A stretch of DNA of 51,380 nt from an uncultured Anaerobiospirillum sp. (lineage in GTDB: Bacteria; Pseudomonadota; Gammaproteobacteria; Enterobacterales; Succinivibrionaceae): the NCBI GenBank assembly GCA_944390115.1, contig CALXOW010000018.1:1-51380 (forward strand). The letters are read 5' to 3'. Numbering within the stretch: position 1 is the first letter of the stretch; the number at the start of each line of letters is the position of its first letter. The notes beneath the pieces were generated by a model. That model saw only the letters and a list, made by a program, of their open reading frames with translations. It was not told where the DNA came from and made no database searches. A program made the position numbers and the translations under genes. Below, piece by piece: positions 1 to 51,380 of this stretch.

Positions 1-290
1 CCTTTTGTAGGGTTTTCTAAAACTAACTACAGAAGGGGACGGTAATTCACCAAAAGTAGCTGCTCAGTCACGGTTAAGGAGCGATTCCTGCTGGGACATT
101 GGCTTTGTGGTGCGCATGCTGCGATTATGCCTGGGGCCAAATGCCAAGAGTGCCTTAAGCGCGCTGGGCCTGAGATTCTAGCAACTGTTGAGATGAGGGG
201 CATTCTAGCGGGGGACTCTGACGACTTTAGAGTTGAGGTCGGGCTTTATGGTGAGATGGTGGCCTGACGGCTTAAGGGGAGTGGGGTGCA
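1..290. other. Left-edge stretch without a recognised gene
   Basis: No reading frame with a convincing start, ribosome site or recognisable product was seen here on either strand. It lies beyond the terminator of the alpha-glucosidase gene and may be the intergenic region before the next gene to the left. Confidence 0.4.
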
Positions 291-293
291 GCA

Positions 294-320
294 ATAAAAA
301 AGCAGGCCGAAGCCTGCTTT
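294..320 (-). terminator. Rho-independent terminator of the alpha-glucosidase gene
   Basis: Read on the minus strand, an 8-bp perfect stem AAGCAGGC / GCCTGCTT closes on a TTCG tetraloop and is followed by a run of T. It lies about 65 bases after the stop codon of the GH13 gene. Confidence 0.9.
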
Positions 321-385
321 GGATAATGAAATGCTCAGTTGAGCAGAGCAGGTGGTGGTGACACCTGCCCGAGGTGTGTTATTGC

Positions 386-2065
386 TTAGAGCTCAATAAT
401 GGCCGAGCTGCCCTCTGCGACCTTGACCTTGCAGCAGTCGGTGCACAGCTTGACGTCGCCCGAGCTTAATAACAAGGTCGACTCCTTGTTAATGTCGAAG
501 ACAACTGGCTCAGCACCGAAGTTGGCGATGACCATAATGGTCTGGTCGTGACCTTGGCGTAAGTAAGCTAAGGTGTGATCGTTAGGATCCTCTAAGGCAA
601 TGAAGTTGCCGTAGGTGAAGGTCTTGATGTACTTAGGATCCTTACGTAAGGCAATGACCTTCTTGTAGTAGTTGAGAACCGAATCAGGATCTGCACTCTC
701 GCTCTTAACATTGACGGTCTTGTAATCCTGGTTGACCTTCATCCAAGGCTTGGCGCTGGAGAAGCCTGCGTTCTCGGAATCATCCCAGGACATTGGAACA
801 CGACCGTGGTCACGAGCTTGGTCATTTAAGATCTGCAGAGCTACGGCATTGGATAAGCCATGGCGCATGCAGTTCTCGTATTGATCCTTGGATTGGCAGT
901 CATCTAACTCATCGATATGATCGAAGTGAGTGTTGAGCATGCCCAGCTCTTGGCCTTGGAATACGAATGGAATGCCCTTTAAGGTCAGGTTAACGGTACC
1001 TAAAGCCTTAGCACCACGAGCGTTGTGCCACATTAAAGGCAGGTAGGTCGAAACACCACGTGGCTCGTCGTGGTTCTCGATAACTGGGGCTAAGAAGCCA
1101 ACATTGCCAGCGGTCTCTTGGGCACCGAAGGTAACCTCACGGTACTGCTTTACCGAAAGCTTCTCAAAGCCGTAGAAGCAGTAGTGCTTGGTTAAAGCCT
1201 CACGAGCCGAGAAGTCGAAGATCGAGCCGAAGACACCATCATCACCGATGATCTCCTTGACATTCTCCTTGGTGATACCAAAGACTTCACCGACCGAGAA
1301 CTTGTCGTGTGGAATGAAGGTGTTATCGTTCATCTCGTGTAAGAACTTCAGAGCGACATCAACGTTCTGAGAGTTCATCACACCGCACGCGCACATGCCG
1401 TCACCGACTGAATCGGCTGGGTACATTGGGAAGGTTGGATCCTTACCAATCGACATAATAGCGTCAACGCGGAAACCGGCGATGCCCATGTCAACTAACC
1501 ACCAATTCATCATGTCGTAGATCTTCTGGCGCAGCTTAGGGTTGAACCAGTTGAGATCTGGCTGCTTCTTGTGGAACCAGTGGCAGTAGTAGAGGTTGTT
1601 TTGACCTGGAACTGGCTCCCAAACCGAGCCACCAAAGCAAGCACGTAAGTTGTTTGGAACCTGGCCATCCTTGCCCTCACGGAAGATGAAGTAGGAAGCT
1701 TCTTCGCAGGTTGGGTCGGCGCAGGCCTTCTTGAACCACTCGTGTTCATCGGAGCAGTGGTTGACCACTAAGTCCATGATGATGCCGATGCCGTACTTGT
1801 CAGCCTCAGCCTTGAGCTTCTTGAAATCTTCCATGCTGCCGAAGATTGGGTCGATATCTTGGTAGTCAGCGATATCGTAGCCCTGGTCAGCAAATGGGGA
1901 CTTGTAGATTGGGGAGATCCACAGCAGATCGATGCCTAAATCGTGCAGGTAAGGGATCTTCTCGATGATGCCAGGTAAATCACCAAAGCCATCACCATTG
2001 GTGTCCTTAAAGGACTTTGGATAGATTTGATAAGCAACTTTGCCGTGCCACCACTTAGTCTGCAT
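386..2065 (-). CDS. GH13 alpha-glucosidase (oligo-1,6-glucosidase / trehalose-6-phosphate hydrolase family)
   Basis: Cytoplasmic glycoside hydrolase of family 13 that would release glucose from short alpha-glucosides. It has 559 residues, the usual length for the MalL/TreC/DexB group. The family start WWHGKVAYQIYPKSF is at residues 5-19. Catalytic residues read as Asp201 (GFRVDA), Glu260 (GEVFG) and Asp333 (ENHDEPR), followed by the C-terminal beta domain. I chose ATG at 2065 because AGGAG lies just upstream and the family N-terminus starts there; the open frame continues 45 codons further up to 2200 without family similarity. The residue after the nucleophile is Ala. In this family Val there usually goes with alpha-1,6 specificity, while Ala/Thr goes with alpha-1,4, so the linkage is uncertain. 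There is no signal peptide and no transporter next to it. The AraC-type gene upstream on the same strand is a candidate regulator. Confidence 0.9.
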   Translation of the reverse strand: MQTKWWHGKVAYQIYPKSFKDTNGDGFGDLPGIIEKIPYLHDLGIDLLWISPIYKSPFADQGYDIADYQDIDPIFGSMEDFKKLKAEADKYGIGIIMDLVVNHCSDEHEWFKKACADPTCEEASYFIFREGKDGQVPNNLRACFGGSVWEPVPGQNNLYYCHWFHKKQPDLNWFNPKLRQKIYDMMNWWLVDMGIAGFRVDAIMSIGKDPTFPMYPADSVGDGMCACGVMNSQNVDVALKFLHEMNDNTFIPHDKFSVGEVFGITKENVKEIIGDDGVFGSIFDFSAREALTKHYCFYGFEKLSVKQYREVTFGAQETAGNVGFLAPVIENHDEPRGVSTYLPLMWHNARGAKALGTVNLTLKGIPFVFQGQELGMLNTHFDHIDELDDCQSKDQYENCMRHGLSNAVALQILNDQARDHGRVPMSWDDSENAGFSSAKPWMKVNQDYKTVNVKSESADPDSVLNYYKKVIALRKDPKYIKTFTYGNFIALEDPNDHTLAYLRQGHDQTIMVIANFGAEPVVFDINKESTLLLSSGDVKLCTDCCKVKVAEGSSAIIEL

Positions 2066-2680
2066 TTGTCTCACTCCTAGATGAGTCAGGAAGCCTAGAC
2101 TCAAGAAATAAACTGACTTAGAGGAAAAAAGAAGTTGGGCCCGGAGTTTTAACGCTGCTCCAGCGCCCGGAAAATCTGGTAATAAGCAAGCCTGTCTCAT
2201 AGGAAGCCTGATTCCTAATCTAAGTTTGGCTTGCTTTAGTTACGAGGTGTGTCACCACTGAGAATTGAACTCAGATGGAACTGCATTCAGTGGTTAAAAG
2301 TATAGGGGGCGACGGGCGGTCTTTGTTACGCCGAATTAGCCAAAAACTACACTGAATTAACATCAAACCCCGTCATGCGCCTTTCCCGGCCGCAAAAAGT
2401 GACAGCACTCACAAAATTTGCGTGGCGCGATCGCTCAATTGGTCTTTTGGGGGGTGCTCTTTGAGCGTGCACTAGGCCCCAAGGGCGTGCCTGAGCATAT
2501 TACACCGCATAGTCCCGAGAGTGAGAGCGGGACTTGCCGCGTAAATATGGGCTAATCGATAGGGCTACCCAGTGAATCCTGGTCAAGTGGGGGCAGTTTG
2601 ACGGGGCCTATTCGGCTTGCTCAGTTTGCAGGGCGCGGGCTGGGGCCCGGCCCTGGCAATAATGATGAGGCCGCAAATGA
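2066..2680. other. Intergenic region upstream of the alpha-glucosidase gene
   Basis: No gene is supported. It contains small dyads: CCACTGA...TCAGTGG around 2255-2295 and TAGGAA-N6-TTCCTA around 2200-2217. Both lie in the region where the promoter of the GH13 gene would be expected and could be regulator sites, but nothing ties them to a known protein. Confidence 0.35.
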
Positions 2681-2766
2681 GCGCAGCACCTACGACGGAG
2701 CGCCGTACCTACGGTGGAGCGCAGCACCTACGGTGGAGCGCCGTACCTACGACGGAGCGCAGCGCT
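2681..2766. repeat. Four 19-bp tandem repeats abutting the stop codon of the AraC-type gene
   Basis: Units start at 2681, 2700, 2719 and 2738, with a partial fifth at 2757. Each is GCGC(AG/CG)-(C/T)ACCTACG(AC/GT)GGA. Two unit types alternate in their second position, so neighbouring units can pair imperfectly through TACGG...CCGTA. The array ends 1 base before the stop codon of the regulator gene and may serve as its 3-prime structure. Confidence 0.85.
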
Positions 2767-2767
2767 T

Positions 2768-4798
2768 TTAGCTTGGCTTTTTGCGGTTGAAGCCACGTTT
2801 GCCATTTTGGCGCGGCTTGATGAGCTGCTCAATCGAGGCCTGGAATGGGCGGATCGTACCGTCGACCGGCCGATGAGTGGTTGGACCTACGTCTGGACTT
2901 ACGCCGTCGTAAGGCTCTAATTCTTGCTCAATGGGCTGGCTATCAGCATTGAGATCAGGCTCGGCTTCATCAAACCATTCCTCACCCCAAGCATTGATAC
3001 TGCCAGTCAAGTGGTTCATGGCGTTAAGCTTGGCTTGCGCAGGATGAACATAGATCGGACGCACGTCATTGGCGTCAATGATGCCTTGCTCATCGGCAAG
3101 TTGTGCCACTTCTGGGGCTACCCCTTGTCCCTCTAAACGCTGCTGCACCGTTCGTGGGGACTTACTTTGAGGCGCGGCAGGGCTTTCTGCTTTATCCGCG
3201 TTTTTAGTGGGAACTACGTTCTCGGCCTGAGGCTCTTCTATCTTTACCACTGAACCACAAGGGTTGGGTGGGTTTAATTGTCCGCTCAGGCTTTGCTCGA
3301 GTGCAAAGTCGGAGTTTTCGTCGAGCTCGAGATCTGAGTCAGGCTCGTACTCTTCTTCGTAGTACTCGTGGACTTGCGGCATAGGGTAGCCCGAGGCATC
3401 ACGCTTGACCGGATGTTGCTGCTGGTAATTGTAGGCAGCGCTATAGCGCTTGATGGTGGCAGCCGGATCCTCAATCACTTCTTCATTAGGCTCATCACGC
3501 AGCTCTGGGTTCTTGGCGGCTAGCTCCGCCTCTAAGGCCTCATCGCGTGCGGCAATGGCGGCCACCTGCTCGGAGCTTAATGGGGCTTGCGCTTGGGCTG
3601 CATCGATATAGCTTTGGACTGTTTCGCGTACACTCTGACCACGGGTTAAGGTGTGATCAAGGTCGGTGGCGCTTAGAGCCGGTTTAGGCTCGTTGATCTC
3701 GACCTCGCTGTCCTTGCCTGAACCTAAGTGGATCTTGCGGTACTGCATCGGGGTGATGCCGAACTTCTTCTTGAAGCTCTTAAAGAAGTAGCCTGCGTTC
3801 TCAAAGCCGTGATCGTAGGAAATGTCGGAGATAGCACGGGAGCTGAGCTCAATCTCCTTGGCGGCTCGCCGCAGGCGCAAGTCGTTTAAGTACTCGGTAA
3901 AGGACATGCCGGTGGCATGCTTAAAGTAGCGGCAGAAGTACTGGTCGGAAAAGCCCACGCGCATCGAGGCATCCTTGACCGTCATCGGGCCAGCGTAATG
4001 CGAATCAATATAGTTGAGCAAGTCCTTGAGCTTGTCTTGCTTGGTGCGATTGGCGCCGCTGTGCACGTCCTTGCGCGTGAGCAGGCCGTACTCATGGTAC
4101 AAGGCTAAGATCTCCATGAGCTTAGCCTTGATGATGAGGCGCATCGCTGCATTGCTGGTGGTACCGTAGCGGGCGCAATAGCGATAGAGCTTGTCGATAC
4201 GGTTAAAGGCTTGGTGCTCGGGCGTGATAATCGGCGGCAGCGGAATATTGCTTGAGATCAAAGCCTCGAAGATTTCCGACTGAAGCTCATCGTAGCCTTG
4301 GAGCATCAGCATCTTGGGGTCAAAGACGATCGCGCTTTCCTCGCAATGCGGCGGCAGGATAAAGGTGTGCATCACATTGCCCGGCAGCAAGAGGAAAGCA
4401 TCGCCTTCGATTTCCATCTCATGCATGTCGATCGCGATCTTAAACTTACCCTTGGCAAAACGCACTAACTCGGCCTCGCGGTGCCAGTGGAGCGAGACAC
4501 GCGTGGTGTAGTTTTGCGGTTCCCAAACATAGGAGGCAAAAGGGAATACCGAGGTGCCGTGTTGGGTGTTCTCAAAGAGCTCTTTTTTGAGATTTTGGTG
4601 CGGCGTGCGCGCGGCCGCGATATTTTGTTGCGCCTTAGAGCTCTGTTTGAGCAATTCAATAGGAGATGGAGCGCTCAGAGCGTTGTGCTCGGACGCTGCT
4701 GCGGAAGGCACAGCTTGAGCTGTGCGCGAAGGGGCCTTAGCCATAAACACACCTGCAACTTCTGAATGCAATTGGGCGCTGCGCACCAGTCCGCTCAT
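2768..4798 (-). CDS. AraC-family transcriptional regulator with cupin sensor and long acidic C-terminal tail
   Basis: DNA-binding regulator of 676 residues. A cupin-like sensor occupies roughly residues 85-165 (HWHREAELVRFAKGKF, FLLLPGNVMHTF). The two-helix-turn-helix AraC domain occupies 255-355, ending FKKKFGITPMQYRK. Typical members stop there at about 290-350 residues, but this one continues for about 320 residues of Glu/Asp/Pro/Ala-rich low-complexity sequence that ends in a basic patch. The tail keeps the frame open and has no recognised fold. The start is uncertain: ATG at 4798 follows GGTGG, while ATG at 4744 would remove 18 residues. The ligand is probably a sugar, judging from the GH13 gene downstream on the same strand, but this is inference. 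Confidence 0.85.
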   Translation of the reverse strand: MSGLVRSAQLHSEVAGVFMAKAPSRTAQAVPSAAASEHNALSAPSPIELLKQSSKAQQNIAAARTPHQNLKKELFENTQHGTSVFPFASYVWEPQNYTTRVSLHWHREAELVRFAKGKFKIAIDMHEMEIEGDAFLLLPGNVMHTFILPPHCEESAIVFDPKMLMLQGYDELQSEIFEALISSNIPLPPIITPEHQAFNRIDKLYRYCARYGTTSNAAMRLIIKAKLMEILALYHEYGLLTRKDVHSGANRTKQDKLKDLLNYIDSHYAGPMTVKDASMRVGFSDQYFCRYFKHATGMSFTEYLNDLRLRRAAKEIELSSRAISDISYDHGFENAGYFFKSFKKKFGITPMQYRKIHLGSGKDSEVEINEPKPALSATDLDHTLTRGQSVRETVQSYIDAAQAQAPLSSEQVAAIAARDEALEAELAAKNPELRDEPNEEVIEDPAATIKRYSAAYNYQQQHPVKRDASGYPMPQVHEYYEEEYEPDSDLELDENSDFALEQSLSGQLNPPNPCGSVVKIEEPQAENVVPTKNADKAESPAAPQSKSPRTVQQRLEGQGVAPEVAQLADEQGIIDANDVRPIYVHPAQAKLNAMNHLTGSINAWGEEWFDEAEPDLNADSQPIEQELEPYDGVSPDVGPTTHRPVDGTIRPFQASIEQLIKPRQNGKRGFNRKKPS

Positions 4799-5156
4799 TC
4801 CACCACTTAGCTCTGACGTCAGGCTCGGTCAGAAGCTGGGACGGTGCGACACGCTCGATTCGATAGTGTACAGATTTGACCTACAAAAGGCATGAGCTAC
4901 ATCACCCTTTGCGTAATTGCCTCCCCCAATGCTTTATGAAAAGCACGTAAAATAGCTATTATTGCGTTGGGATGGTTGGTAGTTGCGAAACTAGGTCTTA
5001 GCTTCCCGACTACACTATTTTGACTTTTTGTGCCACCATCCCAGTCCCATATTGTGGGTGGCTAGTCTCCACTCAATTTTGCGCTGTTAGAGCTCACTCT
5101 TGGCTTGGCCCCCAAACAATGTGGGGGCGTTTTGGTGAAAAGATGGGGCTGGAGTG
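4799..5156. other. Intergenic region with two dyads
   Basis: No gene seen. An inverted repeat TGGGATGGT...ACCATCCCA spans about 4968-5042 with a loop of roughly 55 bases. A 7-bp hairpin GCCCCCA/TGGGGGC (5108-5128) is followed on the plus strand by GTTTT. The region separates the AraC-type gene from the DUF1963 pair and probably carries the promoter of the regulator. Confidence 0.4.
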
Positions 5157-6059
5157 CTACCACACTTGCACCTGGGCGCGGCACTGATCCATTTTGCCAG
5201 CGGCGAAATCATCGCAGTCAATGAAGACGGTGAAAACGTAATTGTTGACGGTGTACCAGGAAGGATAGAGCTTATTGCCCTGTTCGTCCTTCAGAGTGCC
5301 AATCTCCAAGAGCAGAATATCATCAGGATATTGCTGATCGGGCTGAGTTAAATTCGAGGCATAGCCCAACATTTGGTTGCGCTGCTGATAGTCGTGATCG
5401 AAGATGTCATAGCCATCACGCTCCGCGATTGCGTAGTTGAGCTCCTCGTAGTCGTATTCAATCGCATCCCAGCGCTCTTGGGTGAGAACATGGTCGGGCG
5501 CATCCTCGAAGTAGTCGTCATCATAAGGAACTACGCCGTCAATCGGGAACGACCACTCGGCATGGGCGGCCAGAGGTAGCTGCGGCAAAATGAGGGATTT
5601 GACAAGGCGCGCATTAGCAGTGACTTCAGCTGGGTCATTGCGCTTATGCTCGATGAGATCTGTGGTGTGCTCAAAATAGCGCACTACGCATTGGCATGGT
5701 CCATCTGTGAATTCCATGCAGGTGCCGAGGACAAAGAAGGCTAAGATGCCGTGGTCCGGCAATAATCTTTCGAGATCATATTTGGCCACATCAGCCAGAT
5801 CAATCTGGAGATAGAAGACCATCGGCACATCAAATAGTTGGTCACTCAGTTTTAACTTAGCCGTAGGCCACTTGAAGTCAAAAGGCAAGACTGGATTGCC
5901 GCCGACAAAGGAGCGCTCTGAGAGCGGCTCGCCTGCAAATGGTAGATTTTGGGTTACCGTGTCTAAAATAACGCATGGGCGAGCCAGCTTAGCGAGCCTA
6001 TTACAGCAGCGCAAAGCCTTGAGAATAGGCTTTGGTTTGGTGCTTTTCTTGGTTGGCAT
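5157..6059 (-). CDS. DUF1963 (YwqG-like) protein, copy A
   Basis: Soluble protein of 300 residues resembling the DUF1963/YwqG family. Visible family marks are an N-terminal GE...SFVGGNPVLPFDFKWP, the core LQIDLADVAKYDLERLLPDHGILAFF, and a late LGY...DDILLLEIGTL stretch. The biochemical role of the family is unknown; some members occur near polymorphic toxin or stress loci. It follows its paralogue after a 9-base gap, and its AAGGAG ribosome site overlaps the stop codon of the upstream gene, so the two are very likely co-transcribed and translationally coupled. No signal peptide or membrane segment is visible. Confidence 0.8.
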   Translation of the reverse strand: MPTKKSTKPKPILKALRCCNRLAKLARPCVILDTVTQNLPFAGEPLSERSFVGGNPVLPFDFKWPTAKLKLSDQLFDVPMVFYLQIDLADVAKYDLERLLPDHGILAFFVLGTCMEFTDGPCQCVVRYFEHTTDLIEHKRNDPAEVTANARLVKSLILPQLPLAAHAEWSFPIDGVVPYDDDYFEDAPDHVLTQERWDAIEYDYEELNYAIAERDGYDIFDHDYQQRNQMLGYASNLTQPDQQYPDDILLLEIGTLKDEQGNKLYPSWYTVNNYVFTVFIDCDDFAAGKMDQCRAQVQVW

Positions 6060-6068
6060 AGTAGCTCC

Positions 6069-6941
6069 TTAATAGCATTGCATGTCGCCCACGACACGCT
6101 CGAAGGCGCGGGCTTTAAGGTCTGAGGTTTTAAGCGCAAAGTAGAGCGCCCCAGCGTCACCATAGAGGGTGACCCACTCATTGTGCGCGTTATCAAAAAA
6201 GGAATTGAGGGTCAAAAGCAAGGTACTGTCAGGTCCTTGGATGTCATTGCCTTGGATAAAGTGGCCGTAGCCCAGCATTTGGCTACGCTCAGCGAACTCA
6301 TTAGACTCGACATCGATACCATCTTGCTCCTTGAGCTCAGCGGCTAAGTCCTCAAGATTGTCCCAAATCTCCTCCATCACTTGAACCGATAGCCCTAAAG
6401 ACGCAAGCAGAGCGTCTGCGTTTTCATCTTCAGAGCTTGGAGCATCAATTGGGAACGACCAGTCGCGTTGGGCACTGAGCTCTAAGTGTGGCAGCTCCAG
6501 ATTCTCTTTTTTAGGGTCAACGCCAGCGACCACGGGGCGTGGGTGTTCACACAGTTGGTCGTAGTGCTCAAAGTAGCGCACCACAAAGCTGTGCTCAGGT
6601 TCGTTGAAGTTGAAGCTGTCACCTACCGAGAAAAAGGCCAAGATGCCGTGATCGGGCAATTCCTGGTATGCGTCGTAAGGCACCAGCTCGCTTAAGTCGA
6701 GCTGCAAGCAAAAGGCCAAGGGCACTGGCAGCTTGTCATCGGAGCCGTCTGGGGTAAAGGACGCACACGGCCACTCAAAGTCAGGTGGGAGCAGCGGTGT
6801 GCCACCAAAGAAGGATCGTCCTGAGAGCTTAGTGCCTACGACTTCGTTATCAGGCAAGACCGGATGCAGGGTAATGCAGGAGCGGGCGTGTTGAGCCAAG
6901 AGGTTTTGGCACTTCAGTGGAGTAAGGGGCGCAAGGGGCAT
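6069..6941 (-). CDS. DUF1963 (YwqG-like) protein, copy B
   Basis: Paralogue of the next gene downstream, with the same blocks: SFFGGTPLLPPDFEWP, LQLDLSELVPYDAYQELPDHGILAFF and VVRYFEHYDQLCEH. It has 290 residues if translation starts at ATG 6941, which has GGAGG at a good distance; the frame stays open to 6974 but without a comparable site. It is the first gene of a two-gene minus-strand unit and is divergent from the large unknown gene starting near 7162. The function is unknown, and the divergence of the two copies suggests an old duplication. Confidence 0.8.
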   Translation of the reverse strand: MPLAPLTPLKCQNLLAQHARSCITLHPVLPDNEVVGTKLSGRSFFGGTPLLPPDFEWPCASFTPDGSDDKLPVPLAFCLQLDLSELVPYDAYQELPDHGILAFFSVGDSFNFNEPEHSFVVRYFEHYDQLCEHPRPVVAGVDPKKENLELPHLELSAQRDWSFPIDAPSSEDENADALLASLGLSVQVMEEIWDNLEDLAAELKEQDGIDVESNEFAERSQMLGYGHFIQGNDIQGPDSTLLLTLNSFFDNAHNEWVTLYGDAGALYFALKTSDLKARAFERVVGDMQCY

Positions 6942-7161
6942 AAAGGGCCTCCAAGGTGAGGGAATGACTAGCACTTAGTATAGTTGAAAAGGGCGTAAAA
7001 TCGGATCGTGCGCTAGGGCACATCGGCACGTTATGCCCCCAGCCCTGAGCTGGTGCCCCTTGCCGCTTTGGGCACGGCACACAATATGCCTAATGTTGCA
7101 ACTCAGGCTCGTTTGGGCCGCTGTCATTGTGGGCCTCACTTTTTCAGAGGAGATCTTCTCT

Positions 7162-9246
7162 TTGAGTCAGCTTACCCCCTCGCAATTTAATCTTGCCCTG
7201 TGCAAGCTTATGGGCTTTAGTAATTGGCAAGTTGATGCCGCAGCAATCACCTGCGAGCTTAACCTTGAGCTGATGGAGAAGTTTGATGACTTCAAGTTTG
7301 TAACGGGCCGCATGCTGGAGCAAGCTTTGGCCCAAAGCGACTTGAGTAACGTGGAGTACAACTATCCCACGACCTTTGCCCACTCCAATCAATCGGTCTT
7401 AGCCAGCATCTTAAATCGGCTTGACCCGATCGTATTAAGCCCAGAAATCGCGCTGGCCTGCGACAATTTGCCTTTAAACCAGAACCGTTTGAGCGTGAAG
7501 GCTGCGTTGCTGTGGCCTGAGGTCTGTGAAGTTTATCGGCAAAAGTTCCAAGAGCGCATCAAGCAAGAACAAGCAGCTGCTAAAGAGGCCGCTGAGAAAG
7601 AAGTGGCTGAGAAAGATGCTGCCGAAAAAGAAGCGGCTGCAAAGGCTGCGGCTGACGCCGCATCTGCTGATGCCGCCTCAGCTGAACCAACTGCCGCGCC
7701 GCAGGAACAGAACGAGGTTCAGCCTGCCCTAGAGGCCGCTGCGCAAGAGGCGTCTGAAGCAGAAACTCCTGAAGAGGCGCCGGAGCAAGATGCGGTAACT
7801 GAGGAAAGCGCGGCAACGGATGAGATCCCCTGCGATGTCGTGGTGGAAGATCCCATCCTAGAAGAAATTCAAGCGCAGCTGGTGGCACAGCACCGCTACC
7901 AAGGCCGTAAGGTCAAGCTCCACTTTATTATGGGCTGGGATGGTAACGACGCCTCGATGCTGTGGAGCCTCAATACCATTCATTACCAATCGGGTATCGT
8001 GGACTCAGGCCTTACCGATGTACTGCGCGATGTCTTTGTCTATGAGTGGTTTGACAAGCAAAGCGCAGACTTTAAGGCGGCCTTAGGGGCTCAGTCTTGT
8101 GACCTTGATGCTCTCTATCAGAGCCTGGAGCTCTCGGACATCGTCTTCTTGCCTGATGGCAAGTCGGTGTTGTGGTATCGCTTAACTAAGTCGCTGTTAG
8201 GGCCTACGGTCGAAGGCTTCGGTGTGGATATCGATCCCCCGTTTAAGCACAATTATGCGATCGGCGTAAAGCATGTCTTTATGGGCAAGCTCGAGGATTA
8301 CCCGACCATCAACCTCTATCGGACTATGCTGAGCCATGAGGGCTTAAAGAGCGTGGTCACCGGGTGCCACTTTACCCCACCTGATAACATCTCGCCGTTC
8401 TCCTTAGAGGAGACCACGCAGCAGATGACCTTTATCAATGATGCCTACTTGATCTTTGATCTGCCGCTCAAGCTTACCCCAGGCAGCAAGCACAAGATCA
8501 AGAACATTGAGGTTCTGGTGCGCTATAACGAGGCCGAGTTTGATTTAGATGCGATCACCGCGCGCTTAAAGCAGCTGCAAGAGCAAGATCTGGCCGATAT
8601 CGAGCAGCTCAATGCTGATATCGTCAGCACAATTGCTGAGCCGATCATTGCGATGAAGAATCAGCAAGAAGAGAAGCGCCGCGCCAAAGATCCTGAGTAC
8701 GCCACCTATACCTTCAAGGATCCGATCCATCGCAATGAGTTTACGCTCAAGCAATTCATGCAGCAGTACGCGCTCACCATGGATCGCATCATTATCAACG
8801 ACCACGAGTTCAAGTTCTTATTCCCAACCAGCCTCTTTGCCTTTAGCGACAAGGATGATGACAAGTTCCAAGAAGACAACAAAACCTTAGGTTTAGTGCA
8901 CGCTGATGCGATCGTGGTGACCTTGGTGCAGCAAGACAGTGGTCTTGATTTCAGCAGCATCGATTTGGTGGATTGCGTCCAAATCCCATTTGGCATGCAC
9001 CAAAACCAAGACATCGCGACCTATAGCGGCCATGGCCTGCGCGATCTGTTAGTTGATCTCAATACTCCGCTGGACCCACAGTGGCAAGAGTGGCTCAACC
9101 AGATCCGCTCCAAGGTGATGGAGCTGCGCGCCAAAGCCAGTGCCCCGAGCATATATGACGAGGTTCGAGCACGCGCCCGTGAAAAGACCATCAAGACGCG
9201 CGAGCGTCGCCGCCAAGAGCGCAAGAAAAAGAACAAGAAGAAGTAG
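7162..9246 (+). CDS. Large cytoplasmic protein of unknown function with Ala/Glu-rich linker and basic tail
   Basis: I do not recognise this 694-residue protein. I place the start at TTG 7162 because AGAGGAG precedes it at normal spacing; the frame is open back to ATG 7033, but those 43 codons lack a ribosome site. The N-terminal globular part (1-130) is followed by an Ala/Glu/Lys-rich linker that is probably coiled coil (about 133-220). A mixed globular region follows (225-650, with WDGND, a DPPFKHN motif and another helical Glu/Gln segment near 460-510). The C-terminus is very basic (KTRERRRQERKKKNKKK), a possible RNA or DNA contact. No signal peptide. It stands alone between the divergent DUF1963 pair and the restriction operon. 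Confidence 0.75.
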   Translation: MSQLTPSQFNLALCKLMGFSNWQVDAAAITCELNLELMEKFDDFKFVTGRMLEQALAQSDLSNVEYNYPTTFAHSNQSVLASILNRLDPIVLSPEIALACDNLPLNQNRLSVKAALLWPEVCEVYRQKFQERIKQEQAAAKEAAEKEVAEKDAAEKEAAAKAAADAASADAASAEPTAAPQEQNEVQPALEAAAQEASEAETPEEAPEQDAVTEESAATDEIPCDVVVEDPILEEIQAQLVAQHRYQGRKVKLHFIMGWDGNDASMLWSLNTIHYQSGIVDSGLTDVLRDVFVYEWFDKQSADFKAALGAQSCDLDALYQSLELSDIVFLPDGKSVLWYRLTKSLLGPTVEGFGVDIDPPFKHNYAIGVKHVFMGKLEDYPTINLYRTMLSHEGLKSVVTGCHFTPPDNISPFSLEETTQQMTFINDAYLIFDLPLKLTPGSKHKIKNIEVLVRYNEAEFDLDAITARLKQLQEQDLADIEQLNADIVSTIAEPIIAMKNQQEEKRRAKDPEYATYTFKDPIHRNEFTLKQFMQQYALTMDRIIINDHEFKFLFPTSLFAFSDKDDDKFQEDNKTLGLVHADAIVVTLVQQDSGLDFSSIDLVDCVQIPFGMHQNQDIATYSGHGLRDLLVDLNTPLDPQWQEWLNQIRSKVMELRAKASAPSIYDEVRARAREKTIKTRERRRQERKKKNKKK

Positions 9247-9271
9247 GCCTTTATGAGGCCTTTCTGGCGCA

Positions 9272-9309
9272 AGCAGGGCCCCAGCCATTGGCTGGGGCTC
9301 TGCTCTTTG
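9272..9309 (+). terminator. Hairpin after the large unknown gene
   Basis: A 15-bp stem with one G-T pair (AGCAGGGCCCCAGCC / GGCTGGGGCTCTGCT, loop ATT) lies 26 bases after the stop codon and is followed by CTTT, a weak T-run. It lies between convergent genes. Confidence 0.5.
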
Positions 9310-9416
9310 CGGCGTGGTGCGCCGCCCGACTGTTACTGCTAGCGTGTAGCTCCGACTTGCAGGACTTGCTTATTTGGCCCAATGGCTCATTTTTGCTGTG
9401 CACGCCGGTGCTGTTT

Positions 9417-12077
9417 TTATAGCTCGAGCAATTGCTTGAGCTCATTAAGCCCTTGCATGGTCGAGCTGTTATTTGAGGTAAGCTCAGAGAGCATAGCGCT
9501 GAGCGCTTGGTTTGATTGAGCGATGTCATGCTCAATGGCGCTTGGGGTGACCTGATACTTGGTGATCAGAGCGGCGAGGTCTTGCGCAGCCCGTTCAATT
9601 TCATGTGTGAAGAGGGCCGCCAGTTGCTCTTGCAGCGGGTTGAACCACTTAATCTCAAGCAAGGCTAAAGCTTCTTGTTGGTTGAGCTGTTTTAAGATCT
9701 GCGCTGCCTTTTCTTCGAGTTCAGCTCGTGCTTGCTTGTTTGCCTTTTCCAAATTGCCCTTTTCCTTGAGCAATTTAGCGGCACGGGTCATGGTGTCATT
9801 CAGCTCAGGCAGATTCTTGAGTTCGGCTTTGACTTCGGGCCGCTTGAGCTGGGCGGTAATACCGCTTTTATTCCAAGCATCACCCGCCTCGTTCAAGGCG
9901 GCCACCACGAAATACAGCTCCTTGTCTTCATCGCTTAACGACTCAAGTAAGCTTTGCAACTGAGACTCGCATTCGGCTAAAGGCTGCTCCAAGGCATTGA
10001 GTGCTTCAAGCAGGTCTAGGCAGTAACGCTCTTTGATCAGATCGAGAGGAATGATGTGGCCAGATTGACTAACGATCTTGGTCACTAACTCGCCTTTCTT
10101 GTTTTTCTTGGTTTCGGTTTTAGCATCGACCTTATTTAAAACGGTTAGGCCTTCACTTTGTAAGACTTCAAGATCATCATTAACGAACAAACAGGTCTCA
10201 TAGAGGCGTTGGTAGGCATCATACGGCGCAACAATAAAGCGGTCGGCATGGTTGCTTGCTACCAGCTGCGCAAACAAGGACTTTTGCAGTTCAGGCAAGA
10301 GCTGCATTGGGTGGAGCTCTGACAGCTGAGCTTGCATCTTTTCTGGGGTGAAGTAAGCCTTGAAATCTTCAAGGAAAGCTGTGACCCCTTTGAGGTATTG
10401 GCTTTGCTGAGCTTGCACTTCCGAGTCTGAGTCAAATTGGCCCTTAAGATAGGTGGCAAGGTCGTATCTATTGCGCTGTTGCAAAAGCTCCGGAGTTAAA
10501 GCCACATAATCCTGACTGTCAGTGCTTGAGAAAAGATGGTGCTGTAATTGCGGGAAATAAGGGGTGAAATGCAGCGTAGCAAGCTCACGGGTTGGGATTT
10601 GCCCTAAGGTTAAGCCCGCCAGATCCCAGTGCTCACTTTCTTGAGTGGCGCTCACGTAGCGGGTTAGGTTGAGGTTATAGCCATTTTGGGCTACCTCTTC
10701 TAGGCTAACAGCTCGTGAGAAGTGCGGAATAGAGCTGCGGGTAATGACGGCATCGACTACCTTTTGGATATCTTGCGCGCGCAGTAAATTGTTCTTGCCA
10801 TCCTTGATAAAGCCTTGGGAGGCATCGACCATCAAGATGTCGCGCTCAGTGCGGGTACGCTTGAGCACCATCACGATAGTTGGAATGCCGGTACCAAAGA
10901 AAATGTTAGCGGGTAAACCGATAATAGCGTCGATATGATTGCGCTTGAGCAATTGCTCACGGATCTTGCCTTCTTCGCCGCCTCGGAAGAGCACACCATG
11001 GGGCAGCACAATGGTCATGATGCCATTTTTATTGAGATGGTAGAGGTCATGGAGCAAAAAGGCATAATCAGCCTTGGAGCTAGGGGCTAAACCAAAGCTT
11101 TGGAAGCGTGGGTCAAGCTCCTTATTTTCGTTATCCCATTGCTGCGAATAAGGAGGGTTGGAGACCACGGCATCGACATGCAGCGGCTGGGCGGGCTGAA
11201 GCTTAGCTGCGGCATCAAAGGTGGTCTCAAGCGGCCAATCTTTTTCCAAAGTGTCAGCATTGTTAACCTCAATATTGCCCGGAGCAATGCCGCGCATCAC
11301 TAAGTTCATGCGGGTGAGGTTATAAGTATTAGCCTTAAGTTCTTGGGCATAGTAGTGAATGTTAGAGCGAGGAACGTGGTACTGTTCCAGACTGCTACCC
11401 ATAGTGATCAACAAGGAACCTGAACCACTGGTCGGGTCATAGATCTTCACCTCATTACGATCTTTAAGATGGAAGGCCACAATCTTGGACATAAGCTCTG
11501 AGACTTGATGTGGGGTGTAGAACTCGCCTGCCTTTTTACCGGCGCCAGCGGCAAAATGGCTGATCAAGTACTCATAGACAAAGCCTAGGACATCGTAATT
11601 TTGCTCTTCACTGATTGGGATATCACTGATGATGTTGATGATGCCGCGCAAGGCCTTAGTTTGGGCACCCGCGCTCTCACCGAGCTTTGATAAGCCGGTT
11701 TCCAAGCTCTCAAAGATATTCTCGAACAGTGGCTTGTGCACATGGTAGAGACTGCGATTAAAGGCCGAAATCGCTGTGCTGACTGATTCAACACTGAAAT
11801 TGTTATGAGGGTTGCACCAAGATGAGAACAGGTCTTGGTAGCGAATGCAATAGCCCAAGCTTTGGCGCACCATATCAACGGTGGGCTTGTCTTGGTCAAA
11901 CTCACTGATGGAATCGTCATCCCAGCCTTGATCGTACAGGAAAAGCTCCTCGTTGTTGGAGAGGTACATATAGAACATCAGGCCTAAGATGTAGTCCTTG
12001 TACTCATAGGCTTCGATTTTGGAGCGCAGAGTATCAGCGGAGGACCAGATTTTGGCAGCGAGTTGTTGCTTATTCAT
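9417..12077 (-). CDS. hsdM: Type I restriction-modification system methyltransferase subunit (HsdM)
   Basis: N6-adenine DNA methyltransferase subunit of the type I complex. The N-terminal HsdM helical domain (MNKQQLAAKIW..., 1-170) is followed by the SAM-binding motif DPTSGSGS (214-221) and the catalytic NPPY (307-310). At 886 residues it is much longer than E. coli HsdM (about 530). The extra C-terminal 350 residues are helical and charged (likely coiled coil) and probably contact DNA or partner subunits. It is the last gene of the hsdS-hsdR-hsdM unit, 54 bases after hsdR, with AAGG ahead of the ATG. Intact as far as can be read. Confidence 0.93.
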   Translation of the reverse strand: MNKQQLAAKIWSSADTLRSKIEAYEYKDYILGLMFYMYLSNNEELFLYDQGWDDDSISEFDQDKPTVDMVRQSLGYCIRYQDLFSSWCNPHNNFSVESVSTAISAFNRSLYHVHKPLFENIFESLETGLSKLGESAGAQTKALRGIINIISDIPISEEQNYDVLGFVYEYLISHFAAGAGKKAGEFYTPHQVSELMSKIVAFHLKDRNEVKIYDPTSGSGSLLITMGSSLEQYHVPRSNIHYYAQELKANTYNLTRMNLVMRGIAPGNIEVNNADTLEKDWPLETTFDAAAKLQPAQPLHVDAVVSNPPYSQQWDNENKELDPRFQSFGLAPSSKADYAFLLHDLYHLNKNGIMTIVLPHGVLFRGGEEGKIREQLLKRNHIDAIIGLPANIFFGTGIPTIVMVLKRTRTERDILMVDASQGFIKDGKNNLLRAQDIQKVVDAVITRSSIPHFSRAVSLEEVAQNGYNLNLTRYVSATQESEHWDLAGLTLGQIPTRELATLHFTPYFPQLQHHLFSSTDSQDYVALTPELLQQRNRYDLATYLKGQFDSDSEVQAQQSQYLKGVTAFLEDFKAYFTPEKMQAQLSELHPMQLLPELQKSLFAQLVASNHADRFIVAPYDAYQRLYETCLFVNDDLEVLQSEGLTVLNKVDAKTETKKNKKGELVTKIVSQSGHIIPLDLIKERYCLDLLEALNALEQPLAECESQLQSLLESLSDEDKELYFVVAALNEAGDAWNKSGITAQLKRPEVKAELKNLPELNDTMTRAAKLLKEKGNLEKANKQARAELEEKAAQILKQLNQQEALALLEIKWFNPLQEQLAALFTHEIERAAQDLAALITKYQVTPSAIEHDIAQSNQALSAMLSELTSNNSSTMQGLNELKQLLEL

Positions 12078-12131
12078 AAGATTGACCTTAACAGAGAAAA
12101 GGGGAGTGGTTTAGGCTAAATGAGCAGGACA

Positions 12132-15100
12132 TTAAGGCTCAAGACGATACTCTCCATCAGATAATAAGAATGGCCGCACATGTTGGCGCAAATGCGCTTT
12201 TACCAGTGGAGGACTCAGTTTGCGGTGCTCGTGACTTTCCAGATAATTTCGGGCCTGCGCCACATTGCATTCGTTGATTAAAGCTTTGTAGTCAGGATTT
12301 TGATCGAGCAGCTTTTCTGGTAAGCGCTGCTTGAGTAAGGAGCGCAGTTTGGGCTCATTTAAACCCAAGGTCTGGGCGAAAGCATGGACGTTGTCGTCGT
12401 AGTCGCGTTGGAGATAGTCTGTGATGTAGTCCCGGAAAGTCTTATCAGTATCGGGATCGATCTTGAGATCACCGCTTTCAATGTCGCTTAAGAATAAGGT
12501 TGCCGCCTTTTGCTCCTCTTGTGTGAGGTAGGCAAAAGTTTGGTGCAGCTCTTGACGGGCGCTTTCGATCTGCGCACTTTCAGCCCGATCGAGCAAACGC
12601 TTTAAGTACTTGGTAAAGCGGCTATTCATGTAGTCAGTGTCGATCTTGCCGCTATCGATCGAGGTGATGTAGCCTTCAAGGTCGTAGGGGACATCACCGT
12701 CTTTTTCGCTGTTCTGATGATCTCCTCCCAGCACCGCCAAGAGGTCTTGTGAACGCGTGACCAGCATGGTGTAAAGGTGCTCATTGAGGTAATCGTCTTG
12801 CAGCTCATCTAAAGACGGATTCTCACACTCACTGGTTGTGGTTGTAGCGGCGCTCTTAGCGCTAGCAACAGATGTTGTCTCGGTGCCATCAACTGTGCTC
12901 AATGAAGGAAGCTCGTCCCAAGTGAGACCTTGGATGCGCGCCGCACGCAGTGCTTGATTGAGCATATTGAAATGCTTAACAAACTGTTGGCGCTTGGTCT
13001 CATCTTCAGGTAGCTTGCTCCAATCTACCTCGCCTGCTTCGTTGGTAAAGAGTTTTTTGAGCTGTTTAAAGGCAGCTTGAGCTTTACAGGCGTGCTTTTG
13101 TTTGCTTTCGACAAAGAGACCTAAAGGACGATCCCCAGAGTACAGTTTTACCGCTGCCTCAATGTTGCGCTTCATGGTGTAGGGCTTGCGGTAGTATTTG
13201 ATGATACCAAAGGGCTTATCTGCATCGAACAGTCGGTTGGTGCGCGAGAAAGCTTGAATAATGCTCTCGTAAATTAAGACCTTATCGAGGTACAAGGTGT
13301 TAAGCCACGGCGAGTCAAAGCCAGTGAGCATTTGATCGACCACAATGAGCAAATCAAGCTGCTTGGCTGGAGTAAGCTCAACTTGGCAGTAAGGCCCTTT
13401 ATGTGCTAGCCGTGCGGCCACATCGCGCTTAAAGTCGGCAAAGGTTGGGATAGAAAAATTGGTGTCGTAGCGCTGGTTGTAGTCAGCAAGGAAGCGTTTC
13501 ATACCCCATTCCTTGTTCAGTGCATGCTCGACATTATCGTTATCGATGCTGGAATCAAACAGGCAGGTAACCTTAAGCTCGGGATAATCTCTAAAAAGCT
13601 CATAATATTCCAAAGCCTCAGAGATGCTGGAGGTGGCAAGAAGGGCATGAAATTTATGGCCGACACTGAGGCGCGGAAATTCCTGCACGATGTCGCTCAC
13701 GACCGCCTGTTGGTGAGCGGTGGTACGGTACTGGCTCGTGGGCAGAAAGTCTTCAATGCCATCAAAAGGACGGCCAGCCTCATCAACGCCACCGACCATA
13801 GGCACATCGTTCAGATAGTGCAGATAGACTGCCTTCTTTTGGGGATCGCCTAAGGCTTCACTAAGCGATGAAGCTTTAGCTTGGTCTAAAGCCACTACCT
13901 CGCGCACTGCGCTTGGTTTGAAGGTGGCGACTTGATAGCAGTCAAAGCCCAAGACATTGTGATCGCGAATGCCATCGGCGATGCTATAGCGATGAAGCTC
14001 ATTGCCAAACAGTGCGGCGGTAGTCAGCTCCTTTTTCTTATTTTCATCGTGGATCGGCGTGCCGGTAAAGCCAAAGAAAATGGCATGAGGAAAAGTTCGG
14101 CGGATTTGGTAGCTCATCTCACCGAAGTTAGAACGGTGGCACTCATCGACGATGATGACTAAGCGCTTAGTCTTCAGCGTACGGGCATAGCGCTCACTTA
14201 GCACATAACTACCAATACCATCAGCACTGGCTGTGCCATCGTTCTTATCAGCGCTAGGTAGGCGCAAGCGGCTGAGTTTTTGGATTGAGGTGACGATTAA
14301 ACGATCATCATAGTGCTCACTCAGTAGCAGCCTGATTAAGTCAGCAGTACTATCCGTTCCTTGGACGCTTTCACTATCCAAGGCAAAGCCTCGGTATTCG
14401 TTTAAGCTTTGGGTTCCCAGTTCAATGCGGTCGACTAAGAAGATTACCTTGTCGGCATCTCCTGAGGAGGCAATCAGTTGGGCTGATTTAAATGAGGTCA
14501 TAGTCTTGCCCGAGCCGGTGGTGTGCCAGATATAGCCACCGTGCTGAGGATGGGCTACTTCCTCATGATTAAGTTTAGGGAAGATCTCGCGTACCACCTT
14601 GGCGATGGCATCGGCAGCATAAAATTGGTAGCTGCGCATGACCTTAAGCGTCCAATCGCGCGGATTAGCGCTAGCGGACTTATCGGCTACTGTGTAAAAG
14701 CCTACCAGCTGATGTGCCATAGGAATGGAGAGCAGAGATTTGATCATTTCACGCCAATCAGTGACCGGCTCATTGTTGAAATCAGCCCATTGGAAGTAGA
14801 ACTCGCGGCGAAAGGTACCATCAGAGCCGGGATTGGCAAAGTACAAGGTTTGATCAGGTGTCATCGCGACAAAAACTTGAATCAGGGAAAAGAGATTTCC
14901 CCGAAACAGGTTTTCGCGCGAGTAGCGCTCGATTTGGTTGCACGCTTGACTTACGGGTATGCCGCTCCGTTTAAGCTCGATGTGAATCACGGGCATGCCG
15001 TTGATGAGTAAAAGCAAGTCACCCCGGCGCTGGGACAACAAGTCTCCAGCGGCATCAAAGCGTGGTTGTCGTACAATCTGATAGCGGCTTTGTCCCGCAG

Positions 15101-15446
15101 CAATCTCAGTGCGACTGTAGATTTTAAGCGCGACTTCATGCCCTAGGTGAGCCACATCATCAGGATTGTCGCGCTTGAGCAAGACGCTGCCACCATTGAT
15201 GAACTCATTGAGGGCGCAGGGATAGCGAGCTTCACGGATTTTGGTTAAGAGCTGTTGCTTTTCCGTGGCGGTCAATGGGCAGTAGTTGAGATGATCCTCA
15301 TCGCAATTGTTGTCAAAGAGGATCTGGGCCCAGTTGTCGATAAGGGCAGCCTCATCAACGTAGGATAAGACTTCTTCCCAGCCATAGCGCCGCAGCTGAG
15401 TAATTACAGCTTCTTCAAAGTCGCTTTCTTTAGCAAAGATCGTCAT
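12132..15446 (-). CDS. hsdR: Type I restriction endonuclease motor subunit (HsdR)
   Basis: ATP-dependent translocase and nuclease subunit, 1104 residues, a full-length HsdR. The N-terminal nuclease active site reads D143...E157-L-K159 (GMPVIHIELKRSG). The helicase motifs are Walker A TTGSGKT (309-315), the DEAD-like DECHRS (434-439) and FGFTGTP, followed by the second RecA domain with LLIVVDQMLTGFDSPWLNTLYLDK-type motifs V/VI and a C-terminal helical region. It lies between hsdS (43 bases upstream) and hsdM (54 bases downstream), so the three form one transcription unit. No frameshift or missing motif was seen, so restriction activity is plausible. Confidence 0.95.
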   Translation of the reverse strand: MTIFAKESDFEEAVITQLRRYGWEEVLSYVDEAALIDNWAQILFDNNCDEDHLNYCPLTATEKQQLLTKIREARYPCALNEFINGGSVLLKRDNPDDVAHLGHEVALKIYSRTEIAAGQSRYQIVRQPRFDAAGDLLSQRRGDLLLLINGMPVIHIELKRSGIPVSQACNQIERYSRENLFRGNLFSLIQVFVAMTPDQTLYFANPGSDGTFRREFYFQWADFNNEPVTDWREMIKSLLSIPMAHQLVGFYTVADKSASANPRDWTLKVMRSYQFYAADAIAKVVREIFPKLNHEEVAHPQHGGYIWHTTGSGKTMTSFKSAQLIASSGDADKVIFLVDRIELGTQSLNEYRGFALDSESVQGTDSTADLIRLLLSEHYDDRLIVTSIQKLSRLRLPSADKNDGTASADGIGSYVLSERYARTLKTKRLVIIVDECHRSNFGEMSYQIRRTFPHAIFFGFTGTPIHDENKKKELTTAALFGNELHRYSIADGIRDHNVLGFDCYQVATFKPSAVREVVALDQAKASSLSEALGDPQKKAVYLHYLNDVPMVGGVDEAGRPFDGIEDFLPTSQYRTTAHQQAVVSDIVQEFPRLSVGHKFHALLATSSISEALEYYELFRDYPELKVTCLFDSSIDNDNVEHALNKEWGMKRFLADYNQRYDTNFSIPTFADFKRDVAARLAHKGPYCQVELTPAKQLDLLIVVDQMLTGFDSPWLNTLYLDKVLIYESIIQAFSRTNRLFDADKPFGIIKYYRKPYTMKRNIEAAVKLYSGDRPLGLFVESKQKHACKAQAAFKQLKKLFTNEAGEVDWSKLPEDETKRQQFVKHFNMLNQALRAARIQGLTWDELPSLSTVDGTETTSVASAKSAATTTTSECENPSLDELQDDYLNEHLYTMLVTRSQDLLAVLGGDHQNSEKDGDVPYDLEGYITSIDSGKIDTDYMNSRFTKYLKRLLDRAESAQIESARQELHQTFAYLTQEEQKAATLFLSDIESGDLKIDPDTDKTFRDYITDYLQRDYDDNVHAFAQTLGLNEPKLRSLLKQRLPEKLLDQNPDYKALINECNVAQARNYLESHEHRKLSPPLVKAHLRQHVRPFLLSDGEYRLEP

Positions 15447-15489
15447 GACTTACCCCAAAATCCACAGGTACAAAACAGCTAAAGCACCC

Positions 15490-16869
15490 CTAAACGAACA
15501 TCTGCTCCAGCAAAGCCTTTTTGAGCTGTTCAAGCTTCTCAATCTTGGACCGCTGCAGCGCTAAACGCTCATCTAAGGCCTGGAAGAAAGCCCCAATCCG
15601 CTCTTGCTCGGCAAGTGAAGGTATTAGCAGATACATAACTTCCATCTGTTTGCCAGATACTTCTTTGAACGTCGAACCGCCGCCAACGTTTTCGCCGTAG
15701 GCCTTTAATTGGTTAGTACATGAAAAAATAAAGTATGAGTCAAGTAACTTAGGGTTAGGAACTATGGATTGAAATCCCTGATTGGTCGTGCTCGGTGTTG
15801 TCAATATGGCTGTTTTGCCAATGCCAGCGCGTGAGGTAAAAAGCACAGTTCCTTGGGGCAGGAGCTTGGCTGAGCTTTGTTCAACGCCTTGTTGGGTAAT
15901 TTGCCTCTCGCTATGACTGACGAAAACTTGATCGCCCAATTCAGCTGGAGTAAACCAGTTGATGGAACCGTCCCAATAAGCCTTGATTGATGTGGATGGC
16001 GTGCCCCCACCAATAATTTGTGCAAGATCACGTAGTTGGCGTTGTTGCCAAGGCTCAGTGAACCCATCAAAGCGCAGGCGAGGAACGTCCTCACCTTCTT
16101 GTGGGAACATCTGCTCCAGCATGCTGGTCTTGAGCTGGGTCAGCTTTTCAAGCTGCGCCCGGTTGAGGCTTAGGTTACGGTCAAGCTCCTTGAACAGCGC
16201 GCCAATGCGTTGCTGTACAGCTAAAGATGGTACTGGAACAAGCATTTGTAATAGAGTCTCTTGAGTAATCCCTTTGACTGTTGAGCCTCTGCCGTATGCT
16301 TGCAATTCACCTGATGAGGCATGGAGGAAGTAGAGAAGATACCATGGATCAACTTTTGTTAAATTAGGTACTAATGCCCTTAGATCCTGATTTATAGCAG
16401 TATCTTTCGTTGCAAGAGCAATCTTTCCTACCCCGATATGCATGCCGACTAAAATCGAGCCTGCTTTAGCTAATTTAGAGCTACTATTTTTTAAACCGAG
16501 TTCAGAAATAAAATCAGATGTAGTCGTGAGCAGGTTAGATGTAATGTCTTTTGTAGTTGCCCACTGTATATCACCGTTCCAATATTCTGGAACATTGGTT
16601 GGTGGTGTACCTCCAGAAAACGAATCCTCAATAAGCTCTGAAAGCTGAACACTTGAAACATTGCCATTCCCGTTTTGGTAGTTTAAGTAAAACAGCTTGG
16701 ACACTGATGCCCTAGCTCTATTTAAGTCATCCTTAGCTTCAGGAGCTTGAGATAATACGGTGGCTTCCTCATGCGCCATCATCTGCTCCAAGGGCAGAAT
16801 GTCTTCTTGATTGGCGGAGCGTGCGGGGCGGGCGCTGCCTGATTTAGCTTGGGCGTGAGGCTTGGTCAT
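15490..16869 (-). CDS. hsdS: Type I restriction-modification specificity subunit (HsdS)
   Basis: Sequence-recognition subunit with two target-recognition domains. Each begins with the usual GGTP motif (GGTPPTNVPEYWNGDIQW near residue 86; GGGTPSTSIKAYWDGSINW near 285). They are separated and closed by two copies of a conserved helical spacer (QQRIGALFKELDRNLSLNRAQLEKL... and QERIGAFFQALDERLALQRSKIEKL...), each ending LLEQMF or MLEQMF. It has 459 residues if the second ATG (16869, AGGA upstream) is used; an in-frame ATG at 16887 has no ribosome site. It is the first gene of the operon, whereas the other subunits more often come first. The recognition sequence cannot be read from the protein. 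Confidence 0.93.
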   Translation of the reverse strand: MTKPHAQAKSGSARPARSANQEDILPLEQMMAHEEATVLSQAPEAKDDLNRARASVSKLFYLNYQNGNGNVSSVQLSELIEDSFSGGTPPTNVPEYWNGDIQWATTKDITSNLLTTTSDFISELGLKNSSSKLAKAGSILVGMHIGVGKIALATKDTAINQDLRALVPNLTKVDPWYLLYFLHASSGELQAYGRGSTVKGITQETLLQMLVPVPSLAVQQRIGALFKELDRNLSLNRAQLEKLTQLKTSMLEQMFPQEGEDVPRLRFDGFTEPWQQRQLRDLAQIIGGGTPSTSIKAYWDGSINWFTPAELGDQVFVSHSERQITQQGVEQSSAKLLPQGTVLFTSRAGIGKTAILTTPSTTNQGFQSIVPNPKLLDSYFIFSCTNQLKAYGENVGGGSTFKEVSGKQMEVMYLLIPSLAEQERIGAFFQALDERLALQRSKIEKLEQLKKALLEQMFV

Positions 16870-17461
16870 GGCTTTGGTTCCTATCATTGCACAGCCTGGC
16901 TCTAAAGATAACCAGCGCTATTGGTAACTAGCATAAAGTTTAAACTGTTGACCTTAAAAAGGCAATGACCTTACGCCAAATGACTTATTTATGCTGCTTG
17001 GGTGAGCAGGTACTGCTTTTGGTAGGTGGATCTGTGGGCAGGTGCGGGCGAGATTTTGCGAGCTGGGTGGCAAAATTGTAGCTAGGTACAGCGCTGAGCT
17101 GGCTAGGTACTTTCGCTGCGCTGTAAAGTCCCGTACAATTTGGAACCTGTGACGGTCTGGTCACGATGACTTTGCCTAATGAGATGATTGGCAATTTCTC
17201 AAAAAGTTCCCGGCGTGCGGGACATTATCGTGACTGTTGAGCCAATCTGGGCGCCATCGCATATTTTTGCCATTTTGTGGCAAATTTATCGGTTTTATGC
17301 GCCAGTGAGGTCTTGCCGTTCCTAGCGGAGCAAGGTACAGTACTACTAAATTTGGTGCTTGCGCTAAAAATAGTGCAATGCAAGCGCAGTGCCATATTAA
17401 GTTTTTGTGTGTAGTTTTGCTATTAAGAGCCTAAATAGACCCTATTAGCAAGGAGAATGGA
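16870..17461. other. Intergenic region between hsdS and the DUF305 gene
   Basis: A divergent promoter region of about 590 bases with no supported gene. GCTAGGTAC occurs twice about 21-25 bases apart (around 17083-17110), each followed by a GCGCTG-like element. AAGGAG lies 6 bases before the DUF305 start codon. Confidence 0.4.
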
Positions 17462-18199
17462 ATGCATCAGAGTGTTTTAGCCGCGACCTTTGTGGCTGTG
17501 AGCGCTTTCGTCTTAGGTGGTTGCTCGAACTCGGGCGAAGACGAAATGAGTTCAAGTCATAGTGCGGCCCAGCATGAGGAAGTAAACGCTATGCATGATG
17601 CCATGCTCTCCGACCCAGAGTTATTAGCCCATGTCGACCAGGACTGGGAGCGCGACTATCTTGCTTTAATGGGCCCGATGCATGAGGGCATGATGGATGC
17701 CCTGCGCAGCGATGATCCAGATATCGGTTTTGTCTTAGGCATGATCCCTCATCATGAGGGCGCCATTGCCATGGCTCAAGTTGAGCTCAAGTACGGTACC
17801 GATCCTCAAGTGCGCTCCTTTGCTCAGGCTATTATCGATTCGCAGCAGCCGGAAATTGACATGATGCGCGCCTTCTTAAAGGATCAAGGTGTCGATCCTG
17901 ACAACTTACCTCCAAAGGGCAGCCCAAAGTGGGAAAGCCAGTATCTGCGTTCGACCATGCCAATGCACGACTTTATGCTGCGTGCCATTGTTCATGATTA
18001 CAACGACCCTGATGTCGGTTTTATCGTGGGCATGATCCCGCACCATGAAGGTGCCTTAGCGATGGCTGATTTTGTCTTAAAGCATGGTAAGAATGCCGAG
18101 ATTAAGGCACTGGCGCTCTCCATCATCAATGAACAACAGATGGAGATCAGCCAGTTCCAGCAGTACTTGGTCGATCACAAGATCAAGACCCCACGCTAA
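17462..18199 (+). CDS. DUF305 lipoprotein with two DUF305 domains
   Basis: Predicted envelope lipoprotein of 245 residues. The N-terminal signal ends in the lipobox LGGC, with the lipidated Cys at 21. Two DUF305 domains follow (about 60-140 and 155-240), both carrying the family core GMIPHHEGAxAMA and a later QQxEI. The His pairs and Met-rich surroundings resemble copper-associated members of this ferritin-like helical family, so metal binding in the periplasm is plausible but not shown. The domains are an internal duplication of the whole gene unit. ATG 17462 is preceded by AAGGAG. It is a single gene convergent with the membrane/kinase gene. Confidence 0.88.
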   Translation: MHQSVLAATFVAVSAFVLGGCSNSGEDEMSSSHSAAQHEEVNAMHDAMLSDPELLAHVDQDWERDYLALMGPMHEGMMDALRSDDPDIGFVLGMIPHHEGAIAMAQVELKYGTDPQVRSFAQAIIDSQQPEIDMMRAFLKDQGVDPDNLPPKGSPKWESQYLRSTMPMHDFMLRAIVHDYNDPDVGFIVGMIPHHEGALAMADFVLKHGKNAEIKALALSIINEQQMEISQFQQYLVDHKIKTPR

Positions 18200-18202
18200 A
18201 GA

Positions 18203-18316
18203 TTGCTGATCTTTAGAGATTTGTGATCTTTAAAGATTGGTGAACTTTGGGTCGGCTATGCGCTGGCCTCTCAGCCGCAGGCCTGCTTGCCCTCATGGAG
18301 CAAGCGAGCCTGCGGA
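18203..18316. repeat. AT-rich GATCTTTA repeats and a long hairpin between convergent genes
   Basis: After the DUF305 stop codon, AAAGATTGCTGATCTTT and GATCTTTAAAGATT form short dyads (18203-18240). A stronger hairpin then pairs CCGCAGGC (18275-18282) with GCCTGCGG (18308-18315), and internally GCTTGC with GCAAGC. It has no T-run, but it lies at the meeting point of two convergent genes and may stabilise or end both messages. Confidence 0.6.
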
Positions 18317-18339
18317 TGATGCGTTATTGGGCACTGGAA

Positions 18340-19941
18340 TTATTGGTTTTTGGCTTCAGTTGCCGTGTCGGTCGCAGTTGCCGTGCTGGTTGCAGTTACC
18401 TCACTAATCTCATTAGGTACGGCGCTACTCTCGGCGGTTTGCTCTGAGACTTGCTCAGAGGCTGGCACTGATGCGGCCTCTGGGGCTGGTTCTGAGCCGA
18501 GCTCTGGGGCTGGTTCTGAGCCGAGCTCAGGGGCTGGCTTGCTGGTGGGCTCGGTTGCAAGTAGGGCGTCGTGAACGGCGTGGTCTAACTTGTGGGCGTG
18601 AGCTTTAGGGCTGTTTTGGAGCTTTTGGTAGGCACTGGCGATCAGGTCGCAGCAGGCCTCAGGGCCTAGGGCGCTGACGTCTAAGCATAGGTCGTAGTTG
18701 CGAGCATTAGCTAGGCTGTGGCCATTGTAGTGGCGATGGTACTCATTGCGCTGGTGGTCGATGCGTGCCATTTTCTCCTGAGCAGTCGCCTCGTCTTCGT
18801 GGTAATTTGCCTGACAGAAATCAAGCTTGTACTGGAGGGAGCTTGAATAGAGGTAGACGTTGAGACAGCGTGGGTTATCGCCCAGGATAAAGTCGGCACC
18901 ACGTCCCACGATGACGCAGTTTTCTTTATGGGCCAGACTGCGAATGACACGCGAGGATGCAACAAAGAGCGCGTCTTGGGTCGAGAGCGATTGATCTAAG
19001 CTCGCGGTGTAGTCCTTGAAAATCATTTCGTAGAGTAAGGCGTTATCAAGACGTCCGACCTTGTCGGCTACCACGTCCGTGGACAGGCCTGCTTCCTTGG
19101 CAATCATGCCGATCAGCTCGTTATCGTAGAAACCAATCTTGAGCTTATCCGCGAGCTTTTGGCCTAAGATGCGACCACCGCAGCCATATTCACGGGCAAT
19201 GGTTATAACGCCATGGAATTGTTGCGACTCTTGGGCTTGAGCTTGGCGATAGGCCACGCGGCGCTCCTTGGGATAGAAGAAGCGGTTGATGCCGCGCAGA
19301 CGTGGCATTAAGAAGCGCACCGTCGGGCCAACCATGCAGGCCGAGAGTAAGGTGCCTTCACGTACGCCCTCGACCATCGTGAAGTTGGTGGCGATAAAGG
19401 AAATGATGCTTGCCAGCGACACCAAGGTCAGGTCAAAGCCCATCTTGACGAAGCCAAATTCCTTTTTAATGCGCTGCGAGATGAGCTTGACCACCGCCTC
19501 GCCTGTGACCAAGGCGACGTTAGCGTGCACCGCTAAGGTAATGCCGGTGGCGATAATGAGCGAGCCTAGAATGACCATGCCGATGCTTATGGCATAAGGT
19601 AGGTCAAAACCTGTAAGCAGCTGATCTAACAGCCAGCCGCTGGTGTCGATCGCAAGCGAGAACCAAAAGGTCATCGGGATCTGCCACAGGATGTCCATGA
19701 TATGGCGGCGATCGCGCTCATTAGGGAAGAGCAAGAAGTATTGCAGCACCATCAGGGCTAAATGAAAGAAGAAGGTGACTCCACCTAAGCTTAGTGGACA
19801 GTGCAGGGATATGACGTAGCTAAAACTTGCAATCGGGGTGATACCCACCAGGGCATGGGCCAAAATGGAGATACCACAACCTTGAATCATCACTGAGAAT
19901 AAGAACACGGCAATGCGCTTAGCAAGTTCGACTTTCGTCAC
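18340..19941 (-). CDS. YczE/DUF6198-like membrane domain fused to a cytidylate kinase-like domain
   Basis: Two-part protein of 533 residues. Residues 8-200 hold about five membrane helices of the YczE/DUF6198 type (AVFLFSVMIQGCGISILAHA...). Residues 243-440 form a P-loop kinase of the cytidylate kinase-like family (ITIAREYGCGGRILGQKLA, then VIVGRGADFIL). The remaining 90 residues are a Ser/Pro/Glu/Ala tail with a repeated EPAPELGS unit that is low complexity. I start at GTG 19941 because AAGGAGGG stands 5 bases ahead of it; the frame is open to ATG 20022 but with no ribosome site. The substrate of the kinase part is not known, since the family is only distantly related to CMP kinase. It is divergent from the NUDIX-like gene. 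Confidence 0.85.
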   Translation of the reverse strand: MTKVELAKRIAVFLFSVMIQGCGISILAHALVGITPIASFSYVISLHCPLSLGGVTFFFHLALMVLQYFLLFPNERDRRHIMDILWQIPMTFWFSLAIDTSGWLLDQLLTGFDLPYAISIGMVILGSLIIATGITLAVHANVALVTGEAVVKLISQRIKKEFGFVKMGFDLTLVSLASIISFIATNFTMVEGVREGTLLSACMVGPTVRFLMPRLRGINRFFYPKERRVAYRQAQAQESQQFHGVITIAREYGCGGRILGQKLADKLKIGFYDNELIGMIAKEAGLSTDVVADKVGRLDNALLYEMIFKDYTASLDQSLSTQDALFVASSRVIRSLAHKENCVIVGRGADFILGDNPRCLNVYLYSSSLQYKLDFCQANYHEDEATAQEKMARIDHQRNEYHRHYNGHSLANARNYDLCLDVSALGPEACCDLIASAYQKLQNSPKAHAHKLDHAVHDALLATEPTSKPAPELGSEPAPELGSEPAPEAASVPASEQVSEQTAESSAVPNEISEVTATSTATATDTATEAKNQ

Positions 19942-20162
19942 TCTATCCCTCCTTTGATCTTTACTTAACTTGGGTCTGCCTTCTGGGGCGCGCTCAGTAT
20001 AAGGCTGATTTATGGCATCCATGGGGCAGAGTGCTCACTTTGCGCCAAAATAAGGCAAAGTGTGGTATAGCTGCGCATGCGTGGCATGCTCTCTGAAAGA
20101 GTGCGCTTTGAACATGAGCTTTCAAAGAGAGCTAAAAGGTGATCTTGTGCGGAGGGCTTATT

Positions 20163-21215
20163 ATGGCTGAGCAAGACAAGGAACATGTAGCATTGCCGGG
20201 CATTAATTTGGCCTTGGTCACTGCGCCGCTTGCGGGCTTAGTGCGTCTGTCCTTTGCTTACCTTTATGAGGTGGAGCTTGATGGCAAGTACCTCTTGGTC
20301 TTCAATGACAATGCGGAAGCGCCTAAGTATCAGCCTTTGGGCGGAGCCTATCAGTGCCCTGATGTTACGCTTTCCTACCTCAAGGCTAATTATCACCTGC
20401 ACTCAGGCAAGCGTCGTGATGACTTTGAGGCGCCGGGGGCTCACGACTATCGCTTCTTGCTGCCCTTAGCTGAGGTCAAGCCATTCCTCTATGACTTCTT
20501 GCTCGGTGATTTAGCGCCGATTGAAGAAGAGGATCCTTTAGCGCGCCAAAAGTCGTGGCAGGATATGGAGGCGTATGGTATTTGTGCGCCGGATTATCTT
20601 TTTGATGCGCCGATCTATGGGGCCTTACGTCAGCTGATTGAGTGTGGTATCAAGCACCGCATCTGGACCGATCGCTTGATGGCTTTAAATAAAATCTGGT
20701 CGTGGCCGCGTGCAACCGACTTATGTGCCTTTGGCATCAAAGGTTCAGTGCGTACCTGGGAGGAGCTTGATGCCCTAGGGGCGCGCGAATACATCCTCGA
20801 TACTCGCCGGGAATTGTGCGAAGAGATTGCTGCCACAAAGCTTTTAACCCGCAGTGAGCAAAAACACTTTTCCTGGGTGGATTATGAGTACCTTGGACGC
20901 AGCTACAGCGTGGCCTTTGATTATGGCTTTAATTGCCCGTCCTTGATGTTGACCGATTGCGTGCGTTTGACGGTAAGTCCTAAGCTTAGTGACCTCTTTC
21001 ATCTGGCTTTAGAGCGCCAAGATGAGCCGAGCTACCAATGCGCCACGGGCTTTAAGCCGTTTAGGCTCTTTACGCGTGAGGAAATTGAGGCTGCTATGGT
21101 CGGGCGCACCGAGCAGCCTTCCAAAAATCCAAATGAGCCCAGCTGTGCTGATCACTGCCGTTTTATCTTGCCTGATGCTGGGCTGCATATGCCTGAGGCG
21201 CTGGAGGGATGCTAA
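20163..21215 (+). CDS. Stand-alone protein resembling SMODS-associated NUDIX proteins
   Basis: The first 115 residues resemble the SMODS-associated NUDIX domain: LSFAYLYEVELDGKYLLVF, YQPLGGAY (56-63) and DYRFLLPLAEVKPFLYDF. A REL-EE segment typical of a NUDIX helix is at 215-221 (RRELCEEI). In described cases such domains go with cyclic-nucleotide signalling defence and are thought to bind nucleotides. No SMODS nucleotidyltransferase or effector is adjacent here, and a roughly 100-residue insertion separates the two parts. It has 350 residues from ATG 20163 with GGAGGG ahead; an upstream in-frame start at 20139 lacks one. The stop codon abuts the stop codon of the convergent secreted-protein gene. 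Assignment is by pattern memory and needs a profile search. Confidence 0.55.
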   Translation: MAEQDKEHVALPGINLALVTAPLAGLVRLSFAYLYEVELDGKYLLVFNDNAEAPKYQPLGGAYQCPDVTLSYLKANYHLHSGKRRDDFEAPGAHDYRFLLPLAEVKPFLYDFLLGDLAPIEEEDPLARQKSWQDMEAYGICAPDYLFDAPIYGALRQLIECGIKHRIWTDRLMALNKIWSWPRATDLCAFGIKGSVRTWEELDALGAREYILDTRRELCEEIAATKLLTRSEQKHFSWVDYEYLGRSYSVAFDYGFNCPSLMLTDCVRLTVSPKLSDLFHLALERQDEPSYQCATGFKPFRLFTREEIEAAMVGRTEQPSKNPNEPSCADHCRFILPDAGLHMPEALEGC

Positions 21216-21749
21216 TTACTTCTTAGCAACGGCCGCCATAAAGTTCGGGAAAAGCGTTGGGTCGGTGTCATAGAAGCTGTGAATAAACTGGACTCCGACC
21301 TGAGGATTGCCCATGACGGTAATCGACATAGTATCCTTGTTGTTGGAGTTAGAGCAGGCAAAGCCCTGGATTGGGCCGATGTTAAACTCAAAGTAGAGAA
21401 CCGAACCGTATTGCTGAATAGCTTTAGTATGGGCGCCTTGAGCGTGCAGGGCTTGCTGCAAGTTGGTTAAGAGGGTGAACGGCTTATGAGTGCCCGCACC
21501 GACGACCACATTGATGCTGGATCCAGCGTTGCGGTTGATGAAGTTGACGTTGACCGAATGCTCCATATTGTGTGGGGTACCAGCGATAGCCCAAGTCGAG
21601 CCCAAGTCCACGCTGAAGTAATTGGTTTTAAGGGTCTCGGCTGATGCTGCATTTAGGGATAAGAGCATCATTACAAGGCCCAATCCAATGGCGGTGACGC
21701 TGGCCTTGAGCTTGGAGCAAAGGGCTGCAAGATAAGAGCTGCGTGCCAT
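21216..21749 (-). CDS. Small secreted protein of unknown function
   Basis: 177 residues with a clear Sec signal (hydrophobic core AIGLGLVMMLLSL, cleavage near AASA-ET at about 38). The mature part is a compact domain: NYFSVDLGSTWAIAG..., SINVVVGAG, then DTMSITVMGNPQVGVQFIHSFYDTDPTLFPNFM. The same block order is found in the last 140 residues of the secreted protein encoded at 22091-23563, so the two are paralogous domains. Function is unknown; periplasmic location is inferred. It is convergent with the NUDIX-like gene, with no base between the stop codons. Confidence 0.8.
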   Translation of the reverse strand: MARSSYLAALCSKLKASVTAIGLGLVMMLLSLNAASAETLKTNYFSVDLGSTWAIAGTPHNMEHSVNVNFINRNAGSSINVVVGAGTHKPFTLLTNLQQALHAQGAHTKAIQQYGSVLYFEFNIGPIQGFACSNSNNKDTMSITVMGNPQVGVQFIHSFYDTDPTLFPNFMAAVAKK

Positions 21750-22090
21750 ATAACCTCCCTAAAGCCCATCCCGGAGCGGGCGCTGGGCTTGTCAATCATC
21801 TATTACATAATTATCGGCAATCTTCTCACTAAACTGATGCTAACTCGGTCACAAAAGCGCACAAATGATAGGCTCTTGCGCTCACCAGGGCCGAGGCAGT
21901 ACGCCTCAGAGCCAGAGCTAGGGGCTCATGATAGGTGTCAGTGAGCCCTAAGGCAGGTGCCCACCGAGCAAGTGCCGGTGCTCACCGAGCTGGGGCCGGT
22001 GTCTACCGAGCGAGTGCTGGTAAGTCACAAGCCAGCTCGCGATAAAGAGCTCGGGACGGCCGCTGTTGGCTCGACGCCAGAGTGAAGCCG
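21750..22090. repeat. Intergenic region with three 21-bp tandem repeats
   Basis: Units GGTGCCCACCGAGCAAGTGCC, GGTGCTCACCGAGCTGGGGCC and GGTGTCTACCGAGCGAGTGCT occupy 21956-22018 (first bases 21956, 21977, 21998). No gene is seen in this interval between two minus-strand secreted-protein genes. Confidence 0.8.
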
Positions 22091-23563
22091 CTATTGGTTG
22101 TCAGCCAAGGTGGCTTGTGTGTTCAAAGGCAATTGGGCCAAAGTCAGATCGGCACTTCCAGCGTCGGCGTCACTGTGGTGCTGGCGGATGACCTCGGGGA
22201 TCATCAGCTGGGGCAACACATTGCCATCAACGCGCTTAAAGGTGTTGACGTAGTCCACGCCTGCGATGAGATCTCCTGTGATGACGACCATCGTAATATC
22301 ATCGCCGCTCGTGGTTAAAAAGTGCGCATTGGCTACGCCTAAGACCTCATAGGTGATGAGATAGCCGTGGTGATGAACCGTGAGCTGAACGTTAGAGTAA
22401 CTATGGTTGCGCTCGCCTTCCTTTAAGGTGGTGAACACGTGCTGGGCTAAAAAGGGCAAAGTGTACTGACTGTGCGGCAAGATGTTGATTTCAATTTGCG
22501 TGTTAAGACAGTCATTGGAAAAGAGCACGTAGAACTCGTTGTTGTCCTCAGTCGGCGGCACGGTAGCATTCCAGCAGCAAGCGGTGACGTAGGTGAAGTA
22601 CGGCGTGACCGTGCTGTGCATAGGATTATGATGGCTACAGCCCTCAACACAGATAATGCCATGTGCGCGGATATAGGACTCTGGATCTGGAGCAGCGGCC
22701 GCAGCTTTGAACTGCTCCATGCTTTGGGCGGCGAGCTGTGGATTGCTGGTGATGTTGCCTAAACAGGCTCTAGGATTAGTAATTTCCTTGAGCTTCAGCT
22801 TTAAAGGGGTATTAATACTGTGTTCAGCTTCGCTGGCTGCGGCCTCCGCTTCTTGCGCTATCTCAGTGCCGCGCTGAGCCACGACATGCTGCATATTGCT
22901 TTTATGCTGGAGCTGGGCCAGGTTTTCAGGGCGTAAACTCTCAAGATGCAGGTTATGGTTGAGCTCATCGGCAAAGTAGTTGGTCATGAGCTCATCGACA
23001 TTGGCCTTGTCTTGAGCGCGGCGCTGGGCATAGTCTTGCATCAGCATAGCTTCAAATTCATTGGACTTGATGAGCTGTACCAGGTGATCATCTTTGGTTT
23101 GGAGCCGCTCTTTGAAATCAGGGTTGTGCTGGGCTAAGCGATTGAGGTCAGCCTCAACCTCCTGCAGGTATTGCTCTGGGATCGAGTTGAAGTAGCGCCG
23201 ATTTAAGATCACGTGACTTAATTGGTCAGGGTGATCGCATACCACGATCGGACGGGTGATCAGATTGTTGAGCTGAGCATCCTGCTTAGGAGCTCCATTG
23301 CGCGCCAATTCGTTGAGCTTGTAGTGCACGCTGTTTTGCTGCTTTTGCTCTAAGGCCTGCTGGATTTCTTCGGGCGTGGCCTGATTTTGAGGTGCCAGCG
23401 TAATGCTTTTTACTTGCTCGGAGCCAATGATATGGGCTTTAATTTGTCCGAGATCAGGGCTTTGGGATGCGGCGCATACCGTTCCTGCGCCAGCGCAGAG
23501 CGTTGTCGCAAATACGTTTGCTAGAGTGCCAATGCGGCCCCATAACCCAGTAAGATTCAGCAT
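22091..23563 (-). CDS. Secreted protein with helical middle region and C-terminal domain shared with its neighbour
   Basis: 490 residues. The N-terminus looks like a Sec signal (NVFATTLCAGAGTVCA, cleavage near 31). Residues 40-300 are mostly charged and helical (many Gln/Glu/Ala/Leu, e.g. LNLEA-type repeats, no recognised fold). Residues 320-460 align with the mature part of the 177-residue neighbour: TPYFTY vs TNYFSV, TQIEINILP vs SSINVVVGA, ITMVVITGDLIAGVDYVNTF vs SITVMGNPQVGVQFIHSF, LPQLM vs FPNFM. A plausible periplasmic or surface protein; function unknown. There is no clear ribosome site at the chosen ATG, so the start is uncertain by several codons. Confidence 0.72.
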   Translation of the reverse strand: MLNLTGLWGRIGTLANVFATTLCAGAGTVCAASQSPDLGQIKAHIIGSEQVKSITLAPQNQATPEEIQQALEQKQQNSVHYKLNELARNGAPKQDAQLNNLITRPIVVCDHPDQLSHVILNRRYFNSIPEQYLQEVEADLNRLAQHNPDFKERLQTKDDHLVQLIKSNEFEAMLMQDYAQRRAQDKANVDELMTNYFADELNHNLHLESLRPENLAQLQHKSNMQHVVAQRGTEIAQEAEAAASEAEHSINTPLKLKLKEITNPRACLGNITSNPQLAAQSMEQFKAAAAAPDPESYIRAHGIICVEGCSHHNPMHSTVTPYFTYVTACCWNATVPPTEDNNEFYVLFSNDCLNTQIEINILPHSQYTLPFLAQHVFTTLKEGERNHSYSNVQLTVHHHGYLITYEVLGVANAHFLTTSGDDITMVVITGDLIAGVDYVNTFKRVDGNVLPQLMIPEVIRQHHSDADAGSADLTLAQLPLNTQATLADNQ

Positions 23564-24043
23564 GTTTGAGCGATACCGTAAGTGAATTTGAGCACGAGCA
23601 AAACGTCAGGAATAGAGTAATTATAGCCAAAGTGATGGTGAAATTACCATCACGGGCGAGCAAAAACTCACTCCTTTCAGCTTGCAAAACTGGATAAGAT
23701 ACACCATTTGCACTCTGCATGCCAAGGCTCTAGCGACTGTGCCGCTTGCTCTTGGGTGCTGCTTAGCGTTTGCTCTTGAGGTCTGTGCTTGCTCTTGGTG
23801 GTTGTTTAGCACTTGGTTTGGGTGTTGCCTAGCGCTTGGTCTTGGGGCGCGCGCTTGGTTCTGGGGATTGTCGTGCAAGGGGATGGGGCGAGGATGGTAG
23901 CAGGAGGAGGTGGTGAGAGAGAAATGGACAATCACTTGAGAATGGCGGGTAAAGGCAAAAGTGGGGTGTGCTTGCATAATAGCACCTAGAAAACGACCGT
24001 AGCCTTTTAGGGCCGGTTCGATTGACAAATGTGAGGTGTAATC
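23564..24043. repeat. Divergent intergenic region with degenerate GCTTGGTCTTGG repeats
   Basis: Between 23744 and 23872 about six degenerate units of alternating 24 and 19 bases repeat GCTTG(C/G)TCTTGGG followed by TTAGC or CTAGC. No gene is supported. GAGGTG precedes the alcohol dehydrogenase start codon at 24044. Confidence 0.6.
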
Positions 24044-25234
24044 ATGCAAAAGTTTGAATACCATTCACCAACTAAGCTCGTCTTTGGCTTGGACTGCATC
24101 AAGGGTAAGCTTTCACAAGAAATTAAGTCCCGTGGCTATCACAAGGTTTTAATGACCTACGGTGGTGGTAGCATCAAGCGCAATGGCCTTTACGACTTAG
24201 TTAAGGCTGAGCTGAACGCTGCAGGTTGCACCGTCTTTGAGTTAAGCGGCATTGAGCCTAACCCACGCGTTACCTCGGTTGATGCTGGGGCCAAGATCTG
24301 CAAGGAGCAGGGCGTTGACTTAGTCTTAGCCGTCGGTGGTGGTTCGACCATGGATGCCTCCAAGGCGATCTGTGCTGCTGCCTGCTATGATGGTCCAGCT
24401 TGGGATCTGGTCTTAGATCACTCTAAGATCAAGGCGGCTTTGCCACTGTTTACCATCAACACCATCGCGGCTACGGGCTCAGAGTACGATAGCGCAGGTG
24501 TTATCACCAATTGGGATACGAAGGAAAAGCTGCCAATTGGTAGCTCATTGTTATGGCCTGTTGTCTCCTTCCTCGATCCAAGCCTGACTTACACTGTACC
24601 AGCCAACCAGACCATTGCTGGTAGTTGCGATATGATGAGTCACTTCTTTGAGGTGTACTTCGTTCGTGACTTAAGCCCAATTGCTCAAGGCTTGATTGAG
24701 GCAGCAGAGCGTATCGCTATCACTTATACCCCAATTGCCCTCAAGGATCCTAAAAACTACGAGGCCCGCGCTAAGCTCTTATGGGCCAGCACCTTAGGCT
24801 GCAATGGCTTTGCTAACTTAGGCAGCACCGGATCCATCTTCCCATGCCACGCGATCGAGCATGAGGTCAGCGCCTACTACGATATCACTCACGGCATTGG
24901 CCTTGCTATCCTCACGCCACGCCTGTTACGTTTCTGGCTCGAGAAGGATCCTAGCGTTGCTCCACGCTATGTCGATCTGGCCACTAATATCTTTGGTCTG
25001 CGCCGTGAAAACTATGAGAGCGAAGCTGCCTTAATTGAGGCTGGCCTCAAGGCCTTAGAGGACTTCTACGCTTCCTTAGGCATTCCAAGTGGCTTGAGCA
25101 AGCTTGGCATCACCAACGAGCACTTTGCTGCGATGGCCGAGCACATCAAGACGCACTGGATTGGTTCGTTTGATTACTGCTTCGTCCCAATGACCAACGA
25201 AGATATCGTTACTGTCTTAGAGCGCTCACTGTAA
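24044..25234 (+). CDS. Iron-containing alcohol dehydrogenase (BdhA/YqhD type)
   Basis: NAD(P)H-dependent alcohol dehydrogenase of the iron-activated family, 396 residues, usual length. The cofactor-binding GGGS motifs are at 40-43 (GGGS) and 98-101 (GGGST). Metal ligands by position are Asp196 (SCDMM), His200, His269 (CHA) and His283 (ITHG). The protein resembles butanol dehydrogenases and YqhD-like aldehyde reductases, so it probably reduces aldehydes during fermentation; the substrate cannot be read. The first gene of a plus-strand run with an aldo/keto reductase remnant 9 bases downstream and an exported flavodoxin. Cytoplasmic. Confidence 0.93.
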   Translation: MQKFEYHSPTKLVFGLDCIKGKLSQEIKSRGYHKVLMTYGGGSIKRNGLYDLVKAELNAAGCTVFELSGIEPNPRVTSVDAGAKICKEQGVDLVLAVGGGSTMDASKAICAAACYDGPAWDLVLDHSKIKAALPLFTINTIAATGSEYDSAGVITNWDTKEKLPIGSSLLWPVVSFLDPSLTYTVPANQTIAGSCDMMSHFFEVYFVRDLSPIAQGLIEAAERIAITYTPIALKDPKNYEARAKLLWASTLGCNGFANLGSTGSIFPCHAIEHEVSAYYDITHGIGLAILTPRLLRFWLEKDPSVAPRYVDLATNIFGLRRENYESEAALIEAGLKALEDFYASLGIPSGLSKLGITNEHFAAMAEHIKTHWIGSFDYCFVPMTNEDIVTVLERSL

Positions 25235-25243
25235 GGGGGCGAT

Positions 25244-25588
25244 ATGGATTACTGTGAGTTAGGCAATGGCGTTAAGATGCCGCTCTTGGGTTTTGGCGTG
25301 TTCCAAATCCCCGATCACGCCGAGTGCGAGCGCATCTTAACTGAGATTGGCGCCAAGTATCACAAGAGTGCGGCGCAAGTGGCCTTACGTTTCTTAGTGC
25401 AAAGTGGCATATCGGCTATTCCTAAGGCCAGCTCGCGTGACCATATGGAGCAAAACTTCGCGGTCTTTGACTTTGCGCTGAGCGCAGAGGACATGGAGCA
25501 GATCACTAAGCTTGATACCGGCTCCAGCCTCTTTGTTAACCACAGTGATCCTAACTTCGTTAAGTACATCACGTCGCTTAAGGCATAA
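25244..25588 (+). pseudogene. Aldo/keto reductase with a large in-frame internal deletion
   Basis: 114 residues in which the first 27 (MDYCELGNGVKMPLLGFGVFQIP...) match the start of a 270-285-residue aldo/keto reductase. From about residue 30 the sequence jumps to the C-terminal part (ILTEIGAKYHKSAAQVALRFLVQ, IPKASS, FDFALSAEDMEQITKLDTG). Roughly 165 residues are missing, including the catalytic Asp/Tyr/Lys/His set, while the frame stays open. It cannot be an active reductase of the normal kind. A good ribosome site (GGGGG) and the terminal stop are kept, so a short protein may still be made. A remnant or a sequencing/assembly collapse are both possible. Confidence 0.8.
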
Positions 25589-25594
25589 CCAATT

Positions 25595-25620
25595 AAGGCA
25601 GCAGTACCGCTGCTGCCTTT
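25595..25620 (+). terminator. Hairpin between the reductase remnant and the flavodoxin gene
   Basis: AAGGCAGCAG / CTGCTGCCTT with loop TACCG, followed directly by TTT and then AGGAG of the flavodoxin gene. It is a short attenuator-like stem rather than a full terminator, and would lower read-through or protect the downstream message. Confidence 0.6.
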
Positions 25621-25632
25621 AGGAGCAACCAA

Positions 25633-26235
25633 ATGAAAGCATTTACCAAAACCATCTTGGGCTGTGCTCTGTGCGCCTTGGGGGCCTTCACCTCAGTAAG
25701 CTTTGCCGCCCCAAACAACGCTGCGGTTGTTTACTTCACCTTACTCCACAATCGAGAGGCCGGAGATCCGAACGGTGTGGGCAATACCCAGCGGGTGGCT
25801 CAAGCTATCGCACAGCAGACTAATTCTCAATTGATGGAGATCAAGGTCGCTAAGCTCTATCCGCCGACCTATGACGAGACCGTCGATATCGGCCGTGATG
25901 AGCTTGATGCCAATACTCGTCCTGCTGTCGCCGCTGACGGTAACCCTGATGTCTCGGGCTATCAGGATGTCTATCTTGGCTTCCCAAATTGGTGGGGCAG
26001 CTATCCCCGCGTAGTTGCTACTTGGTTTGAAGGTCAGAAGCTTGATGGCAAAAACGTCTATGTCTTCATGACTCATGGCGGCAGTCGTTTTGGTGACGCC
26101 ATTAGCGACTTAGAGGAGGCTCTGCCTAACTCTAAGATTGAGCGTGTCATTGCGCTCAACGACCGCAATTGCCGCAATATGAGCGACGAAGAGCTGGCCC
26201 AGGAAGTCGCAGACGCCTTAGCTGAGCTTGAGTAG
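25633..26235 (+). CDS. Exported flavodoxin-like protein
   Basis: 200 residues with a Sec signal (MKAFTKTILGCALCALGAFTSVSFA, cleavage near 25-26) followed by a flavodoxin fold. The first beta-strand is AAVVYFTLL and the phosphate loop region is GVGNTQRVAQAIA. FLGFPNWWG-type residues are at about 117-123 (VYLGFPNWWGSYP), and there is a later MTHGGSRFGDA loop. It would bind FMN in the periplasm, which is uncommon but known for this flavodoxin_4-like group. It is followed after a strong terminator by a DUF4405 membrane cytochrome, a frequent neighbour, so the two may pass electrons at the inner membrane. Confidence 0.88.
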   Translation: MKAFTKTILGCALCALGAFTSVSFAAPNNAAVVYFTLLHNREAGDPNGVGNTQRVAQAIAQQTNSQLMEIKVAKLYPPTYDETVDIGRDELDANTRPAVAADGNPDVSGYQDVYLGFPNWWGSYPRVVATWFEGQKLDGKNVYVFMTHGGSRFGDAISDLEEALPNSKIERVIALNDRNCRNMSDEELAQEVADALAELE

Positions 26236-26258
26236 AACAGCTCCGCATTACCTTTAAC

Positions 26259-26323
26259 TTAGGGGCTGGCAGCAATGACCCACTTCTTGGGAGAGGTCAT
26301 TGCGGCCAGCCCCTAATTGTTTT
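26259..26323 (+). terminator. Strong terminator after the flavodoxin gene
   Basis: A stem of about 21 bp with one mismatch: TTAGGGGCTGGC then GCAATGACC on the left, GGTCATTGC then GCCAGCCCCTAA on the right. It closes on a 14-base loop and is followed by TTGTTTT. Confidence 0.93.
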
Positions 26324-26452
26324 GAGCGCTAGAACGGGGCAAGTGTGCGCTGTTGCTCTTAAGCGGTGCAGATCATTGCATCTTTTTGCTTATGAGGCCT
26401 AAGCCTTGCCTAATCATTTGTGGATAAGTTAGGTTAAGGCAAACGCATAGTT

Positions 26453-26484
26453 AGGAGGCAGCGCAATTGCGCTGAAATATTATG
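26453..26484 (+). promoter_or_regulatory. Ribosome site separated from its start codon by a perfect 16-base palindrome
   Basis: AGGAGG (26453-26458) is followed directly by CAGCGCAATTGCGCTG (26459-26474) and then AAATATT and ATG at 26482. Linear spacing is 23 bases, too long for efficient initiation. If the palindrome folds as a 6-bp hairpin with loop AATT, the effective spacing becomes 7 bases. Folding could therefore turn translation on. Confidence 0.65.
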
Positions 26485-27240
26485 GCTCAGCTAGATCTCG
26501 TGGGCGAAGTTGCGCCAACCGAGCGCGCCAAGAAATTGCGCCGCGCTTTTTGCCAGTACGCCGGACTCATGCTGGTGGTAGTGGCTGCGTACTTCGTGCT
26601 TTACTTTCATCGCGTCACGACGATTCCGGTGCACGAAGCCTTTGGCTTGTTGATAGTCGTAGTGGTGGCCATCCATATTTGGTTTTTTCGGGGGCTCTTT
26701 AGCTTTATTGGGAGCCAATGTGCCCCGGTCTTTTTATGGCGCGACTTCGTGCTGCTCTTGCTGGCATTGAGTTTTGTAGCTACGGTCATAAGCGGCATCG
26801 CCATCTCGCATTACTTCTTCCGGGGCTGGTTTGAGGTCGATAAGCGTTTTTGGCGCACCATGCATACCATGGCTTCAACCAGCATGTTAGTGGTGGTGGG
26901 TCTGCATATTGGCTGTTATTGGTCGCGCTTTGTCATGTGGTTCCAAGCTGCGTGGAGCAATGTGGGCACCACCCGTGAACAGCGGGATCGTAATGGCAAG
27001 TGGGCTCGATTTGCTCTGCAGCTGACCTTCTATGTCTTAGCGCTCAACGGCTTTAGAATCATGGCCTTAGGCGAGGACTTCTGGTACATCATCACCTGGC
27101 AGCAGTTCTTTGGTTTTTACGATAGCGATCGTCTCTTCTACTGGAACTTGACCGACGACGTTTCGATGGTGCTGGCTGGCACTTTCATCTCGCACTATGT
27201 TTCTAAGGGCTTGTGCCAGCTCAGCCTCAAAAAGAGCTAG
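26482..27240 (+). CDS. DUF4405 membrane protein, likely b-type cytochrome
   Basis: 252 residues with about five membrane helices. Two segments carry paired histidines suited to haem binding: PVHEAFGLLIVVVVAIHIWF (about 50-70) and MHTMASTSMLVVVGLHIGCYW (about 128-149), the pattern of the DUF4405/cytochrome b561-like group. It probably works in inner-membrane electron transfer together with the exported flavodoxin encoded just upstream. The ribosome site is unusually far from the start and is bridged by a palindrome. A strong bidirectional terminator lies about 95 bases beyond the stop. Confidence 0.82.
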   Translation: MAQLDLVGEVAPTERAKKLRRAFCQYAGLMLVVVAAYFVLYFHRVTTIPVHEAFGLLIVVVVAIHIWFFRGLFSFIGSQCAPVFLWRDFVLLLLALSFVATVISGIAISHYFFRGWFEVDKRFWRTMHTMASTSMLVVVGLHIGCYWSRFVMWFQAAWSNVGTTREQRDRNGKWARFALQLTFYVLALNGFRIMALGEDFWYIITWQQFFGFYDSDRLFYWNLTDDVSMVLAGTFISHYVSKGLCQLSLKKS

Positions 27241-27333
27241 CTTGCGCGGCAGTGCTGAGCCTGAGAGGCAGCTCATAGCCAGCCCTGCACTGCTACCTGC
27301 TAGGCAGCGCTGAGCTTGCCCGCAGAGCCAACA

Positions 27334-27371
27334 AAAAAGGTTGGTGGAAGCGTGCTTCCACCAACCTTTTT
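27334..27371. terminator. Bidirectional terminator
   Basis: Perfect 17-bp stem AAAAAGGTTGGTGGAAG / CTTCCACCAACCTTTTT with loop CGTG. The A-run and T-run allow it to work on both strands. It ends the DUF4405 gene. Confidence 0.92.
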
Positions 27372-27510
27372 GCGCTGTTTCTTGGTTTAGTGCGTTACAG
27401 CGTAAGGGAGGGGCGGCATCAAGACAACGTGACCACCCGAAAAGTGTTGCTTAGCTCATATCTTTTTTGTGCTAAGTGTGGCGCCCATCAAAAAAATTAT
27501 GTGCCGTGCC

Positions 27511-27551
27511 CCAAAAGCAGCAAGGCAGCACCCTGAGGATGCTGCCTTGCT
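27511..27551 (-). terminator. Terminator of the rubrerythrin gene
   Basis: Perfect 12-bp stem AGCAAGGCAGCA / TGCTGCCTTGCT with a 9-base loop. On the minus strand it is followed by GCTTTTGG. It begins about 30 bases after the rubrerythrin stop codon. Confidence 0.85.
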
Positions 27552-27580
27552 CTTAGCAAAAGCTGAGCGCTTGGTGCTGA

Positions 27581-28156
27581 TTAGTAGTCAGCGCGCAGCA
27601 CCTCAAAGTGAGCCTGAGGGTGGTTGCAAGCTGGGCAAACCTTTGGAGCCTCAGTGCCCTCGTGGATGTAACCACAGTTGCGGCAACGCCAGATGACCTT
27701 ATCGCCACGCTTGAACATGGTGCCGTTGTTTAAGTGCTCTAACAGGTCACGGTATTGCTTCTCGTGCTGCTTCTCAGCAACCGCGATATTCTCCATGACA
27801 GCAGCGATAGTAGGAAAGCCTTCCTCACGAGCGGTAGCAGCAAAGGATGGGTACATCTCAACCCACTCCTCGTGCTCGCCTGCGGCAGCGGCCTCTAAGT
27901 TAGCAGCGGTGTCGCCAATGACGCCTGCTGGGAAGGAGGCAGTGATTTCAGCGGTGCCACCCTCTAAGAACTTGAATAAGCGCTTGGCGTGCTCCTTTTC
28001 CTGCTCAGCAGTCTCCATGAACATAGCCGAAATCAGGACATAGCCTTCTTTCTTGGCAACCGAAGAGTAATAGGTGTAACGATTACGAGCCTGAGACTCA
28101 CCGGCAAAAGCGGTTAAGATATTCTTCTCAGTTTTGGTACCCTTCAAGCTTGGCAT
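27581..28156 (-). CDS. Rubrerythrin
   Basis: Cytoplasmic peroxide-reducing protein of 191 residues. The N-terminal ferritin-like diiron domain shows FAGESQARNRY, ETAEQEKEH (about 50-60) and ENIAVAEKQHEKQY. The C-terminal rubredoxin-like domain shows WRCRNCGY and KVCPACNH, the two CxxC iron knots. It protects anaerobes against hydrogen peroxide. ATG 28156 is preceded by AGGAG; the open frame reaches 28309 but without family similarity. Single gene with its own terminator. Confidence 0.96.
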   Translation of the reverse strand: MPSLKGTKTEKNILTAFAGESQARNRYTYYSSVAKKEGYVLISAMFMETAEQEKEHAKRLFKFLEGGTAEITASFPAGVIGDTAANLEAAAAGEHEEWVEMYPSFAATAREEGFPTIAAVMENIAVAEKQHEKQYRDLLEHLNNGTMFKRGDKVIWRCRNCGYIHEGTEAPKVCPACNHPQAHFEVLRADY

Positions 28157-28573
28157 AAACCAACTCCTATTAATAGACCAAGATGGCGCTGCAAGCAGAT
28201 GATGCGAACATGATGAAGCCAGCAGGTGCTGAGCGCAATCCTTGGACAGATGTCCTAACCAGTTCATGATCCCCTCAATTGCGCCTAATGTCAAACACGA
28301 GCAAGCCACAGTGCAAGCGGTGTCGCAACATTACGACGTGCTGCGCTAGTTACACGCCACCAAAGGTTCACGACAATCCCTAAAAATAAGCCGTGCGCGG
28401 CAGTTGCTTTGAGCCAGGCAAAAGCACATCGCTCTTGGGGGCGGTAGGCATGTACTGCATCACTGGGGAGCAAATTGCGTAATTGTCGCTTTTTAGCTTT
28501 TATTGTCACGCCAGGCCCGATAGGCAGGGACTAGTGCTTAGGGTATTTGGGTTTATATCTTGGTAATATCGGT
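28157..28573. other. Intergenic region before the tRNA genes
   Basis: No supported gene. An open frame on the minus strand at 28291-28509 has a GTG start without a ribosome site and was rejected. Confidence 0.4.
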
Positions 28574-28602
28574 TTGACCTGTGATGTTCATACCCATATA
28601 AT
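28574..28602 (+). promoter_or_regulatory. Consensus sigma-70 promoter of the tRNA-Pro genes
   Basis: The -35 box TTGACC (28574-28579) and -10 box TATAAT (28597-28602) are separated by 17 bases and followed by the GC-rich discriminator GTGCGCC. This is typical of stable-RNA promoters under stringent control. The first tRNA starts 11 bases after the -10 box. Confidence 0.92.
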
Positions 28603-28612
28603 GTGCGCCGTT

Positions 28613-28689
28613 CGGTGATTAGCGCAGTCCGGTAGCGCAACTGGTTTGGGACCAGTGGGTCGGGGGTTCGAATCCCTCATCACCGACCA
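28613..28689 (+). tRNA. tRNA-Pro (anticodon TGG), copy 1
   Basis: 77 bases including encoded CCA. The acceptor stem CGGTGAT pairs with ATCACCG, and the anticodon stem ACTGG/CCAGT encloses TTTGGGA with anticodon TGG. The T arm is GGGGGTTCGAATCCCTC and the discriminator is A. Confidence 0.97.
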
Positions 28690-28717
28690 AAATAAGCAAG
28701 CCGCAAGGCATAAGCGT

Positions 28718-28794
28718 CGGTGATTAGCGCAGTCCGGTAGCGCAACTGGTTTGGGACCAGTGGGTCGGGGGTTCGAATCCCTCATCACCGACCA
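28718..28794 (+). tRNA. tRNA-Pro (anticodon TGG), copy 2
   Basis: Base-for-base copy of the first gene, 28 bases downstream, in the same transcript. Encoded CCA present. Confidence 0.97.
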
Positions 28795-28800
28795 GCTTCA

Positions 28801-28836
28801 AGCAAAAAAAAAGAGCACCTTACGGTGCTTTTTTTG
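28801..28836 (+). terminator. Terminator of the tRNA transcript
   Basis: AGCACC / GGTGCT with loop TTAC, followed by seven T. An A-run on the other side makes it potentially bidirectional, also serving the minus-strand gene that ends at 28926 if transcription continues. Confidence 0.88.
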
Positions 28837-28925
28837 TGGGTAAAAGAAAAACTTATCTACCCATATTAAATAAGGCCATACCATGTCCCCAGGAGTGCGC
28901 ATAGTTAGGTATGGCTCAGCGCCCT

Positions 28926-30185
28926 TTACATGCGCTTGGTACCTGAGAGCGGCGTGCTCGACTTAGCGCAGGGCTTCTTGCCTGTACTCTTAGTGCGCTT
29001 CGGGGCTGTAGCTTGAGCCGCCGGAACCTGCGTTTGAGTTTCCGGAGCCGCAGCTTGAGCTTTAGCAGGAGCGACCTTACGGGCTTTAGCTGGCGTCGCC
29101 TTAGGAGCTGCGACCTTAGAGCTCTTGGCCTTAGTGACCTTCACCGCAGCTGATTTAGCCTTGGCATCAGCCACTTGCGCTGCGTCAGACGAAGCTGCTG
29201 GGGCTTTAGCCTTAGGAGTCTTGGCAGAGGTGGTCTTAGCGGCTGGAGCCTTCTTGGTGGCTGCAGTGCGCTTAGCCTTTGGCGCGGCGCTCTTAGTAGC
29301 AGCTGGAGCGACCGTAGGGGCCACTTGAGCCTCAGGTTTAGCAGCTACAGCCGCAGATTCCTTAGCGCTGGCGACCGTTTGAGCCTTGGACTTCGTGGAG
29401 GCGGAGTTCTTAGGCTTGATCGTTAAGGTGTTGGCCGCAGCCGTTGGCGCAGGCTGAGCACTCTTGCTCGCCTTAGCTGTAGCCTTAGGGGCAGTAGCTT
29501 TGGCTTGCTGGGTAGCAGCGGCTTTAGCCTTAGCAGCAGGGGCAGGCTTGGCCTTAGTGGCCTTTGCGGCAGCGGCCTTAGCTGGCTTAGCTTTAGCGGC
29601 AGGTTTAGCTTGAGCGGCAGCCTTGGCCGGAGTGGCGGGCGCGCTAGGGGTTGCATTTGGTGGTGCAGCTTCAGTGAGCGGCTGGGCCTGAGGCCGAGTG
29701 GAGGCGGAGTTCTTAGGTCTGACCTCCAAGGTGTTGGCCATGCTGTGAGGCGGCGTGGTGGTTTGAGCGGCAACTTGCTGGGCTTTTTGGGCCTTACGCT
29801 CGGCTGCTGCCTTTTCGGCCGCACGCGATTGGAACTTAGGGCCACGCTTTAACATCAGCGACTCGTAAGTCAGGTTCTTAGGAGGCGGCAGCTTGACGTA
29901 GCCGTACTCGTAGCCGTTGAGGCGCATTACCGTAACCTCTTTGAGGATAGGGTAGCGCTCAATGAAGCTAGGCTTAAAGGCAATGCGACCAAAAGGCGCG
30001 CCGTTTTCGATTCGGCCTACCGTTTCGCGCGCAATCACCTTCGAGCGCTTCTTTTGGGTGTCCCACATATGGACGGTGGTAGTCACCATACTACGCGCGA
30101 CACCGTTGGCGAGCTTATGGACAAAGGTGGTGAGGCTAGGAATGCCTAGCTCTCTGATGTTGAGGTGAATTTTCGGGGGCGCCAT
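28926..30185 (-). CDS. Histone H1-like Ala/Lys/Pro-rich protein with a transposase-like N-terminal domain
   Basis: 419 residues in two parts. Residues 1-130 form a folded domain (SMVTTTVHMWDTQKKRSKVIARETVGRIENG..., ILKEVTVMRLNGYEYGYVKLP) that resembles the N-terminal segment of IS1634/IS4-like transposases, from memory. Residues 130-419 are almost wholly Ala, Lys, Pro, Thr and Ser in KAKPA/KATPA repeats, as in AlgP or bacterial H1-like proteins that bind DNA by charge. The motif MANTLEVRPKNSAST occurs again as AANTLTIKPKNSAST, marking an internal duplication. The catalytic part of a transposase is absent. A nucleoid-associated role is inferred, not shown. ATG 30185 has AAGGAG ahead. Confidence 0.75.
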   Translation of the reverse strand: MAPPKIHLNIRELGIPSLTTFVHKLANGVARSMVTTTVHMWDTQKKRSKVIARETVGRIENGAPFGRIAFKPSFIERYPILKEVTVMRLNGYEYGYVKLPPPKNLTYESLMLKRGPKFQSRAAEKAAAERKAQKAQQVAAQTTTPPHSMANTLEVRPKNSASTRPQAQPLTEAAPPNATPSAPATPAKAAAQAKPAAKAKPAKAAAAKATKAKPAPAAKAKAAATQQAKATAPKATAKASKSAQPAPTAAANTLTIKPKNSASTKSKAQTVASAKESAAVAAKPEAQVAPTVAPAATKSAAPKAKRTAATKKAPAAKTTSAKTPKAKAPAASSDAAQVADAKAKSAAVKVTKAKSSKVAAPKATPAKARKVAPAKAQAAAPETQTQVPAAQATAPKRTKSTGKKPCAKSSTPLSGTKRM

Positions 30186-30241
30186 AATTAACTCCTTGCA
30201 ATTACCCTGGGGCCAAGGAGGTTAAGTTAGGCGCTGTCTAA

Positions 30242-30469
30242 TCAGGTAGGGCAGCGATAGCTTGGTTGGCCGCAAACGGGAATTGCATCATGTACGCTGC
30301 AAGAGCGCAGCTTGATTGAGACTCGGTGGGATTGGGCTGTGACACTGCCCGTGCTGTGAGCACAAGAGCGCGTTTTGCGCAAGGCGCGACCGTAATACCA
30401 TTCAAGCAAATTAATAACGATGAACAAACAACAACTGATGAAAATCAGCCAATTACCTAAAGCTACCAT
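30242..30469 (-). CDS. Possible small membrane protein
   Basis: About 75 residues from ATG 30469, with one hydrophobic helix near the N-terminus (WLIFISCCLFIVINLLEWYYG) followed by a basic, Cys/Ser-rich tail. No ribosome site is visible, the product is not recognised and the composition of the tail is not protein-like. It may be a chance frame. Confidence 0.2.
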   Translation of the reverse strand: MVALGNWLIFISCCLFIVINLLEWYYGRALRKTRSCAHSTGSVTAQSHRVSIKLRSCSVHDAIPVCGQPSYRCPT

Positions 30470-30826
30470 AACATAGTGAAACTGCAAAGAAATGGCTTTT
30501 TTGTGGGCTTTGTGACCTAGATTCCTAAAATGAGAACATTTTTGAAAAATTTGCCTACGGTGTCACAAAAAGCAGCTTGCGCCGCATAAAAAAGCATTTT
30601 CAAGATACAGACAAAAGACTGTAATGTGTCAGTAAACATGGGCCGGTGGGGCCCTCGATATCAGGTTTGTAGTACGCGATATTATTTATGTACGGTAAAA
30701 TTATGATAAGTGTGCACTGAGCTTTGCTGGTTGGTGCGGAGGCAACGCGGTCTGCATTTGTCTTAATCGATACGTCCGGATAGCTTGATAATCCAGAGAG
30801 CTTGATGAAAAGAAAAGGCAGATACG

Positions 30827-30875
30827 ACAAGGCACCGGGTGAGTCCACTTGGAGTGGGACACACCGGTGCCTTGG
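30827..30875 (-). terminator. Long hairpin after fabA
   Basis: CAAGGCACCGG pairs with CCGGTGCCTTG. The 26-base interior also pairs imperfectly (GTGAGTCC with GGGACACAC). On the minus strand a T-rich stretch follows after a few bases. It lies about 65 bases after the fabA stop codon. Confidence 0.65.
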
Positions 30876-30937
30876 AGCGTAGGGGCTGTTATTGGAGCCC
30901 GCTATCTGGTTGAGTTTAGCGCTGAGGCTGGTTGAGC

Positions 30938-31462
30938 TTAGTGCTTAGGGAAGAGGCCTACTTGCAGGTCTTCTGCGGTGTAGATCTGCTTGCCATCGGC
31001 AAAGACCTTACCATCGGCTAAGGCCATGGCGAGGTTGGCGCGCTCGGTAATGCGCTTGATGTCGATGACGTAGGTGACCTTCTTGCAGGTTGGTAGCACT
31101 TCACCCTTGAACTTAACCGTCTTCACGCCTAAGGCACGACCCTTACCTGGGCCGCCACGCCAGCCTAAGAAGAAGCCGACTAATTGCCACATCGCGTCGA
31201 GGCCTAAGCAGCCTGGCATTACTGGGTCGCCTGGGAAGTGGCACTCAAAGAACCACAGCTCTGGGGTGATATCGAGCTCAGCGGTAATCTGACCTAAGCC
31301 GTGCTCACCGTTGTCAGCATGGATCGAGGTGATGCGGTCAAACATCAGCATGTTTGGTGCTGGTAATTGGCTGTTGCCTGGGCCAAATAACTCGCCGCGC
31401 GAGCAAGCTAACAGGTCTTCTTTGTTAAAAGAGTGAATTCCGCGTTCAAGCAACGATGGCAT
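30938..31462 (-). CDS. fabA: 3-hydroxydecanoyl-ACP dehydratase/isomerase
   Basis: Cytoplasmic enzyme of anaerobic unsaturated fatty acid synthesis. It dehydrates 3-hydroxyacyl-ACP and isomerises trans-2- to cis-3-decenoyl-ACP. It has 174 residues, against 172 in E. coli. The active-site pair is His75 in [13 protein letters not shown] and Asp89 in GLDAMWQ. The start at ATG 31462 has AGGAG 8 bases ahead and matches the family N-terminus; the frame stays open to 31570 without similarity. Single gene; no FabB nearby in the window. Confidence 0.96.
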
Positions 31463-31915
31463 GTGCAAACTCCTGCTGATATCTGCGCTGAGGGGCCTTA
31501 AGGCCTGTGAGCGTAGCGCGTAGATAAAATTCCTATCACGCAGGCTTCCCACAAAAGCATGGCGCGCCACCTAGGTGGTGCAGCCGAGGCAACCTACGCA
31601 TCGCGCGATAGTATAGCACAGCCCTTTTTAGCCCCAAACTGTGCTGAGTTACCCACTGCCTTAGTTGCTCTCTATGCCGTAGTTGTCCGCTATGCCATAG
31701 TTGTCCGCTATGGCATAGTTGCTCACTATGCCATTGTTGCTCACGCTGCTGCGCTCAGCACGCGGCCGGTGCCACCAGAGATATGCTGAACCTCATGTTC
31801 CTAGGGGGGCACGCGGCTTGGTAGGGTTCACTTTTTTTTTTTGTGTGTGGGGGGGAGGCCCAAACAACAACGCCGCTTCAGTTGAAGCGGCGTTGGAGCT
31901 CGTTAGGTCTTGGTT
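31463..31915. repeat. Intergenic region with 18-bp tandem repeats
   Basis: Four 18-bp units of the form GTTG(CTC/TCC)(T/G/A)CTATG(C/G)C(A/G)TA start at 31664, 31682, 31700 and 31718, with a partial fifth at 31736. A homopolymer run of T followed by GTGTG and G7 lies at 31830-31857. No gene is seen. Confidence 0.85.
31861..31896 (-). terminator. Terminator of crp
   Basis: A 12-bp stem CAACGCCGCTTC / GAAGCGGCGTTG with loop AGTT. On the minus strand it is followed by TTGTTTGGG. It starts about 20 bases after the crp stop codon. Confidence 0.85.
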
Positions 31916-32551
31916 CTAACGGGTGCCGAAGACCACAATAGTCTTGCCATGGGCGTGGATGAGGTGGTTCTCTTCCATCATCTTTAAGATCCTGCCCACC
32001 GTCTCACGCGAGCAGCCCACGATCTGACCAATCTCTTGGCGCGTAATCTTGATCTGCATGCCATCTGGGTGAGTCATCGCCTCGGGCTGATGCGAGAGGT
32101 TGAGCAAGGTCTTGGCAATGCGGCCGGTCACGTCTAAGAAGGCTAAATTGCCCACCTTCTTGGAGGTGTCGGTCAGACGGGCCGCCATCTGGGCGGACAG
32201 ACGCATCAAAATCTCAGGGTTAACCTGCACCAATTGCTTGAACTTGTTGTAGGAAACCTCAGCGATCTCACACTGGCTCTTGGCCTTGACCCAAGCCGTG
32301 CGGGTTGGATTCTCCTCGGACTCATTGAACAAGCCTAACTCGCCAATGAAGTCGCCCTGGTTTAAGTAGGAGAGAATCATCTCGTGGCCGTCATGATCCT
32401 TGATCAAGACCACTACCGTACCCTTGACGATATAGTAGAGGGTGTCAGCTTTCTCGCCCGCATGGATAATGGTGCTCTTGGCGGCATGCTTGTGAATGTG
32501 ACATTGACTGATAAACCAGCTAATGGTGCTATCTGCAGGTTGCTTAACCAT
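31916..32551 (-). CDS. crp: cAMP receptor protein (catabolite activator)
   Basis: Global cAMP-dependent regulator, 211 residues, close to E. coli Crp over its whole length. The cAMP pocket [10 protein letters not shown] and the following Arg/Ser region (RTAWV) are present, as are the dimer helix [17 protein letters not shown] and the recognition helix [12 protein letters not shown]. Identity of the recognition helix implies the usual TGTGA-N6-TCACA target, which supports the sites proposed elsewhere in this window. A three-residue insertion (SEENPTRT) is seen against E. coli. ATG 32551 has AAGG at 7 bases. Confidence 0.97.
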
Positions 32552-32933
32552 AACGAGACCTTAGAAAAGCAAAACTTAACCAACGACAAGAAAAGCTAGG
32601 ATTTAAGACCTGGCCTTGCTTGTACCAAAAAACAGCTACTGCCACAGTCAAGGCAGCTTAACCATTGTACTTGGGCCTGCGTGCTGTCCTCAAGCAGGGA
32701 CTGAGCCTTCCCCCAATATGGGTTGAGCCGCCCTAAGCCGGGGCTTAACCCGTGCTTCTTGGTTGGTGCCTTGATGCTGTGCTTGACGCCCAAGCCTTAG
32801 ACTGGGGCGCATGTGAGTATGACTAAGATACCATCAAACGTGCTCAAGTTCACGATCCCGCCCTAAAAATGATAGCGGCACGGCCGATAAAGGAAAGATG
32901 CGTGCCCCAAATGCGGCCTAATTTCGTGCCTTC

Positions 32934-32945
32934 GTGCTCGAGCCC
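32934..32945 (+). promoter_or_regulatory. Upstream GTGCTCGAGCCC operator-like half-palindrome
   Basis: Matches 11 of 12 bases of the palindrome at 33172-33183, 238 bp upstream of it. A distant auxiliary operator is a common arrangement for LacI-type repressors that loop DNA. Inference only. Confidence 0.4.
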
Positions 32946-33101
32946 GTGGTGATAAATGGCTTATCTTATTGCTATGTGCCTATTAGCGTGCCCTAAAATA
33001 GGGACTTTTTCCTAATCTTTGGGGAAAAGTTGGGAGCTAGGTTCTAGTGGGGGCACAGGCGCTAACCCTTTTGACATCGAGCATCACGCGCCTTTCTCTC
33101 T

Positions 33102-33123
33102 TTTTTAATCGCGGATCACATTT
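33102..33123 (+). promoter_or_regulatory. Crp-like site upstream of the sugar-binding protein gene
   Basis: The right half GATCACATTT is perfect and the left half is poor. The centre is about 60 bases before the start predicted from the TATGAT box at 33160-33165, which suits class I activation. Confidence 0.45.
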
Positions 33124-33159
33124 TTGCAATTGCATTACAAATTTGGGCTTTGTTTGCCT

Positions 33160-33183
33160 TATGATGCTTATGTGCTCGAGCAC
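33160..33183 (+). promoter_or_regulatory. Predicted promoter -10 box and overlapping palindromic operator
   Basis: TATGAT (33160-33165) predicts a start near 33172, exactly where the perfect 12-base palindrome GTGCTCGAGCAC (33172-33183) begins; the dyad extends outward as TA(T/C)...(G/A)TA. A repressor bound there would block initiation. The LacI-type protein encoded at 42714 is the likely partner. Confidence 0.55.
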
Positions 33184-33242
33184 GTACATCACTGCGTGCT
33201 AATTTGCTTGGAGCCGTAGGTGTTAGCACACACCAGGGCGCA

Positions 33243-33305
33243 AAGCTAGCTAGCGGCTAGTGTAACGCTAGCTTGAGGCTAGTCTAACGAGTCGCTAGCT
33301 AGCTT
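33243..33305 (+). promoter_or_regulatory. Leader hairpin before the sugar-binding protein gene
   Basis: Perfect 13-bp inverted repeat AAGCTAGCTAGCG / CGCTAGCTAGCTT, with a 37-base interior that itself holds repeated GGCTAGT(G/C)TAACG. It lies in the predicted 5-prime untranslated region, ending 48 bases before the start codon. It could stabilise the message or bind a regulator. Confidence 0.65.
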
Positions 33306-33353
33306 AGCATCGCGGCTCTAAGTGTGGATGTGTCATAGAAAAGGATTTGTCAT

Positions 33354-34427
33354 ATGAAGAAGATGAAGGCAAGCATTAGCGTTTTATGTGCCGCTGTTTT
33401 GGCTGCAACTTGCTTTGCAAGCAGCGCTGAGGCCGCTAAGATTGGTGTTTCGATGCCAACCCAATCGCTGCAACGCTGGAACCAAGACGGTGCCAACATG
33501 AAGGCTATGCTTGAGGCCGCAGGCCACACCGTTGACCTCCAATACGCTGGTGACAACGACATCCCAACCCAAGTTAACCAGATTGAGAACATGATCGCTG
33601 GTGGTGACGAGGTTATCGTTATTGCTGCCATCGATGGCTCGGCTTTAACCGAGGTCTTAAAGGGCGCTAAGGAAAAGAACATCCCAGTTATTTCCTATGA
33701 TCGTCTGATCATGAACTCCGACGCTGTTTCCTACTACGCAACCTTCGATAACACCAAGGTTGGTCAGATGCAAGGCCAGTACATCGTCGATGCCCTGAAG
33801 TTAGCTGACGAATCAGTTAAGGGCCCATTCAATATCGAGCTCTTTACCGGTCCTACCGATGACAACAACGTCAACTTCTTCTTCCCTGGCGCTATGTCGG
33901 CTCTGCAGCCATACATCGACAGCGGCAAGTTAGTTGTTAAGTCCGGCCAGACCACCAAGGAGCAGGTTGCTACCTTGAACTGGAACTTAGAAGAGGCTCA
34001 AAAGCGTATGGAGAATTTAATCTCCTCGAACGCTTACGGCCCAGAGGACACTCCATTACACGCCGTTTTAACCCAGAATGACGCTTTAGCTTGCGGTGTC
34101 GTCAACGCCTTATTAGCTACCGGCTATGACAATACCAATATGCCAGTCATCACCGGCCAAGACTGCGATAAGCCAGCGGTTAAGAACATCGTTCGTGGCT
34201 ATCAGTCGATGTCCGTCTTCAAGGACACCCGTACCTTAGCTGCTCAAGTAGTTAAGATGGTTGACGCTATCACCAAGGGTGAGAAGGTCGAGGTTAACGA
34301 CACCACCACCTACAACAATGGCACCGGTGTCATCCCATCCTACCTGTGCGAGCCAGTTGCCGCTACCAAGGACAACTACAAGGCCCTCTTAATTGACTCG
34401 GGCTACTACAAGGCCGACGAGCTCTAA
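33354..34427 (+). CDS. ChvE-type monosaccharide-binding protein of an ABC transporter
   Basis: Periplasmic substrate-binding protein, 357 residues, with a Sec signal (cleavage near AEA-AKIG, residue 28). The mature protein follows ChvE/MmsE closely: KIGVSMPTQSLQRWNQDGANM, VIVIAAIDGSALTEVLKGA, ISYDRLIMNSDAVSYYATFDN, FNIELFTGPTDDNN and a late FKDTRTLA. ChvE relatives bind several aldopentoses and aldohexoses such as glucose, galactose, xylose and arabinose. First gene of the locus, ribosome site AAGGA, and separated from the ATPase gene by a terminator-like hairpin, so it is probably made in excess. No lipobox. Confidence 0.93.
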   Translation: MKKMKASISVLCAAVLAATCFASSAEAAKIGVSMPTQSLQRWNQDGANMKAMLEAAGHTVDLQYAGDNDIPTQVNQIENMIAGGDEVIVIAAIDGSALTEVLKGAKEKNIPVISYDRLIMNSDAVSYYATFDNTKVGQMQGQYIVDALKLADESVKGPFNIELFTGPTDDNNVNFFFPGAMSALQPYIDSGKLVVKSGQTTKEQVATLNWNLEEAQKRMENLISSNAYGPEDTPLHAVLTQNDALACGVVNALLATGYDNTNMPVITGQDCDKPAVKNIVRGYQSMSVFKDTRTLAAQVVKMVDAITKGEKVEVNDTTTYNNGTGVIPSYLCEPVAATKDNYKALLIDSGYYKADEL

Positions 34428-34572
34428 TTGAGCTTGGGTGCTCTATTGAGCAGAGCTTGAAGCTTGCGCCGAGCTTTGGCTTGAACCGAGCTTTGGCTCT
34501 CACAGCCACACGCTGAGTGTGCAACATTGAGTTGTTGGGTGATAAGGAGCACCGCTGAGCCTCCTTAACAAT

Positions 34573-34628
34573 AGGCCAAGGGAGCGGGGCCCAATACTTT
34601 CCCTTGTTCCCTTGGCCTGTTTGTTTTT
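34573..34628 (+). terminator. Terminator/attenuator between binding protein and transporter genes
   Basis: Perfect 11-bp stem AGGCCAAGGGA / TCCCTTGGCCT with a 24-base loop, followed by GTTTGTTTTT. It would end most messages after the binding-protein gene and let a fraction continue into gguA-gguB. Confidence 0.88.
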
Positions 34629-34723
34629 GCCCTGACCCCATTCCGCTTTCTTAGGATGGATTTGCGCTTTGGCGTGAAGCTTCGTGGGAAGTGCGGTTTT
34701 TGGGGTAAATTTGCCATTGGCTC

Positions 34724-34742
34724 CGTGCACGTGCACTGTCCC
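34724..34742 (+). promoter_or_regulatory. Shared palindromic element upstream of the ATPase gene
   Basis: GTGCACGTGCAC is a perfect 12-base palindrome followed by TGTCCCA. The copy at 42386-42404 reads GTGCGCGTGCACTATCCCA. In both places an upstream GGGA...GTGC stretch can pair with the GTGCAC...TCCC part. Confidence 0.5.
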
Positions 34743-34794
34743 ATAAATAGGCGCTTTTTTGAGGGCAAACGGTGTTGATTAGGTGGTGTTGCAC

Positions 34795-36354
34795 ATGGCT
34801 CAACAAGAAAAAGACATCTTGCTCGAGATGAAAAACATCACTAAGCGCTTTGGCAAGGTTACGGCGTTATCTAACGTTAACTTGCAGGTAGCGCGCGGTG
34901 AGGTGCACGCTCTCGTCGGTGAAAACGGCGCGGGCAAATCGACGCTGATGAATGTCTTGTCTGGTATCTACCCTTATGGCTCTTACGAGGGCGATATCGT
35001 GTTTGATGGCCAGACTTGCCAATTCAATACGATTAAAGATAGCGAGGCCAACGGCATCGTTATTATTCACCAAGAATTAGCCTTGGTGCCTTTCCTCTCC
35101 ATTGCTGAGAATATGTTCTTAGGTAACGAGCGTACCGCTTCATTCTCCGGCAAGGTGATGGACTGGCCGCGTACCTTTCAGCGGGCACGTGAGCTGTTAG
35201 ACTTAGTGGGCTTACACGAAGACCCACGTACCCTGATTAAAGACATTGGTGTCGGCAAGCAGCAATTAGTTGAGATTGCTAAAGCTATTGCCAAGAATGT
35301 GCGCCTGCTTATCTTAGATGAGCCAACGGCCTCGTTAAACGAGACTGACTCCAAGGCGCTGTTAGATCTGATTGCCCGCTTCCGCGATGAGGGTATGACT
35401 TCGATCATCATCTCGCATAAGCTCAATGAGATCTCCTATATCGCCAACTCGATTACCGTGATCCGCGATGGTAGCACGATTGAGACCATCGACAACTCCA
35501 ATCACGACGTCTCCGAAGACCGCATTATTGCGGGCATGGTGGGCCGTGCTTTAACCGACCGCTTCCCACCTCGTCAGACCAAGCCTTCCTCGGAAGTCTT
35601 ATTCGAGGTCAAGGATTGGACCGTATCGCACCCATTAAATCACGAGCGCAAGGTCTGTGACCATGTCAACCTCAATATCAAGAAGGGTGAGGTGGTTGGC
35701 CTGTCAGGACTGATGGGCGCAGGCCGCACGGAGCTAGCACAATCGGTCTTTGGTCACTACTACGGTGCCAATATCTCAGGTCATGTGCTGATTAATGGCA
35801 AGGAAGTGCACTTAAATTCGGTGCAAGACGCGATTGATCATGGCTTAGCCTATGTCACCGAAGATCGTAAGGGTGATGGCCTGCTTTTAAATAGCTCCAT
35901 TACTATGAATACCACCTTGGCGGCGCTCCACAAGGTCTCCACGCACAATGTCATCGACAAGAACAAGGAGATTGGCGTTGCCGAAGACTATCGCCAGCAG
36001 CTTAAGACTAAGTGCTCAGGCGTGGGCCAATACGTGGGCAATCTCTCCGGTGGTAATCAGCAAAAGGTCTTACTGGCCAAGTGGATGTTTGCCGATCCAG
36101 ATATTCTGATTTTGGACGAACCGACCCGTGGTATCGACGTCGGTGCCAAGTACGAAATCTACTGCATCATCAATGACTTGGTAGCCCAAGGCAAGGCGGT
36201 GCTGATGATTTCCTCCGAACTGCCGGAAATCTTGGGTATGTGCGATCGTATCTACGTCATGAACGAAGGCAAGATTGTGGCCGAGATGCCACGTGCAGAG
36301 GCCTCCCAAGAGTCCATTATGGCGGCTATTCTGCGTTCGTCGGCGGCTAAGTAA
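34795..36354 (+). CDS. gguA: Monosaccharide ABC transporter ATP-binding protein (GguA/MmsA type)
   Basis: Cytoplasmic ATPase of 519 residues with two nucleotide-binding domains in tandem, as in GguA, XylG and MglA. The first domain has Walker [10 protein letters not shown] and Walker [12 protein letters not shown]. The second has the degenerate loop GLMGAGRTE, the signature [14 protein letters not shown] and [17 protein letters not shown]. Start at ATG 34795 with AGGTGG ahead; GTG codons at 34783 and 34786 are also in frame. It lies 27 bases upstream of the permease gene in the same unit. The gene name is by resemblance to the Agrobacterium chvE-gguA-gguB system. Confidence 0.93.
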
Positions 36355-36380
36355 AGGCGACCTGTAAAGAGGATCTGGCA

Positions 36381-37544
36381 ATGGATCAATTTCTCAATGT
36401 CGTAAAGCGCAACTCGTTGTTGCTGGCTTTGGTCGTGGTAATGGTGCTCTTTGAGATCGCCATTCGTGCCACAGGTCACGGTTCGATGTTCTCACCATCG
36501 AACTTCACCAATATTATTTCGCAAAACTCCTACGTTATTATCTTAGCGGTCGGTATGCTCTTCTGTATTATCGGCTGCGGTAACGTTGACCTGTCGGTCG
36601 GCTCGATTGTCGCCTTAGTGGGCGCGATCGCGGGCGTCTTGATGGTCAATATGGAGCTCAACATCTACCTCTCGATCGCGATCTGCTTGGTCGTCGGTGT
36701 CTTGATTGGTGCTTGGCAGGGCTTCTGGATTGCCTATGTGCGTATCCCAGCGTTCATCGTAACCTTAGCCGGTATGATGCTATTCCGTGGTATGGCGCTG
36801 TTAGTCTTAGACGGCTTAACCATTTCGCCATTCCCACCAGAGTATCTGCGCTACTTCACCTCCTTCATTCCTAAGGCCCGCGCTGACGCCTTTACCTTAA
36901 CCATGGTCGTAACGGTCGTTCTGTGCGTTGCCTATCTGGCCTATGTGCTGTGGAATCGCTCCACCAAGATCAAGAAGGGCTATCAGGTTGAGGAGACTGC
37001 AGTCTTTGCTATCACCACGATTATTGTGGAAGGCGCTATGATTGGCTCGGGCTTACTCTTAGCTAACAACAAGGGTATCCCAGTTATCTTAGTGCTCTTG
37101 ACCATTATCGTCTTGGCCTATAGCTTCTATGCCAACAACACGGTCGGTGGCCGCCGCCTCTATGCCTTAGGTGGTAATGAGAAGGCCGCTAAGCTCTCGG
37201 GCGTTAACACCAACCGCATCTTGTTCCTGACCTACGTCAACATGGGCTTCTTAGCCGCCGTCGCCGCCTTAGTCTGCGTCGCCCGCTTCAATTCGGCTGC
37301 TCCTACCGCTGGTAACGGCTATGAGCTGGACGCCATCGGCGCCTGCTTCATCGGTGGTGCTTCGGCCTACGGTGGTGTTGGTACGGTCGGTGGTGCCGTG
37401 ATTGGTGCGGTCTTCATGGGCGTTCTCAACAACGGTATGTCGATCTTAGGTATCGACGCTAACTGGCAGCGTACCGTTAAGGGCTTAGTCCTGTTAATTG
37501 CGGTCGTAATCGACGTTTTATCCAAGAAGCGCGTTAAGCAGTAA
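36381..37544 (+). CDS. gguB: Monosaccharide ABC transporter permease (GguB/MmsB type)
   Basis: Inner-membrane permease, 387 residues, with about ten helices. Family marks of the BPD_transp_2 group are visible: NVDLSVGSIVALVGA, IPAFIVTLAGMMLFRG, and the C-terminal LDAIGACFIGGASAYGGVGTVGGAVIGAVFMGVLNNGMSI-type block. It forms the channel for the sugar delivered by the ChvE-type protein. AGAGGA lies 7 bases before the ATG. Codon use in this gene and its neighbours is strongly biased, suggesting high expression. Confidence 0.95.
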   Translation: MDQFLNVVKRNSLLLALVVVMVLFEIAIRATGHGSMFSPSNFTNIISQNSYVIILAVGMLFCIIGCGNVDLSVGSIVALVGAIAGVLMVNMELNIYLSIAICLVVGVLIGAWQGFWIAYVRIPAFIVTLAGMMLFRGMALLVLDGLTISPFPPEYLRYFTSFIPKARADAFTLTMVVTVVLCVAYLAYVLWNRSTKIKKGYQVEETAVFAITTIIVEGAMIGSGLLLANNKGIPVILVLLTIIVLAYSFYANNTVGGRRLYALGGNEKAAKLSGVNTNRILFLTYVNMGFLAAVAALVCVARFNSAAPTAGNGYELDAIGACFIGGASAYGGVGTVGGAVIGAVFMGVLNNGMSILGIDANWQRTVKGLVLLIAVVIDVLSKKRVKQ

Positions 37545-37777
37545 TGGGTCGGCCCATCGGGCCACCCTACGGGGGCGTCGCATGGCGCAATGCCGCACGC
37601 GCAGCATCGCACGCGGCGCACCCCGTCCCAGCAGGGCTGAGCTAAGCAAGTCCTGCTGGTTAAACAGATTAGTTATTTCTCTCAGGCTGGCCTGGGGCCG
37701 ACAGCGTGTCCGAGGAGCTCAATTGGTAGCGTATGATTGCTAGTTGGGTCTAGGCCGAGATTGTGGTGAGATTTTAG
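37545..37777. other. GC-rich spacer between permease and kinase genes
   Basis: Contains a GGCCC-ATC-GGGCC hairpin just after the permease stop codon (37551-37563), an ACGGGG...CCCCGT dyad around 37568-37626 enclosing GCACGCG repeats, and CCAGCAGG...CCTGCTGG (37628-37659). None has a T-run. These may be processing or stabilising stems within the operon. Confidence 0.55.
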
Positions 37778-39961
37778 ATGAAGTATTTATTAGGTGTAGA
37801 TCTTGGTACTTCGGGCACCAAGACGGTATTGTTTGATGAGCAGGGCAAGAGCATTGCCGCCAAGACCATTGAGTACCCACTCTATCAGCCTAAGAACGGC
37901 TGGGCCGAGCAAGACCCAATGGATTGGTACCACGCTGCGATCGACTCGATTAAGGCGGTGCTGACTGAGTCTCAGATTGACCCACATGATGTCGCCGGTT
38001 TGGCGATTGCAGGTCAAATGCACGGCTTGGTCATGCTCGATAAGGACGGCAAGGTCCTGCGCAAGTCGATCTTATGGTGTGACGCTCGTACCTCCAAGCA
38101 ATGCGATGAGATCACCAATTTAGTTGGCAAGAACCGCTTAATTGAGATCAACGCTAATCCAGCCTTATCGGGCTTTACCGCTCCTAAGATCTTATGGGTC
38201 CGCGAAAACGAGCCAGAGCTCTACGCGCAATGCGCCACCATCCTCTTACCTAAGGACTTCGTGCGCTATATGTTAACCGGCGTCAAGGCGATGGAAATCT
38301 CCGATGCCTCCGGTACCAATCTGCTCGATATCAAGAACCGCACTTGGTCTGACGAAATCCTGCAAAAACTCTCGATCGAGCGCAGCTTACTGCCTGAGCT
38401 GATTGAGTCCTGCGCTGTAGCCGGTAAGATCAACGCCGAGACCGCCGCTTTAACCGGCTTAGTTGAGGGCACGATCGTCGCAGGTGGTGCTGGTGATAAC
38501 GCCGCTGCCGCCTTAGGTACCGGTGTCTGCCGTGATGGTGAGGCCTTTGTTACCTTAGGTACCTCGGGCGTCGTCTTTGCTCACACCTCCAAGGTATCGA
38601 TTGACCCATTAGGCCGTGTTCACACCTTCTGCGCTGCTGTTCCAGGCACTTGGACTGCCATGTCCTGCACGCTGGCCGCAGGCTTATCGCTGCGCTGGGC
38701 CCGTGATGAGCTCTACAGCGCTGAGCACGCTCAGTGCCAAGTCTCCGGTGGCGACGCTTACGATCTCATGACCTCGGAAGCCGCTACCGTGCCATCTGGC
38801 AGCGACGGCTTAATCTACTTACCATACCTCATGGGCGAGCGCTCGCCAGTGCTCGATGCTGAGGCCCGTGGTGTCTTCTTTGGCCTGTCGGCTCGTCACA
38901 AGAAGGCCCATTTAACTCGTGCCGTACTCGAGGGCATCACCTTATCGCAGCGCCACAATTTAGAGGTGCTCCATGAGATGGGCATTGTCCCTCAGACCTT
39001 AACCGCTTGCGGTGGTGGTGGCCGTTCGCCATTCTGGCGCCAGATGTTAGCTGACATCTTAAAGTGCAAGGTTACGACCATTGCCTCCAAGGAAGGCCCA
39101 GCCTTAGGTGCTGCTATCTTAGCTGCGGTGGCCGCTGGTCTCTATCCAAGCGTTGAGGCTGCCGTTGACGCCTTAGTTAAGCCAGGTGAGGCCAAGGCCG
39201 ACCCAGTTCCAGCTGAGGTGCAGCGCTACGACGCCATCTACCAGCTCTATCAGAGCCTGTACCCAACCATGCGTCCTGCCTTCCACAAGCTCGCTGCTTT
39301 ACGTGGCAAGTTAGAGGGCGAGCCAGTAGCCAAGTACCCATCGGTCTTCTCGGTTGAGTTCGAGCGCTTTGGTAAGGTCATCCCATGCGTTGATACCGCC
39401 AAGGTCGGTGAGCTCTTAGCTCAGCTGCCATGCCCACAAGACGCTGTCACCTATGTTGCCAGCGAGCCAGTCCTGGAGACCCCAGAGCTGATGGCTGACC
39501 TGCAAAACCGTGTCTTTGGTGGTCTGCCAATTCAAATTGGCTACTGCTCGGGTCACAACCGCACCCTCAACGCCATTGAGTACCACCGCAACTGCGAGAT
39601 CAACATCACCGGCACTGATGCGCTCTTCATGTTAGCCCCGATCACTGCGATCAAGGACGGCATCATGGACACCTCGCAGGTTGAGACCTTCTTTGCACCA
39701 AAGGGCACTGCAGTTCAGTTCTATGAGACCTGCCTGCACTATGCTCCTTGCCACAGCGATGATGGGCACGAGTTCCGCGTTGCCGTAGTCCTGCCAAAGG
39801 GCACCAATACTGACAAGCCAGCGAACTTAGATTGCAAGTGCGACCCAGAGCCACACATGCTCACCGCTAATAACAAGTGGCTCTTAGCTCATAAGGACAG
39901 CCCAGAGGGCAAGAACCACATCTCAACTGGCATATTAGTCGGCGAGAACATCACCCTCTAA
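37778..39961 (+). CDS. FGGY kinase (xylulokinase type) fused to a DUF4867 cupin domain
   Basis: 727 residues in two enzymes. Residues 1-505 form a full FGGY sugar kinase of the XylB type: LGVDLGTSGTKTVLFDEQG at the start, AGQMHGLV, WCDART, the GGAGDNAAAALGTG phosphate loop and CGGGGRSPFW. Residues 519-727 match DUF4867 proteins, which normally stand alone (SVEFERFGKVIP, GGLPIQIGYCSGHN, LHYAPCHSDDGHEFRVAVVLPKGTNT, NKWLLAHKDS). The cupin has a possible metal set His593, Glu601, His603, His654 and His659, like sugar-isomerising cupins. The fusion suggests that both parts act on one sugar. It lies after gguB and before the isomerase gene. The kinase substrate (xylulose or another ketose) is not decided. 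Confidence 0.9.
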   Translation: MKYLLGVDLGTSGTKTVLFDEQGKSIAAKTIEYPLYQPKNGWAEQDPMDWYHAAIDSIKAVLTESQIDPHDVAGLAIAGQMHGLVMLDKDGKVLRKSILWCDARTSKQCDEITNLVGKNRLIEINANPALSGFTAPKILWVRENEPELYAQCATILLPKDFVRYMLTGVKAMEISDASGTNLLDIKNRTWSDEILQKLSIERSLLPELIESCAVAGKINAETAALTGLVEGTIVAGGAGDNAAAALGTGVCRDGEAFVTLGTSGVVFAHTSKVSIDPLGRVHTFCAAVPGTWTAMSCTLAAGLSLRWARDELYSAEHAQCQVSGGDAYDLMTSEAATVPSGSDGLIYLPYLMGERSPVLDAEARGVFFGLSARHKKAHLTRAVLEGITLSQRHNLEVLHEMGIVPQTLTACGGGGRSPFWRQMLADILKCKVTTIASKEGPALGAAILAAVAAGLYPSVEAAVDALVKPGEAKADPVPAEVQRYDAIYQLYQSLYPTMRPAFHKLAALRGKLEGEPVAKYPSVFSVEFERFGKVIPCVDTAKVGELLAQLPCPQDAVTYVASEPVLETPELMADLQNRVFGGLPIQIGYCSGHNRTLNAIEYHRNCEINITGTDALFMLAPITAIKDGIMDTSQVETFFAPKGTAVQFYETCLHYAPCHSDDGHEFRVAVVLPKGTNTDKPANLDCKCDPEPHMLTANNKWLLAHKDSPEGKNHISTGILVGENITL

Positions 39962-40170
39962 GTAAAGCCGCAATAACGAGGGTCTGTGTCCCGTGCTAGG
40001 CCCTCACCTAGCAGGTCCCTACAAGGAACCAAAATAGGGGCCTGCCAGGGGCTAAAATGGGGGCCAGTAATGATCCTAAAATGAGGCCAGCTAGGTCCCA
40101 AAATAGGGGCCAGCTAGATCCCAAAACGGGACGACGCAGGAGTCTTTTTTAGGGCTCCTGCGGCACGGTA

Positions 40171-40199
40171 AAAAGTGAGCGTGACCGTGCACGCTTTTT
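40171..40199 (+). terminator. Terminator after the kinase repeats
   Basis: AGCGTG / CACGCT with loop ACCGTG, followed by five T and preceded by an A-run. It ends the transporter-kinase unit before the independent isomerase promoter. Confidence 0.7.
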
Positions 40200-40359
40200 C
40201 AATTGAGCAATTTTCTCTACCCCAGGGTTTAGCGGCGGTGATGGTCGCGATAAATGCGATAAATATCACGTTTTGCTGAGATCTGCGGTAGAGGTGATTG
40301 TCGGCTCTGTGTTGCATATTGGGCGCCGTAAACGTTGCGGATCGCCAAAAAAAATGCAA

Positions 40360-40381
40360 TAAGGTGATTTTGATCATCCTT
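40360..40381 (+). promoter_or_regulatory. Crp-like site upstream of the isomerase gene
   Basis: GTGAT-TTT-GATCA gives 7 of the 10 Crp consensus positions with correct spacing. Its centre is 61.5 bases before the start predicted from TACAAT, the classic class I distance. Confidence 0.55.
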
Positions 40382-40419
40382 TCACGTCTTAGTGTGCTCA
40401 TTTTGTTGGGCTTAAATGC

Positions 40420-40455
40420 TACAATGAGCCTATCTTGTGACGTGCTCAAGATCAC
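40420..40455 (+). promoter_or_regulatory. Isomerase promoter -10 box and downstream operator-like dyad
   Basis: TACAAT (40420-40425) predicts a start near 40432; there is no good -35 box, as expected for a Crp-dependent promoter. GTGCTCAAGATCAC (40442-40455) follows at about +11 to +24 and shares GTGCTC with the palindrome at the sugar-binding protein promoter and with GTGCTCAAGTTCAC at 32840. Confidence 0.5.
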
Positions 40456-40684
40456 CAGCGCACGGAGACAACGGTGGCATTCGCCCCTAGCAGCGTGTCT
40501 TGCCCGTGCTTTTAGCACGCAAGGGTGACTCTACACTAAATCCTTGCTGCTAAGCGCTTTTAACCTCATTGTGTGGGGGCAAAAAGTGGGGCAATCGCAA
40601 CCGTTTGCACTGCTCGCGGCGATGGCGACCTCAGCTATCGCTCTGAGCTATCGTCACCTAGGAACACTTGGAGAGATTTTTCTG

Positions 40685-42202
40685 ATGGAAATGACTAATA
40701 TCCCAGACGCAAAGCTTGGCGTAATTGCTGTATCCCGTGACTGCTTCATCCGTACTTTATCCGAGCGTCGCCGTCAGGCTGTTGTGGCTGAGTGCAAGAA
40801 GGCTGGCTTAGACGTAACCGAGATCACCACTATCGTCGAGAACGAAATCGACGCTCAGAAGGCGGTTGCTGAGGCTAAGGCTGCTGGCTGCAATTCTTTA
40901 GTAGTCTTCTTAGGCAACTTCGGTCCAGAGACCCCAGAGACCTTAATTGCTAAGTTCTTTGACGGCCCATGCATGTTCGTAGCTGCCGCTGAAGAGACCG
41001 GCAATGACTTAGTCGACGGCCGTGGCGACGCTTACTGCGGTATGCTCAACTGCTCCTACAACTTAGGCTTACGTAAGTTAAAGGGCTTTATCCCTGAGTA
41101 CCCAGTTGGCACCGCAGCTGACATCGCTAAGATGGTATCTGAGTACGTACCAGTTGCTCGCGCTTTACTGGGCGTCTCGAACTTAAAGATTATCACCTTT
41201 GGCCCACGTCCTCAGGACTTCTTTGCTTGCAATGCTCCAATCAAGGGCTTATATGACATCGGTGTTGAGATCGAAGAGAACTCCGAGCTCGACTTATTAG
41301 TTGCCTACCGCAAGCACAAGGGCGACGAGCGTATCCCAGCCGTCATGAAGGAGATGGAGGCTGAGTTAGGCGCTGGTAACACCTACCCAGACCTGTTAGA
41401 GCGTATGGCTCAGTTCGAGCTGACCTTACTTGACTGGGCTGAGCAGCACAAGGGCTCGCGCAAGTACGTCGCTTTTGCTGACAAGTGCTGGCCTGCCTTC
41501 CCAGAGGAGTTCGGCTTTGAGCCTTGCTACGTCAACTCGCGCTTAGCTTCGCGCGGCATCCCAGTTGCCTGCGAGGTTGATATCTTCGGTGCTTTATCTG
41601 AGTACATCGGCGCTTGCGTCACCAAGGATGCGGTCACCTTACTGGATATCAACAACTCCGTACCAGCTGACATGTACGAAGAGAGCATCAAGCCTAAGTT
41701 CCCTCAGTACCAGCTCACCGATACCTTCATGGGCTTCCACTGCGGCAACACCCCATTCTGCAAGCTCAACCAGGATAAGGGCTGCGACATGGCTTGCGGC
41801 AAGATCAACTATCAGATCATTCAGCACCGTCTGTTAGAGGCTGGTCGTGACGAGCCTGATTTCACCCGTGGTACCTTAGAGGGTGATATCGCTGCAGGTC
41901 CAATCACCTTCTTCCGTCTGCAAACCACTCCAGACACCACTTTACAGGCTTACATTGCCGAGGGTGAGGTTCTGCCAGTTGCTACCCGTTCCTTCGGTGG
42001 TATTGGTATCTTCGCCATCAAGGAGATGGGCCGCTTCTATCGCCACGTTCTGATTGCTGATCGTTATCCTCACCACGGTGCCGTTGCCTTCGGTCACCAT
42101 GGCAAGGCTCTGTTCGACGTCTTCTCGATGTTAGGCATCGCCAAGATCTCCTACAATCAGCCAAAGGGCGTTCTCTACAAGACTGAGAACCCATTTGCCT
42201 AA
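40685..42202 (+). CDS. L-fucose/L-arabinose isomerase-family protein (COG2407)
   Basis: Likely aldose-ketose isomerase, 505 residues, related to the fucose isomerase family. The N-terminal alpha/beta domain is KLGVIAVSRDCFIRTLSERRR and VVFLGNFGPETPE. The central CYVNSRLASRGIPVACEVDIFGALSEY and LLDINN supply a metal-binding Glu and Asp, and the C-terminal block is GPITFFRLQTT...FAIKEMGRFYRHVLIADRYPHHGAVAF. It is shorter than FucI (about 590). Start at ATG 40685 with GGAG upstream; the frame remains open to 40544 without similarity. It probably converts the imported aldose to the ketose phosphorylated by the kinase next to it. The sugar is unknown. Confidence 0.88.
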   Translation: MEMTNIPDAKLGVIAVSRDCFIRTLSERRRQAVVAECKKAGLDVTEITTIVENEIDAQKAVAEAKAAGCNSLVVFLGNFGPETPETLIAKFFDGPCMFVAAAEETGNDLVDGRGDAYCGMLNCSYNLGLRKLKGFIPEYPVGTAADIAKMVSEYVPVARALLGVSNLKIITFGPRPQDFFACNAPIKGLYDIGVEIEENSELDLLVAYRKHKGDERIPAVMKEMEAELGAGNTYPDLLERMAQFELTLLDWAEQHKGSRKYVAFADKCWPAFPEEFGFEPCYVNSRLASRGIPVACEVDIFGALSEYIGACVTKDAVTLLDINNSVPADMYEESIKPKFPQYQLTDTFMGFHCGNTPFCKLNQDKGCDMACGKINYQIIQHRLLEAGRDEPDFTRGTLEGDIAAGPITFFRLQTTPDTTLQAYIAEGEVLPVATRSFGGIGIFAIKEMGRFYRHVLIADRYPHHGAVAFGHHGKALFDVFSMLGIAKISYNQPKGVLYKTENPFA

Positions 42203-42287
42203 TAACTTAGTGCCAAACTAAGTAGAGCGGTGCCTGCCTGAGGTAGGCACCCGCCAGAAAAAAAAAGAAAATTAGCAAAGAAATAAT

Positions 42288-42312
42288 AAAGCCCTGTCTC
42301 AGGGCTTTTTTT
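42288..42312 (+). terminator. Terminator of the isomerase gene
   Basis: AAAGCCCTG / CAGGGCTTT with loop TCT, followed by further T. Confidence 0.92.
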
Positions 42313-42385
42313 GAAAGCTAAGCGTGCTTTGTGCACTTTGTGTCGACAAGTGCCAAAGTTTGGGATAGCGCATGTATTCGGCCTT

Positions 42386-42404
42386 GTGCGCGTGCACTAT
42401 CCCA
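42386..42404 (+). promoter_or_regulatory. Second copy of the GTGC-CGTGCAC-TCCCA element, upstream of the LacI-type gene
   Basis: GTGCGCGTGCACTATCCCA differs at two positions from 34724-34742. GGGATAGCGCATG lies 15 bases upstream and can pair with it over 11 of 14 positions. Its placement before the regulator gene fits autoregulation or a conserved RNA stem. Confidence 0.45.
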
Positions 42405-42713
42405 AGCTTTGCGTTATGCTGAGCATACCTAGCAATGCCCATAAGGCAAGGTGCCCCCAGGCAGGCCTCAAGGGCCGAGTCGCCGTCAGGCGCTATGACT
42501 TCAGGATAGAACTGAGGTACCTCAGACTCTGGTTTTAATTTGGTGCTGGCGTATTTGGTTGTTGCAGTGAGTTAAGACGCCAGTCAGATCAGCTCGTGTC
42601 AGCTCTCAGCAGCTCCACCTGTTGCAGCGACGTAGAACATATTTAACGGACAAAGACATGGAGGCGGCGCTTCCTCCCCCAAGTGAGCTTGAGGGTATCC
42701 GCGCCGGGTTGTG

Positions 42714-43757
42714 ATGAAGGTAACGGTAAAGAGCCTAGCCCAAGCAGCAGGTGTGTCGCGCGGTACGGTCGACCGCGTACTTCATAATCGTGGCGCGGTT
42801 AAAGACGAAGTCGCCAAGCGCGTGCGTTTACTCGCCAAGGAATTAGGCTATGTGCCTAATCGTGCCGGTCGTGCCCTCGCCGCCTACAAGACCCCAATTA
42901 AGATCGGTGCCCTGATGCCAAGTGTCGGCAATGCCTTCTATCAAGAGATTATCCAAGGCATTAACGAGGCGCAAAACGAGTTTGCCGACTTAGGCTTAGA
43001 GGTCGTGCTCAAGGAAGTTGAAGGCTTTGATGAGCAAGTGCACCTTGAGGCGATCGACAGCTTGCTCAAGAAGGGCTGCCGTGCGCTGTGCTTAGCCACA
43101 GTTAATACCCCACGTCTAGCCGAGCGTATCAATGAGCTGCACGATAGGGGTACGGTCATTGTGCTGCTCAACACAGACGTTGAGAATACGCGCCGTCTGT
43201 GCTACGTCGGCTCAGATTATTTAACTGCCGGTGCCACCTGCGCCGGCATGCTGGCGCTAGCACGCCAAGACAAGCTCCATATCTTAATTGTCACCGGTTC
43301 GCGCCTGCTCTTAGGTCACAATCTGCGTATCAAGGGCTTCAAGGAGGAGCTGGATCGCCAGAACATCGATTACGACATTGTGGACACGGTCGAGAGCTTT
43401 GACTCAGACATCAGAGCCCAGCAAGTCACCTATAAGGTCTTAAAGGCGCACAGTGAGATCAACTGCGTGTACATCGCCGGTGCTGCGGTGCAAGGTGTGG
43501 GCTCAGCTTTAATTGCCAACGGCTCCAAGGATGTCTTTGCCATTGGTTTTGACGAGCTCTACTCGACGCGCCAGCTGGTGAGCGCCGGTATCATCAAGTT
43601 TGTAGTGTGCCAGCAGCCAACGCGCCAAGGCTACCATGCGATTAAGCGTGCCTACCAAGCAGTCGCCGGGCAATTAGGTGATAGTGTGCCCGACTTTATC
43701 ACCGACACCATCATCAAGATTAAGGCGAACTTAGAGCGCACGGTACCAGGCCGCTAA
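42714..43757 (+). CDS. LacI-family transcriptional regulator
   Basis: 347 residues. The N-terminal helix-turn-helix is TVKSLAQAAGVSRGTVDRVLHNRG, with the hinge helix YVPNRAGRALAAY at about 47-60. A periplasmic-binding-protein-like sensor (KIGALMPSVGNAFYQEIIQGINEAQ) with the family FDS and GFDEL segments follows. It probably represses the sugar locus and responds to the imported sugar or its ketose. Candidate operators are the GTGCTC-type dyads at 33172, 32934 and 40442. An in-frame GTG precedes the ATG by one codon, and no strong ribosome site is seen. It is followed by its own terminator. Confidence 0.93.
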   Translation: MKVTVKSLAQAAGVSRGTVDRVLHNRGAVKDEVAKRVRLLAKELGYVPNRAGRALAAYKTPIKIGALMPSVGNAFYQEIIQGINEAQNEFADLGLEVVLKEVEGFDEQVHLEAIDSLLKKGCRALCLATVNTPRLAERINELHDRGTVIVLLNTDVENTRRLCYVGSDYLTAGATCAGMLALARQDKLHILIVTGSRLLLGHNLRIKGFKEELDRQNIDYDIVDTVESFDSDIRAQQVTYKVLKAHSEINCVYIAGAAVQGVGSALIANGSKDVFAIGFDELYSTRQLVSAGIIKFVVCQQPTRQGYHAIKRAYQAVAGQLGDSVPDFITDTIIKIKANLERTVPGR

Positions 43758-43786
43758 TACGGCACTCAAGTGCAAATCACCCTAGA

Positions 43787-43812
43787 CCAAGGGCCCCTGA
43801 TGGGGCCTTTGG
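43787..43812 (+). terminator. Hairpin terminator of the LacI-type gene
   Basis: CCAAGGGCCCC / GGGGCCTTTGG with loop TGAT and one G-T-type irregularity. It lies 30 bases after the stop codon. T-run weak. Confidence 0.65.
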
Positions 43813-43814
43813 CG

Positions 43815-44545
43815 TCACTGGGGCCGCAGGCGCACGCCTGGTCCCAGCCCGCTCCTTGAGGCACGCCGTCTCATTGCACTTTCTGCGATGGCGTAAGTCC
43901 TGACCCGCCACCCGCCCTTAAGGGGCGCGGCATCAGGTGCAGCGCCATGCGGCTGGCCGCGCTGCCTGGCTCGGAGTGCCCGGTACATAGGCTCAAGCAA
44001 GTGTGAGCGTGAGCGCCACGTTGGTTGGACCGGTACGATCTTGAGGCACGCGCCTCATTGCACATTTTGAGATAGCGCAAATCATAGCCCACCCACTCGC
44101 CCTCAAAGGCGCGGCATCAGGTGCATCGCCATGCGTATTGGCCGCGCGTTAAGGCTCGGTTAGCCCGGTTCGTGGCTCAAGCAAGTGTGAGCGCGAGCGC
44201 CAGATCGATTGGGCCGGAGCGGCCGTGTGGCACGTGGTCTCATTGCACTTTCTGCTATGGAGCAAGTCCTGACCCACCCACCCGCCCTTAAGGGGCGCGG
44301 CATCAGGTGCAGCGCCATGTGGCTGGCCGCGCGTTAAGGCTCGGAGTGCCCGGCTCGTAGGATCAAGTGATCTTGGGCTGGAGCGCCAGGTCGCTTGGGC
44401 CGGAACGTCCTTGCGGCATGTGTCTCATTTCCCATCTTGAGATGGCGCAAGTCCTAGCCCATCCACCCGCCCTCAAGGGGCGCGGCATCAGGTGCAGCGC
44501 CATGCGACTGGCCGCGCGTTAAGGTTAGGTGTGCCCGCTGCGTGG
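43815..44545. repeat. Array of four imperfect 185-bp tandem repeats
   Basis: GGCATCAGGTGCA recurs with its C of CATCAG at 43931, 44115, 44301 and 44486 (spacing 184, 186, 185). The motif GGCA(C/T)G...TCTCATT recurs near 43860, 44045, 44229 and 44415. Every unit keeps GCCCT(T/C)AA(G/A)G(G/-)GGC-like and GCGCGGC...GCCGCGC pairings, the second enclosing about 25 variable bases. Unit lengths that are not multiples of 3, plus stop codons in all frames, argue against coding. A hairpin terminator stands at each end. Function unknown; structured RNA or a protein-binding array are possible. Confidence 0.9.
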
Positions 44546-44548
44546 CCT

Positions 44549-44581
44549 AGGGCGACTCAAGTGAATCGCCCTTCTGCTTTT
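44549..44581 (+). terminator. Hairpin at the right end of the 185-bp array
   Basis: AGGGCGA / TCGCCCT with a 10-base loop, followed by TCTGCTTTT. Confidence 0.65.
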
Positions 44582-44631
44582 ATGAGCGTGGCCGCTGGGA
44601 CCACGCCCTGTGTCAGGGTACGGTGCTGCCC

Positions 44632-44934
44632 TTAAGGCTGTTGGGGCGCCAGCGGCGGCTCAAGCTTGACGCAGGAGCGCGTGTTGAGCTGGCCTTCGTA
44701 GATAGCAGGTCCCAAGTTGAGAATCTTGACGGCACGATCAAACAAGACTTGATCGTCTTGGCTGGTGATGGGGCGCGATTGCGTCAAATGCGTGTGATCC
44801 TCGATCTTCCAAATGCGTGATTCTAAATGGGCGCGCGGGGGTGACACTTTACCTTCATTTTGAAGAAATTTGTATAAGAAAATAGGCCGAGCCCGGTAGC
44901 TCTCTTCGTGCTGGAGAAGGTGGTCGGCTCTCAC
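44632..44934 (-). CDS. Doubtful ORF of 100 codons
   Basis: GTG start at 44934 without ribosome site. The product has protein-like composition in the middle (IEDHTHLTQSRPITSQDDQVLFDRAVKIL is hydrophilic and helical) but is not recognised, and it overlaps the terminator-rich edge. It could be a decayed gene fragment. Confidence 0.25.
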   Translation of the reverse strand: MRADHLLQHEESYRARPIFLYKFLQNEGKVSPPRAHLESRIWKIEDHTHLTQSRPITSQDDQVLFDRAVKILNLGPAIYEGQLNTRSCVKLEPPLAPQQP

Positions 44935-44950
44935 GGGCAGCAGGGCGGGG

Positions 44951-44981
44951 GCAAAAGTAAGGCCCCAGGAGTGTGGCCTTA
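44951..44981 (-). terminator. Terminator of the membrane pseudo-phosphoesterase gene
   Basis: TAAGGCC / GGCCTTA with a 10-base loop. On the minus strand it is followed by CTTTTGCC. It lies about 25 bases after the stop codon. Confidence 0.75.
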
Positions 44982-45003
44982 GTTAGATTTGGAGCTTTTC
45001 TTC

Positions 45004-48000
45004 TTAGTTGAAGTTGTAGATACGCTGGGAGCGCATTGCATCGCTAATTTCGCGTGAGTGCACCGTGATTAAGGTGATCTCGCTTGATTGGCCTAAGCGA
45101 ATCGGCGCCGGAGCCCAGCTATTGGTGCCGGAGCTGACGTAGAGCTGCATGCGGTTGGTGATGCTGTACAGTCCGCTCAAAAAGCCGCCATTGCTGTTTT
45201 TGACAAAGTTGCTTAAGACCGGCGCCATACCACCATAGGTGCTGCCAGTTAACATCAGGTCAAAGCTGTCCTCAGAAATCTGGCTTAAGGCCACGGTGTA
45301 GGTTGGGCTATCACTTAAGACCAGGTTGAAGTCAGCGCGCTTGACGCTATCGTTGGTCAGAGCGTAGAGCAGGCGCTGGTGGCTTGTGCTCTCCTCCCAG
45401 TGCAGGTTGTGCCAGCACGGGCAATTGGCCGCATCAATCTGGCTCATCTTGCTGTGCGCCAGCTGCGCCTGTTGATATAACTCTGGGTTAAAGCTGCCAT
45501 CAACCGCGTTGCCCTCAGCGTTGAGCGGATCAGTGTTTGTCGCCTGCGCAAAGCTTTGGTTGAGCTCTTGCTCTGAGATGTGAGCGTAGCTGCCGCCAGC
45601 AAGTGCCGTGACCTGGGTCATAATCTCCTGGGTGTTGCGTGCGCATGGGCCTTGAGTCTGGCCGTCACTATTGAGGCATTCCTCACAGATGCCACCGACC
45701 ATCATATTGTTATCGTGCAGGCCGCGCCCATCTTCCCCCATGCAAGACATAGCGGAGCTATCCATAGCGGTGCTGCTGTCCATGGTGCTGCTATCCCAGG
45801 CAGTGCTGCTGACTGGAGCGGCGCTGTTAGCCAGGTCGGTTGCGAGAGTAGCTGTTGAGGCGGTCGTGAGAGCTGGCTCTGGGGCGGCGCTGTCAGCGGT
45901 GTGGTCACCATCGAGCATGATCTCGGCCATCATATTATCGGCTACCGGCAGATAGCCGCTGTTAGGGGCTAGGCCGCTGTTGAGCGACTGCGCTTGACTC
46001 TCTTCACTGCCATAAGGCGTGATGCTGATCGTCTCGTTGTGGGCTATTGCCGCGCGTGAGCTCTCCGCCTGGTGCGAACTGTGGCTATAGGTCGGCTGTG
46101 GGCGGGCGTGGCTGGCGGCAATCGTCGCCATCTGGGCCATGCGCTCAGTGAGGCGACAGGTCAGAAAGCAGGCAATCTGGTCGGCGACCGTGGCGGCTTG
46201 CATTACCGGGCTTTGCTCATGCGGGGTGGTGCTCAGAGCGCTTGGGTTGTGCAGCGCGTGCGAGGCTAACACTTGCCGGGCGTGCTCGTCGGCCTGCTGA
46301 GCCTGCTGGTAGGCGGCAAGATAGCGCGCGCTGTCAGTTGGCGTAGTTGGATCTGGGTAGAACGCTTCGTCATGGTTGTGCTGGGCCAGGCCCATGGTCG
46401 GGTCGGTGGCGTAATTTAAAAATTGCGCTATCTGGCTCTTGCTGTCAGCAATGCCAGTGACACATAAATGGGCTAAGCCCACATTGATGCTCTTGCTGTC
46501 GTTGGTCAAGAAGTACATATGGGAGTCGGCCTGGTCGGCATAACGGTGCAGGGCCTGGCTGTAGAGGTTGGAGTTGTACTCATCACCGATTAAGACAAAG
46601 ACGCCCATGCTGGCCTTAAGCCCAAAAAGCGGGGCCATGCGGCGCTCGATTAAGTCGGGATCGCCGTGGGCGATCGTGCCGGTGAGGACCACCAAGTCAG
46701 GCTGCATTGCCATCACCTTGCTAACGATATTGGTGGTGCGGGCGCGCGGATAGAGACCGCCAATATTGAGGTCAGACAGCTGCACGATTTGCAGGCCTTC
46801 AAACTCAATCGGGACGTCGAGCGTGACATCGACGTACTTGATCTGCGGCATATTCAGGGCTTGGATCGTGCTAAAGGCTGCCACAGCATTGAGCAGGATA
46901 AGACAGCCTAAGGCGCAGGACGTGCCGATGGTGCGCCAGGGCAGCTTGGCCCAAAAGCCGACTTTGCTCTGTGGGTGGGCGGCGACAAAGCGTTGATCGT
47001 GGCTTAACTCCTGTTCGTCTTGCATGCCAAACTCAATGGCACGCTGAGCCAGCTCTTGATAGTAGGACGATTCTTGCTCGTGATGACTGAAAGCTGACTT
47101 GGCCTTAGCCACTAAGGAGCGCAATTTACCTTGCTCTAAACGCTTGCCGGTAGCGCGGGCGGCGGCCGCCACCTCCATCAAGGTTTGTTGCTGGTTGGTC
47201 GCGTTGTTGATCTTAGCATCAAGGCGCTGTAAATCTTCGGCGCTGGCGATAATCTCGACATTGCCGGGCAAAGTCTTAGGGTCAAAATCAGTGCATTGAT
47301 CGGAAAAGTCACTCTCGCCGCCAAAGAGGCTATTGGCCAAGGCGCGGGCGTCGGCGCTGGCGGCGGTATTGGTCTTGAGATCGGAGCGGTAGCTGTGTTG
47401 ATCGTAGATGCGTGTATCGATGACGGTGCTATTGCCAGTACCATCACTGTAGGTGATCTTGTCAGCATCGCCGCTTGACCAAGTGATGGTGCCGACGGTA
47501 CGCAGTTGATCGTGCTCCGCTTGAATGACGCGATTTTTCTCCAGCGAGTTTTGGCTGGTGGCCAGGTGCTCTAACTCCTGGGCGGCCCGGCGCGCAGCTT
47601 GCGCCTGAACAAAGGCTTTACGTCGCTGGAGGCGCTCCTTGACCTTGGAGCGGGCCAGTTGATAGCGCAGCTTGCTGTAGGCGCGCCCTAAGCGCGTCGA
47701 GTGCGCGCTGACGCGATAATGGGCCTTGAGCTTGTGCTTACTCTTGCGCACAACCCAGCGCACAAAGACCACCAGGTAGATAATGCCCGCAATGGGCGCG
47801 GCAAAGAAGAGGAGGTTGGTCGCGAAGGTGGTGGCGTAGAAGAAAAAGTGCGGTACCGCCAAGACATGGAGTCCGCCATAATAGACCAGCAGTTGGTGGC
47901 TTGCGGCCGCAAGAGAGAGCAGCGCGACTGTGACGAGTCGTACTGACAGCTTCATGCGCATCAAGCGACTGATGCCGAAAAAGACGATCCATGAGAGCAC

Positions 48001-48039
48001 AAAGATCATTGCGCTGAGCATGAGGTTGCTTTGAGCCAT
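45004..48039 (-). CDS. Membrane protein with a degenerate (inactive) metallophosphoesterase domain
   Basis: 1011 residues. Three membrane helices lie in the first 95 residues, a charged helical cytoplasmic region at 100-355, and a fourth helix near 370-394. A calcineurin-like phosphoesterase domain of the YkuE/YaeI type follows. Each canonical motif is altered: D-x-H reads SDLN (421-424), the GD motif reads TGTI (453-456), GNHE reads GDEY (485-488), the lone His motif reads LSDSP (908-912) and GHTH reads GSTY (932-935). The fold-defining surroundings (IVQLSDLNIGG, DLVVLTG, GVFVLIG, FDLMLTGSTYGGM) remain. A 320-residue Ala/Ser/Thr/His-rich insertion interrupts the domain between the third and fourth motifs. 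Likely a non-catalytic binding protein. Start at ATG 48039 with AAGG upstream. Confidence 0.82.
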   Translation of the reverse strand: MAQSNLMLSAMIFVLSWIVFFGISRLMRMKLSVRLVTVALLSLAAASHQLLVYYGGLHVLAVPHFFFYATTFATNLLFFAAPIAGIIYLVVFVRWVVRKSKHKLKAHYRVSAHSTRLGRAYSKLRYQLARSKVKERLQRRKAFVQAQAARRAAQELEHLATSQNSLEKNRVIQAEHDQLRTVGTITWSSGDADKITYSDGTGNSTVIDTRIYDQHSYRSDLKTNTAASADARALANSLFGGESDFSDQCTDFDPKTLPGNVEIIASAEDLQRLDAKINNATNQQQTLMEVAAAARATGKRLEQGKLRSLVAKAKSAFSHHEQESSYYQELAQRAIEFGMQDEQELSHDQRFVAAHPQSKVGFWAKLPWRTIGTSCALGCLILLNAVAAFSTIQALNMPQIKYVDVTLDVPIEFEGLQIVQLSDLNIGGLYPRARTTNIVSKVMAMQPDLVVLTGTIAHGDPDLIERRMAPLFGLKASMGVFVLIGDEYNSNLYSQALHRYADQADSHMYFLTNDSKSINVGLAHLCVTGIADSKSQIAQFLNYATDPTMGLAQHNHDEAFYPDPTTPTDSARYLAAYQQAQQADEHARQVLASHALHNPSALSTTPHEQSPVMQAATVADQIACFLTCRLTERMAQMATIAASHARPQPTYSHSSHQAESSRAAIAHNETISITPYGSEESQAQSLNSGLAPNSGYLPVADNMMAEIMLDGDHTADSAAPEPALTTASTATLATDLANSAAPVSSTAWDSSTMDSSTAMDSSAMSCMGEDGRGLHDNNMMVGGICEECLNSDGQTQGPCARNTQEIMTQVTALAGGSYAHISEQELNQSFAQATNTDPLNAEGNAVDGSFNPELYQQAQLAHSKMSQIDAANCPCWHNLHWEESTSHQRLLYALTNDSVKRADFNLVLSDSPTYTVALSQISEDSFDLMLTGSTYGGMAPVLSNFVKNSNGGFLSGLYSITNRMQLYVSSGTNSWAPAPIRLGQSSEITLITVHSREISDAMRSQRIYNFN

Positions 48040-48960
48040 AAGCACCAACCTTCAATCGATGCGAAATGATCAACCTCAGGCATCCCTGCCTTAGGGGTAA
48101 AACGCCGATTGTGCGCCTTACAGCCGACCAAACATTGCGACTAAAGCCCAGTCCTTTGGGCCTCTTTCTACTATAACGGCAAAAATTGAGAGCTTTTGAC
48201 CCATTATCGAGGTTATTGCGTTTGGGGTACGGCTTTTTCTGATCAAACCGCAGCGATTGGAGTTAACGTTGCGCACCGGGCAGGCCCGATATGCACTGGG
48301 GTTTATGAGATGCCCAAGGACTTTATTAAGACCTAGGACTTGGTTCGTGGTAAGCCTAAGGGCTTTATTAAGACCTAGGGCTTGGTTGGTAATAAGCCCG
48401 AAGGCTTGGTTAACTGTGGAAGATGGGCGCTCCTGACTAGATAAGGGACTGTGCCCTCATACTGCAAAGAGAGTGTTGCAGTCATGAAACGGTCTAAGGC
48501 CGATCAGCTGTGACACCGGTAGGTGCGCTCAACTATAGGCCTGCTACCCCATGCGGATAGATCAAGAATTGCTTTCTTTCCATGGCCTCATTGTACTGAC
48601 AAGCGCTTCTTTTGGATAGCGAAAAAATCAAGGTAAAGCGCCTAAAATTGCGCGGTCATATATCTAGCCTTGCTCTTGAACGCTAATAGAAATCAGCTCG
48701 CAGTGACCTGATTTAGGACTTAAAATTTTTTGGTTGTATTTATGAAAATTTGCAACAATTTGGCAAGATGAACCCTAGCTCAAACCGTGCTTTTGTGCTA
48801 CGAGCACGCTAGATGTATTGCTTGATTTTAAGCCAAATTACTGTGCCTTTTGCTTGATTTGGAGAAAAGTTGTGATCAGTCTCAGGGGCACTTTACTAGC
48901 TCCAACCATGAAACAAAATTGCGTCATGTTACAGGAGTCAGGCCGGGACGAGAGAGCGGT
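48040..48960. other. Gene-poor AT-rich region upstream of the membrane protein
   Basis: No gene is supported. It contains a CCTCAGGC...GCCTTAGG hairpin (about 48068-48095), a 42-bp tandem repeat (next entry) and a GTGCTACGAGCAC dyad at 48795-48807 reminiscent of the sugar-locus operator. Confidence 0.5.
48316..48416 (+). repeat. 42-bp tandem repeat, two copies and a partial third
   Basis: CTTTATTAAGACCTAGG starts at 48321 and again at 48363. The units run 48316-48357 and 48358-48399, followed by a partial GAAGGCTTGGTTAA. Confidence 0.85.
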
Positions 48961-48963
48961 ACA

Positions 48964-48985
48964 AAATGCGATATAAATCACACTT
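48964..48985 (+). promoter_or_regulatory. Near-consensus Crp site 1 of the small transcription unit
   Basis: TGCGA-TATAAA-TCACA matches 9 of the 10 key positions of TGTGA-N6-TCACA, centre 48974.5. It lies 40 bp (about four helical turns) before site 2, so both face the same side of DNA. Confidence 0.7.
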
Positions 48986-49003
48986 TTATACGGCGTTTGG
49001 ATG

Positions 49004-49025
49004 GGGAGTGATCTAAGTCACAAAG
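49004..49025 (+). promoter_or_regulatory. Near-consensus Crp site 2 of the small transcription unit
   Basis: AGTGA-TCTAAG-TCACA matches 9 of 10 key positions, centre 49014.5. A CTTAAT box at 49064-49069 would give a start near 49076, placing this site at about -61.5. Confidence 0.75.
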
Positions 49026-49117
49026 CCCTAGCGGCCCTCAGTCTTTGTTGAGGGTGGGATCCGCTTAATGGCGCGGTTCTGCGTGTGGCCCTGTTTAACA
49101 AGATCTTAAGGAGTCAC

Positions 49118-49312
49118 GTGGCAAAGACACAAAAATGCAACGAAGATCACATTCGGTCAAAACGCCGTACACTTTTACGCGCTTTACTCTCGGCGCAGGG
49201 GGCCAGCGCGTGGTCGGGAGGCCCTCTGGGTAGTTGCAGTCACGCAACTAAGCGGGCTGCTGCCACTCAGCCTGAGTTGTATCCAAGCGTGCTGCCAATA
49301 TGGGGCTATTGA
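49118..49312 (+). CDS. Small basic protein of unknown function, possibly Crp-controlled
   Basis: 64 codons from GTG 49118, with AAGGAG 5 bases ahead, the best ribosome site in this region. The product begins VAKTQKCNEDHIRSKRRTLLRALL, basic and helical, then becomes Gly/Ser/Pro-rich. No family is recognised. Two Crp sites lie about 100 and 140 bases upstream and a strong terminator about 90 bases downstream, so it is the only plausible coding part of a 350-base transcript. It could instead be a leader within a small RNA. Confidence 0.45.
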   Translation: MAKTQKCNEDHIRSKRRTLLRALLSAQGASAWSGGPLGSCSHATKRAAATQPELYPSVLPIWGY

Positions 49313-49401
49313 TAAATAAATTGATGAAGACCTTGGTGGCTGCGGCCTCAGCTACAGGTGCGGGACTCAGAGGTGCAGTTAGCTTGGGGCTTGACGGGAA
49401 T

Positions 49402-49428
49402 AAAGCCCATTTTTATGGGCTTTTTAGT
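49402..49428 (+). terminator. Terminator of the small Crp-controlled unit
   Basis: AAAGCCCAT / ATGGGCTTT with loop TTTT, followed by more T. Confidence 0.9.
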
Positions 49429-50638
49429 CAATGCTGATGGGGCGGGCGCTGCGCTTATTGGGCTAAAAGGCTAGATTTAAGCGGCAATTGGGACGGGCCA
49501 GGCTGATTTTGGGCTTGCATTTGGGCTCATATTTTGCGATTGTGTAAGTATTGCAGAAGAGGTGCTTTGCGCCAATTCTGCCAAGGTAAGGTGGCGCTCG
49601 TTCGCCGCCGTAAAAACAGGCGAGATTTGTGTTTGCCTGAGAACAGGGTATGTGCCCGATTGTCCAAAGTGCGTCTTGGCTCAGATGCACCTGGCTTCAT
49701 CTTCAATTTTTTTTTTGGAGGTGTGGGCTGGGGTAGAGCAGGGCCGCTTTGCCACCTAGGTGAGAGCTTGTCGCTTATTGCTTCTACGTTTTGCTGCGCT
49801 TGCTAGTAGTTTAGGTGGGGTTTGGATCGGAGCCGTGAAGAGCACGGCTGGTTGTAGTTTGCGCCCTTTGACCATCTCACTTTACGCACTCCTTCCATCG
49901 TATTAATTGCTTGACTGACTTTGGGCTCAGATTGGCTTAAAGCAGCAGCGGCGGTGGTCAAGCGTGTGCCTCTGGGTGCGGTGCGCACAAAGAGCGGGCC
50001 AGCTGGTCGCAGCTATCAGTTCCCATGTTCTTGGATGTTGATAAGTGCTGGCATTGCGTCCAAGGAAGAGGCCATTATCCTCAAACAATGGATCCCTTAG
50101 GTTCGGCTCCAGGAGTTTTCAGCTACTCCTCCGACTGCTAGATATGTCTGGTAATGACCAGTTTGTCGTTGAGCCTTGTGACCATCCAGTCCTGCCTTAA
50201 GCTAGGGCCTTAACCGAAGTTACGCCTTGCTTGAACTGCCGATAGCAAGGTTATGCTGATGGAAGTTTCTGAGGTTAAGTTGCGCTAGTGCAGAGCTTAT
50301 CAGCCCCCTCCATGACGAAACTGCATGTTTGAGGGTAAAAAGAGTGGTTCGTAAGTCGTACGTGCCCACGTCAGATCTAGAGCCAACCCCTTACCTTGCG
50401 CACTGAGCAGCGTTATGTGACTGCTCAGTGACTACAAGGCAAGACTGATTACAGGAACATGGCATGTTACCTCAAAAGCTTGTTTTGTAACTTAGAAGCG
50501 GTGAACCACGCTTGAGTGACCACAGGACACCTCCTATATTAATAAGTTCCTGTGTGTTGAAAGTTGAGAAACTTGCAGTAGCTTCTTTGACGGGGGCTAG
50601 CGCTTGAGATTGAGTTCATCCGTGCTAAGGGTGAGGTA

Positions 50639-50685
50639 GCCCCCAGTGCCAAAGCTTAAGCCGAGGTGCTGGGGGTTATATTTTT
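50639..50685 (+). terminator. Orphan terminator-like hairpin
   Basis: CCCCCAG / CTGGGGG with extra imperfect pairs (GCC/GGT) inside, then TTATATTTTT. No recognised plus-strand gene precedes it. Confidence 0.65.
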
Positions 50686-50726
50686 CTGGGCGCACCCGCA
50701 ACTTGTGCTATCGCAATTTGTGTGGA

Positions 50727-50755
50727 CCTGAGTTTTTACAAAACTCTGTAAGATA
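50727..50755. mobile_element. Terminal inverted repeat at the right-hand (3-prime) end of an IS
   Basis: CCTGAGTTTTTACAAAA followed by CTCTGTAAGATATG is the same terminal sequence as both ends of the 263-bp element at 51033-51295. It lies 72 bases beyond the stop codon of the probable transposase gene, with a terminator between, as expected for an IS end. The other IS end lies outside the window. Confidence 0.8.
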
Positions 50756-50764
50756 TGAAATAAG

Positions 50765-50798
50765 AGCCCAGCCCGCGTTTGACGTGCGCTGGGCTTTT
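50765..50798. terminator. Terminator of the IS transposase gene
   Basis: AGCCCAGC / GCTGGGCT with a 15-base loop. T-rich on both sides (TTTTG on plus; CTTATTTC on minus). Confidence 0.75.
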
Positions 50799-50799
50799 G

Positions 50800-51380
50800 T
50801 TACTTAATGCGCAGCCCTTCCTCTGATGCATCTTGCGGGGTGTAGAGCTCAGCCAAGGCTTGATTGGTCAAGTTAGCGAGCAGCAGGGATTCATCGTCAG
50901 CATCTTCGTCGCTGGCAGTAACGACAGGGAATCCCAAGAGTTCAAGCACTCTACTTCTTAGGCCGGTAATCTCATGAACCTTGATGTTCTTGCCGCAAAC
51001 TTGGCAGGTGATGCCGTTCATGAGATTTAACACCTGAGTTTTTACAAAATTAAGTAAGATAGGTTTGAGCTGAAGTTTGGCTTATTGGGGAGATGGGTTG
51101 CTTATAAGAATTTCCCTTAAATAAGGGCTTTGTCATTTAAGCGGTTTACATAGCAATAAGCGCCAACTGTTACAAAACAGCATATTTATGCAGTTGTAAG
51201 ATATGTCTGACAGTAACACTGCCTCAAAGAACAGCATAAATAAGCCATTTGTATTTGGGCAGATACCACCTTACAGTGTTTTGTAAAAACTCAGGTTAAC
51301 AGCTCAGGCACGCTGTTTAAGACGCTTTTCTCCTGTGGCAATGGTTCACGCTCGTTTTTGCCTTCCTTGGCTTGCTGCGA
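50800..51380 (-). pseudogene. C-terminal part of an IS transposase, interrupted by a MITE and cut by the window edge
   Basis: The frame 50800-51032 encodes a C-terminus with a CxxC pair (GITCQVCGKNIKVHEI) and an acidic tail ending EEGLRIK. Removing the 263-bp element and one copy of its TTAACA target duplication joins it in frame to 51302-51380, giving ...EKSVLNSVPELLNLMNGITCQ across the junction without a stop. The position just inside an IS end argues for a transposase; the family is not identified, although 6-bp duplications would suit IS1634-like elements. The MITE disrupts the gene, so this copy should not make an intact transposase unless a GTG restart at 51033 matters. Confidence 0.7.
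51033..51295. mobile_element. 263-bp miniature inverted-repeat element (MITE)
   Basis: Begins CCTGAGTTTTTACAAAA and ends with its exact inverse TTTTGTAAAAACTCAGG. The similarity extends inward to about 30 bases (TAAGATAGG / CCACCTTA). It is flanked by the direct repeat TTAACA at 51027-51032 and 51296-51301, a 6-bp target duplication. The interior is AT-rich and non-coding and contains a second partial terminal sequence (TTACAAAAC...TGTAAGATATG) split by a small palindrome. Its ends match the IS end at 50727, so the IS transposase probably mobilises it. Confidence 0.93.

Follow-up and report, generated by a model that had tools for sequence, protein, structure and literature searches.

A xylulokinase–DUF4867 cupin fusion in a candidate D-xylose operon of Succinivibrionaceae

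Described xylose operons and DUF4867 proteins

The closest described counterparts of the locus analysed here are the xylose operons of two clostridial species and the DUF4867 proteins of sulfoquinovose pathways. In Clostridium acetobutylicum, the genes CAC2612-2611-2610 include those of a xylulokinase and of an isomerase of family PF02952, with one gene between them and without a classical XylA (Gu et al. 2010, PMC2873477). CAC2610 was identified in that study as a xylose isomerase by gene disruption, by complementation of an E. coli delta-xylA mutant, and by enzyme assay; both xylA-II and xylB of this species complement E. coli mutants without CAC2611 (PMC2873477). The xylB-CAC2611-xylA genes are described as a single co-expressed operon (PMC3507653). 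In C. saccharobutylicum, an operon harbours xylB, a gene for a ROK regulator, genes for a fructose-6-phosphate aldolase and a transketolase, a DUF4867 gene, and a gene annotated as ‘L-fucose isomerase’; deletion of xylB abolishes growth on xylose, while growth on arabinose is kept (PMC6158908).

For SqvB, a DUF4867 protein of sulfoquinovose pathways, opening of the pyranose ring was proposed, and most SQ clusters of several types were found to carry DUF4867 in place of the mutarotase YihR (Liu et al. 2022, PMC9594981). The structure of a B. megaterium DUF4867 protein (9GYY, 9GYZ) was later solved as a cupin that holds Fe/Zn, with E97, H99, E103, and H150 as metal ligands, and a mutarotase or ring-isomerase role was proposed for the family (Sharma et al. 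2025, PMC11968277). In that study, NMR exchange gave no mutarotation of SQ or SF by SftX, nanoDSF gave no binding to BmSqvD, kinase activity was absent, and a crystal soaked with sulfofructose showed density at the metal attributable to sulfofructose or to buffer (PMC11968277). The same source counted 10 FGGY-DUF4867 architectures in InterPro and reported that, in one DUF4867 cluster, 61 of the 117 members have an aldose epimerase of family PF01263 nearby; its main text mentions none of the terms rhamnose, xylose, xylulose, RhaM, and KduI (PMC11968277). The closest characterised relatives of DUF4867 are AllA-type ureidoglycolate lyases (PMC11968277, PMC9594981), and a 2026 rumen paper does no more than label SftX as DUF4867 (PMC13219744).

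The fusion protein and its distribution

The window, i.e. the whole stretch of DNA analysed here (51,380 nucleotides; the entire contig CALXOW010000018.1 of assembly GCA_944390115.1), originates from an uncultured Anaerobiospirillum sp. of the Succinivibrionaceae. The features under discussion are all on the forward strand:

33354..34427 (+): ChvE, binding protein of a multiple-monosaccharide ABC transporter (NF040907, 473 bits, cut-off 460)
34783..36354 (+): GguA, transporter ATPase, start codon uncertain (NF040905, 835 bits, cut-off 810)
36381..37544 (+): GguB, transporter permease (NF040906, 480 bits, cut-off 450)
37778..39961 (+): XylB-DUF4867 fusion, 727 aa (Pfam, NCBIfam, ORF reading, and structure model)
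37778..39301 (+): xylulokinase half, residues 1-508 (TIGR01312; boundary judged by the ends of unfused XylB relatives)
39302..39343 (+): interdomain linker, in frame, differing in length among fusions
39344..39952 (+): DUF4867 cupin domain, residues 523-725 (PF16161; phmmer match to PDB 9GYY, E 8e-42)
39578..39598 (+): metal-ligand motif E601-Y-H603-RNC-E607 (ligands as in 9GYY, PMC11968277)
39737..39739 (+): fourth metal ligand, H654 (ligand as in 9GYY)
40685..42202 (+): PF02952/COG2407 aldose isomerase, proposed XylA-II, 505 aa (PF02952, 96.7 bits; ATG start chosen by comparison with relatives)
42711..43757 (+): LacI-family regulator (PF00356 and PF13407)

The original prediction, made from the letters of the DNA, described an FGGY kinase covalently joined to a DUF4867 domain beside a COG2407 isomerase and a broad-range sugar transporter, and this description stands. 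Positions 37778..39961 form a single unbroken ORF of 727 aa, and both of its domains score far above their cut-offs. The kinase half is matched by FGGY_N (residues 3-247, 263 bits) and FGGY_C (residues 257-453, 140 bits), and it passes the NCBIfam XylB model TIGR01312 over residues 5-495, with 561.6 bits against a cut-off of 380.25. The second half is matched by DUF4867 (PF16161, residues 523-725) with 214.7 bits (218.5 in a second search) against a cut-off of 28.7, and 4-201 of the 201 profile positions are covered. At an E-value of 0.001, Pfam recognises FGGY_N, FGGY_C, DUF4867, and, weakly, BcrAD_BadFG in the fusion; no RhaM/GalM-type family (PF05336 or PF01263), ureidoglycolate lyase AllA, or lyxose isomerase family is among them. 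The predicted model (pLDDT 84.8, pTM 0.77) has an unbroken helix from residue 478 to residue 512, leading from the kinase into the linker. The best fold match of the kinase half is E. coli XylB in complex with xylulose (2ITM; TM 0.85 on the target, 37% identity); the 50 fold matches listed for the whole chain are kinases of this same fold, and the cupin half rests on its sequence match to 9GYY. A genome-wide profile search of the source genome gave one DUF4867 match, which is the fusion itself. Of the neighbouring genes, that of the PF02952 isomerase lies downstream, ChvE, GguA, and GguB pass their equivalog cut-offs, and the gene of a LacI regulator usually adjoins the operon in relatives. 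In 32500-44500, sites resembling promoters or terminators did not exceed their frequency in shuffled sequences.

A search for other fusions was based on the best 80 of 208 cupin relatives taken from a scan of a genome collection. Among these 80, 33 loci are fused, and all are, by record title, Succinivibrionaceae-like, i.e. from Anaerobiospirillum, Succinatimonas, Succinivibrio, unclassified Succinivibrionaceae, Aeromonadales, and one ‘gamma proteobacterium’. The junction is read through in frame in 33/33 fused loci (in L058 and L071 the start is cut by the contig end), and the linker between two fixed motifs spans 30-32 residues in most fusions, 40 in L054, and 60 in L049, that of L062 having been read by eye. 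Since all 33 loci stay in frame through the junction while the length of the linker varies, the fusion is not an assembly error, and a frameshift or misassembly near residue 510, which would have refuted the prediction, is excluded. In 57 genomes of the family, 35 full-length DUF4867 matches were found besides two in rhamnose clusters, all 35 in frames of 687-770 aa; outside the fetched loci the fused state was judged by frame length only, and BLAST confirmed the XylB half for the 33 named loci and for 18 fetched genome regions, two sets that overlap. None of the 74 full-length matches in 391 Clostridia genomes is fused, the largest frame having 411 aa and no XylB match near, so that the assumption that DUF4867 usually stands alone holds in this sample. 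Weak DUF4867 matches of about 20-35 bits (nine in Clostridia and two in family genomes) were left out as AllA-like, judged by the range of the profile covered.

In a tree of 156 DUF4867 domains (FastTree, midpoint rooted; the program gave warnings about long branches and about an odd composition of L066), a branch with support 100 separates the fusions from the other domains. Their neighbours, with support 78, are Anaerotruncus, Marasmitruncus, Treponema, and spirochaete loci, where the same isomerase is encoded close to the cupin gene. The order ChvE-GguA-GguB-XylB-DUF4867-isomerase-LacI, all as separate genes, is seen in A. colihominis (L078) and in Marasmitruncus (L087), and xylB and duf4867 of A. 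colihominis are about 20 bases apart, stop included. The simplest history would be a single fusion event in Succinivibrionaceae, by which the stop codon and the short gap between adjoining xylB and duf4867 were lost.

The isomerase and the sugar of the pathway

The window operon fits the xylB-one gene-isomerase order of the XylA-II operon, except that the middle gene is here fused to xylB. The locus resembles CAC2612-2611-2610 in its xylulokinase, its PF02952 isomerase, and the lack of a classical XylA, and CAC2611 is likened to DUF4867 by its gene position. The C. acetobutylicum genes are, however, separate and associated with a ROK-type XylR and with other transporters, whereas the present locus has one chain, ChvE-GguAB, and a LacI regulator. 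The C. saccharobutylicum operon likewise keeps XylB, DUF4867, and the isomerase together and its xylB is needed for xylose (PMC6158908), but it is unfused and carries the aldolase and transketolase genes. Genome G289 shows the same gene order as this operon; its isomerase is 66% identical to that of the window, and a XylA match is absent from a genome-wide profile search. The window isomerase, whose sole Pfam match at an E-value of 0.001 is PF02952, is most likely XylA-II, an assignment that bridges via this C. saccharobutylicum-type isomerase and the gene order. Since the isomerase is most likely XylA-II, the sugar of the pathway is, with good confidence, D-xylose.

The absence of XylA, originally claimed for the neighbourhood of the fusion, extends to the whole source assembly (93% complete), in which no match to classical XylA (TIGR02630) was found. 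XylA scored over the cut-off in 0/35 family genomes, four of which give weak matches of 27-35 bits, and in 1 of the 41 genomes that carry 41 of the best 80 loci, nine of these 41 being family members. The fusion and the isomerase (>=72% identity) occur together in 34 of the 57 family genomes; one genome has the fusion only, one the isomerase only, and 21 have neither. The two genomes with one component alone are 87-88% complete. Fusion and isomerase are not always linked, as in several Succinivibrio-type genomes (e.g. G063, where they are about 750 kb apart). As a Clostridia-wide rule, the replacement of XylA by DUF4867 loci is not supported by the counts: XylA scored over the cut-off in 3/16 genomes of the XylA-II/DUF4867 type versus 103/391 overall (p 0.58), the 16 being the XylA-II-type loci recognised at that stage (L168 and L171 were added later, and neither genome is among the XylA matches). 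XylA was over the cut-off in 14/71 Clostridia genomes with DUF4867.

Could the operon serve L-arabinose or another pentose instead? The ChvE-GguAB transporter is of the multiple-monosaccharide type, and the AlphaFold model of the isomerase (pLDDT 86), which shows the AraA/FucI fold, best matches L-arabinose isomerases (4R1O, TM 0.75, 14% identity). The kinase, though, scores as XylB far above the ribulokinase models (561.6 versus 221.1 and 160.5 bits), no AraD-like gene was found among the operon genes scanned, and growth on xylose, but not on arabinose, depends on xylB of the related C. saccharobutylicum operon (PMC6158908). AraA and AraB are also absent among the neighbouring operon genes scanned. 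A pentose other than D-xylose is thus quite improbable.

In the preferred D-xylose reading, ChvE-GguAB would import xylose, XylA-II would turn it into D-xylulose, and the XylB half would phosphorylate the latter to D-xylulose 5-phosphate. The DUF4867 half would act as a metal-dependent cupin that speeds the change between the ring and open-chain forms of free xylose or xylulose, and in this way might keep the isomerase and the kinase from being limited by slow spontaneous ring opening. The earlier idea of a candidate catabolic pathway with cupin and kinase acting on the same sugar is supported, and it is refined to a probable XylA-II D-xylose route. Taken as a whole, this explanation, with a ring-opening cupin fused to the kinase of a D-xylose operon, has about equal chances of being right or wrong.

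The cupin half: probable metal site, gene neighbours, and candidate activities

SqvB and SftX of the sulfoquinovose pathways (9GYY/9GYZ; PMC11968277, PMC9594981) belong to the same Pfam family as the cupin half (phmmer E 8e-42) and have the same four ligands, but they are stand-alone proteins in a sulfosugar context, without a kinase half. The 9GYY ligands E97, H99, E103, and H150 map to E601, H603, E607, and H654 of the fusion; chain numbering in the 9GYY PDB file runs 20 higher, presumably because of a tag. This E-H-E-H set is invariant in 156/156 DUF4867 domains. A His/Glu set able to hold a metal had been pointed out from the start, and with all four ligands present the cupin half very probably binds one.

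Water at further positions of the metal is a pattern common in catalytic cupins. In 9GYY, water occupies two such positions (PMC11968277), which speaks against the view that the cupin half is non-catalytic, i.e. a sugar-binding or oligomerisation domain held together by the metal, with a stabilising or regulatory effect on the kinase. The conservation of the four ligands in all 156 domains points the same way, as does the free-standing state of the domain in 74/74 Clostridia loci, beside several different isomerases. On the other hand, published tests on relatives gave no activity (PMC11968277), the metal core may serve folding, and XylA-II and XylB of C. acetobutylicum function in E. coli without CAC2611 (PMC2873477). 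On balance, a non-catalytic cupin half is unlikely.

Within 7 kb, the 156 DUF4867 loci show the following contexts: the fusion (33), XylA-II (34), an SftI-like protein (9), IolB (9), RhaA (4), XylB only (8), and other (59, with no partner recognised by the reference set). The IolB neighbour in L221, the single one tested, passes its equivalog cut-off. DUF4867 thus adjoins unrelated free-sugar isomerases (XylA-II/SftI-like, RhaA, and IolB), which suggests that the step shared by these contexts is something other than isomerisation. As each of these unrelated families supplies the isomerase step, and a free sugar that is mostly in ring form is what the contexts have in common, ring opening or anomer exchange is indicated. 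Ring opening is further favoured by the SQ clusters that carry DUF4867 in place of YihR (PMC9594981) and by the density at the metal of the crystal soaked with sulfofructose, although this could be buffer (PMC11968277). Against it stand the negative published tests on SQ and sulfofructose (PMC11968277), the function of C. acetobutylicum xylA-II and xylB in E. coli without CAC2611 (PMC2873477), the undepleted XylA in Clostridia with the XylA-II/DUF4867 locus, the 59 loci without recognised context, and the eight more with the kinase alone. The PF01263 proteins near 61/117 members of one DUF4867 cluster (PMC11968277) count against strict replacement of a mutarotase. Ring opening or mutarotation is put forward tentatively, as an activity whose chances are slightly less than even. 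Of the activities suggested originally (mutarotase, isomerase, or epimerase), the first, extended to ring opening, is the best guess on the grounds of gene context, while isomerase and epimerase are not favoured because an isomerase is already present in each of the XylA-II, RhaA, SftI-like, and IolB contexts.

Cupin D-lyxose isomerases exist, and they make D-xylulose from D-lyxose. If the cupin supplied the kinase as an aldose isomerase or epimerase, e.g. by this reaction, and so widened the range of sugars, the fusion to a ketose kinase would suit it, and ChvE-type transporters are named for multiple monosaccharides. Such an activity is nevertheless rather improbable, given the isomerases already held by the contexts just named, although eight loci show the kinase with no isomerase near, and given the lack of a lyxose isomerase family among the Pfam matches of the fusion at an E-value of 0.001. 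Another activity to be weighed is the removal of adducts, whereby the cupin would cleave a hemiaminal or similar bond at the anomeric carbon (e.g. of a glycosylamine) and return the sugar to the pathway. The kinship with AllA-type ureidoglycolate lyases (PMC11968277, PMC9594981), a distant one according to PMC11968277, agrees with this, and it would explain dispensability in simple assays, but it is argued by chemistry alone and is very unlikely.

For the ring-opening or mutarotase reading, the relevant comparison is with RhaM, GalM, and YihR, which are similar to DUF4867 in proposed role and in their place near a free-sugar isomerase gene; the RhaM and GalM families have no match in the fusion, and the likeness is one of gene context only. 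RhaA is present in 6/57 family genomes. RhaM lies within 2.5 kb of RhaA in four of these six, and in G022 and G024 a stand-alone DUF4867 gene adjoins RhaA, with no RhaM match in either genome; RhaA, RhaB, and RhaD of the G022 cluster are over the NCBIfam cut-offs. Given the counts, a perfect split between RhaM and DUF4867 over six RhaA genomes has a chance of 1 in 15, and the notion that DUF4867 takes the place of RhaM in the rhamnose clusters of the family is suggestive only. Among 120 Clostridia genomes with RhaA, RhaM was found within 10 kb of RhaA in nine (one a weak 36-bit match), DUF4867 in three, and no genome has the two together. RhaM is missing from all three genomes in which DUF4867 lies near RhaA, a result that chance could explain; these counts are consistent with exclusion of RhaM in Clostridia, but weakly so. 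A neighbouring RhaA does not always indicate rhamnose, as seen in A. colihominis L202, where the RhaA-linked DUF4867 sits with nucleoside hydrolase and ADP-ribosylglycohydrolase genes. In L224, DUF4867 is found with RhaA, AraD, an FGGY kinase, and a TIM-barrel protein, a set that is like an L-lyxose route.

GalM was found in 8/40 stretches with XylA-I versus 0/34 with unfused XylA-II/DUF4867, 0/33 with the fusion, and 0/89 with other DUF4867 genes; none of the 156 DUF4867 loci has GalM near, by a profile grown from E. coli GalM that may miss remote PF01263 proteins. DUF4867, in turn, was found in 0/40 XylA-I stretches. By Fisher's test, which ignores relatedness, 8/40 differs from 0/67 with p 0.0002, from 0/34 with p 0.006, and from 0/33 with p 0.007. 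For XylA-I, 40 loci were selected by hand out of 103 genomes, mostly high-scoring ones and with some near contig ends skipped, and they are not a random sample; the stretches of the three compared groups have median lengths of 14.2, 12.7, and 16.0 kb, the shortest being 6.1, 7.3, and 4.5 kb. At least one locus is counted twice among the 34 unfused XylA-II loci (L078 = L210, both A. colihominis), and L077 is titled as the same species. More broadly, it is conceivable, if somewhat doubtful, that DUF4867 constitutes an unrecognised broad class of metal-dependent cupin mutarotases or ring-opening enzymes that replace GalM, RhaM, RbsD/FucU, and YihR beside isomerases of unrelated families (XylA-II and SftI, RhaA, IolB). 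In Succinivibrionaceae, the fusion to xylulokinase would then let the open-chain ketose arise on the kinase.

Earlier publications already describe the fusion architecture and propose a mutarotase role; the rhamnose-cluster context and the GalM context are new. In the literature searched, the XylB-DUF4867 fusion is nowhere assigned to a XylA-II xylose operon, nor is DUF4867 described as standing in for RhaM in rhamnose clusters. DUF4867 is a family with a solved structure whose tests on sulfosugars were negative. The fusion links the cupin covalently to a kinase that is cheap to assay and points to two common candidate substrates, D-xylose and D-xylulose; the rhamnose clusters, where DUF4867 is placed like RhaM, add L-rhamnose as an independent second candidate. 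Rumen and gut Succinivibrionaceae may use xylose without classical XylA by this route.

Fusion–isomerase gap in the window

The 720-base gap that separates the gene for the XylB-DUF4867 fusion from that for the PF02952/COG2407 isomerase (proposed XylA-II) contains four imperfect tandem repeats of a 23-base unit at positions 40024-40130, the core of which is CCAAAATAGGGGCC. Elsewhere in the window, two almost adjoining tRNA-Pro (TGG) genes (28613-28794) lie beside an ORF (28926-30185) with a long Ala/Lys/Pro-rich tail.

DUF4867 in other sugar clusters

DUF4867 was also encountered in gene neighbourhoods of other kinds:
L040, 8832-9524: stand-alone DUF4867 adjoining RhaA in an L-rhamnose cluster
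L039, 8161-8850: the same arrangement
L202, 2590-8743: gene run in Anaerotruncus colihominis that holds this species' second DUF4867 together with a RhaA-family isomerase, a nucleoside hydrolase, an Fe-ADH and an ADP-ribosylglycohydrolase

A search of the genomes carrying the two rhamnose clusters returned no match to the mutarotase RhaM. Judged from its gene content, the A. colihominis run would perhaps serve the salvage of free ribose. An IolB-like (5-deoxy-glucuronate isomerase) gene lies near DUF4867 in nine loci (L195, L201, L205, L214, L219, L221, L222, L225 and L229), in most of them alongside genes for PfkB, a class II aldolase, an FGGY kinase, and Fe-S and ETF proteins; these loci look like a putative inositol- or uronate-like pathway, of which no description was found in the literature searched.

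XylB activity and retention of the proposed XylA-II

According to Gu et al. 2010 (PMC2873477), XylB of C. acetobutylicum, assayed alone, had a specific activity of 3.04 versus 298 quoted for the E. coli enzyme (~1%); a partner, e.g. the product of the neighbouring gene, might matter. The proposed XylA-II gene lies outside the operon in several Succinivibrio-type genomes, for example:
G063, contig C1: the two separated loci lie at 257909 and 1009313

Despite this departure, it is retained in 34 of the 35 Succinivibrionaceae genomes with the fusion.
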